Source of the DNA: a virus
Length of the DNA stretch: 28,718 nucleotides
Reading direction: 5' to 3' (one strand)
Virus record (IMG/VR): IMGVR_UViG_3300031566_005444
Span: 1-28,718 of that record
The translations under genes were made by a program, and so were the position numbers. The notes under the pieces are model-generated. The model saw only the letters and a program-made list of their open reading frames with translations. It did no database searches and was not told where the DNA came from. Shown in pieces: positions 1 to 28,718 of this stretch; within the stretch, counting starts at the first letter, position 1; every line of letters starts with the position of its first letter.

Positions 1-219
1 CACACTCTTGGTCAAACCTGTTTTCGGGTCTTTCTGTACTGTAGCTATAAACGGGGGCGATTGTTTACAATGCTGGCATACCAAAGCTCTATCCGGCTTT
101 ACGGGCCTTCCGTCTTTGAAGTACGCCCTTTTGTCTTTTACGAAGAAGACGTCTGTTCCTAAGTGGAACTCGTCCGCTCCTTTGAGAATCACTGACGGGT
201 CTGTTTTCTTGTTTGACAT
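1..219 (-). CDS. Small protein with a CxxC motif, 3' end off the left edge
   Basis: The frame opens with ATG at 219 behind an AAGGA-type ribosome site and stays open for 73 codons to the window edge. The visible part has a CQHC motif near residue 50, suggesting half of a metal-binding knuckle; I recognise no family. It overlaps the last 131 nt of the methyltransferase/glycosyltransferase gene in another frame, and its residue composition looks more natural than the Arg-rich tail of that gene. If the molecule is circular, this frame continues without a break into the partial gene at 28584-28718, giving a protein of about 117 residues. Confidence 0.6.
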   Translation of the reverse strand, partial: MSNKKTDPSVILKGADEFHLGTDVFFVKDKRAYFKDGRPVKPDRALVCQHCKQSPPFIATVQKDPKTGLTKSV

Positions 220-1765
220 TTTTCCATTCCTTAATATATGTTTCGATTGCTTTGAATACGGTCTCCGGCTTGATGTTTTCCGCACATCGCGGCCTTCCTG
301 TTATCTTTCCTGATGGGCAGGTATCTACGTAAACAAGTTTGTGGCACGGATGACAACGGCAGTCTTCAGGGTGCAGGGCCGTTACATTCTGCCAGTATTT
401 CGTTAGATTTACCTCGCTCGAATGGCTGAGGAATATAATTTTACGTGTATCATAACAGCCTGCGGCGTTCAGGATTCCGGTCTCCGGACCAATGACAAGA
501 TTTGCGTATTTCGTAAGTATCATCGACTGGCGGATAGTAAATACCCCACAGCGGGGCAGGGTGTTTGGCAGGCTCCATTCGAGTATTCGGGAAACATCAT
601 CGCCGACTGTGACTATAAGAGTTTCATCACCGTATTTCTGACAGATACTTCCTGCAATGTACTCAGACCAGGGATAAACCTTGTGTATTGATGAGCCGCT
701 CATCGCCCACACAATGAGAAATTTGTCTTTGTAATGGTCTAAGAATATCCGGGCAAGCTGCTCTTCCTGCTCGGTAAAGAAAAGCTCCGTAGGTTCGCCC
801 TTTAAGTCGTAACCCGCCCGCTCCATAGTGTAGTCGATGTAGTTTTTGTTACATTCCATCTTTCTCTTTTTGTGAGACCAGTTGAACTCCTCTTTGCCCT
901 GTACTTTTAGAAGGTCCTGCTCGATAGTGCCGGTCAGATTCACCACCTTATCGAAACCCTTACTTATCTCCGCCCAGTATTCATCGAGTTGGTCATTCGG
1001 TATTACGTCTTTCTGCTGAACGATGAACTCGTCAATGTGCGGATTTTCTTTCAGGACCTGTGTGGCGTACTCCGAGCAGTTGAGGACGACGTGGAAACCA
1101 TCCTTCTTTAACTGGCGGACGACGGGGGTAATCATTATCATATCGCCCAGCGCGCCGTACCTAATGACAAGGGCTTCCTTCTGTCCTTTTCGGACTCGCG
1201 GAAAAGCCACCATCCCGTCATAGACCTTACCGAAGGCCGCCTTGACCTTTTTTAGTCTCGCATATTTTTTCTGGACGACAAGCTGCCAGCTATACTCGTT
1301 AGATTCGTTATGGCGCGAATGTTGTATGAGTTGGGCGTTGCCGAACCCTTTGAGGATTTCCCAGACATCCTGCCAGAAGAGGTCTTTCTTATGGGTCGGG
1401 TTAGCTCCCGCCGTTCCGATTCTCGGATAGTAGTCCGGGTCGGGTCCGTAAAGTATTATGTGTCCGCCCGGCCTTATAACTCTCCACCATTCCTCCAGAA
1501 CCGCATCGGTGGCGTGAAAATCCTCCAAACAATGACTCGAAAAAACATAGTCGAAAGCGCCATCCGAGAAGATTCTCAAGGCATCAACACCGGACAGGTC
1601 TATATTTACATCCGCCTCTTTATGGGCGTTGTCGATTCCGATTGCCCATTCACAGACCTTCGCCTTGGCACAGCCGAGGTCAAGACCCGCGCCCTTGAGG
1701 AAAGATGCCACGCGGTTGCGGCACTTCGCCATCTCATTGCCTTCAGGTAAATCAGCCGACCACAT
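89..1765 (-). CDS. Class I methyltransferase fused to GT9 (heptosyltransferase-like) glycosyltransferase
   Basis: Two enzymes in one 558-residue chain. Residues ~25-115 look like a class I SAM methyltransferase: GLDLGCAKAK (motif I), a GIDN acidic position, FDYVFSSHCLEDF, then WWRVIRPGGHIILYG. Residues ~195-515 match the GT9 family (ADP-heptose:LPS heptosyltransferase-like): LVIRYGALGDMIMITPVVRQL at the start of the first Rossmann domain and VIGPETGILNAAG near 425-436. A Cys-rich patch (C469, C471, C474, C483, C494) follows. The natural substrate cannot be read; modification of a surface or virion glycan is an inference. ATG1732 (residue 12), also preceded by GAAGG, is an alternative start. 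The last ~42 residues are Arg-rich and lie over the next gene in another frame, so the ancestral C-terminus may be near residue 515. Confidence 0.85.
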   Translation of the reverse strand: MWSADLPEGNEMAKCRNRVASFLKGAGLDLGCAKAKVCEWAIGIDNAHKEADVNIDLSGVDALRIFSDGAFDYVFSSHCLEDFHATDAVLEEWWRVIRPGGHIILYGPDPDYYPRIGTAGANPTHKKDLFWQDVWEILKGFGNAQLIQHSRHNESNEYSWQLVVQKKYARLKKVKAAFGKVYDGMVAFPRVRKGQKEALVIRYGALGDMIMITPVVRQLKKDGFHVVLNCSEYATQVLKENPHIDEFIVQQKDVIPNDQLDEYWAEISKGFDKVVNLTGTIEQDLLKVQGKEEFNWSHKKRKMECNKNYIDYTMERAGYDLKGEPTELFFTEQEEQLARIFLDHYKDKFLIVWAMSGSSIHKVYPWSEYIAGSICQKYGDETLIVTVGDDVSRILEWSLPNTLPRCGVFTIRQSMILTKYANLVIGPETGILNAAGCYDTRKIIFLSHSSEVNLTKYWQNVTALHPEDCRCHPCHKLVYVDTCPSGKITGRPRCAENIKPETVFKAIETYIKEWKNVKQENRPVSDSQRSGRVPLRNRRLLRKRQKGVLQRRKARKAG

Positions 1766-2492
1766 TCTTTTCGCCTTTTTTGAATACCGCTATTTCCTGC
1801 TCTAACGGCTCTTTTTGCCAGGTAAAGTTAAGCTCGTGGAACACACAACCACACCACTTCTTCAGGAGATACTCCATGTCCTTGCTCTTTCGCAGATATA
1901 ACTCTTCGGATAATTGCAGGCTTTTTGGCTTGTGGATTCCGATAGCCGTGCTGCGCCACACTTCCCATCCTCGGGCGCGGGCGGTATAGCAGTAATCCAC
2001 ATCACTACAGAAATGGACAAGGTTCTCATCGAGCAGGCCGATTTCCTCTATCATCTCCGGTCTCAGGAGCCAGCAGGCGGCAGTCGCCCACAACAAAGGA
2101 GCAGCTTTTAATTCCTGTCGCGGCATAGTAAGAGAGCCGCCGCTCGGTATCGCCCATAATCCGCCCGTGTCTATGCAGATATTCGTGTCCTCGCTCGTGA
2201 TATGACAAGCGGTAACTATTCCAATATCTGGATTTGACTTCATTGTTAAGAGCATATTTCTGAGTGCATCATCTTCCAAAAAACAGTCTTGGTTTATTAT
2301 ACAGATATGAGAAACATCGAGATTTCTGAAAAAATGCTTTATGCCCTTATTGACCGCCGCTGTGAAGTATAGATTGTCGATACTGTTGTCATGTACGAAT
2401 ATATCAAGGTCAACCTTCTGGTTCCTGATACATTCCTTACATCGCTCCAGATCGTCCGGGGCCTTGTATGCCGGTATTACGAAACCTATCAT
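1752..2492 (-). CDS. GT2-family glycosyltransferase
   Basis: A 246-residue GT-A fold enzyme of family GT2. It starts with the typical FVIPAYKAPDDLERC strand-turn. The middle has CIINQDCF in the nucleotide-sugar/metal-binding DxD position, then an acceptor-site block ending HFCSDVDYCYTARARGW, as in rhamnosyl/galactofuranosyl-type GT2 enzymes. No membrane segment is visible, so it is probably cytoplasmic. Its ATG overlaps the stop of the upstream gene as ATGA, and its end overlaps the methyltransferase-GT9 fusion by 14 nt. The two genes are therefore translationally coupled and probably work on the same glycan. Donor and acceptor are unknown. Confidence 0.88.
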   Translation of the reverse strand: MIGFVIPAYKAPDDLERCKECIRNQKVDLDIFVHDNSIDNLYFTAAVNKGIKHFFRNLDVSHICIINQDCFLEDDALRNMLLTMKSNPDIGIVTACHITSEDTNICIDTGGLWAIPSGGSLTMPRQELKAAPLLWATAACWLLRPEMIEEIGLLDENLVHFCSDVDYCYTARARGWEVWRSTAIGIHKPKSLQLSEELYLRKSKDMEYLLKKWCGCVFHELNFTWQKEPLEQEIAVFKKGEKNVVG

Positions 2493-2779
2493 TGGTTCAG
2501 ACCCTCTATGACTTTCGTTTTCTCTGCCTTCTGGGCCGGAGTAAGTTCGTAGGTTGGGATAGCCGCCTCTTTTTCGGCCTTGATTGCAGCCAGCCTCTTT
2601 TGCTGCTCGTAAATTTCTATGTCAAGTTGCTGGCGTTCGTGAATTAAACGCATATCCTTTAGCTGTCTTACATAGGCCCGTTTCGGTGCGGTCTTGTTCA
2701 TATAGAAATAACCACCGACCAGAATGACAATTACTAATACTGCCGCTACGAGTGTTCTCGGTTTTGCTTCAATTTTCAT
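2489..2779 (-). CDS. Single-pass membrane protein with coiled coil (spanin-like shape)
   Basis: I choose ATG2779 (MKIEAKPR...), 96 residues, because GGAG lies about 9 nt upstream and the ATG overlaps the upstream stop as ATGA. Residues ~10-27 form one hydrophobic helix (LVAAVLVIVILVGGYFY) after a short Lys/Arg-containing N-terminus. A charged helical region follows (about 35-75) with strong coiled-coil character. This N-in, single-TM, coiled-coil layout is that of inner-membrane spanins (Rz-like), but many other small phage proteins share it, and no outer-membrane partner lies next to it. A lipoprotein with a lipobox does occur at 25325-25555, far away in the early region. Confidence 0.6.
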   Translation of the reverse strand: MKIEAKPRTLVAAVLVIVILVGGYFYMNKTAPKRAYVRQLKDMRLIHERQQLDIEIYEQQKRLAAIKAEKEAAIPTYELTPAQKAEKTKVIEGLNQ

Positions 2780-2988
2780 TCTTTTAGTTCTCCATAAGGG
2801 CAGGTACATTCGTGCCAGACGATGGGCGTGCCCTCAATTCTTGCCCTGTCATCTATACTCTTTAAGGCCATAGAACCGAGCTTAGTACAATGCCCGTATC
2901 CTGTTTTTACGCCTTGCAATTCGTGAGCAACTACAAACTTGCAAACTTTGCACGTCCCTTCATAATTCGGTAATGGGTCGATAGCCAT
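2776..2988 (-). CDS. Small Cys/His-rich, probably metal-binding protein
   Basis: Seventy residues with GTCKVCKF near the N-terminus, HCTKLGS in the middle and HECTCPYGE near the C-terminus. The five cysteines and nearby histidines suggest a zinc or iron-sulfur knuckle. The start has an AAGAAGG ribosome site 6 nt upstream. The gene follows the terminator hairpin at 3008-3033 directly, so it is the first gene after the capsid block. It is coupled by ATGA to the membrane protein downstream. I do not recognise the family. Confidence 0.7.
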   Translation of the reverse strand: MAIDPLPNYEGTCKVCKFVVAHELQGVKTGYGHCTKLGSMALKSIDDRARIEGTPIVWHECTCPYGELKE

Positions 2989-3000
2989 AATATACCTTCT

Positions 3001-3033
3001 TTCTTAAAAGGTGGGGGCCGAAACCCCCACCTT
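3001..3033 (-). terminator. Intrinsic terminator after the capsid block
   Basis: A perfect 10-bp stem (3008-3017 with 3024-3033) of AAGGTGGGGG type has a 6-nt loop. In the minus-strand RNA it is followed by a short U tract (four U across the stem end) and then AAGAA. It sits between the beta-rich protein and the Cys-rich gene. The short U tract suggests partial termination, setting capsid-gene expression above that of the downstream glycosyltransferase genes. Confidence 0.7.
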
Positions 3034-3058
3034 AAACAATCTTTTCGCTTATACGAAA

Positions 3059-3985
3059 CTAATTAGCTGCATCATACAAACGGATATACATAGTGTTCGT
3101 ACCAACATCACCGCCTGCAATGTAAACCTTGATAGCACCCTGTTTAGTACCATCCGTTCCTGTACCGTAACTGTAGGCCACAGCAGCCTTATTCACGGCA
3201 TAGAAGAAATAGTCAGGCAAAGTACCTGTTGAAGGGTTTGAGTTGGCATTGAATCTGAACATGGCAAGGTTGGGCGGCCCGCTTGTCGCATCGAGATATA
3301 GCCCTAAATTAAGAGCGGCCATGCACCCAACCGAAGACAGGGTCCCACCCGACTCATAGATACCAAAATCACCGGGGGCCATAACATTGGCTGTCGGCGT
3401 ACAAGTGCCAATATCCATCCACGTTCCCGTTACATAAGTAGCTCCATCGAGATTACCCGTAACTGTAGTATGGAAATACCCTGAAGCACCTTCCGACCTC
3501 GTTGTTCCGGCAATCGTACTGCCAACCTCAAAGCCATACTGAGCGTCGGGAACTGCCGAGGCGGTAAAGTGAATACTTCCCGTTGCCGTAGTCAAATCTA
3601 CCTCTGCGTTGGTATTGTCCCAACTCAAAACGCCGTCAGTTGCCGGTGTCCCGCCTATATTGATGGCCATACCGTCGCTGATCGTAATACAGTCACCGTC
3701 GAAGTCAATGGCAATAGTACCGGCATCCTCAAAATAGTAAGTGATGTCGAAACCATAAGAAGTTGAACCAATAACAAAAGGCGTATCGACGGCGGCGGCA
3801 AATAATTCAAAGTTAGTGCCGTCAAATTCAAGCGTTACATCGCTATCGCTTCCAAAGTAAATGCCATAGTCATCCTCGTAAATCCTGTTGTGTGTCTGGT
3901 ACGTCTTGTCATAAGCAGCTCCCATCCCTAAGACGAGAAGGAAGCCTATGACTAATCCCAACGAAATGTGTCTTAAACTTTTCAT
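3059..3985 (-). CDS. Signal-peptide-bearing beta-rich protein, probable virion or surface protein
   Basis: A 308-residue protein with a classical export signal: MKSLRH, a hydrophobic core (LGLVIGFLLVLGMGAA) and a small-residue cleavage region near residue 24. The rest is rich in Gly, Thr, Ser and Asp with few charges, typical of beta-strand repeats (DVTLEFDGTNFEL, TIAIDFDGDCITI, GVLSWDNTNAEV). It lies immediately after the major capsid gene with only 21 nt between, and has an AGAAAGGG ribosome site. Position suggests a capsid decoration or fibre protein. The signal peptide is unusual for a virion protein and could instead mean export to the host surface. No family recognised. Confidence 0.7.
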   Translation of the reverse strand: MKSLRHISLGLVIGFLLVLGMGAAYDKTYQTHNRIYEDDYGIYFGSDSDVTLEFDGTNFELFAAAVDTPFVIGSTSYGFDITYYFEDAGTIAIDFDGDCITISDGMAINIGGTPATDGVLSWDNTNAEVDLTTATGSIHFTASAVPDAQYGFEVGSTIAGTTRSEGASGYFHTTVTGNLDGATYVTGTWMDIGTCTPTANVMAPGDFGIYESGGTLSSVGCMAALNLGLYLDATSGPPNLAMFRFNANSNPSTGTLPDYFFYAVNKAAVAYSYGTGTDGTKQGAIKVYIAGGDVGTNTMYIRLYDAAN

Positions 3986-4006
3986 AGTTATTTCCCTTTC
4001 TGCGCC

Positions 4007-4951
4007 TTAGACGCTGTTAATGTGGATAATGTGGCACTCACCGTCACCTGTGTAATCCCAGATTTTTGCGAAGTTAAGGATGCCGTACCACGCAACACCC
4101 TTGCTTCGCCCGTAGTCCCCGGGAATCTTGGCACGTATCTCCTCCGGCAAGGCTATAGCCTCCATACATGCGTCCGCGCCGAACATTACGGCCTCACCGT
4201 AGGTGCTTCCGCCACGTGCGTTACTCAAAAAGTTCGTTTCCTCGATACATCTTACGCTTTCAATCCTTCCGACCTCGCCTGAAAACAGCCTTTCCGGGTC
4301 GCCGTATTTGGCTGCATCCTGCCATGCGGAATGATTCTTAATACCTCTTAAAGCGTTGACTGAAGCAATCATCACGTAGTTCTCGCCGTCATATTTCGGG
4401 ATATTGAGAACCTTTAGTTTGTCAACACACTCTCTGAGATGGTACATATCGACGGTGACTGCCGAGGTAGTTGTTCCCTGCGTAGCATCTGCGGTAAGGG
4501 TCTGGAATGAACCCGCCGAAGACGCCGTTAGGCAGGTGTACTTGAGCTGGCTCAATACAAATTGCCCGGCAACCGCAGAATCAAGTACCTTCGACTGGTC
4601 ATTTCTCAAGGCGACGGTAATGATGTTGTCAACGTCAAACTCAGCCAGAGTTTCCAACTTTCCAGTGAACGGAACTGAATTTCCAAATTCGGTTACTTGA
4701 ATTGTCCCGGTTTGAATCGTTACCTGCGTTTCCGGCATTGTATTGGTCTCTACGAGAGTCCCACCGGCTGTAGCCACATTCGATATTTTATCGAAGAAAA
4801 CTAAATCGTTCTTGTTCTTCCCAAGAGCTTCCTTGATATTGCAGAACTGTCTGAACTTCTGAAGGGGCTGAGCTGCGTGCCGTACCGTTCTCGACAGCTT
4901 CCGATTACCAAGATAGCCACCAAGGGAACTGGTTACCCATAACTGTCCCAT
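4007..4951 (-). CDS. Major capsid protein, N4-gp56 family
   Basis: A 314-residue protein matching the N4-gp56 family of HK97-fold major capsid proteins in length and pattern. Typical signs are the central VTEFGNSVPFTGKLE region, the helix with ALRNDQSKVLDSAVAGQF, and the conserved VDMYHLRECVDKLKVLNIPKYDGE stretch followed by the NHSAWQDAAKYGDPERLFSGEVG block. The product forms the icosahedral shell. The start follows AAAGGAG eight nt upstream. The scaffold gene is immediately upstream, as expected. No protease-type maturation domain is seen. Confidence 0.92.
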   Translation of the reverse strand: MGQLWVTSSLGGYLGNRKLSRTVRHAAQPLQKFRQFCNIKEALGKNKNDLVFFDKISNVATAGGTLVETNTMPETQVTIQTGTIQVTEFGNSVPFTGKLETLAEFDVDNIITVALRNDQSKVLDSAVAGQFVLSQLKYTCLTASSAGSFQTLTADATQGTTTSAVTVDMYHLRECVDKLKVLNIPKYDGENYVMIASVNALRGIKNHSAWQDAAKYGDPERLFSGEVGRIESVRCIEETNFLSNARGGSTYGEAVMFGADACMEAIALPEEIRAKIPGDYGRSKGVAWYGILNFAKIWDYTGDGECHIIHINSV

Positions 4952-4979
4952 GTTAGTAGCTCCTTTCTGTTAAATAAAT

Positions 4980-5618
4980 TTAGGCCATATTACGTCGTTT
5001 GGCCGATTGTGCTTTTCGGGCCGCGATTTCCTGCGCATCCGTTACCACTGTTTCGTCCTTTGATGGTGGAGTTGGTGACCCGCCGAGTCCGGCAGCCAGA
5101 CGATTCTTTTCTTCGCGCTCCTTTGCTGCGGCTTCCGCTTCCGCTTTCGCGGTAGTTTTAGCCTCCTCTGTCAACGCGTTAAACTCTTTTACTGCGGCAT
5201 CAATCCTTTCTTCCGCCGAAGCCCCTTTTAATGAAGTGGGGTCTTTGGGGTTGCGAAGTATGCCACTGATGGCGTTTTCGTGCTTAACGAGGTCCTTGTA
5301 GGTCCTGCGAAAATAAGAATCTGCTGCCTGCATCCGAACGCTACTAACAGCCTTTGTTACGGCTTCCGTTACTATCTTTTTGACAGTTTTGCGGTCGACA
5401 AACCCCTCATCTTCGTAATCATCTTCAGGGGGTTCTTCGGGGGGCTGCTCTTCAAGCCTTGCCAACCGCTGTTTTGTCTGGGTGTGGTCTGTCTGTAAGT
5501 CCTTGTAGCGTTTCTGCCAGTCTACCGTTTCTTCGTGGGTTTCGGGTGTTTCAGTGGCTTGAGGTTCGCTTTCGGCGGGTGTCTCTTGCTCCTGAAGTCC
5601 TTCTTGTTCTTCGGCCAT
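4980..5618 (-). CDS. Capsid scaffolding protein
   Basis: A 212-residue, highly charged, mostly helical protein located directly before the capsid gene. It has an acidic Glu/Pro/Thr-rich N-terminus (residues 1-45 and ~55-75), a helical centre with coiled-coil features, an Ala/Glu/Lys-rich helix near 150-175, and a basic C-terminal tail (SAKRRNMA), the usual capsid-binding end of scaffolds. No catalytic residues are visible. AAAAGGAG lies 7-8 nt before the ATG. It follows a strong terminator, so an unrecognised promoter or read-through must supply transcription. Confidence 0.85.
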   Translation of the reverse strand: MAEEQEGLQEQETPAESEPQATETPETHEETVDWQKRYKDLQTDHTQTKQRLARLEEQPPEEPPEDDYEDEGFVDRKTVKKIVTEAVTKAVSSVRMQAADSYFRRTYKDLVKHENAISGILRNPKDPTSLKGASAEERIDAAVKEFNALTEEAKTTAKAEAEAAAKEREEKNRLAAGLGGSPTPPSKDETVVTDAQEIAARKAQSAKRRNMA

Positions 5619-5665
5619 AATTCAACTCCTTTTAGGCTCAGTCCCGTGATGACGTGTTGGCGCAT

Positions 5666-5689
5666 AAAAAAAGCCCCATTTCCGGGGCT
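5666..5689 (-). terminator. Intrinsic terminator upstream of the scaffold gene
   Basis: AGCCCC (5672-5677) pairs with GGGGCT (5684-5689) around a 6-nt loop. In the minus-strand RNA it is followed by seven U. It ends the portal-to-small-protein gene run just before scaffold and capsid. I see no clear promoter in the 47 nt between it and the scaffold ATG. Confidence 0.85.
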
Positions 5690-5733
5690 AACCAGTGCCA
5701 TCGCTCAGGGTGTTGAGCGTTTTCAAAAAACGA

Positions 5734-6012
5734 CTATTCCTGTTTATCCAATAGCTCTATAGCTTCCTCTCCCATTTTCATCTTCATCATCAACGTAAGT
5801 AATATATCTTCTACGGCCTTGACGGTTTCCTGCGCCCTGACTATATCCCGATAGTTCGTGGCCGTAATCAGCGTCTTCATACTGCTTTCTTTGAGCTGCT
5901 CGATGCGGGGTATAACAACATTCTGCCAGCCCGTTGTTTTGACCATCTCGTCAATGGCCCGAAATGCCTCAGCGTCCTCAATTAGCTCTGCTCTGGTTTC
6001 GTTATCCATCAT
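5734..6012 (-). CDS. Hypothetical helical protein of the head gene block
   Basis: Ninety-two residues, almost entirely helical: an acidic N-terminus (MMDNETRAELIEDAEAF), then KTTGWQNVVIPRIEQLKESS, and a Met/Lys/Glu-rich end. Small proteins of this size with a TGWQ-like motif often sit between portal and capsid genes in short-tailed phages, but I cannot assign a role. The ATG overlaps the end of the upstream gene by 4 nt and the gene is followed by a strong terminator. Confidence 0.75.
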   Translation of the reverse strand: MMDNETRAELIEDAEAFRAIDEMVKTTGWQNVVIPRIEQLKESSMKTLITATNYRDIVRAQETVKAVEDILLTLMMKMKMGEEAIELLDKQE

Positions 6013-6260
6013 TTCTTTTTCGACGGCGCTTGGGCCTGTTTTTTCCTACCAGCCTTGCGGATTTTGAGTGTGCCCCGTTCCATTTCAGGAAATCCCAGCT
6101 CTAAAACCTCAAAAACATAGGTCGGGCCTTCAGGGTTTATAGCGTCCAGTTTTACTGTTCCCGTACAGTTAAATAATTGACCAATGTCCACTCCTGTAAA
6201 AGGTAGACTTATCTGGTCAACTGTGAATTTCGGGCCAGTTCCTATATGTAGATTTATCAT
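6009..6260 (-). CDS. Hypothetical protein, beta-rich with basic tail
   Basis: Eighty-three residues. The first ~60 alternate hydrophobic and polar residues as in a small beta domain (FTVDQISLPFTGVDIGQLF, TYVFEVLELGF). The last ~20 are very basic (KIRKAGRKKQAQAPSKKK), suggesting contact with DNA or an acidic partner. It is coupled to both neighbours by 4-nt overlaps, so its product is probably needed in a fixed ratio with theirs. No family recognised. Confidence 0.7.
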   Translation of the reverse strand: MINLHIGTGPKFTVDQISLPFTGVDIGQLFNCTGTVKLDAINPEGPTYVFEVLELGFPEMERGTLKIRKAGRKKQAQAPSKKK

Positions 6261-6439
6261 TGTTCTGCCCTCTTATTTCTAATGATTTTGAGTGACCTTC
6301 TCGTTTTCAACCAACTATATGCCCGGCCAATAATGTTTCGGGGTTCCCAAAACCGCATTGTTACCTCTCCAAATGGTCGGCGGTCAATCATTGTTACCTT
6401 GTAGCAATGCTTTTTAATCCATTCACTTAATTTGCTCAT
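6257..6439 (-). CDS. Small basic hypothetical protein
   Basis: Sixty residues, rich in Arg, Lys and Trp (MRFWEPRNIIGRAYSWLKTR). The ATG shares one base with the upstream stop (TAATG) and the stop overlaps the next ATG, so its place in the coupled gene chain supports it as a real gene. Function unknown. Confidence 0.6.
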   Translation of the reverse strand: MSKLSEWIKKHCYKVTMIDRRPFGEVTMRFWEPRNIIGRAYSWLKTRRSLKIIRNKRAEQ

Positions 6440-6717
6440 TATCCTATTCTTCGATTTCTCTGCTCTTGGCGTTCTTTGACGTATGCTTTGACTTCGCTCT
6501 GGCGTTTTTTCCTGGGTAGCTTCTTGCCTTTGGCCTCTTTGCTATGGCTTTCAAGCTCTTCCATCGTCATTCCCCTTGCCATCTGTTTTGATGCCCCTTT
6601 CAGTTTGGACTTTGGAATTTTGCCTTTCTTGGCCGCTAAAGCAATGTTGCCCGCCGTTGTCTGCGCTTCCGAGACGTAAGGCGTATGCTTCTTTGACTTA
6701 CATCCTGGTCTGGTCAT
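6439..6717 (-). CDS. DUF3008-like small basic protein
   Basis: Ninety-two residues. The middle (SEAQTTAGNIALAAKKGKI...MARGMTMEELESHSKEAKGKKLPRKK) follows the pattern of DUF3008-type proteins: S-K-A-Q-like start, an Ala/Lys helix, an S/RMT..EL motif and a K..LP.K end. Those are small basic proteins of unknown function found in phages and bacteria. The ATG overlaps the upstream stop by 4 nt. The assignment rests on my recognition of the pattern only. Confidence 0.65.
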   Translation of the reverse strand: MTRPGCKSKKHTPYVSEAQTTAGNIALAAKKGKIPKSKLKGASKQMARGMTMEELESHSKEAKGKKLPRKKRQSEVKAYVKERQEQRNRRIG

Positions 6718-6914
6718 TTTCTGCCTTTCGGCTTCCAGGGCTTGACTGCGCCCCTGTTGAACCTTTCGCCATCCGCCGCTTGTGTCTTCTGTGCGCCGCG
6801 AACGCCTGGCGGAGACTTGTGGGCCTTGTTCGTTACGGCTGGCTTTGGTGCCTTGCCCGGCGCAATATCCTCGTAAGGGTTGGTATCATACGGTAAGTTC
6901 TTTCTCTTTGCCAT
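6714..6914 (-). CDS. Small Lys/Pro-rich hypothetical protein
   Basis: Sixty-six residues, strongly basic and Pro-rich, with YDTNPYEDI near the N-terminus and KPWKPKGRK at the end; probably disordered. The start follows AAGGAAGG. The first 82 nt overlap the end of the zinc-ribbon gene upstream in a different frame, which is a large overlap for this genome. No family recognised. Confidence 0.6.
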   Translation of the reverse strand: MAKRKNLPYDTNPYEDIAPGKAPKPAVTNKAHKSPPGVRGAQKTQAADGERFNRGAVKPWKPKGRK

Positions 6915-7162
6915 TTTCTGCCTTCCTTTTTTGGATTATATAACTCATTAAATTTATTATCGCTTTCAGCAAATACATCAAAGCATTTATCACCCCCTAA
7001 ATCCTTCTTGCCAAAGTTCGGCGAGCATCTCATGTGCATTTCTACCCAAATACATACTTGTTCTGGAAACCATATCCCGTGCCCTAATGTTGGATAGTAT
7101 TTAGCCAACATTTTTGTTTCGCCACAATTTATGCACTTGAAATACAGCCGGTCGTTTGCTAT
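6833..7162 (-). CDS. Zinc-ribbon hypothetical protein, no canonical start codon
   Basis: From residue 8 onward the frame reads LYFKCINCGETKMLA, then HMRCSPNFGKKDLGGDKCFDV: a CxxC pair plus two further cysteines, typical of a zinc ribbon. The upstream part of the open frame lies inside the portal gene and looks non-coding. AAGGAG ends 7 nt before an ATA codon at 7162 (another ATA at 7165), exactly where ATG is expected after the portal stop. I place the start there; ATG7111 would cut off the first CxxC. The last 82 nt overlap the next gene. Confidence 0.5.
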   Translation of the reverse strand: MANDRLYFKCINCGETKMLAKYYPTLGHGIWFPEQVCIWVEMHMRCSPNFGKKDLGGDKCFDVFAESDNKFNELYNPKKEGRKWQRERTYRMIPTLTRILRRARHQSQP

Positions 7163-8886
7163 TATGCAGCTCCTTGTATCTTTCTGTAAAGATTTATCTG
7201 TTCTTGCGGCGGCAGGTTTCGCACATCCTGTCTGGCCTTCTCTTCGGCATCCGCAGCAGTCCCACCATCTTCTTCCGGCTCTTTGTAAACATCCTGTAAG
7301 TTGGTCTGGACTAATGCCTTTTTCCATAAGAGCGGGATATCCGTCATACTGGCAAGCATTTCGTTTCCAAGGGCCGCTGCTAACATTGTGTTGATATTCT
7401 GTCTAAGTTCCTGCTGTTGCAGCATCAATGTCAGGCCGCCGACCTTAAATAAGTATTTGCCTTCCAGTTCCTTGAATAAGTCGGTGAACTGGACTATGAG
7501 ATTATAGCTGTCTTCTATAAGTTTTGCAATGAAATTCCGCTCCAGCCGGCGGGCAATAACGTCAAAGAACCCGTGACTTTCGGCAGTCTTTTTCTCGATT
7601 TCACCTAACGTCTGAGCGCGCTTGGACGGCAGGGCTTCCACGTATTCGGTGATTGCGGTGGCCTGGCGCAGCTCGCTGTCAATTACTTTTATAGCCTCTA
7701 TCGACTCTCGGCCTACAGGGGTGGTATTGACCTCTTGAACAACCCTCTCGTTTGTATTCTTCAGAAAGACTTTACCTGGATAAGTCCGGCGGGCTTTCTG
7801 GGGGTCGACCAAGCCCATCTTGTTCATCTCGAACATCTTGTTCACCGTGAAATTCAAGTTGTCGATATAGAGATTCAAAAGGTTATTGAGGCTGTACTGT
7901 AAAGGCACCGCGCCTTCTACTAATGATGTTCCCGCTATACCCCTGTGGGGGTAAACGATAGGGATAGACAGTCTGAAGGGCGGCAACTCATCATCAAACG
8001 GGTTATCGTGATGCCGGATTAGCTCGCATCCATTGGCTACCATCAAAAGCTGGTTGCGCAAAACCTTCTTGCCGTCTTTACTGACAATATCGCCCCAAAA
8101 CTCCAGTATTTCAACTTCATCCGGTGGCGAATAATCGCTTAATCCCTTACGTTGTCTCTCTTTTGCTCTTGTTTCCTGCTTTGTGGCGTAAGCGGATTCG
8201 AGCTTATCAACCGCCTTTTCTATGTAAAGGTCAGGGTCCTTCCCCACTTTATCAAGAAGGTCTGACAATATCTCGACTTTCCGCTCAATCATATATCCTG
8301 GGCGTTTTTGGGTGAATGGCTTATAGGCCGGGTCTATAGACAGATTCAATACATCTGTATTATCATAGGTGCATTTCGGATCACTCTCGTCCCACCGCCT
8401 TTTAATTGCCCCCAATCCCAATAGAAATGAACTTATCGAGTTTTCGCCCAGACATTCGGCGAAGTTCGACTTTTCCAGATGACTTTTCAGCTTCATTTCT
8501 ACTTTATGGGCTTTTTCCCTCATTTCCTCGTGTTCGTCTTCCTTGTATTCCTCCTCGTCTATCTCGACCTTAAATAGCGTAGAGGTTTGAAGTACGGCCC
8601 GCTCGACCAGTGCCGCCGCCCTTATCGTGTGCATAAATATCTTCGGGCTGAAGGCTTTGGATTGCCATTCCTTCTTGCCTGTGTAGTCCTGCTTGTTTTG
8701 ATAGAGCTGCCACAACTCCTCCCATTTCTTCCTTCGCTCTGTTGTGGCTTTGTCAGCCTGCTTTTTTTTGTCGATTACATAATCAACCAGATATTGAGCG
8801 TCATCAAACTCATCGGGAGTTTCGTCCTTCTTGTCAATTTGTGGCGATTCCGTCTCTTTCTCTTTTTTCTTCTTTCGCTTTGCCAT
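7162..8886 (-). CDS. Portal protein (podovirus-like)
   Basis: A 574-residue protein between terminase and scaffold, the usual portal position. A highly charged N-terminus (residues 1-40) is followed by a portal-like core: WEELWQLYQNKQDY, SFLLGLGAIKRRWDE, a VEILEFWGDI strand, the PFRLSIPIVYPHRGIAGTS turn followed by a QYSLNNLLNLYIDN helix, and a Gln/Ala-rich C-terminal helix. It would form the dodecameric ring at the DNA-packaging vertex and bind the terminase motor. Its ATG shares one base with the upstream stop (TAATG). The match is to short-tailed-phage portals by length and order, not to a named gene. Confidence 0.85.
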   Translation of the reverse strand: MAKRKKKKEKETESPQIDKKDETPDEFDDAQYLVDYVIDKKKQADKATTERRKKWEELWQLYQNKQDYTGKKEWQSKAFSPKIFMHTIRAAALVERAVLQTSTLFKVEIDEEEYKEDEHEEMREKAHKVEMKLKSHLEKSNFAECLGENSISSFLLGLGAIKRRWDESDPKCTYDNTDVLNLSIDPAYKPFTQKRPGYMIERKVEILSDLLDKVGKDPDLYIEKAVDKLESAYATKQETRAKERQRKGLSDYSPPDEVEILEFWGDIVSKDGKKVLRNQLLMVANGCELIRHHDNPFDDELPPFRLSIPIVYPHRGIAGTSLVEGAVPLQYSLNNLLNLYIDNLNFTVNKMFEMNKMGLVDPQKARRTYPGKVFLKNTNERVVQEVNTTPVGRESIEAIKVIDSELRQATAITEYVEALPSKRAQTLGEIEKKTAESHGFFDVIARRLERNFIAKLIEDSYNLIVQFTDLFKELEGKYLFKVGGLTLMLQQQELRQNINTMLAAALGNEMLASMTDIPLLWKKALVQTNLQDVYKEPEEDGGTAADAEEKARQDVRNLPPQEQINLYRKIQGAA

Positions 8887-9101
8887 TAGTCTTCTTTTAA
8901 GCTGTCTGCAATGATATTACAGGTTTGAGCATGACGATATAATTCGTATCGGAGTATTTCTTTCTTAATTTTAAGACATTCAGCTATGGCTGCATCTGAA
9001 GCTGTATTGACAAGTTTCTCTATATTATCCATACAGTCGTCAACTTTAGCGTTGCTTTCTTCAAGTTGTTGTTTAATTGGGCCAAAATCTATTTTTTCCA
9101 T
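8886..9101 (-). CDS. Small helical hypothetical protein between terminase and portal
   Basis: Seventy-one residues, almost all helix-forming (FGPIKQQLEESNAKVDDCMDN), with three cysteines. It is locked between large terminase and portal by TAATG overlaps at both ends, which strongly supports expression in fixed ratio with the packaging machine. Possibly a packaging or head-completion accessory; no family recognised. Confidence 0.75.
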   Translation of the reverse strand: MEKIDFGPIKQQLEESNAKVDDCMDNIEKLVNTASDAAIAECLKIKKEILRYELYRHAQTCNIIADSLKED

Positions 9102-10465
9102 TAGAAATTACTCTTTACCGTATATGATGTTGCTAATTCCATGTCTTCATCTCTTTTGCGCTTGCGGCCCCATTCGTCAATTTCCTCAGTTTCAGGTTGC
9201 ACAAATTGCAGAGAGTATATGCCGATAACATAAGCATCGCCCCTGTCCGGGCTTCGGCCTAATCTGGCTTTCGTTTTTAACTTGTTTTCTAATAATATCT
9301 TACGGAATCGACCTGCCGGGTTGATTTTGACCGATGACAAGTCTTGACGCAATAATAAGTCTTTTGGGTATCCAACTTCGTGATTTTGCATCTGTTCCAT
9401 TACATACCAATATGCCTCCGCTCTCTTGTTGGCAAACTTTTTGTGATTAAGGGCTTTTTCTCGAAAGTCGCACGGTAACGCATTAAGTTTCAAGCTGTTA
9501 AGTTCGCTTAAAACTCCCGTTCCTACGCCGATAGGGTCAACTGCCACATTAAAAGTATCGTGTTTTTTACACATTAAATTACATTCGTGGGCGATTTTCT
9601 TCGTGTCCCGTTCCCTAAATACCTTCTCGTCTTTAATGACCTCGTTCTCAAAATAGTATATGACGCACTCATCCCCTTCGACCGAGGCGTCCGGGTCGCA
9701 GCTAACCAGCTTCTTTAGGTGGCCTTTCGTCTGCTTATAAAATCTCAATTCGTCAAGCAGTCTCGATGTGATTAGGGTGAGGTCCTCATCTGTAATATCG
9801 GCACATTCAAACTCCTGCTCATACATCCAGGGCGGCATCTCTCTCTGTGCCTTGAGCAGTTCGTCCGGCGGTATTAACCCTGATTCGCTCGCCCTCAAAA
9901 GAGACCTGTGCCAATCAGTCCAGTTTTCACTTGACCGCCACATGTCCGTTGCGTGGTTCTCGCCTTTAGGGGTATAGGCGAATATCGCCCACCTGCTTAC
10001 ATCTTCTGCAACAATCGGCCTGAATATCTCGGTCCACACCTGACGTTTCATTAAAGCCCATTCATCAAACCCTACTCCGTTGGCATCTATCCCCCTCAAA
10101 CTGTCAGGGTCATCCCCGCCTTTAATTGGCAGTATTGAGCCATTCGGGAATTTTATGTAGAGTTCGCTTTCGTTAGCAACCCAGGGAACTTCTCTCTTGT
10201 CTGGTAGATAAGAAAACAGCATATTTGGGTCACGCCAGATTATCGACTTCGCCTGCCTGTATGTTGGGCCGACATAGGGATAAACATGGTTCTTGTTTCG
10301 CAAACATTCCCTGATTAACAGGTTAAGAATAAGCGTAGTCTTCCGCGCCCGCCGATGCCACTTCAATTCAAAGAAGCGTTTACGGTGAGAGTCAAACTCT
10401 TTTAGAACGCTTATTTGAGCGGGATGCAGCCCGCTTATGAACTTTTCGTTTGGTATCTGTACCAT
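9101..10465 (-). CDS. terL: Terminase large subunit (packaging ATPase and nuclease)
   Basis: The motor that drives DNA into the head and cuts it. ATPase part: a deviant Walker A KWHRRARKTT at ~36-45, Walker B GVGFDEWAL at ~131-139 (D135 E136), and coupling motif YTPKG at ~165-169. Nuclease part (RNase H fold): SCDPD at ~257 (D258), VAVDP at ~308-312 (D311) and RSPDRGDAY at ~405-413 (D408, D411). The usual glycines of the P-loop are replaced by Arg/Ala, but Lys43 and Thr44 remain. ATG10465 is taken as start; a TTG lies one codon earlier. No good ribosome site is visible, so coupling to the overlapping small-subunit gene is likely. Confidence 0.92.
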   Translation of the reverse strand: MVQIPNEKFISGLHPAQISVLKEFDSHRKRFFELKWHRRARKTTLILNLLIRECLRNKNHVYPYVGPTYRQAKSIIWRDPNMLFSYLPDKREVPWVANESELYIKFPNGSILPIKGGDDPDSLRGIDANGVGFDEWALMKRQVWTEIFRPIVAEDVSRWAIFAYTPKGENHATDMWRSSENWTDWHRSLLRASESGLIPPDELLKAQREMPPWMYEQEFECADITDEDLTLITSRLLDELRFYKQTKGHLKKLVSCDPDASVEGDECVIYYFENEVIKDEKVFRERDTKKIAHECNLMCKKHDTFNVAVDPIGVGTGVLSELNSLKLNALPCDFREKALNHKKFANKRAEAYWYVMEQMQNHEVGYPKDLLLRQDLSSVKINPAGRFRKILLENKLKTKARLGRSPDRGDAYVIGIYSLQFVQPETEEIDEWGRKRKRDEDMELATSYTVKSNF

Positions 10466-10733
10466 CAAACATTATAATCCCTATTGGGTTTCCTTCCTGT
10501 CCGCCGATATTGAGATTGCTTTCGACATACTTAACGTCAGCGACTATCTTCTTTAATAGGGCGATTAACACGTTGTCGCTCTTGTAAGCCCGTTCTACAA
10601 AGTGCATGAAAACGGTTTTCTTTTTCGTCTTCCCTACAGATGCGACAGCTCTTTTAAGCGCCTGCAGCTCCTTGTTGACCGCACCCAACGGTCGACCCGC
10701 TGGATTACCTGATTGTCCTTTTTTATATGCCAC
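10392..10733 (-). CDS. Probable terminase small subunit (DUF5681-like)
   Basis: A 113-residue protein with an N-terminal YKKGQSGNPAGRPLGAVNK motif, the hallmark of DUF5681-type proteins, which often precede the large terminase in phages. The remainder is helical and ends in a very basic tail (KRKVHKRAASRSNKRSKR), suited to DNA binding. It starts with GTG. The end overlaps the large-subunit gene by ~74 nt in another frame. Recognition of the packaging site is inferred from position. Confidence 0.72.
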   Translation of the reverse strand: MAYKKGQSGNPAGRPLGAVNKELQALKRAVASVGKTKKKTVFMHFVERAYKSDNVLIALLKKIVADVKYVESNLNIGGQEGNPIGIIMFDGTDTKRKVHKRAASRSNKRSKRV

Positions 10734-10754
10734 TGTTCTTTCTGTTATTTACAG

Positions 10755-11420
10755 TTAGGTCCTCAACCCTTGCCATGTCATTCCGCTTGAACCTATAGCA
10801 TTTACAATCTGCTTGATGTATTGCATCAGCGTATCGGTATCAGTCACGTCACCTTCCGCCGCAGCATCATCCAATGCCCCAACCACCGCCGCAAGAGCTA
10901 CTATCAATGCGTTCGTAGTAGCGTGGGCGGCTGTAATTTGGGCCGGAGTTGCTAACAGAGCATGAGCTATATCCATTTGCGTTTTTGTTGGCGCACTATC
11001 CGTCCCTCTCATTACATCCGAAGCGACTAACGCTGGTGTCGCTACATCGAGCAATTTAATAAGTGCAGCCGCAAGTCTGCCTGAACCGCCCTCCGTTAGT
11101 ATCGTGTCCATAATGTAAGTAAGATTACCATTGATTTCGTTTGACCAGCTTATAGGAATAATAACAATACTGGCAGTAGAAGATTCGCCTCCCATCGTCA
11201 GAAAAGTCCCGTTGTTCTCCGCTGCACTTAAATCAAGACTGTAAACACCCTGCAAGTTTGTGGAGTCAACTTCAGCGGGCGTGGTATCTGCGGGCGTGAA
11301 CTGAGTGCCATCACGACTTCCGCTTATTGTATGATTACCGCCATCGCCTGTCTTGCCAACATTATTGGCAGTGTCCCAAGCTACATAATTATAAGTTACT
11401 GTCGTGTTCTTAAATGGCAT
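10755..11420 (-). CDS. Putative virion fibre/adaptor protein
   Basis: A 221-residue protein with a beta-rich N-terminal half (VTYNYVAWDTANNVGKTGDGGNHTI...) and an Ala/Leu/Thr-rich helical second half (ALIKLLDVATPALVAS...). The YVAWDTANN..KTGD pattern is often seen in phage structural genes near the packaging module, commonly labelled tail or head fibre, but I cannot name a family. Its ATG shares one base with the upstream stop (TAATG), placing it with the LamG-like surface protein. Role inferred from context. Confidence 0.6.
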   Translation of the reverse strand: MPFKNTTVTYNYVAWDTANNVGKTGDGGNHTISGSRDGTQFTPADTTPAEVDSTNLQGVYSLDLSAAENNGTFLTMGGESSTASIVIIPISWSNEINGNLTYIMDTILTEGGSGRLAAALIKLLDVATPALVASDVMRGTDSAPTKTQMDIAHALLATPAQITAAHATTNALIVALAAVVGALDDAAAEGDVTDTDTLMQYIKQIVNAIGSSGMTWQGLRT

Positions 11421-12181
11421 TATGCCACCTTATTAAAGAATAAATGCCAGGGAACTATAACTCCACCTGCTACTGGCACGTATAAATGACTTACTTCGTC
11501 CTCTATAAACCAAGGGAAAGGATTACGGGAAAGATAGGCGATTTGCCGGGCGGGGAGAGTACGACTGAAAATGGCGGCATTATCAATTAAGCCATTCCAA
11601 GGCTTATAACCACCGCTCCAGTTAAGAAAATACCAAGGGTCTGCGGAATCATCCCATTGAAAACTTGAATTTGTATATTCAAGTCGACCATTAACGTAAA
11701 ATTTGACCGTAGTTTGGTTGTCGTCTGTTGCTACAGCTATTTGATACCAAGTATATACGGCAACGGATTTGCCTGTATCATGGACAGCAGACCCCGTATA
11801 GAGAGTAAAAGTATCAGTTGAATCATTTGTGTAAATAGCAGGGCCATTTAAACTCTCCTCCATACCAAGAATAGAGGCATCGCCCGTCACTGAAGGTAAG
11901 GAGTACATCATTACCCAAACTACAACAGTCCATGAAGTTCGTGTTGTCCCAAAAGGAGAGGCAATTTGTATGTATTTAGCTGTGCTATCATCGTTCTCTA
12001 TCGCACAACCAAATTTACCTGGCTTCCAAACTGCTCCGACTATTGTTCCGTTATTCCCATTCCCGCTCAAATCATTGACGATAGAGCCGGAGTTCTCGTT
12101 CATTGCATAGAGAGCTTTAGGCCAGTGCGGAAATCTTGTCCCGTCCGGTAAATCACCAAGCATTGGTTTTTGATTTAGCAT
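11420..12181 (-). CDS. LamG/concanavalin A-like domain protein, probable virion surface glycan binder
   Basis: A 253-residue protein. Residues ~25-215 follow the LamG-like jelly-roll pattern: ALYAMNENSGSIVNDLSGNGNNGTIVG at the start, the SWTVVVWV strand, YTWYQIAVATDDNQTTVKFYVNGRLEYTN, and WNGLIDNAAIFSRTLPARQIAYL at the end. This fold usually binds carbohydrate, so a receptor-binding or decoration role is likely. There is no signal peptide. The start overlaps the glycosyltransferase gene upstream by 29 nt. Neighbouring genes (10755 and 12806) are also beta-rich, forming a surface-protein block. Confidence 0.75.
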   Translation of the reverse strand: MLNQKPMLGDLPDGTRFPHWPKALYAMNENSGSIVNDLSGNGNNGTIVGAVWKPGKFGCAIENDDSTAKYIQIASPFGTTRTSWTVVVWVMMYSLPSVTGDASILGMEESLNGPAIYTNDSTDTFTLYTGSAVHDTGKSVAVYTWYQIAVATDDNQTTVKFYVNGRLEYTNSSFQWDDSADPWYFLNWSGGYKPWNGLIDNAAIFSRTLPARQIAYLSRNPFPWFIEDEVSHLYVPVAGGVIVPWHLFFNKVA

Positions 12182-12809
12182 TGTCCTTCACCGAATCTCT
12201 TAATCCCGTAATGCCTGTAAGTTTGAAATTCTCACATCTTCGTTTTGGAGTTGTATAAATATTGAACCCTTTTTCCTTCGCTTTCCTGCAAAACTCTAAA
12301 TCCTCAGTCCTTTTTGTCTTGCCCTTTTCATCGTAAACAAACTCGAACGGAACCGGCATCTGCTCCAAGACGCATCGCTTGATGAGCATACAGCCCCCGC
12401 CGATAGCGTCCACATCTGCCAAATCCTTATCTTCATACATCTCTATATCAATAGGTAAATAAGAATCTCGCTCCTGAATATACTTATAAGCCGCCCAAAC
12501 CAATTTACCGTTCTTGAGTCTTGTTAGGTATGGACAGCCAATAATATCTTCGTTTGCAAATACCAGTTCGGCGGGATTGCCAAGAGGGACTTTATCGTGG
12601 TCTATCATCAGGAGAAAATCATAGTTCGCTTTGAGGAACCTATCGCAAATCCCATTGCGGTTACTTGTAATTGGTATATCCCAAGTCAATGTAGGATTCT
12701 CTATACCAACATAAACACCTTCTGTAGATGAAATCTTAGGGATTAGGATTCCACCAATGGCTTTATGCCACCAAGTTCTACTTAAAATGGCAACGTATAA
12801 TTTTATCAT
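12153..12809 (-). CDS. GT-A-type glycosyltransferase (GT2/Anp1-like)
   Basis: A 218-residue GT-A-like enzyme. It has a conserved N-terminal SNRNGICDRFLKANYDFLLMIDHDKVP stretch, in which DHD is the metal/nucleotide-sugar DxD site (~residue 70). Then follow DVDAIGGGCMLIKRCVLEQM, typical of the acceptor-side loop, and a TEDLEFCRKAKEKGFNIYTTP block with the likely catalytic acidic ED. It is coupled by ATGA to the structural gene upstream, far from the other glycosyltransferases at 89-2492. Modification of a virion protein during assembly is a fair inference; the substrate is unknown. Confidence 0.78.
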   Translation of the reverse strand: MIKLYVAILSRTWWHKAIGGILIPKISSTEGVYVGIENPTLTWDIPITSNRNGICDRFLKANYDFLLMIDHDKVPLGNPAELVFANEDIIGCPYLTRLKNGKLVWAAYKYIQERDSYLPIDIEMYEDKDLADVDAIGGGCMLIKRCVLEQMPVPFEFVYDEKGKTKRTEDLEFCRKAKEKGFNIYTTPKRRCENFKLTGITGLRDSVKDNAKSKTNAW

Positions 12810-13450
12810 ACTATGTCCGCCGCTTTTGATGCTCTTACTCTAATAGCGAAAGTAGCATCTGCATCGTGTGGAACTGCCAATACTTTCGTGACTTGTACTT
12901 CTTTTGGTATCCTGACATTCCATTGGTCTACGATACTAAATATGTCATCACCAGAGGCAAAGGTATTAGATAAATTATCAAAAGCGAAAACTTCCCCGCC
13001 TGCCCCAGCATTTGTTACGTTCTGACAAATAATAATTTCATCGTTTGCTATTGCATCATTATCATCAAGAAAATACTTTTTCCCTTGTACCTGAAAGCTG
13101 CTTGTATTAGTCAGATTAACCGCCTTCTGTCCAGCCGCCGATTCCGCATCAAGAGCGTTAGTGAGCGCCGTTCCACCAGTTCCCTCATACCTTATCAATT
13201 CATGCCATTTATCATCATCAGTTCCCTGACCCGCCGCACCACTCTTTATCAAAACTATAATCTCCGGTTCACTTCCAGCGGCGACTGCGTTAGCGTCCCT
13301 GTGACAAAGGTCAATATGTATTACTGCACCAATTTCATCAGGCAAAAGGAGTTCGGCGGACTCCCAGTAAGGACTGCCGGCAGCGGTATCCTCAAGTAAC
13401 TCCCACTCGTTGGTTTGCATCAAAGTTTGTGCCTTATCAAAATCAGCCAT
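12806..13450 (-). CDS. Hypothetical virion-type protein
   Basis: A 214-residue acidic protein, predicted mainly beta with Ala/Gly/Asp-rich loops (GSEPEIIVLIKSGAAGQG, KYFLDDNDAIANDEIIICQN). It ends in VRIPKEVQVTKVLAVPH...FAIRVRAS, resembling a jelly-roll end. It lies in the surface-protein block and overlaps both neighbours by a few bases. Such proteins are often head decoration or fibre subunits, but nothing here identifies the family. Confidence 0.6.
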   Translation of the reverse strand: MADFDKAQTLMQTNEWELLEDTAAGSPYWESAELLLPDEIGAVIHIDLCHRDANAVAAGSEPEIIVLIKSGAAGQGTDDDKWHELIRYEGTGGTALTNALDAESAAGQKAVNLTNTSSFQVQGKKYFLDDNDAIANDEIIICQNVTNAGAGGEVFAFDNLSNTFASGDDIFSIVDQWNVRIPKEVQVTKVLAVPHDADATFAIRVRASKAADIV

Positions 13451-13796
13451 TCAACACCTCCTGTATATTAGGAGCCATCTGAGTAATCCTTGCGTCTTTT
13501 TCAAAAACCTGATTATAAGTTTCGCCAGCCACTTCGGTCTTATAGTCATCTATGGCATTTTGAATATCAACTTTCGCGGCTTCTTCAACGCGCTTCGCCA
13601 ACTCGTCCGTTGTCTTGCCAGTAACTTCGGTCTTCTGCTGGTATTTGAATTTCTGAATCTTGACCGGCTCAACGATTTTCTTGTCCACACCTTCCGGCCA
13701 TAGTTCCAAAGTAAATTCAGAAAACACCAGTTTATTGTGAAACTGTTCTCCAGCGTTTGTAATTACCGGCCCTGTTATTTCAATTTGTAATGTCAT
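13443..13796 (-). CDS. Hypothetical structural-region protein
   Basis: A 117-residue protein: a beta-like N-terminus (MTLQIEITGPVITNAGEQF..VFSEFTLELWPEG), then a charged helical stretch (ELAKRVEEAAKVDIQNAIDDYKTEV). It overlaps the next structural gene by 8 nt, supporting membership of the late operon. No family recognised. Confidence 0.65.
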   Translation of the reverse strand: MTLQIEITGPVITNAGEQFHNKLVFSEFTLELWPEGVDKKIVEPVKIQKFKYQQKTEVTGKTTDELAKRVEEAAKVDIQNAIDDYKTEVAGETYNQVFEKDARITQMAPNIQEVLNG

Positions 13797-13811
13797 CGTA
13801 TTTTCCTATCT

Positions 13812-14042
13812 TCATTCCAACACCTGCTGAAGTCTCTTAACTTCTTTTTTCTCCATCTCGGCTAAGGCTTTCTGTAAATCTTTCAGGGCTCTCCTTTGGT
13901 TCAAAACCTTTCTGTTTCCAATTAAAAGCAGACATCTGTTTATCTCGATGTGGATTTTTGATATATGCTCATATATTTCCGCGACATCAACAGCTCCACC
14001 CGCAATTAAAACAGACCGCACCGAAGAATTTGCCATTTTCAT
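13812..14042 (-). CDS. Small coiled-coil hypothetical protein, start uncertain
   Basis: Up to 76 residues. From residue ~20 it is helical with coiled-coil heptads (EIYEHISKIHIEINRCLLLI; RALKDLQKALAEMEKKEVKRL). The first 56 nt overlap the zinc-ribbon gene upstream, whose C-terminus is clearly coding, and no good ribosome site precedes ATG14042. The true start may be internal. Function unknown. Confidence 0.5.
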   Translation of the reverse strand: MKMANSSVRSVLIAGGAVDVAEIYEHISKIHIEINRCLLLIGNRKVLNQRRALKDLQKALAEMEKKEVKRLQQVLE

Positions 14043-14205
14043 AGCCTAAATCGAAATGAATCCCCCATTCCCAATAAGACATAGCCCCGCACCGGGGGCA
14101 CTGTTTGCTTTCCTTTGCCTGTGCTATTAAAGCGGGATTTGTGCATGATATTCTAAATTCTGCGTTTCTATAAATAGCCCACTTGGTTACATTTTTGATT
14201 GACAT
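13987..14205 (-). CDS. Small zinc-ribbon protein
   Basis: Seventy-two residues. QCPRCGAMSYWEWG near residue 35 and AVCFNCGWSC at the very end form two CxxC knuckles about 28 residues apart, a complete four-Cys zinc ribbon. It overlaps the end of the HTH gene upstream (38 nt) and the start of the coiled-coil gene downstream. In this position, first genes of the late operon, it may be a transcription or assembly accessory; that is inference. Confidence 0.7.
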   Translation of the reverse strand: MSIKNVTKWAIYRNAEFRISCTNPALIAQAKESKQCPRCGAMSYWEWGIHFDLGYENGKFFGAVCFNCGWSC

Positions 14206-14353
14206 TTGGCTTTAGGCCTTTGTTTTCTGCCCTTTTTATACGCCGTGAAACAGCAGAACGGCTTATTTTTATGATTTCAGCGGCCTCTGCGTGCGTAAGT
14301 TCACAACATTTAACGAGATAAAGCGCGTAAACTTGTTTGGGAGTTAGTAACAT
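14168..14353 (-). CDS. HTH protein resembling sigma70 region 4
   Basis: Sixty-one residues. LTPKQVYALYLVKCCELTHAEAAEIIKISRSAVSRRIKRAENK is a full region-4/LuxR-type tri-helical HTH: the recognition helix is SRSAVSRRIKRA, preceded by the turn around EIIKIS. It has no other domain. Phage proteins of this shape near the start of late operons often control late transcription. It lies two genes downstream of the late promoter at 14657-14685, and could act on the palindrome inside that promoter or on the 26-bp sites at 14686 and 27545 (inference). It overlaps the HNH gene by 44 nt. Confidence 0.7.
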   Translation of the reverse strand: MLLTPKQVYALYLVKCCELTHAEAAEIIKISRSAVSRRIKRAENKGLKPNVNQKCNQVGYL

Positions 14354-14648
14354 AATCCTGTATTTCGGGGGGTATCCCGCCTACATAACGCCGCCAAAGT
14401 ATCAACACAGTACGCCACAATATGAGGTTACACCAATGAACTTTTTTTCGATGCTCAAAGGCGTGCCATAATAGGGATATACATTCGCCGTTATCTTCTT
14501 GGTATCGGAGTTCTGGAAATTCTGATTTGGGTCTTTTGTGGTGAGAATCAAGAAGCTCCTGGTCCATAACACCTGACCGCTGGCAAACGTAGCCAGCGTT
14601 CATCTTTATCAGTTGAGACCAGTCAGCATCCTTGCTTTGAGGCTTCAT
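14310..14648 (-). CDS. HNH nuclease-like protein, predicted leaderless
   Basis: A 112-residue protein with an HNH (beta-beta-alpha metal) pattern: WSQLIKMNAGYVCQRSG, then LDSHHKRPKSEFPELRYQEDNGECISLLWHAFEH. H36/H37, N53 and H62/H66 fit the metal and catalytic positions. The first CxxC half has a Ser in place of the second Cys. HNH proteins close to the terminase often assist packaging cuts. The ATG lies only 8 nt after the -10 TATAAT of the late promoter, with no room for a ribosome site, so translation is probably leaderless. It is the first gene of the late operon. Confidence 0.75.
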   Translation of the reverse strand: MKPQSKDADWSQLIKMNAGYVCQRSGVMDQELLDSHHKRPKSEFPELRYQEDNGECISLLWHAFEHRKKVHWCNLILWRTVLILWRRYVGGIPPEIQDYVTNSQTSLRALSR

Positions 14649-14656
14649 GGCCGCTT

Positions 14657-14685
14657 ATTATACCAGAAAAGCCGGTATTATGCAA
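14657..14685 (-). promoter_or_regulatory. Late promoter with internal palindrome
   Basis: Minus-strand -35 TTGCAT (14680-14685), 17-nt spacer and perfect -10 TATAAT (14657-14662). Inside it is an inverted repeat, ATACC (14660-14664) with GGTAT (14674-14678), covering the spacer and -10 edge, which looks like a repressor operator. Transcription would start at about 14648-14650, the ATG of the HNH gene. The 26-bp site at 14686-14711 directly touches the -35. Confidence 0.75.
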
Positions 14686-14711
14686 GTCCTAAAAACTTAA
14701 TGTCCAAACAC
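14686..14711 (+). promoter_or_regulatory. 26-bp bipartite regulatory site, copy 1
   Basis: GTCCTAAAAAC, four variable bases, then TGTCCAAACAC. The two halves are related as direct repeats (GTCC-A/T-AAA..C) 16 bp apart. The same site recurs inverted at 27545-27570, with identity at all 22 non-spacer positions. It lies exactly 20 bp upstream of the -35 of the rightward promoter and abuts the -35 of the leftward late promoter. Position -55 to -80 relative to the rightward start suggests an activator site, while contact with the late -35 could repress or activate that promoter. Confidence 0.8.
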
Positions 14712-14731
14712 AAATTTATTTTATTTTTTTC

Positions 14732-14759
14732 TTGACAGCTTTGAGTGTTTGACGATAAT
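14732..14759 (+). promoter_or_regulatory. Rightward promoter of the duplicated cassette
   Basis: TTGACA (14732-14737), 16 nt, GATAAT (14754-14759), preceded by a T/A-rich tract. Transcription is expected to start near 14766. The same architecture (site, 20-bp gap, TTGAC, GATAAT, 6 nt, ATG) recurs at 27524-27496 on the other strand, with a 17-nt spacer there. Confidence 0.8.
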
Positions 14760-14765
14760 AGAGGT

Positions 14766-14855
14766 ATGAACGTAGCGCATTCAATCAGGTTTACAGGCCC
14801 CAAAGTCTCACACTCCGCGCGCTGCGTTCTGTGGGATGGCGGGGCTTTTTTATGA
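14766..14855 (+). CDS. Predicted leaderless leader peptide, 29 residues
   Basis: ATG lies exactly 6 nt after the -10 hexamer, so it would be at or very near the 5' end of the RNA. The frame runs MNVAHSIRFTGPK... through the whole terminator hairpin and stops with TGA at 14853-14855, 9 nt before the next gene. A ribosome moving along it would melt the terminator, which suggests translation-dependent attenuation. A second copy of the arrangement exists at 27489-27343 with an unrelated peptide sequence. The peptide itself has no recognisable motif; no proof of translation can be seen. Confidence 0.5.
   Translation: MNVAHSIRFTGPKVSHSARCVLWDGGAFL
14768..14851 (+). ncRNA. Leader RNA with terminator and competing 5' arm (attenuator), copy 1
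   Basis: Terminator: GCCCC (14797-14801) with GGGGC (14841-14845) and TCTCACA (14806-14812) with TGTGGGA (14830-14836), then six U (14846-14851) ending just before the Shine-Dalgarno of the next gene. The extreme 5' segment GAACGTAGCGC (14768-14778) can pair over 11 bp (one G-U) with GCGCTGCGTTC (14819-14829), which lies in the terminator loop. The order is therefore A-B-A'-B'. With no linker between A' and B', full pairing of both stems is sterically unlikely, so the two folds should compete. Confidence 0.75.
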
Positions 14856-14864
14856 AGGGATAGA

Positions 14865-15062
14865 ATGATGAAACTTCAGCGACTAAAAAATAATGACTTG
14901 ATGATTATTGTGCCTTCCAGACAACAAGGCCGCTGGCGGCAGATTACAAGTGTTGCTTTAGACGCTATCGAAACTGCCCCATATCAAAGGTATCAAGATA
15001 AACGTATCAGCGAAGACCTTAGAATGTTGAGGAAAGAATTAGGTTGTAAATATAATACTTGA
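14865..15062 (+). CDS. Small basic protein, first gene of the rightward unit
   Basis: Sixty-five residues (MMKLQRLKNNDLMIIVPSR...), basic, no recognised domain; a short beta-like start and a helical end (ISEDLRMLRKELG). AGGGATAGA precedes two adjacent ATG codons; the same ribosome-site/start block recurs before the next gene at 15072. Only this gene, its neighbour and the leader peptide run rightward, under the cassette promoter and attenuator. Rightward position opposite the late promoter suggests a regulator or host-takeover protein, but that is inference. Confidence 0.65.
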   Translation: MMKLQRLKNNDLMIIVPSRQQGRWRQITSVALDAIETAPYQRYQDKRISEDLRMLRKELGCKYNT

Positions 15063-15071
15063 AAGGATAGA

Positions 15072-15368
15072 ATGATGATTAAGCAAAGAAAAATCTGGTA
15101 TCGTCGTTACAAAAAAGCAAGGCACTTCTGCCCAGCGCCTGGTTATAACTGCCCCAAAATTCCCTTGGGTGGCATCAATGCAAAAGGCCCAGATTACGAA
15201 ATGGTGCGAATCGTCAAATCTGAGGGTTGCAATTTGAGAAATCGGTGGGGCTTGATTAGTTGGGGTTTGAATTTCCCCCCTACAAAATGGCCGAAATTAA
15301 AACAAGTGTTAGCCTTCGACATTGACCGGCCTTCAAACAAATATGCAGAAATTCTGTTGGCTGTTTGA
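15072..15368 (+). CDS. Small hypothetical protein, second gene of the rightward unit
   Basis: Ninety-eight residues, basic N-terminus (KQRKIWYRRYKKARHFC), then CPAPGYNCPKIPLGG and a later Cys (EGCNLRNRW); ends FDIDRPSNKYAEILLAV. AAAGGATAGA precedes ATGATG, matching the block before the upstream gene. A GCCCC/GGGGC hairpin follows 10 nt after the stop. No family recognised. Confidence 0.65.
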   Translation: MMIKQRKIWYRRYKKARHFCPAPGYNCPKIPLGGINAKGPDYEMVRIVKSEGCNLRNRWGLISWGLNFPPTKWPKLKQVLAFDIDRPSNKYAEILLAV

Positions 15369-15377
15369 ATCTTAACC

Positions 15378-15390
15378 GCCCCTACGGGGC
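15378..15390 (+). terminator. Short GC hairpin between convergent genes
   Basis: GCCCC (15378-15382) and GGGGC (15386-15390) flank a 3-nt loop, ten bases after the rightward unit. There is no U run on the plus strand, so as an intrinsic terminator it is weak. The rest of the 108-nt gap before the converging minus-strand gene shows nothing else clear. Confidence 0.35.
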
Positions 15391-15476
15391 TGAAAGGCTT
15401 GATAAATAACGTCTGAAACTTGTAACCAGAGGGTGTTTGGTGCCTAAAATGTTTTCTAAGGCTTTAGACGGAGGCT

Positions 15477-16046
15477 TCATTTCGGATACTGCCTTACTCT
15501 CTTAAATTCTACTACCCATACCCAAGGATTAACGTCCCAGCCATAGCCTCGATTGGCGTTGATGACATTCCACAAATGCCGAAACATATCTATCATTGGC
15601 GTTTCAGTCCGATAGGTAGTTAGTCTCATTACGCCTTCGGCTGTCGCATCTTCCTCACTTATCTCCTGCACCCTCTCTACCCTTATGCCTGTTATCTCAA
15701 GCCAGATACGGGCAGCCCATTTGGGCATAAAGATATTAGGTCGAGTTTTGCCATAACCTTCGGGCTTTTCACCGTTTGCCAGATAAAATATATCATTGCC
15801 CCCGCATAGCGGGTCTATTTCACTCGGCTTTTCATCATCCCATTCAATACCAGCGCACCACGTCTCCCTTACATATAGCCTATCGCCGACTACGCCGTAG
15901 GGACACCACTCGCCAGCTTCGCCCTCCAACATTAAACCTTCAAGTCTTTGTGGATTTTTTATGACTCTTCTCGTTTGAGTTTTGCGGCCATCGAGAATGG
16001 CCCGTACCATATCACCTGTAAATAGAATTGGATGTTCCTTGCTCAT
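15477..16046 (-). CDS. ASCH-like phage hypothetical protein
   Basis: A 189-residue protein of a common phage family: HPILFTGDMVRAILDGRKTQTRRVI at the N-terminus, GDRLYVRETW in the middle, then NIFMPKWAARIWLEITGIRVERVQEISEEDATAEGV, and NRGYGWDVNPWVWVVEF at the end. The opening motif (F..M..AI..G.KTQTRR) and the RLYVRE strand fit the ASCH fold, which is linked to RNA binding, but no activity is established for these phage proteins. It ends the leftward early operon and overlaps the gene before it by 4 nt. Confidence 0.8.
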   Translation of the reverse strand: MSKEHPILFTGDMVRAILDGRKTQTRRVIKNPQRLEGLMLEGEAGEWCPYGVVGDRLYVRETWCAGIEWDDEKPSEIDPLCGGNDIFYLANGEKPEGYGKTRPNIFMPKWAARIWLEITGIRVERVQEISEEDATAEGVMRLTTYRTETPMIDMFRHLWNVINANRGYGWDVNPWVWVVEFKRVRQYPK

Positions 16047-16249
16047 AGCTTCTCCTCAAGAATCTTAACTGGGCAATTCTCGTCATGGTCTATATTCCAT
16101 TCCTCAGCTTCTTCTGGCAACACTTCTTCATAGCCTCTTTTATCGCCTTTGACTGGATAATCTTTGGCCCAACAAAGCGGGCAACCACCTTCACTGTTTT
16201 GATGTATAAACTCTAATATGCTTTCAATCGCTTTTTTTTCACGGTTCAT
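16043..16249 (-). CDS. Small hypothetical protein with CPLC motif
   Basis: ATG16249 is chosen because AAAGGAGAAGC lies before it and it overlaps the upstream stop as ATGA; 68 residues. A helical start (REKKAIESILEFIHQN) is followed by EGGCPLCWAKDY, an acidic stretch (EEVLPEEAEEWNIDHDENC) and a Lys/Glu tail. The pattern CxxC ... H-x4-C is a plausible zinc site. No family recognised. Confidence 0.65.
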   Translation of the reverse strand: MNREKKAIESILEFIHQNSEGGCPLCWAKDYPVKGDKRGYEEVLPEEAEEWNIDHDENCPVKILEEKL

Positions 16250-16431
16250 TGCTTCTCCTTTGCTCTTATTTTCGCTTTGTGAAGCTGTTTGAGAATGGCC
16301 TTTATTCGGTTTCGGGACTTCCACCAATCCTTTTGTTTGATGACCACAATTCCTTCGCCCCAAAAAATAAAGTCAGGCAGAAAATTGGCGGCCCTGTCTT
16401 CTAAAGTTAAATCTAATTCATCTTCACTCAT
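16246..16431 (-). CDS. Small hypothetical protein
   Basis: Sixty-one residues: acidic first third (MSEDELDLTLEDR), aromatic middle (DFIFWGEGIVVIKQKDWW) and basic end. TAGGAGAAGC precedes the ATG, the same junction wording as the next gene (AGGAGAAGC). Directly downstream of the probable replication initiator. Function unknown. Confidence 0.6.
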   Translation of the reverse strand: MSEDELDLTLEDRAANFLPDFIFWGEGIVVIKQKDWWKSRNRIKAILKQLHKAKIRAKEKQ

Positions 16432-16466
16432 TAGCTTCTCCTATTACTATTTGCAATCCGGTCATT

Positions 16467-16835
16467 TTAGAATAAAGATTTTGTCATACTCTTTATGCGC
16501 TTTATTTGGATTTTTGCCTTGCGTTCTATGATTGTTTCTTTTGCTCTTTCCTGATACTCGAATAGGGGCCCGATTGGCGGTTCTTTAAGTGTTGCATATA
16601 ATATTCTGGTTCGCTTGTTTGGATATAGTGGCGCCAACCAACCTCGTTTCACTAAGGATTTGATTATTCTTTGAAGATGCCGTGGGTGCTTTTTGAACAA
16701 AGTTGCCAATTCATAATTGCTTTGAAAACATCCTTTTTGGTCCCAACGAATAATATGAGAGACTATAATCGCTTCCATCACGTTCAATTCTGTATGTCTC
16801 AGTAACCACTCGTAAACTTTGATGTATTGCTCCAT
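16467..16835 (-). CDS. Probable replication initiator with winged HTH (HTH_36-like)
   Basis: A 122-residue protein whose first ~75 residues match the HTH_36-type domain of phage and plasmid initiators: EQYIKVYEWLLRHTELNVMEAIIVSHII, GCFQSNYELATLFKKHPRHLQRIIKSLVKRGWL. The recognition helix is RHLQRIIKSLVKRG. The basic C-terminus (ERKAKIQIKRIKSMTKSLF) could contact DNA or helicase. It lies immediately beside three iterons and a DnaA box (16872-16964), so iteron binding and origin opening is the natural inference. It is shorter than most initiators and has no visible nuclease or ATPase part. Confidence 0.7.
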   Translation of the reverse strand: MEQYIKVYEWLLRHTELNVMEAIIVSHIIRWDQKGCFQSNYELATLFKKHPRHLQRIIKSLVKRGWLAPLYPNKRTRILYATLKEPPIGPLFEYQERAKETIIERKAKIQIKRIKSMTKSLF

Positions 16836-16871
16836 GCCTTTTTCTTTAATTCTTATTTATCTTATATAGGG

Positions 16872-16932
16872 CGACACTGGCGCCATAGTCACTACGACAC
16901 TGGCGCCGTAACCCCACGACACTGGCGCCGTA
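16872..16932 (+). repeat. Three iterons of a probable replication origin
   Basis: Three direct repeats of 16 bp, CGACACTGGCGCC followed by (A/G)TA, at 16872-16887, 16895-16910 and 16917-16932, with periods of 23 and 22 bp, about two helical turns. Each contains the palindrome GGCGCC. On the left is an AT-rich stretch (16838-16868) suited to strand opening, on the right a DnaA box. The arrangement is that of iteron origins in plasmids and some phages. Confidence 0.82.
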
Positions 16933-16955
16933 GTCAATTTCCCAAATTTCACAGG

Positions 16956-16964
16956 TTATCCACA
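16956..16964 (+). promoter_or_regulatory. DnaA box
   Basis: TTATCCACA, a perfect match to the strong DnaA-box consensus, 23 bp from the last iteron. It suggests that host DnaA helps the phage initiator at this origin. Confidence 0.75.
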
Positions 16965-16992
16965 ACCTTTGCCATATTAGATTCCTTTCAAA

Positions 16993-17412
16993 TTATGGTA
17001 TTTTTTTAGGATAATTGGGGTGTTGTGTATTCATATGTGCGGCAACATTCTTAAAATACCGATTACAACAAGGGCAAATCCCTTTTCCGATGCGATTTCG
17101 AGTTCTCGTAATCACGCCTTTTAGGGCGGCTTTTGACCGTTCAGCACCAGTGTATTGACCGTGCCAATGTTCAGCGCGACTTTCCGCTCGAATTGTCTCC
17201 CTTCGAGACTCTTTCAATTCTTCGCGCAGGCTATGCGTATAATGCCAACTATGACCATTGGGGCAATAAGCATACTGCGTACTATTCTCTCGCATCCTCG
17301 TATATAAACTTTTCGGTATGGCAAACCAGCAATGACAAGTTGGGCAGGTTTCGGCCACCAAAAAAGTCGTGGCATCACTGATAACATCGCCTCTTTTAAT
17401 CGTTCCTAACAT
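16993..17412 (-). CDS. Two-zinc-finger hypothetical protein
   Basis: A 139-residue protein. N-terminal ribbon: ETCPTCHCWFAIP with YCPNGHSWHY ~22 residues later (Cys/His ligands). Middle: Arg/Glu-rich helix (LREELKESRRETIRAESRAEH). C-terminal classical C2H2-like finger: GICPCCNRYFKNVAAHMNTQHP. AAAGGAATCTACA precedes the ATG. A known type of small phage protein, probably nucleic-acid binding; role unknown. The origin lies just downstream. Confidence 0.78.
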   Translation of the reverse strand: MLGTIKRGDVISDATTFLVAETCPTCHCWFAIPKSLYTRMRENSTQYAYCPNGHSWHYTHSLREELKESRRETIRAESRAEHWHGQYTGAERSKAALKGVITRTRNRIGKGICPCCNRYFKNVAAHMNTQHPNYPKKIP

Positions 17413-17420
17413 TGTAGATT

Positions 17421-17443
17421 CCTTTCAGTATTCATCCAGGCTG
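17421..17443 (-). repeat. 23-bp junction repeat (pair with 17791-17817)
   Basis: Minus CAGCCTGGATGAATACTGAAAGG at the ends of the genes at 17425 and 17802; the second copy has a 4-bp insertion. It holds the stop codon region and the ribosome site of the next gene. Confidence 0.8.
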
Positions 17444-17676
17444 TCTGTTCGATTCAAATACTTTTTAATAATTTGCCGTCTTTCCTTGACTCGCATAAAT
17501 TTAAGAACGAGCTTGTTTAATTCAATATCACATTCCGTACAAACTCCCGCATACTTATTATCTAATGAACATATCTGCCATTGTTGGATAGATGGCTTTC
17601 CACAACGCAGACAAGGCACACGAGATATGCCTGTTTTAGTGTATGGTTTTTTTCTCATTTTTCTTTTCTGGCTCAT
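17425..17676 (-). CDS. Zinc-finger phage protein
   Basis: About 83 residues from ATG17676 (MSQKRKM...); ATG17658 is the alternative and neither has a good ribosome site. VPCLRCGKPSIQQWQIC and GVCTECDIELNKLVLKFM form a four-Cys zinc site; this C..C....QWQIC...VC..CD..LN..VL pattern is frequent in phage early genes, with no known function. The start overlaps the Cys-rich gene upstream in another frame. The end lies in the duplicated junction repeat (17421-17443). Confidence 0.75.
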   Translation of the reverse strand: MSQKRKMRKKPYTKTGISRVPCLRCGKPSIQQWQICSLDNKYAGVCTECDIELNKLVLKFMRVKERRQIIKKYLNRTDSLDEY

Positions 17677-17782
17677 AAGCTGCACAACGGGAGTGGCCAC
17701 GAGCCACAATATCTCTTACCCAAGGCGTGTGTTTATCTTCACAATTGCCAGAATTTTTACAAGAAGCGCAAGGTTGTTTCAT
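17636..17782 (-). CDS. 48-residue Cys-rich protein
   Basis: Begins MKQPCASCKNSGNCEDKHTP with GAAAGGATAGAACG before the ATG. Cysteines at 5, 8, 14 and 33 with HTPW and GHSRC resemble small zinc-binding phage proteins. It overlaps the following zinc-finger gene by about 40 nt in another frame. Good ribosome site and composition support it; no family recognised. Confidence 0.65.
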   Translation of the reverse strand: MKQPCASCKNSGNCEDKHTPWVRDIVARGHSRCAAYEPEKKNEKKTIH

Positions 17783-17801
17783 CGTTCTATCCTTTCAGTA
17801 T

Positions 17802-18257
17802 TCATCTATCCAGGCTGACCTGTTTAGTTGGTTCAGTTGTTCCTTTGATTAACCCTTCATACATCTGTTTATACATTAGCCCCATCATCTCGAATTTATC
17901 TTTGTAGGACTGGTTTTTATTCAAAAAAAGCAACATATCAATCGTGTCTTGCCCGTACTCGTCCAACATAAATTCCTTATATGCTATTGGATTGCCCTGC
18001 TCAAAGCCGTTACATCTCTTGCATTGGGTGTGGATATTTCGCTCGTCAAAATATACCCCGCTTGCCCCCATCGAACCACGACCTATGAAATGACCTGCGT
18101 CGGCATTTTTCTTGATATGAACTATGCGCCGGCAGGTACAGCACTTAACCCAGCCCAAATCCACCTCTGGATATTGCTGTTGGTAGGCAATGGCGTCTCT
18201 TAACCTGATATACTTTGAACACCAGCCCCAGGCTTTTTGTTTAGGTGTCATCGGCAT
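17802..18257 (-). CDS. NinG/Rap-like recombination protein
   Basis: A 151-residue protein with the NinG signature: a first zinc half-site VKCCTCRRIV (C39-C42), NADAGHFIGRG (H56), YFDERNIHTQCKRCNGFEQGN (H76, C79, C82), then YKEFMLDEYGQDTI. Lambda NinG (Rap) is a structure-specific nuclease acting on recombination intermediates and contains an HNH-like core, so a role in resolving branched DNA is likely. Shorter than lambda NinG (about 200 residues) mainly at the N-terminus. Fits with the ERF/Sak-like protein at 20465-21154. Confidence 0.85.
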   Translation of the reverse strand: MPMTPKQKAWGWCSKYIRLRDAIAYQQQYPEVDLGWVKCCTCRRIVHIKKNADAGHFIGRGSMGASGVYFDERNIHTQCKRCNGFEQGNPIAYKEFMLDEYGQDTIDMLLFLNKNQSYKDKFEMMGLMYKQMYEGLIKGTTEPTKQVSLDR

Positions 18258-18273
18258 TGTCTCTCTTTGTGTG

Positions 18274-19155
18274 TCAAAATAAATTCCTCTGCTGCGTCGT
18301 CTGCTTTATGCGATTTTTTGTTAAATCGCATTGGCTCTGTCGAACATCTATGGCTATCCATTTGCGACCCAGTTCTTCTGCCTTTGCCGCCGTAGTCCCT
18401 GAACCACTAAAGCAATCCAGCGCAATTCCATCAGGTGGGCAAAATGACTTGATGAAAAACTCCGCAAGATATTCAGGGAACGGGGCCTCGTTTTCGTGGG
18501 CTAATTTACTACCCATATTCCCACCACCAACTTTGCATCGGATTATATTACCAGGGTTTGCTTTGTCCGGTTTTGTGTAGCCTGGATTGCCTTTTTCGCC
18601 ATTTGTCCTTTGTGTTTGGCTTGGTGTTTTTCTTTTTAGTCTTATCCCTGTTCTTTTATTTCGGCGCCGACCATCCTGCGTCCTGTTACTCATTTCTCCG
18701 CCAATTTTGTATTTACAAGGCAACCCCATAGCTACGTTGTCCGACCAAGGCAAGCGGCCGCTTTTAGTAGCGCAGATAATAAATTCGTAATCATTGCGCA
18801 ACCAGTCGGGGCCGCCGGAGCCCGGTATGCCTGAACGATGAAATGCCGGCGGCTTGCGGAGATTTATGCCAGACCTGTGTAAATCTGCCATTAGAAGAAT
18901 TGGCGTTGCCGACCATCGAAATTGCCTTGTCTTTCCCTCCACAACCCAGCATACAAGCCCCCTACACACCCTCACGCACTCCATAAACCGACACAAGGCC
19001 CAATCGACCCAATCTTGGCCTTTTATCTTGAAATCTATGTCGTAAAGCCGAGCGTCCTCGTAGGGAGGGCTGCAAAAGACCAAATCCACGCAGTTATCTG
19101 GCCAGTCCTTCATAACCTCTAAGCAGTCTCCGCAGATTATCTTGTTAGTGGTCAT
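18274..19155 (-). CDS. DNA methyltransferase (SPPY type, beta-class order)
   Basis: A 293-residue amino-methyltransferase. Catalytic motif IV is VFCSPPYEDARLYD (residues 27-40) and the SAM-binding motif I is ALDCFSGSGTTAAKAEELGR (245-264). Motif IV preceding motif I defines the beta-type order. The SPPY form is most common in N4-cytosine enzymes, though N6-adenine enzymes with SPPY exist. Residues ~130-215, Lys/Arg/Gly-rich, should be the target-recognition region. No restriction nuclease is adjacent, so self-protection against host restriction is likely. The start is in the 22-bp duplicated junction (19153-19174). Confidence 0.9.
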   Translation of the reverse strand: MTTNKIICGDCLEVMKDWPDNCVDLVFCSPPYEDARLYDIDFKIKGQDWVDWALCRFMECVRVCRGLVCWVVEGKTRQFRWSATPILLMADLHRSGINLRKPPAFHRSGIPGSGGPDWLRNDYEFIICATKSGRLPWSDNVAMGLPCKYKIGGEMSNRTQDGRRRNKRTGIRLKRKTPSQTQRTNGEKGNPGYTKPDKANPGNIIRCKVGGGNMGSKLAHENEAPFPEYLAEFFIKSFCPPDGIALDCFSGSGTTAAKAEELGRKWIAIDVRQSQCDLTKNRIKQTTQQRNLF

Positions 19156-19174
19156 TGCATACTCTTAAACTTAA
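19153..19174 (-). repeat. 22-bp start-associated repeat (pair with 19600-19621)
   Basis: Identical 22 bp ending in the start codon (minus sense TTAAGTTTAAGAG...ATG) precede the methyltransferase (start 19155) and the XF1762-family gene (start 19602). The repeat carries the ribosome-site region and the ATG. Confidence 0.85.
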
Positions 19175-19602
19175 CGCTCGAAAAGTAACTTGCTCTCGGT
19201 TGGGTGTTCATCTAATCGGGGGCGGTTTTTGCGGTTCCATTTTCCGCCACCGCATTTTCCAATACATTTCCACCCCGCCGCCTTGACTGATGTTCCGGTC
19301 TCTGATTCGAGAATATATGTAATTGCTTTTTTGTAACCTAACGCCCGAGCTGCCCGCCAAGCCGCCGCATACAGCATTGAGCAGGCGTTTTTATAGCCGT
19401 TTGTGCAACATCGCGTAACTTCAACTGTCCAGCCGTCATCTAACATTCTCGCTACCGGCCTACCCGCAATAATCACCCCAACTATTTTATCCTCTACAGC
19501 ACAAGCAATTTGAAATATAGAGCCGACAGGGGGCTTGTGGTGGCGATGATGAGCCTTGACAAAAGCCTTAGCATCCTTCTGTTTTATTGGCACTAAGTGC
19601 AT
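19171..19602 (-). CDS. XF1762-family protein (GNAT-like)
   Basis: A 143-residue protein matching the XF1762 family: MHLVPIKQKDAKAFVKAHHRHH, then GVIIAGRPVARMLDDGWTVEVTRCC, NACSMLYAAAWRAARALGYKKAITYIL, and RPRLDEHPTESKLLFE at the end. The fold and the helix-strand order suggest an acetyltransferase-like (GNAT) enzyme, but no substrate is known. Frequent in phages and prophages. Its start codon lies in the same 22-bp repeat that precedes the methyltransferase. Confidence 0.88.
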   Translation of the reverse strand: MHLVPIKQKDAKAFVKAHHRHHKPPVGSIFQIACAVEDKIVGVIIAGRPVARMLDDGWTVEVTRCCTNGYKNACSMLYAAAWRAARALGYKKAITYILESETGTSVKAAGWKCIGKCGGGKWNRKNRPRLDEHPTESKLLFER

Positions 19603-19967
19603 TGCATACTCTTAAACTTAATGTCCTGTATTTCAGGACGTTTCTCGCGGAATCTTTCTGCTTCAACTGCGGCCTCTACGCGCGAAGCAGAAGGAAAATC
19701 CCCAACGTGACCACCTGTAACGAATAAAAGGCGGTCTGTGTGTCGCTCATTAGTGTATCCGTTGGGCATTTTATAATCAGAGGTGTATCTCCAAAATGCC
19801 TTAAATAAGCCGTTTTTGTGTTCCTCGATTTCTATTATATTCATTCCTTTGCTTTCTAAATAAAGGGCGGTGAAGTTTCGCCACCACCCTCGATTAAGCG
19901 TAGACACCCGTTTCTGTTCTTTCGATACTGACGCCGGGGATTTCGATTTGAGGCTCTTTGTCTTCAT
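19593..19967 (-). CDS. Hypothetical protein, start uncertain
   Basis: Up to 124 residues. The convincing part starts near residue 25 (NRGWWRNFTALYLESKGMNIIEIEEHKNGLFKAFWRYTSDY) and continues with a beta-like region (TDRLLFVTGGHVGDFPSASRVEAAVEAERF). The first 74 nt overlap the coiled-coil gene upstream; a GTG at 19907 or ATG19844 may be the real start. Neither has a strong ribosome site. No family recognised. Confidence 0.6.
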   Translation of the reverse strand: MKTKSLKSKSPASVSKEQKRVSTLNRGWWRNFTALYLESKGMNIIEIEEHKNGLFKAFWRYTSDYKMPNGYTNERHTDRLLFVTGGHVGDFPSASRVEAAVEAERFREKRPEIQDIKFKSMQCT

Positions 19968-20559
19968 TCTTTGGGGCTGCGGTTATCGCCTTTTGTAGTT
20001 TGGCCCGGATAGCCCCCTCATTGAATACGAGATATTCGTCGGGGATTTTCCACACATCAATAATTACAGGTTTCCACGATACCCGGTAATTGGTTACGTC
20101 CACCATTTCGATAGGAGCTGGTTTTTCGATTACAGGTTCGGGACCAGGAACTTCGTGGCCTACCTTGGCGTGTTTTGTTTCAAGGGCTTCGCGTTCCCGC
20201 CGTTTTGCGGCGTTCTCGGCTTCTATCTTGGCAATAGCTTGCTGTTTCTCAGCTCGCCATTCTCTCTTTTTGAGGTCTAAACTACGCTTCGCTTCCTCTA
20301 CCGGCGCGAGCATATCGACCTTTAACTCTCTTATCTGTCGCAATGCTTCATTTTGCTTTGCCTCAATGGGAGCGAATCGGTTTTTGATAATCTTGATTAT
20401 GGCAGTGAGCTTTCTCATTACCGTATCGGCGCGGTCGTTATCTCTTGAACACGTTACTTTGAATCTATTTGCCTCGCCGATTGTCCCGTTTCTTTCCTGT
20501 TCGAGCTTTCTTACTATCTGGACGTCTACTGTCTGGGGGATTTTTTCCTTGGGAATCAT
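19894..20559 (-). CDS. Coiled-coil phage protein of the recombination module
   Basis: ATG20559 (MIPKEKIPQTVDVQ) is chosen for the AAAGGAAAAAAG before it; 221 residues. Residues ~15-130 form a long charged coiled coil (RELKVDMLAPVEEAKRSLDLKKREWRAEKQQ...). The C-terminus has the conserved end of a common phage family: KIPDEYLVFNEGAIRAKLQKAI and IEIPGVSIERTETGVYA. These proteins usually sit beside recombination or single-strand-binding genes, as here, but their role is not established. Confidence 0.75.
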   Translation of the reverse strand: MIPKEKIPQTVDVQIVRKLEQERNGTIGEANRFKVTCSRDNDRADTVMRKLTAIIKIIKNRFAPIEAKQNEALRQIRELKVDMLAPVEEAKRSLDLKKREWRAEKQQAIAKIEAENAAKRREREALETKHAKVGHEVPGPEPVIEKPAPIEMVDVTNYRVSWKPVIIDVWKIPDEYLVFNEGAIRAKLQKAITAAPKNEDKEPQIEIPGVSIERTETGVYA

Positions 20560-21154
20560 CTTTTTTCCTTTCAAATTGTTGTCCGTAAAAATTTTTAAGT
20601 TCATCAATGGCGCTCATCGTGCCATCGGCTATTAGTTCGTTCTTGACTTCCTCCTTTAGCTGCTCTCTGGCGTTCTTTGTATCTTCGGGGTCCTTCCAGG
20701 TGGCCCCGAAAGTAGTTAAGAGAAATTGTTTAAGAGCGCGTGTGCCTGCTGTGTTGGCTGACCAATCGAGATTTCTGCCCATCCCTGAGCCGAAACCTAC
20801 CAGCCGGGCCCCTGTCTCCAAATCCTCAATGCAGAATGTTCCTAACAATAAGGGCATATTCCCGACTGCGATTGCTTTGGGTTGTATGTGCTCATCCACA
20901 TAGGGCCGAAAGATGAGTTTTTCCCGGGCGCATTGGTCAAGGTAGATTTCAAAGACGTACTGCGCCTCGGTGAACCTGAACATGACTTCCTTCGTATCCG
21001 GGTCAATACATTCTCCGGTCGGCTCTATCTGGGGCACACGCGCTCTTATGCGACTAATCTTTTTGAGTAACAATAATTTCGGATTGATTTTACGCTTTGG
21101 TGGTTTCGATTTTGGTTTGCTCTTGGCTGTTTTCTTGGCTTTTTTCTTTGCCAT
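20465..21154 (-). CDS. ERF/Sak-like single-strand annealing protein with Lys/Ala tail
   Basis: ATG21154 gives 229 residues. The first ~25 are a histone-H1-like basic tail (KKKAKKTAKSKPKSKPPKRK). The core (residues ~35-165) has the ERF-like pattern: strand pairs ending EIYLDQCAREKLIFRPYV, then LVGFGSGMGRNLDWSANTAGTRALKQFL, in which the short motif before the helix fits ERF/Sak-type annealing proteins. Such proteins pair complementary strands during phage recombination. The C-terminal ~30 residues lie over the next gene in another frame and are low-complexity. The tail repeats that of the gene upstream at nucleotide level. Confidence 0.6.
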   Translation of the reverse strand: MAKKKAKKTAKSKPKSKPPKRKINPKLLLLKKISRIRARVPQIEPTGECIDPDTKEVMFRFTEAQYVFEIYLDQCAREKLIFRPYVDEHIQPKAIAVGNMPLLLGTFCIEDLETGARLVGFGSGMGRNLDWSANTAGTRALKQFLLTTFGATWKDPEDTKNAREQLKEEVKNELIADGTMSAIDELKNFYGQQFERKKDDSQGKNPPDSRRPDSKKARTGKKRDNRRGK

Positions 21155-21392
21155 AATATCCCTTCTTTCTGAGGTGTTCTTGGTATTTACTGCCTTCAAA
21201 ATTTACTATCTCGTATTTGATTCCTCTCCTTCTCTGCGCCTCGCGCATTATCTGTAGCTTCTTTTCGTGCAGACCTACGGGACCTTTGGGTTTACGCTTT
21301 GATGGTTTTGATTTTGTTTTGCTCTTGGCTGTTTTCTTGGCTTTTTTCTTGGCTGTTTTCTTGGCTTTTTTCTTTGCTGTTTTCTTTTTCAT
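21090..21392 (-). CDS. Lys/Ala-rich histone-H1-like protein
   Basis: ATG21392 overlaps the upstream stop as ATGA; 100 residues. The first ~35 consist of repeated KKKAKKTAK units. Residues ~40-80 (GLHEKKLQIMREAQRRRGIKYEIVNFEGSKYQEHLRKKGY) look like a small folded domain. The last ~20 are the ERF-like gene's tail read in another frame, since the two genes overlap by 65 nt. Basic repeat tails of this kind bind nucleic acid non-specifically. The repeats are of equal wording at DNA level, pointing to slippage or recombination. Confidence 0.65.
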   Translation of the reverse strand: MKKKTAKKKAKKTAKKKAKKTAKSKTKSKPSKRKPKGPVGLHEKKLQIMREAQRRRGIKYEIVNFEGSKYQEHLRKKGYYGKEKSQENSQEQTKIETTKA

Positions 21393-21604
21393 AATCTCTC
21401 CAGTTTGAATCCGTTTTTGAGTTGTGTTCGTTTGAGCTTGCGGTTTTGTCCAGGGCGCATATTTCGACAAAGCACAGGGTTGGTTCGCTTAAAGCCTTTC
21501 CAGCAATATTCAGTTTTAAGCGGGACGCCATCTTCATAAAACCACAAACAACATTCGTTATTGCTTAATTTGCGATACAACTCAACTATCTGTGTCTTTG
21601 CCAT
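21389..21604 (-). CDS. Small basic hypothetical protein
   Basis: Seventy-one residues (MAKTQIVELYRKLSNNECCLWFYEDGVPLK...), with basic C-terminal half. AAGGAAGG lies before the ATG, and the stop overlaps the next start. Cysteines at 18, 19, 34 and 46 do not form an obvious motif. No family recognised. Confidence 0.65.
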   Translation of the reverse strand: MAKTQIVELYRKLSNNECCLWFYEDGVPLKTEYCWKGFKRTNPVLCRNMRPGQNRKLKRTQLKNGFKLERL

Positions 21605-21605
21605 A

Positions 21606-21836
21606 TCAGTCCTTCCTTAACGAGTAGCGACATACTACTTTTCCGTTTTTAAGCTGAACTCTTGGACGATTGAATGTGTGTCCTTCATTTTCTAAATCAC
21701 TGATGCAGCGACCAAGTTGAGTAATTCCAAATTTCAGATACGCCTCAAAAGACGTTAGATTTCCACCTTTGCGGAAAAATCGCAAAAGACGCTTGGTTTG
21801 AGTCTCTTTGATTTCACTCAATAGCATCTGTTCCAT
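21606..21836 (-). CDS. Helix-turn-helix protein (HTH_39-like)
   Basis: Seventy-six residues. TKRLLRFFRKGGNLTSFEAYLKFGITQLGRCISDLENEGH is the typical winged-HTH of the HTH_39 type: a first helix, the LTS.EA turn, a recognition helix around TQLGRCISDL, then a wing ending KVVCRYSL. Found widely as a short early phage protein; a regulator of the early region is possible. AAAGGATAAC precedes the ATG, within the duplicated junction 21842-21860. Confidence 0.82.
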   Translation of the reverse strand: MEQMLLSEIKETQTKRLLRFFRKGGNLTSFEAYLKFGITQLGRCISDLENEGHTFNRPRVQLKNGKVVCRYSLRKD

Positions 21837-21845
21837 TGTTATCCT

Positions 21846-22136
21846 TTAGGGCTTGCTCAAAATTTCGCCACATTCTAATATGGCAGATTCCCAACCCCAC
21901 AAATAAGCAAGCTCTGGTTTCGTTAAGTCTATCTTCGTAATTTCGATTTTGTCCGGTTCAAATTTAGGAGCGTCTATTCCTACACAAATTTTTTTGATTT
22001 TCTCTTTCAGACGCTTGTTCTCGTCTTGGAGTTTGGCGTGATTTTTCTCAATTTCAGCATAAGCATCTATATCAACAAAAGCGTCAATTTCATTTTTCAC
22101 TTGATAAGTTTTTTTTCGCCAAAATATTTCTAACAT
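21846..22136 (-). CDS. Coiled-coil hypothetical protein
   Basis: Ninety-six residues: a short aromatic start (MLEIFWRKKTYQ), an acidic helix, a coiled coil (EIEKNHAKLQDENKRLKEKIKKI), and an end of ELAYLWGWESAILECGEIL. GGAGATATGAGTA before the ATG is identical to the block before the next gene upstream (22413-22428). Function unknown. Confidence 0.65.
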   Translation of the reverse strand: MLEIFWRKKTYQVKNEIDAFVDIDAYAEIEKNHAKLQDENKRLKEKIKKICVGIDAPKFEPDKIEITKIDLTKPELAYLWGWESAILECGEILSKP

Positions 22137-22165
22137 TACTCATATCTCCTTTAGGGCTTGCTCAA
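22134..22165 (-). repeat. Composite junction repeat
   Basis: It contains two repeats. A 16-bp block with ribosome site and ATG (22134-22149) is shared with 22413-22428. A 19-bp block (22147-22165, minus TTGAGCAAGCCCTAAAGGA) is shared with 21842-21860. The 19-bp block is read in different frames at the ends of the two upstream genes, so DNA rather than protein sequence was kept. Confidence 0.8.
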
Positions 22166-22415
22166 TCTTCTCCCAGCCACATTTACAACGATATTTTGTG
22201 CCCCATTGCCTTGAGCATCCTTGCCCGTGACGACCAAATTCTATAAGTTCTTCTTTCAGCCATTTGTTCTCGGCTTGTAGCACAAACAATTCTTTCCTGT
22301 TGTCTTGAAGGTCAGCGATTGCATCGGCTAATATTTCAAGGTTTGTACGTTCACCTTCTGTTCCTCCACCATACCATTCTTTTATAGGCTCGATTATTTT
22401 ATCTATTTCGCTCAT
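22140..22415 (-). CDS. Coiled-coil protein with C-terminal Cys cluster
   Basis: Ninety-one residues: helical N-terminus, coiled coil (NRKELFVLQAENKWLKEELIEF), then GCSRQWGTKYRCKCGWEKIEQALKEI with three cysteines, probably a half zinc site. Layout resembles its neighbour at 21846, suggesting old duplication. It ends in the 19-bp repeat shared with the next junction (22147-22165). Confidence 0.65.
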   Translation of the reverse strand: MSEIDKIIEPIKEWYGGGTEGERTNLEILADAIADLQDNRKELFVLQAENKWLKEELIEFGRHGQGCSRQWGTKYRCKCGWEKIEQALKEI

Positions 22416-22418
22416 TAC

Positions 22419-22730
22419 TCATATCTCCCTTTTGAAGTTGTACCACTTCTTAACATATACACCTTTTTTGCCACTTACTCTAAATTGTGTACCAAAACCA
22501 ATACCTTCAAAATATTTGACCTCTTGGATTGTATAAATACCGTTGGGTAATAAACGATTGGCAAGGCCAGTCTGTACCTTTGCGCTTATGAGATACTTTT
22601 CGCCGACTTTCAGAGGATACATCTCGTTGTGAAGATGCTCCTCGCGGCGTCGGGACTGTTTGATTTTTCCGGCAAAGCCCCGCCATAAAGAACCTCGATT
22701 CATCATTCCTGTCGTCTCGCTTGGGTTCAT
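22419..22730 (-). CDS. Hypothetical protein with small beta-barrel-like domain
   Basis: ATG22730 overlaps the upstream stop as ATGA after AAGGAGGCGG; 103 residues. A basic N-terminus (SLWRGFAGKIKQSRRREEH) is followed by LKVGEKYLISAKVQTG, GIYTIQEVKYFEGIGFG and KGVYVKKWYNF, alternating as in an SH3/KOW-like barrel. It sits directly behind the YopX pair. No family assigned. Confidence 0.65.
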   Translation of the reverse strand: MNPSETTGMMNRGSLWRGFAGKIKQSRRREEHLHNEMYPLKVGEKYLISAKVQTGLANRLLPNGIYTIQEVKYFEGIGFGTQFRVSGKKGVYVKKWYNFKREI

Positions 22731-23125
22731 TCCGCCTCCTTGTCGTGGATGTTGCCGATGATTTCTGTATTTCGCCTGCCCAAAGGAACAATCTCGCCAA
22801 TATTTGTAACAATTTTGCCTGGTTCGTATTTGCTCTTTTTTATTATTCTCCAAAAGAACCCCGCCCATTCCTGAACCCAGATAATTTCATATACTCCACC
22901 ATCTTCAGATTTCTCTATGTCAGAAGCGTATCTCTCCTTGTCGTTCTTGTCCTTGAGGTCTATACTCTGGCCTACTGTTTCGGGGTCTAAAATACCTTCA
23001 TCAACTTTAATCCAAAAACTCCAGAGAACCATTTCATAAGGATTTGATTCATCTGGATTTGGACATCCGTAATACCATTCATTCGTTGCCCTATTGAGTG
23101 CTCTGAATTTTATCTCTCTGCTCAT
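22727..23125 (-). CDS. YopX-family protein, copy 2
   Basis: A 132-residue YopX-like protein: REIKFRALNRATNEWYYGC, DPETVGQSIDLKDKNDKERYASDIEK and the conserved end TEIIGNIHDK. The family is common in phages of Gram-positive and other bacteria and has no proven function; structure suggests a small beta-barrel multimer. It follows its paralogue with a 4-nt overlap. Compared with the usual motif TGLKDKNGK..YEGDIV, this copy has drifted (SIDLKDKNDKERYASDIEK). Confidence 0.85.
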   Translation of the reverse strand: MSREIKFRALNRATNEWYYGCPNPDESNPYEMVLWSFWIKVDEGILDPETVGQSIDLKDKNDKERYASDIEKSEDGGVYEIIWVQEWAGFFWRIIKKSKYEPGKIVTNIGEIVPLGRRNTEIIGNIHDKEAE

Positions 23126-23568
23126 TTCAGTAGCTCCGGGTTGTCGTGGACTGTGCCGATTTTATTGAAAATATGAAGAAATGGAGTCAGGCATTCACAA
23201 GTAAGGCATAATTTGCCGTGAATTGATTTCAACCAAAAACTTCCTTGCTTAAATATTATTTTATAAGTTCTTTCCTTTTTTGGAATATATCGTCTTGTAT
23301 CTTTAACAATATCATTCTCCCACCAGTCCAGGTCTTTGCCGTTCTTGTCCTTGAGGCCTGTTTGCTGGCCTACTGTTTCGGGGATGACTTCAAAGCAAAG
23401 ATGCGTCCAACATCTATCGTTGGATTCGTCCGTCCACCGCTTATCCCGCTCTTGGATAAATGCTTTCAATGGCTGTTTTTCGTGGATGGCTTCCCGTGCA
23501 TTATGAATAATCAGGTTGCCATATACCCTCTCGCCGTTATCAATTCTTTCGCCTCTGTATGGTCTCAT
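23122..23568 (-). CDS. YopX-family protein, copy 1
   Basis: ATG23568 is chosen because it overlaps the upstream stop as ATGA and starts the family motif RPYRGERIDNGERVYGNLI; 148 residues. Further signatures: VIPETVGQQTGLKDKNGKDLDWWENDIVK and the end KIGTVHDNPELL. Usually the motif continues YEGDIV; here WWENDIV. Clearly paralogous to the next gene, with nucleotide identity in the LKDKN block, so a tandem duplication is likely. Confidence 0.87.
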   Translation of the reverse strand: MRPYRGERIDNGERVYGNLIIHNAREAIHEKQPLKAFIQERDKRWTDESNDRCWTHLCFEVIPETVGQQTGLKDKNGKDLDWWENDIVKDTRRYIPKKERTYKIIFKQGSFWLKSIHGKLCLTCECLTPFLHIFNKIGTVHDNPELLK

Positions 23569-23714
23569 TTTACTATTATCCTTTCGATATAAAGCCCACC
23601 CACCAAAAGCAAAGTTAGTGATGTAACAGGCTCGGCTTTTGCGTATTGCAGGAAACATATAGCCGCAGCAGCGAACACCGCAAAACAGGTGAGTATTGTT
23701 AGTGCCTTACGCAT
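23565..23714 (-). CDS. 49-residue membrane protein
   Basis: MRKALTILTCFAVFAAAAICFL forms a first hydrophobic segment after a basic start, and SLTLLLVGGLYI a second. AAAGGATAGG before the ATG directly follows the U run of a terminator. The stop overlaps the YopX start as ATGA. Could be a small two-pass membrane protein or a secreted one; no family recognised. Confidence 0.65.
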   Translation of the reverse strand: MRKALTILTCFAVFAAAAICFLQYAKAEPVTSLTLLLVGGLYIERIIVK

Positions 23715-23728
23715 AATCCTATCCTTTC

Positions 23729-23756
23729 AAAAAAGGCGCCCAGCCCGAAGGCTGGG
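23729..23756 (-). terminator. Intrinsic terminator inside the early operon
   Basis: A 7-bp stem CCCAGCC/GGCTGGG (23739-23756) with UUCG loop, then CGCC and six U (23734-23729). The U run ends two bases before the next Shine-Dalgarno, like the attenuators at 14851 and 27358, so distal early genes may need antitermination. Confidence 0.8.
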
Positions 23757-23783
23757 AACCTTTCGGAGGAGGGTGATGAAAAG

Positions 23784-23975
23784 CTATTTAGGTACAACTT
23801 CAATGTAAGCATCGTAAACATACACACCTTTAGCTCTGTCTGCTTCGTGATGGCAAAGAGTTATGTCTTTATCATTGGTAATAGTTGAGGTTTTTATTGA
23901 ATAACCATCCCTTGAAATATACTGGGCGATGGCCTCTATGATTTCCTTTTCGTCTAAATGGATTTTTGTACCCAT
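23784..23975 (-). CDS. Small hypothetical protein
   Basis: Sixty-three residues: helical start (DEKEIIEAIAQYISRDGYSI), then strands (TSTITNDKDITLC; VYVYDAYIEVV). AAAGGAATC precedes the ATG. The pattern is an alpha-beta-beta unit of a common small phage protein, but no function is known. A strong terminator follows. Confidence 0.7.
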   Translation of the reverse strand: MGTKIHLDEKEIIEAIAQYISRDGYSIKTSTITNDKDITLCHHEADRAKGVYVYDAYIEVVPK

Positions 23976-23995
23976 CGTTTGATTCCTTTCTAAAG

Positions 23996-24166
23996 CTATG
24001 TAGAGCTATTGGGCTTCACCTTAAATTCGCCACAACAATCATCTTCTCGTACATCCCCGTTGTATCTTCGGGATTTGCGGTTTTTGCACCAACCCAATAA
24101 CAACCATTTCTCTCTTTTCCCGGCACATCCCCACCACTCACACTTATCGCATCTGTCTTTAGCCAT
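23996..24166 (-). CDS. 56-residue Cys-rich zinc-binding protein
   Basis: MAKDRCDKCEWWGCAG..., then LLLGWCKNR and EDDCCGEF: six cysteines (6, 9, 14, 27, 44, 45), enough for a zinc knuckle. GAGGAGAAGCAAG before the ATG belongs to the 27-bp duplicated junction. Overlaps the upstream gene by 8 nt. No family recognised. Confidence 0.7.
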   Translation of the reverse strand: MAKDRCDKCEWWGCAGKREKWLLLGWCKNRKSRRYNGDVREDDCCGEFKVKPNSST

Positions 24167-24488
24167 CTTGCTTCTCCTCGGAGAGGGCTTGCTCTGGTAA
24201 AACTATTGGCTTCCAGTATTCAACCTCGGAACCTTCATCTAAAAATATCTCTGCCATAGTCATAACTCGCGGTATCTCCGAATCACATTCCAACGCAAAC
24301 ACTTTTTTGTCCCAATCTATATCGTTAGGTGGGTCATCTGTTAGTATCCAAGGATTGTGGGCTTTGCAGCGGCGGATGATTTCGTCAAATACTTCTACGG
24401 ACATTTGATGGCTACAATAATCATCTGTTATTGTTCGTACACCCAGGATACTTTGTACTGTAAGTTTTTCAGGCAGGTCTTTGGCCAT
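24159..24488 (-). CDS. Hypothetical protein
   Basis: A 109-residue acidic protein: KLTVQSILGVRTITDDYCSH, then FDEIIRRCKAHNPWIL and DIDWDKKVFALECDSEIPRV. It ends ALSEEKQDG, almost the same as the end of the gene at 24830, because both 3' ends lie in the duplicated junction. GAGGAGAAG precedes the ATG. Function unknown. Confidence 0.65.
   Translation of the reverse strand: MAKDLPEKLTVQSILGVRTITDDYCSHQMSVEVFDEIIRRCKAHNPWILTDDPPNDIDWDKKVFALECDSEIPRVMTMAEIFLDEGSEVEYWKPIVLPEQALSEEKQDG
24164..24190 (-). repeat. 27-bp gene-junction repeat (pair with 24835-24861)
   Basis: Minus sense AAGCCCTCTCCGAGGAGAAG...ATG, identical at 24164-24190 and 24835-24861, with a shorter relative at 24486-24500. It encodes the last residues (LSEEKQD) of the upstream gene, the ribosome site GAGGAG and the ATG of the next gene. 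Confidence 0.85.
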
Positions 24489-24837
24489 TGGGCTTCTCCT
24501 CGGCTTGTTTTTTCCTTTTTTTGAGTACCATATCTCTACAAAGGATGTCTATGCCACAAGCCGTATTTAATCGCTCGCCGCCAACATTATTTAGCCACTT
24601 AATATGGTCTTCGAGTTGTTGGTTTTTTTTATACAGTTCGTTGAGATTTTGCCAGGCAACTCTCATAATATAAGCATAATCACCAAGCTCTTCGACCTTG
24701 ACTTCTTTGGCATATTCTTTGTCAGCGGCAACAAAAGGGCAATCGGGAGGTTCTTTGTGCAGAGACTTCAAATCCCGAAACGGATAAGGGTCTGTATCCG
24801 GCCATCCCTCTGGATTTTTCCTGCGCTCTTCAGTCAT
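24469..24837 (-). CDS. Hypothetical coiled-coil protein
   Basis: A 122-residue protein: polar N-terminus with many prolines (NPEGWPDTDPYPFRDLKS), then a helical segment (YAYIMRVAWQNLNELYKKNQQLEDHIKWLNN) and a basic end. GAGGAGAAGCAAG precedes the ATG, in the second copy of the 27-bp junction. It overlaps both neighbours. No family recognised. Confidence 0.65.
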   Translation of the reverse strand: MTEERRKNPEGWPDTDPYPFRDLKSLHKEPPDCPFVAADKEYAKEVKVEELGDYAYIMRVAWQNLNELYKKNQQLEDHIKWLNNVGGERLNTACGIDILCRDMVLKKRKKQAEEKPNGQRPA

Positions 24838-25021
24838 CTTGCTTCTCCTCGGAGAGGGCTTCTTGCTTGTCCTCTACTTTCTCCGTTGGTTTCAGGATAA
24901 GCGGTTGCATATCGTATGCACATTTATCAAAGCATTGCCAGCATACTTTTAGTGGCCCAAATTTTACTGTTGCAGGATTTTGGCAATCCTTTACAGGGCA
25001 AATTTCGTCTTCTTTAGCCAT
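24830..25021 (-). CDS. Small zinc-finger protein
   Basis: ATG25021 has AGGAG 8 nt upstream; another ATG two codons earlier is too close to it. Sixty-three residues: EICPVKDCQNPATVKFGPLKVCWQCFDKC, a four-to-five-Cys treble-clef-like zinc site, then a polar Lys/Glu tail ending ALSEEKQDD encoded by the duplicated junction. Role unknown. Confidence 0.7.
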   Translation of the reverse strand: MAKEDEICPVKDCQNPATVKFGPLKVCWQCFDKCAYDMQPLILKPTEKVEDKQEALSEEKQDD

Positions 25022-25033
25022 AATCATTACTCC

Positions 25034-25252
25034 TCAACACCAATCTGGGCGGCCTCTTTTTAGGTCGTGATATTCTTTGCGAGAAATGCCCTTGGCAACA
25101 ATTCCTTTTTTTGTAATTTCCGTTACCTGAAAATGGCATTTCTTAACCTTGAAAATTTGGCCTTCGCATATTGTTTTTGAAAGCTGCCAAGGCCGCAAAT
25201 TCCCAACTTCTGTTTCAGATAACTGTGTAAATGTTCCGTCTCTTTCTTGCAT
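25034..25252 (-). CDS. Small hypothetical protein, beta-rich
   Basis: Seventy-two residues (MQERDGTFTQLSETEVGNLRPWQ...), with strands FKVKKCHFQVTEITKKGIVAKGI and a polar end KEYHDLKRGRPDWC. GAAAGGATGAACG precedes the ATG. The overlapping longer frame on the same strand has poorer composition and was rejected. The 72-nt gap before the lipoprotein gene holds only a 28-codon frame of doubtful status. Confidence 0.65.
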   Translation of the reverse strand: MQERDGTFTQLSETEVGNLRPWQLSKTICEGQIFKVKKCHFQVTEITKKGIVAKGISRKEYHDLKRGRPDWC

Positions 25253-25324
25253 CGTTCATCCTTTCTATAAGTATAATTCCTTGGGGCATCCTTTCGAGCA
25301 TTGCCCCGTACTCGTCGTCCTTGC

Positions 25325-25555
25325 CTATTTGCCACGGTGAAACAAATCATCTGTCGTCATTCCTTGACGCCTTGGCGCCGGTTGCTGGTCTTCTTCTGCC
25401 GGTCGCATATTATCGAAGGCAGCTTGAAGTAACCATTTTGTGTCGCCAACGGCTCCACGTCCCATCTGACAGCCCGACAAAACAAAAATAAACAGGGCGG
25501 CCAGCCACGCCATTACCAAACACAACACATACTTTGCCTTTCTTTCTCTGCTCAT
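25325..25555 (-). CDS. Small lipoprotein
   Basis: ATG25555 with AAAGGAG 5 nt upstream; 76 residues. Basic N-terminus, hydrophobic core (YVLCLVMAWLAALFIF) and lipobox VLSGC with Cys at about 28, so export and lipidation are expected. The mature part is short, polar and Pro/Gln-rich (AEEDQQPAPRRQGM). Size and shape resemble outer-membrane spanins or superinfection-exclusion lipoproteins. Early position favours exclusion (inference). Confidence 0.72.
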   Translation of the reverse strand: MSRERKAKYVLCLVMAWLAALFIFVLSGCQMGRGAVGDTKWLLQAAFDNMRPAEEDQQPAPRRQGMTTDDLFHRGK

Positions 25556-25565
25556 TTTTCTCCTT

Positions 25566-25739
25566 TCAATAAATTCCACTGTTCGCTAAACGTATCGCAA
25601 TCTGTGCCAAATCTTTTGGGTTTGCACCTTCTTGGGGAAGTATTCGGAAAGCATCGGCAATAATGGAAGTCGCCTGGATGCCGTTCATTTTATACTCCCG
25701 CCTTAACATCTTCTTGATTTCTATTATGATTTTTCTCAT
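25566..25739 (-). CDS. 57-residue hypothetical protein
   Basis: MRKIIIEIKKMLRREYKMNG, then IQATSIIADAFRILPQEGAN and PKDLAQIAIRLANSGIY, all helix-forming. AGGAGAAAGCATT precedes the ATG and AAAGGAG follows the stop for the lipoprotein gene. Position and ribosome site make it a real gene despite its size; no family recognised. Confidence 0.7.
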   Translation of the reverse strand: MRKIIIEIKKMLRREYKMNGIQATSIIADAFRILPQEGANPKDLAQIAIRLANSGIY

Positions 25740-25750
25740 AATGCTTTCTC

Positions 25751-25960
25751 CTAAAAAGGTAAAGGTTCTTTAGGTTTTATGGGCATTTCGATACGATGAA
25801 ATTTTTGTGCCGTTAGCCCTCCCATTCCAAATTCTTCCACATCGCCTGTTTCGAGATTTTTTAGCCTGCACGAAGGCTGAGTGAAATACCACTCAACTTT
25901 CCATATATCTTCGCCAGTTGTTGTGAAAAAACGGTTTGTTATCAAATCAATACCAATCAT
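25751..25960 (-). CDS. Small beta-barrel-like hypothetical protein
   Basis: Sixty-nine residues: MIGIDLITNRFFTTTGEDIW, KVEWYFTQPSCRLKNLETGD, VEEFGMGGLTAQKFHRIEMP. Alternating strands suggest an SH3-like fold. AGGGAGTGAATT precedes the ATG. A GC-rich hairpin (25979-26033) is immediately upstream and could affect translation or RNA processing. Confidence 0.65.
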   Translation of the reverse strand: MIGIDLITNRFFTTTGEDIWKVEWYFTQPSCRLKNLETGDVEEFGMGGLTAQKFHRIEMPIKPKEPLPF

Positions 25961-25978
25961 AATTCACTCCCTAAAAAT

Positions 25979-26033
25979 GGGCGGCTTCGCTCACTCCCGC
26001 GCACCTTTTCTCGGTTGGGAGGCCCCACCGCCC
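25979..26033 (-). ncRNA. GC-rich imperfect hairpin in the early transcript
   Basis: Nested inverted repeats: GGGCGG (26028-26033, minus sense) with CCGCCC (25979-25984), CTCCC (26017-26021) with GGGAG (25994-25998), and a small ACC/GGT inner stem. No U run follows, so it is not a terminator. It follows one of four copies of the spacer repeat that also precede the tRNAs. I cannot name it. Confidence 0.5.
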
Positions 26034-26052
26034 TGCGCTTAAGATTCACTTG

Positions 26053-26316
26053 TCAAAGTTGTGTCTGCTTCTCTTGCCAAAGTTTGGCCGTCTCCTTTGC
26101 CGTTAAGCCTTTTTTGATTTGTTTGCCGAAAAATCGTTGATATTTTGTGAGTGGCTTTTTCGTCTTTTTCTGTCGAATTAACTTTGTGAGCAATTCGTTC
26201 TGTTGCTCCAACCGCCACAAAACAGCTATTAAAACCTGTTGGCTTAATCTGCTCTCGTCAGACCACCGGCTTTTCAATGCTCTATGTTCTCTAATTGCTA
26301 TTTTTGATAAAATCAT
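26053..26316 (-). CDS. Small basic hypothetical protein
   Basis: ATG26316 is preceded by AAAGGAG; 87 residues. A basic N-terminal half (SKIAIREHRALKSRWSDESR), a helix (QQVLIAVLWRLEQQNELLTKLIRQ) and a Lys-rich C-terminal part (GKQIKKGLTAKETAKLWQEK). Possibly a small DNA-associated protein. Its stop lies inside a copy of the 14-bp spacer repeat. No family recognised. Confidence 0.65.
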   Translation of the reverse strand: MILSKIAIREHRALKSRWSDESRLSQQVLIAVLWRLEQQNELLTKLIRQKKTKKPLTKYQRFFGKQIKKGLTAKETAKLWQEKQTQL

Positions 26317-26375
26317 TTTTTCTCCTTTCAAAAGGGAGAGAGGCGGGCAGGATTGATTTCTCAAGAGCCTACCTT

Positions 26376-26491
26376 TGGCGAGAACGGGCGGGATTTGAAC
26401 CCAGCTTGCCTATTCGCACCGCAGCGAGGCAAGCCTGCTGCGACCTTCGGCTTTTCAGGCCGACGCCCTACCTGACTGGGCTACCGTCCCC
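26376..26491 (-). tRNA. tRNA-Phe(GAA)-like gene with 37-nt insertion or giant variable arm
   Basis: Acceptor GGGACGG with CCGTTCT (7 bp; 8 if G26491-C26380 is added, then G and CCA), T8-A9, D stem GCCC/GGGC, anticodon stem TCGGC/GCCGA with loop CTGAAAA (anticodon at 26456-26454) and T loop TTCAAAT. Between variable loop and T loop lie 37 extra bases (26403-26439). Without them the T stem is a perfect GCGGG/CCCGC and the gene is canonical. The extra part can fold as GCTTGCC-T-CGC...GCG-AAT-A-GGCAAGC, an 11-bp helix. Insertion, unusual class-II-like arm and dead gene remain possible. Confidence 0.65.
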
Positions 26492-26535
26492 GCCGCCGCC
26501 TCTCATATTCACTTTTCAAACTGTCGAGCCCATAA

Positions 26536-26607
26536 TAGCGGGGGCTGGATTCGAACCAGCGATTTCCAGGTTATGGGCCTGACGAGATACCACTTCTCTA
26601 CCCCGCA
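26536..26607 (-). tRNA. tRNA with CAU anticodon (Met, or Ile2)
   Basis: Cloverleaf: acceptor TGCGGGG with CCCCGCT, a U-U mismatch at 1-72 and six good pairs; D stem GAGA/TCTC; anticodon stem TCAGG/CCTGG with loop CCCATAA (anticodon 26575-26573); T arm GCTGG-TTCGAAT-CCAGC. CCA is not encoded. The unpaired 1-72 position recalls initiator tRNA, but the three G-C pairs of the initiator anticodon stem are not complete (A29-U41). With CAU it could be elongator Met or, after lysidine modification, Ile. Confidence 0.85.
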
Positions 26608-26623
26608 GTATTCACTTGTCAAA

Positions 26624-26718
26624 ATATGCCCGCTACTCTCCCGGGCTGGTCACGCCTGATAGTTTCCCTCAGTTGACGTTTCTGAGCTTCGTGAGCCGCT
26701 TTCGCGGTTTGCTCTCGT
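26624..26718 (-). ncRNA. Unidentified structured RNA segment before the tRNAs
   Basis: Between two spacer repeats (26610-26623 and 26719-26732) and without any gene. In minus sense it can form three hairpins in order: GAG...CTC enclosing CCGC-GAAA-GCGG, CTCAG/CTGAG with a 9-nt loop, and GCCCG/CGGGC with a 9-nt loop. It has no T arm, so it is not a tRNA. Position in line with the two tRNA genes suggests a third processed RNA. No known family recognised. Confidence 0.45.
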
Positions 26719-26732
26719 ATTCACTTTTCAAT
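26719..26732 (-). repeat. 14-bp spacer repeat preceding RNA genes (copy of four)
   Basis: Minus-strand TTTGA(A/C)AAGTGAAT occurs at 26044-26057, 26507-26520, 26610-26623 and 26719-26732 (last copy with one end mismatch). Each is followed directly by a structured RNA: the hairpin at 25979-26033, the Phe-like tRNA, the Met tRNA (3 nt later) and the unidentified RNA. It may be a processing signal or the trace of stepwise insertion of RNA units. The 26365-26748 interval is filled by these RNAs and repeats and holds no protein gene. Confidence 0.7.
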
Positions 26733-26748
26733 AAGAAAAAATAATTTG

Positions 26749-26922
26749 TTAAATTAGGCGATAAAATCCCTGTCGCGTAAAGCTGGCATCCCAATCGCGG
26801 GACCACACAGCTACCGACATAGATTCTGTACCATTCTGCTGGTAAAAGGCGTCAATATCGCCATTGTAAGCCGAATAATGGGCCATTCCACGATTGCAGT
26901 AACGGAGAAAATATACCTTCAT
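26749..26922 (-). CDS. 57-residue hypothetical protein
   Basis: MKVYFLRYCNRGMAHYSAYN, then DIDAFYQQNGTESMSVAVWS and RDWDASFTRQGFYRLI; a small alpha/beta protein with many aromatics. Its ATG overlaps the upstream stop as ATGA, which with the composition makes it a convincing gene. Last protein gene before the RNA cluster. No family recognised. Confidence 0.7.
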   Translation of the reverse strand: MKVYFLRYCNRGMAHYSAYNGDIDAFYQQNGTESMSVAVWSRDWDASFTRQGFYRLI

Positions 26923-27128
26923 CTTATGACCCCCGATTTCTTAGGTTGTACCGACGTATTAGATGGTTGAGCCTTTGCTATGGTTGCTCTGGCTATTTTG
27001 CAATCAGAGCAATTACATCCCTTGCAAATCATACTTTCCAATTTTACCAGCAAATCATCGCGTTGCCTAACCAATTCACTAATGCGATTCATAGCTTCTA
27101 ACTTGGATGTTATGTCTTGTTCAGCCAC
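26919..27128 (-). CDS. Small coiled-coil protein with Cys cluster
   Basis: GTG start at 27128 behind AGGTGATATA; 69 residues. A coiled coil (DITSKLEAMNRISELVRQRDDLLVKLESM) is followed by CKGCNCSDCK, a compact four-Cys knuckle, and a polar tail. Likely zinc-binding and oligomeric. Function unknown. Confidence 0.68.
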   Translation of the reverse strand: MAEQDITSKLEAMNRISELVRQRDDLLVKLESMICKGCNCSDCKIARATIAKAQPSNTSVQPKKSGVIR

Positions 27129-27136
27129 TATATCAC

Positions 27137-27346
27137 CTACTCAAGTTCTGTGATAGCTTCATCGCATTGTTTCTCGCGTTGTTCGTAACCATCGAGAATT
27201 TGTTGGCGGGTTTGGCCGGATTGCCCATACTCTTGATTCATTTCTTCGGGCGTGCAATTTCTAAAAGCCAATTTTGCTCGATAAAAGTCATCGCATCGGC
27301 GTTGGTTGATACAGTCAATAACGAATTTCTTTGTTTCTGTTCTCAT
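27137..27346 (-). CDS. First gene of the leftward early operon, hypothetical
   Basis: Sixty-nine residues: RTETKKFVIDCINQRRCDDFYRAKLAFRNC, PEEMNQEYGQSGQTRQQILDGYEQREKQCDEAITELE; helical and acidic at the end. GAGGTGA before the ATG directly follows the U run of the attenuator terminator, and the ATG overlaps the stop of the leader frame as ATGA. Its expression should therefore depend on read-through and perhaps on translation of the leader. No family recognised. Confidence 0.7.
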   Translation of the reverse strand: MRTETKKFVIDCINQRRCDDFYRAKLAFRNCTPEEMNQEYGQSGQTRQQILDGYEQREKQCDEAITELE

Positions 27347-27489
27347 CTTATCACCTCAAAAAAAAGTAGGGCAAAGCTCTGAACGACTATCAGGGAGAAA
27401 GAAGTGCAAAAACTTTGCCCTACAAAAAAACTGATTGCGCGAAATCCTCTACTCGATTGATTCATCTGAATAGCCCTGATAGTCTTCAT
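27343..27489 (-). CDS. Predicted leaderless leader peptide, 48 residues
   Basis: ATG27489 lies exactly 6 nt after the -10 hexamer, as in the rightward cassette. The frame (MKTIRAIQMNQSSRGFRA...) passes through the terminator and U run without a stop and ends with TGA overlapping the ATG of the first gene (ATGA). The sequence after residue ~20 is hydrophobic and Phe/Ser-rich because it reads the terminator. Translation to the end would disrupt the hairpin and couple to the next gene. Whether it is translated cannot be told from sequence. Confidence 0.45.
   Translation of the reverse strand: MKTIRAIQMNQSSRGFRAISFFVGQSFCTSFSLIVVQSFALLFFEVIR
27358..27484 (-). ncRNA. Leader RNA with terminator and competing 5' arm (attenuator), copy 2
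   Basis: Minus sense, in order: A GACTATCAGGG (27484-27474), B GTAGGGCAAAG (27423-27413), A' CCCTGATAGTC (27395-27385), B' CTTTGCCCTAC (27376-27366), then eight U (27365-27358). B-B' is a perfect 11-bp terminator stem. A-A' is a perfect 11-bp stem joining the RNA 5' end to the terminator loop. The interleaved order is the same as in 14768-14851, with different sequences and a longer A-B gap (50 nt). Confidence 0.82.
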
Positions 27490-27495
27490 ATTCAT

Positions 27496-27524
27496 ATTAT
27501 CGACAACTTATTGTGATTGGTCAA
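27496..27524 (-). promoter_or_regulatory. Leftward early promoter of the duplicated cassette
   Basis: TTGACC (27524-27519), 17 nt, GATAAT (27501-27496), with T/A-rich DNA upstream. Expected start near 27489. It matches the promoter at 14732-14759 in hexamers, in its 20-bp distance from the 26-bp site and in the 6-nt distance to the first ATG. Confidence 0.82.
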
Positions 27525-27544
27525 GAACAAAATAAAAAAAATGA

Positions 27545-27570
27545 GTGTTTGGACAGATGGTTTTTAGGAC
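27545..27570 (-). promoter_or_regulatory. 26-bp bipartite regulatory site, copy 2
   Basis: In minus sense GTCCTAAAAAC, four bases (CATC), TGTCCAAACAC: all 22 specified positions equal copy 1 at 14686-14711. It lies 20 bp upstream of the -35. Unlike copy 1 it has no divergent promoter beside it, only the late terminator. Confidence 0.8.
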
Positions 27571-27587
27571 AAAGTCAAGAGGGGGAA

Positions 27588-27620
27588 AATGCCCCGAAAG
27601 CAAGGTTGAATCGGGGCATT
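27588..27620 (-). terminator. Strong terminator ending the late operon
   Basis: A perfect 10-bp stem AATGCCCCGA/TCGGGGCATT (27588-27597 with 27611-27620) with a 13-nt loop, followed in minus sense by UU and CCCCC, so U-poor but with four U including the stem end. It closes the gene run 28718-27632 and insulates the early promoter. Confidence 0.8.
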
Positions 27621-27631
27621 TGAAAGAGGTT

Positions 27632-28384
27632 TTATGCCATTGTTACGATACCGAGCTGTTTGGCGGCGGCGGTTTCAAATTCGTCCCGGTACGTTTTCGA
27701 GTAGGTAAGTTCTGAAAATCTCTTGCCGCTGCCCAGCTTCAGTAAGGTTTTCTTGCGCTCATCATAAGACCTTATGGCGAAAAGTGTCTGAAATTCTACC
27801 CTCAAATCCGGCCAGTTGTTTTCCTTTTCGGTGAACCCGCATAAAATCTCATAGGTTCTCTTGGCGCAGGCCAAAGCCCTTCGCCTGTTGTCTATTACTA
27901 TCCCTGTACGCAAGTCCGTCCATTCCGCACTTACCACATCGGGGACAACGCCCATATCGGCGTGGCCTATCGGCGGTTGGGGACTGCCGAGATACCACCA
28001 GGGGAAACATTCGTTTTCTTTTTCAAGCCAGCCGGTGAATCCCTGATGTGAATAGGTATCCTGGAAAGAGTGGAGCGCAATTCCCAATTCAAAGAAGTCC
28101 CCCGCCTCATCTATTAGCATCCTGGCTAACCGAGAATCGGGCGTTACAACACAAGTCTTTTCGAGATTGTCGCCCGGCAAGAAATGGAATGGGACCAAGA
28201 CCGTCCGCTGGATTTGACGGTCAGCCCAATTGCCCAATATGCCGGATTGGGTCTGGATGCCGTGTAGCCTGGCCTTCTTTAGTTCGTCTGTGTACTGATT
28301 AGCCCAGGCCACTATCAGCGGTTCTTCTATTCCGGCCTTGCAGGCCAGAACATCGGTAACGTGAAAGTGGAAGTCCTTTTGCAT
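27632..28384 (-). CDS. DUF6765-like protein (zinc phospholipase C / S1-P1 nuclease fold), candidate lysis enzyme
   Basis: A 250-residue protein starting MQKDFHFHVTDVLACKAG, with IALHSFQDTYSHQGF at 102-116 and IGHADMGVVPD at 139-149. H105-x3-D109-x3-H113 plus H6/H8 and H141 fit the zinc-ligand pattern of the phospholipase C/S1-P1 nuclease superfamily, to which DUF6765-type proteins are related. No signal peptide is seen, so release would need a holin. It follows a holin-like gene with TAATG overlap and is last in the late operon, the position where an endolysin is expected. The lysis role is inference. Confidence 0.65.
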   Translation of the reverse strand: MQKDFHFHVTDVLACKAGIEEPLIVAWANQYTDELKKARLHGIQTQSGILGNWADRQIQRTVLVPFHFLPGDNLEKTCVVTPDSRLARMLIDEAGDFFELGIALHSFQDTYSHQGFTGWLEKENECFPWWYLGSPQPPIGHADMGVVPDVVSAEWTDLRTGIVIDNRRRALACAKRTYEILCGFTEKENNWPDLRVEFQTLFAIRSYDERKKTLLKLGSGKRFSELTYSKTYRDEFETAAAKQLGIVTMA

Positions 28385-28587
28385 TACGCCAACAATGGCT
28401 CTTTTAATTTAGCAATAACATCAGCGGCATTTGCGACTTGGATGTCGCCGGTAAACATACGACCGGCAACGGTCGTTACCGCATCTGCAACTTGATTCCG
28501 CTTGCTCTCATCGCTTATGGCATTGAGAATTTGCAGAATCAACGGCCACAAAGCCACAATCAAATTCACAATTTCAATCCAGTTCAT
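28384..28587 (-). CDS. Holin-like small membrane protein
   Basis: Sixty-seven residues with one hydrophobic segment near the N-terminus (IEIVNLIVALWPLILQILNAI, about 4-24) and a polar helical remainder (ESKRNQVADAVTTVAGRMF). Size, single TM and position before a possible lytic enzyme agree with a class III-like holin or a pinholin, but the sequence identifies no family. Start overlaps the upstream stop as ATGA. Confidence 0.55.
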   Translation of the reverse strand: MNWIEIVNLIVALWPLILQILNAISDESKRNQVADAVTTVAGRMFTGDIQVANAADVIAKLKEPLLA

Positions 28588-28718
28588 TTCAGGTCTCCTT
28601 TCAAAAACATATTTTCGATTCGTTCAACGCGACTTCGAACGTCATTAAGAGTTTGGTTGATGTGTTTCAGTTCGTTCCCACGTATAGCGTAACCACTTAC
28701 GATATTGTAGATTAGTCC
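28584..28718 (-). CDS. C-terminal part of a small protein, 5' end off the right edge
   Basis: Open frame from the window edge to TGA at 28584, 44 residues, ending VRSRVERIENMFLKGDLK. The helical, heptad-like end recalls XhlA-type holin-associated proteins (RIE..L), weakly. It is coupled to the holin-like gene by ATGA. If the molecule is circular it is the continuation of the CxxC protein at 1-219, in the same frame. Confidence 0.6.
   Translation of the reverse strand, partial: GLIYNIVSGYAIRGNELKHINQTLNDVRSRVERIENMFLKGDLK

Follow-up and report, generated by a model that had tools for sequence, protein, structure and literature searches.

The locus studied here raises the question of whether a phage leader RNA can itself decide if the genes behind it are transcribed. 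In the window (the whole stretch of DNA analysed, 28.7 kb of a tailed phage), an earlier note had described the same ordered elements twice, on opposite strands: a bipartite DNA site, a promoter, a leaderless reading frame and two interleaved RNA helices, A-A' and B-B'. Every one of these elements was found at its place and with the spacing claimed, at 14686-14851 (+) and 27570-27358 (-). Between promoter and first gene there is a terminator (stem plus U run) whose hairpin loop, ~90-130 bases into the RNA, is able to pair with the RNA's first bases. Because the same layout is found in four other phages with unrelated sequences, the leader is probably an undescribed means of deciding transcription of the genes behind it.

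The phage and its genome

The window encodes a terminase large subunit (9101-10465), a head-tail adaptor (7162-8886) and a major head protein (4007-4951). An INPHARED search returned no near relative of the phage, the top two terminase matches having ~30% identity across most of the protein, and the best terminase match in a bacterial assembly (37% identical) was on a contig binned as Ca. Brocadiaceae. A second assembly (G001, 29,306 bp) matched both window ends at 99.8-99.9%, with 13.2 kb in between, and IMG/VR record 3300031565_000252 and the window overlap at both ends, with 13.2 kb outside the window. Given that the window and a second assembly overlap at both ends, we take the genome to be about 41.95 kb long and either permuted or circular. 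Almost every gene is on the leftward strand; the chief departure is a 0.5-kb rightward unit behind the first copy of the leader.

Several other features of the window were recorded. A tRNA-Met gene (26536-26607) is adjoined by a second tRNA-like gene (26380-26490, -; 111 nt) with a long variable region and an Rfam score of 46 bits; its anticodon loop, CUGAAAA, is perhaps that of a Ser-UGA tRNA, and ARAGORN reports the tRNA-Met only. An ORF at 19171-19602 (-) has a weak match, short of the cut-off (E 5e-4), to PF25680, the Mom family of DNA modification, and TTGGC/TTTTC-rich tandem repeats at 21084-21377 encode Lys/Ala-rich tails (AKKTAKKKAKK) in two adjoining leftward ORFs.

Two leaders on opposite strands

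In the rightward leader (copy 1), the bipartite site (GTCCTAAAAAC-N4-TGTCCAAACAC; 14686..14711, +) is followed by 20 bp of AT-rich DNA (14712..14731, +; 19/20 A/T), which may be UP-element-like, and by a predicted promoter, TTGACA-16-GATAAT (14732..14759, +; TTGACA at 14732-14737, GATAAT at 14754-14759). Six nucleotides separate GATAAT from an ATG at 14766, which is the predicted RNA start and opens a leader ORF of 29 aa (14766..14855, +) whose TGA stop lies directly behind the U run. Strand A (GAACGTAGCGC; 14768..14778, +) is complementary, with one G.U, to strand A' in the terminator loop (GCGCTGCGTTC; 14819..14829, +), and strand B (AGGCCCC, 14795..14801, +, then an inner TCTCACA) is matched by B' (14841-14847), which together with the U run occupies 14841..14851 (+). 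The rightward unit consists of only two small ORFs (14865-15368), one of 65 aa (14865..15062, +) with a Shine-Dalgarno-like AAGGG and one of 98 aa (15072..15368, +), and opposes the 3' end of the leftward operon.

The leftward leader (copy 2) repeats this order from its own bipartite site (27545..27570, -) through 20 bp of AT-rich DNA to TTGACC, the -35 of a predicted TTGACC-17-GATAAT promoter (27496..27524, -; TTGACC at 27524-27519, GATAAT at 27501-27496). Again 6 nt lie between GATAAT and an ATG, here at 27489, which is the predicted RNA start and begins a leader ORF of 48 aa (27343..27489, -); its stop overlaps, as ATGA, the start of the 69-aa ORF (27137..27346, -) that heads the leftward early-type operon. 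Strands A (GACTATCAGGG; 27474..27484, -) and A' (CCCTGATAGTC, in the terminator loop; 27385..27395, -) form a helix of 11 bp, or of 15 bp when UGAA/UUCA on the far side of a single bulged G is included, strand B (GTAGGGCAAAG) lies at 27413..27423 (-), and B' with the U run spans 27358..27376 (-; B' at 27376-27366, U run to 27358). The Shine-Dalgarno of the first gene comes right after the U run in both copies, as in most of the leaders described below. A promoter-independent scan for interleaved helices before a U run found no third A-B-A'-B' arrangement, either in the window or in the phage's other 13.2 kb. The leaders are identical in all three assemblies, so there is no covariation inside the phage.

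A terminator-like hairpin (AATGCCCCGA...TCGGGGCATTTT; 27585..27619, -), read by eye 3' of the gene for a DUF6765 protein (27632-28384, -; E 4e-38), sits between the upstream operon and copy 2; it is absent from the simple terminator scan, which took loops of 3-8 only. The DUF6765 gene is the last before this hairpin and copy 2, and a holin-like ORF lies ahead of it.

The upstream DNA site

Two occurrences of the bipartite site are present in the window and none in shuffled sequences, and the stretch from site to -35 is the longest inverted match in the window (51 nt, 84%). The GTCCTAAAAAC-N4-TGTCCAAACAC sequence forms a direct repeat (TGTCCTAA/TGTCCAAA) with a 16-bp distance between its units in copy 2, and the centre of the site lies ~67 bp 5' of the predicted RNA start. 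At copy 1, the site abuts the -35 of a divergent leftward predicted promoter (TTGCAT-17-TATAAT; 14657..14685, -); the late operon's first ORF begins with an ATG at 14648 (-), 8 nt past the -10 of this promoter. A phage regulator acting at the site might coordinate the two strands. One candidate is a 61-aa stand-alone sigma-70 region-4-like protein (14168-14353, -; above the Pfam cut-off), encoded near the site at the head of the late operon.

The earlier note had counted the site as part of the repeated element and proposed that the whole frees both early units, rightward and leftward, at the same time. This is supported in part: an attenuator-like leader does occur twice, but the rightward unit is just two small ORFs, and since A and A' differ completely between the copies, the RNA itself holds no link between them and only the upstream site could provide one. 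Exact and loosened site patterns matched this phage only among the viral contigs searched, and the site was not found in the GTDB genomes searched, in 40 relatives or at the other phages' leaders. As it is private to this phage in all searches, we treat the site as separate from the recurring RNA element.

Recurrence of the leader in other phages

Relatives were sampled as loci fetched as terminase relatives. A first search, which selects on both helices, compared 200 strong promoters with 1,000 shuffled controls, and eight scores exceeded those of all 1,000 shuffles: copies 1 and 2, L039, L124, L095, L109, L062 and L066. The last two are a near-identical GC-rich pair barely over the shuffle limit and were left out of the count. 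Because this search selects on A-A', a second, unselected test was run, which took strong promoters, then terminators with loops of 15-50 nt no more than 200 nt away, and compared how strongly (by pairing energy) the RNA 5' end binds the real loop and shuffled versions of it. Behind 328 strong promoters in the window and the terminase-relative loci there were 10 such long-loop terminators, and the loop was complementary to the RNA 5' end at p<=0.02 in 6 of the 10, where 0.2 would be expected; leaving out the window, it was so in 4 of 8. The binomial probability of this excess was 1e-8 (1e-5 minus the window's two), and the excess of long-loop terminators was also significant (Fisher 9e-4; 5e-3 minus the window). 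By comparison, a random set of 119 contigs fetched solely for a leaderless strong promoter had a long-loop terminator at 3 of 724 promoters and a complementary loop at none of the three.

The six complementary leaders are the same six that the both-helix search had picked, and four of them belong to other phages and have unrelated sequences (L039, L124, L095 and L109). Their stems being unrelated, the six are separate instances of one geometry and not copies. The earlier note's claim that interleaved pairing is kept despite unrelated stems thus gains backing from well beyond the two copies, and we are highly confident that the recurring pairing of 5' end and terminator loop is real. Since the stems differ completely and the geometry is kept, ordinary homology searches and covariance models, which leave out pseudoknots and need alignable sequence, miss the element; a geometry-based test finds it and is applicable to whole phage collections.

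The genomic positions of these leaders also bear comparison with those in the window. The L039 leader is divergent from terminase genes, as is copy 1, and the L124 leader stands directly behind a lysis-type module (endolysin read by eye) and ahead of a run of small genes, as does copy 2. The L109 leader is divergent from a gene weakly matching phage transcriptional regulators, and that of L095 lies within an early-type cluster with a ssDNA-binding protein and a YqaJ-like nuclease (by eye). Copy 2, L124 and L109 are at early-operon-like positions.

Pairing with the 5' end is not universal. The earlier note held that related phages keeping the terminator without A-A' would count against the element, and one relative, L049, does have a long-loop terminator without 5'-end pairing; the four other phages keep it. 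In L153, the loop of a long-loop terminator pairs further into the leader (p 0.0055) and not with the 5' end (p 0.43). No further clear member was found in a second terminase-based set (L126-L146), in GTDB terminase loci or among MCP-related E. coli and Vibrio phages, and many long relatives, which may lack either the leader or the right region, had no such leader at the thresholds used. Two of the random leaderless-promoter contigs gave scores near the shuffle maximum that were unconvincing on reading, and none appeared in the unselected test. Searches with the DUF6765 protein and with concatenated leader-flanking proteins recovered the same phage and contig L295 only, the latter with a weakly similar small protein and without such a leader, and INPHARED DNA searches with the L124 and L109 leaders gave nothing relevant.

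Leaderless start and leader reading frame

An ATG lies 4-6 nt past the -10, at the predicted RNA start, in 5 of the 6 leaders compared with 23 of 168 strong promoters of the group, and strand A overlaps or directly follows the AUG in five leaders. The leader ORF spans the terminator in copy 1, copy 2, L039 and L124. Leader frames were no longer open than shuffled sequence (Fisher 0.17), and no run of regulatory codons was found in the leader peptides. Translation of the leader is plausible. Leaderless genes are strikingly frequent in this phage group more generally: the ATG is exactly 6 nt past the -10 at 17 of 168 strong promoters, with examples in L023, L031, L043, L053, L087 and others.

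Predicted folding order

We folded the six leaders at each RNA length with nested (pseudoknot-free) models. In five of them (copy 1, copy 2, L039, L095 and L109) the probability of A-A' stayed at ~1 until B' was complete but for a few nucleotides, after which B-B' was preferred by ~3-8 kcal/mol in four of these five (copy 1, copy 2, L039 and L109); L095 remains in A-A' at equilibrium. In L124, A-A' was short-lived (0.79 at nt 53). For the full RNA, B-B' beat A-A' in five of the six, and forcing nt 1-16 to be single-stranded brought B-B' to 1.0 in all six. As modelled, this order is that expected of a kinetic antiterminator/terminator switch in which the 5' end would be the control point.

Direct-path barriers from A-A' to B-B' were 19-28 kcal/mol, values that are upper bounds because the paths are nested; barriers of the modelled size would be too high for crossing within seconds unless a pseudoknot intermediate helps. 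As A and B share no nucleotides, most leaders could hold the two helices at once in a pseudoknot, with B-B' formed on top of A-A', in which case the role of A-A' would be reversed.

Proposed mechanism and alternatives

We propose that a cis-acting, co-transcriptional attenuator heads early-type transcription units of these phages, with the promoter activity, terminator activity and early timing predicted from the DNA. Strand A, the first 11-16 nt of the RNA at or overlapping the leaderless AUG, would pair with A' in the loop of the terminator hairpin, and A-A', forming during synthesis of B', would act as a kinetic antiterminator of the terminator made by B-B' and the U run. Masking of the 5' end as A' emerges would shift the outcome to termination. 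The likeliest mask would be a ribosome held at the leaderless AUG; the same outcome is predicted if an antisense RNA or a protein covers the 5' end. Were a ribosome to continue translating as far as B, it would prevent B-B' and bring back read-through; the start codon would also be hidden by A-A' pairing. That the leader works as an attenuation switch of some kind we consider likely. The assignment of A-A' as antiterminator and of the ribosome as trigger is more tentative, falling somewhat short of an even chance, and we are slightly more cautious still about the complete proposal, in which a leaderless-start 5' end pairs with the terminator loop and ribosome occupancy in the first seconds decides downstream transcription.

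An unlikely but serious alternative is a pseudoknot-assisted terminator, in which A-A' forms first and holds B near B', promoting termination despite the 30-40-nt loop; a ribosome translating the leader from the leaderless AUG would then prevent both helices and cause read-through, and transcription would extend into the genes only if the nascent RNA were translated at once. The helices do share no nucleotides, as in H-type pseudoknots, loops of at least 30 nt are unusual for terminators and could need help, and the ORF spans the terminator in the four leaders named above. In L124, however, A abuts B, so that a complete A-A' helix rules out a complete B-B' stem, and in copy 1 the inner B' segment begins directly after A'; mutual exclusion is also favoured by nested folding, although such folding cannot represent pseudoknots. 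We think it improbable that the product is the terminated leader as such, a stable small RNA of ~86-132 nt with its 5' end shielded from decay in A-A'. It would then either act in trans or serve as a small leaderless mRNA, and read-through would be incidental. A strong promoter plus terminator would yield a discrete RNA, and in S. meliloti the trp attenuator RNA, rnTrpL, has a trans-acting role and may also be a leaderless mRNA (PMC7298713). Against this, a Shine-Dalgarno and gene start lie a few bases past the U run in most leaders, and the success of B-B' in five of six full RNAs under nested folding would leave the 5' end free.

Chance, meaning ordinary terminators behind strong promoters with fortuitous complementarity, is strongly disfavoured: terminators are common in phage intergenic DNA and the single-leader p-values reach just 0.0005-0.02, but there were six complementary loops in ten where 0.2 would be expected, four in the eight outside the window, and none in the random set. 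Least probable of all is antitermination of the HK022 put type, with a folded leader that contacts and modifies RNA polymerase and no involvement of helix choice. HK022 likewise has two RNA elements behind its two early promoters, but put RNAs share sequence and consist of two side-by-side stem-loops with no built-in terminator (PMC9378689), whereas the present sequences differ completely and have a U run behind B'.

If the switch operated by ribosome occupancy of the 5' end is true, early-type units would be gated by a self-contained RNA with no need for a phage protein. Occupancy of the 5' end would be set against the pace of transcription, giving a testable link between leaderless translation and termination, and the transcription machinery would directly read out leaderless initiation in several phages with unrelated sequences.

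Comparison with known systems

In Rfam 15, the leaders fell below the gathering threshold of every family, tRNA being the only family matched, and no phage element with such a layout was found in the open-access literature, outside which most subscription journals lie. That the structure recurs is well supported. Neither Rfam nor the open-access papers searched gave a description of a leader with pairing between its 5' end and its terminator loop.

H-type pseudoknot riboswitches and leaders such as preQ1-I are like the leaders described here in being short, lying close to a terminator and having strands in the order A-B-A'-B'. Unlike these, our leaders are without a conserved ligand-binding sequence, their stems differ completely from one another, and they have no Rfam match. 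In phages P1 and P7, the C4 antisense RNA, a trans-acting processed RNA, controls icd/ant through Rho-dependent termination. As proposed for our leaders, pairing of a phage RNA there hides a translation start and so changes premature termination, but here the pairing would be in cis and the terminator intrinsic.

The leaders resemble HK022 put (PMC9378689) in that, within one phage, RNA made from each of two early promoters would control read-through, with no phage protein apparently involved. The put stem-loops, however, are of related sequence, bind polymerase and act on distant terminators (PMC9378689), whereas here the terminator is within the element, the sequences are unrelated and side-by-side related stem-loops were not found.

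The earlier note's proposal of an undescribed system probably stands for the layout, but not for the leaderless leader-peptide attenuator as such, for which S. meliloti trpL is a precedent: its leader RNA begins at its ATG (PMC7298713). Mycobacterial polycysteine leaderless sORFs are likewise leader-peptide attenuators, according to work cited in PMC9031893. As in S. meliloti trpL (PMC7298713), the predicted RNA start here coincides with or adjoins the AUG of a short ORF, and a choice between termination and read-through would follow. Unlike the present phage leaders, in which no regulatory codon runs were seen, trpL and the mycobacterial Cys leaders serve bacterial amino-acid genes and contain such runs. 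The pairing logic also differs, as the 1-2, 2-3 and 3-4 helices of trp attenuators share strands, whereas A-A' and B-B' are interleaved without shared nucleotides.
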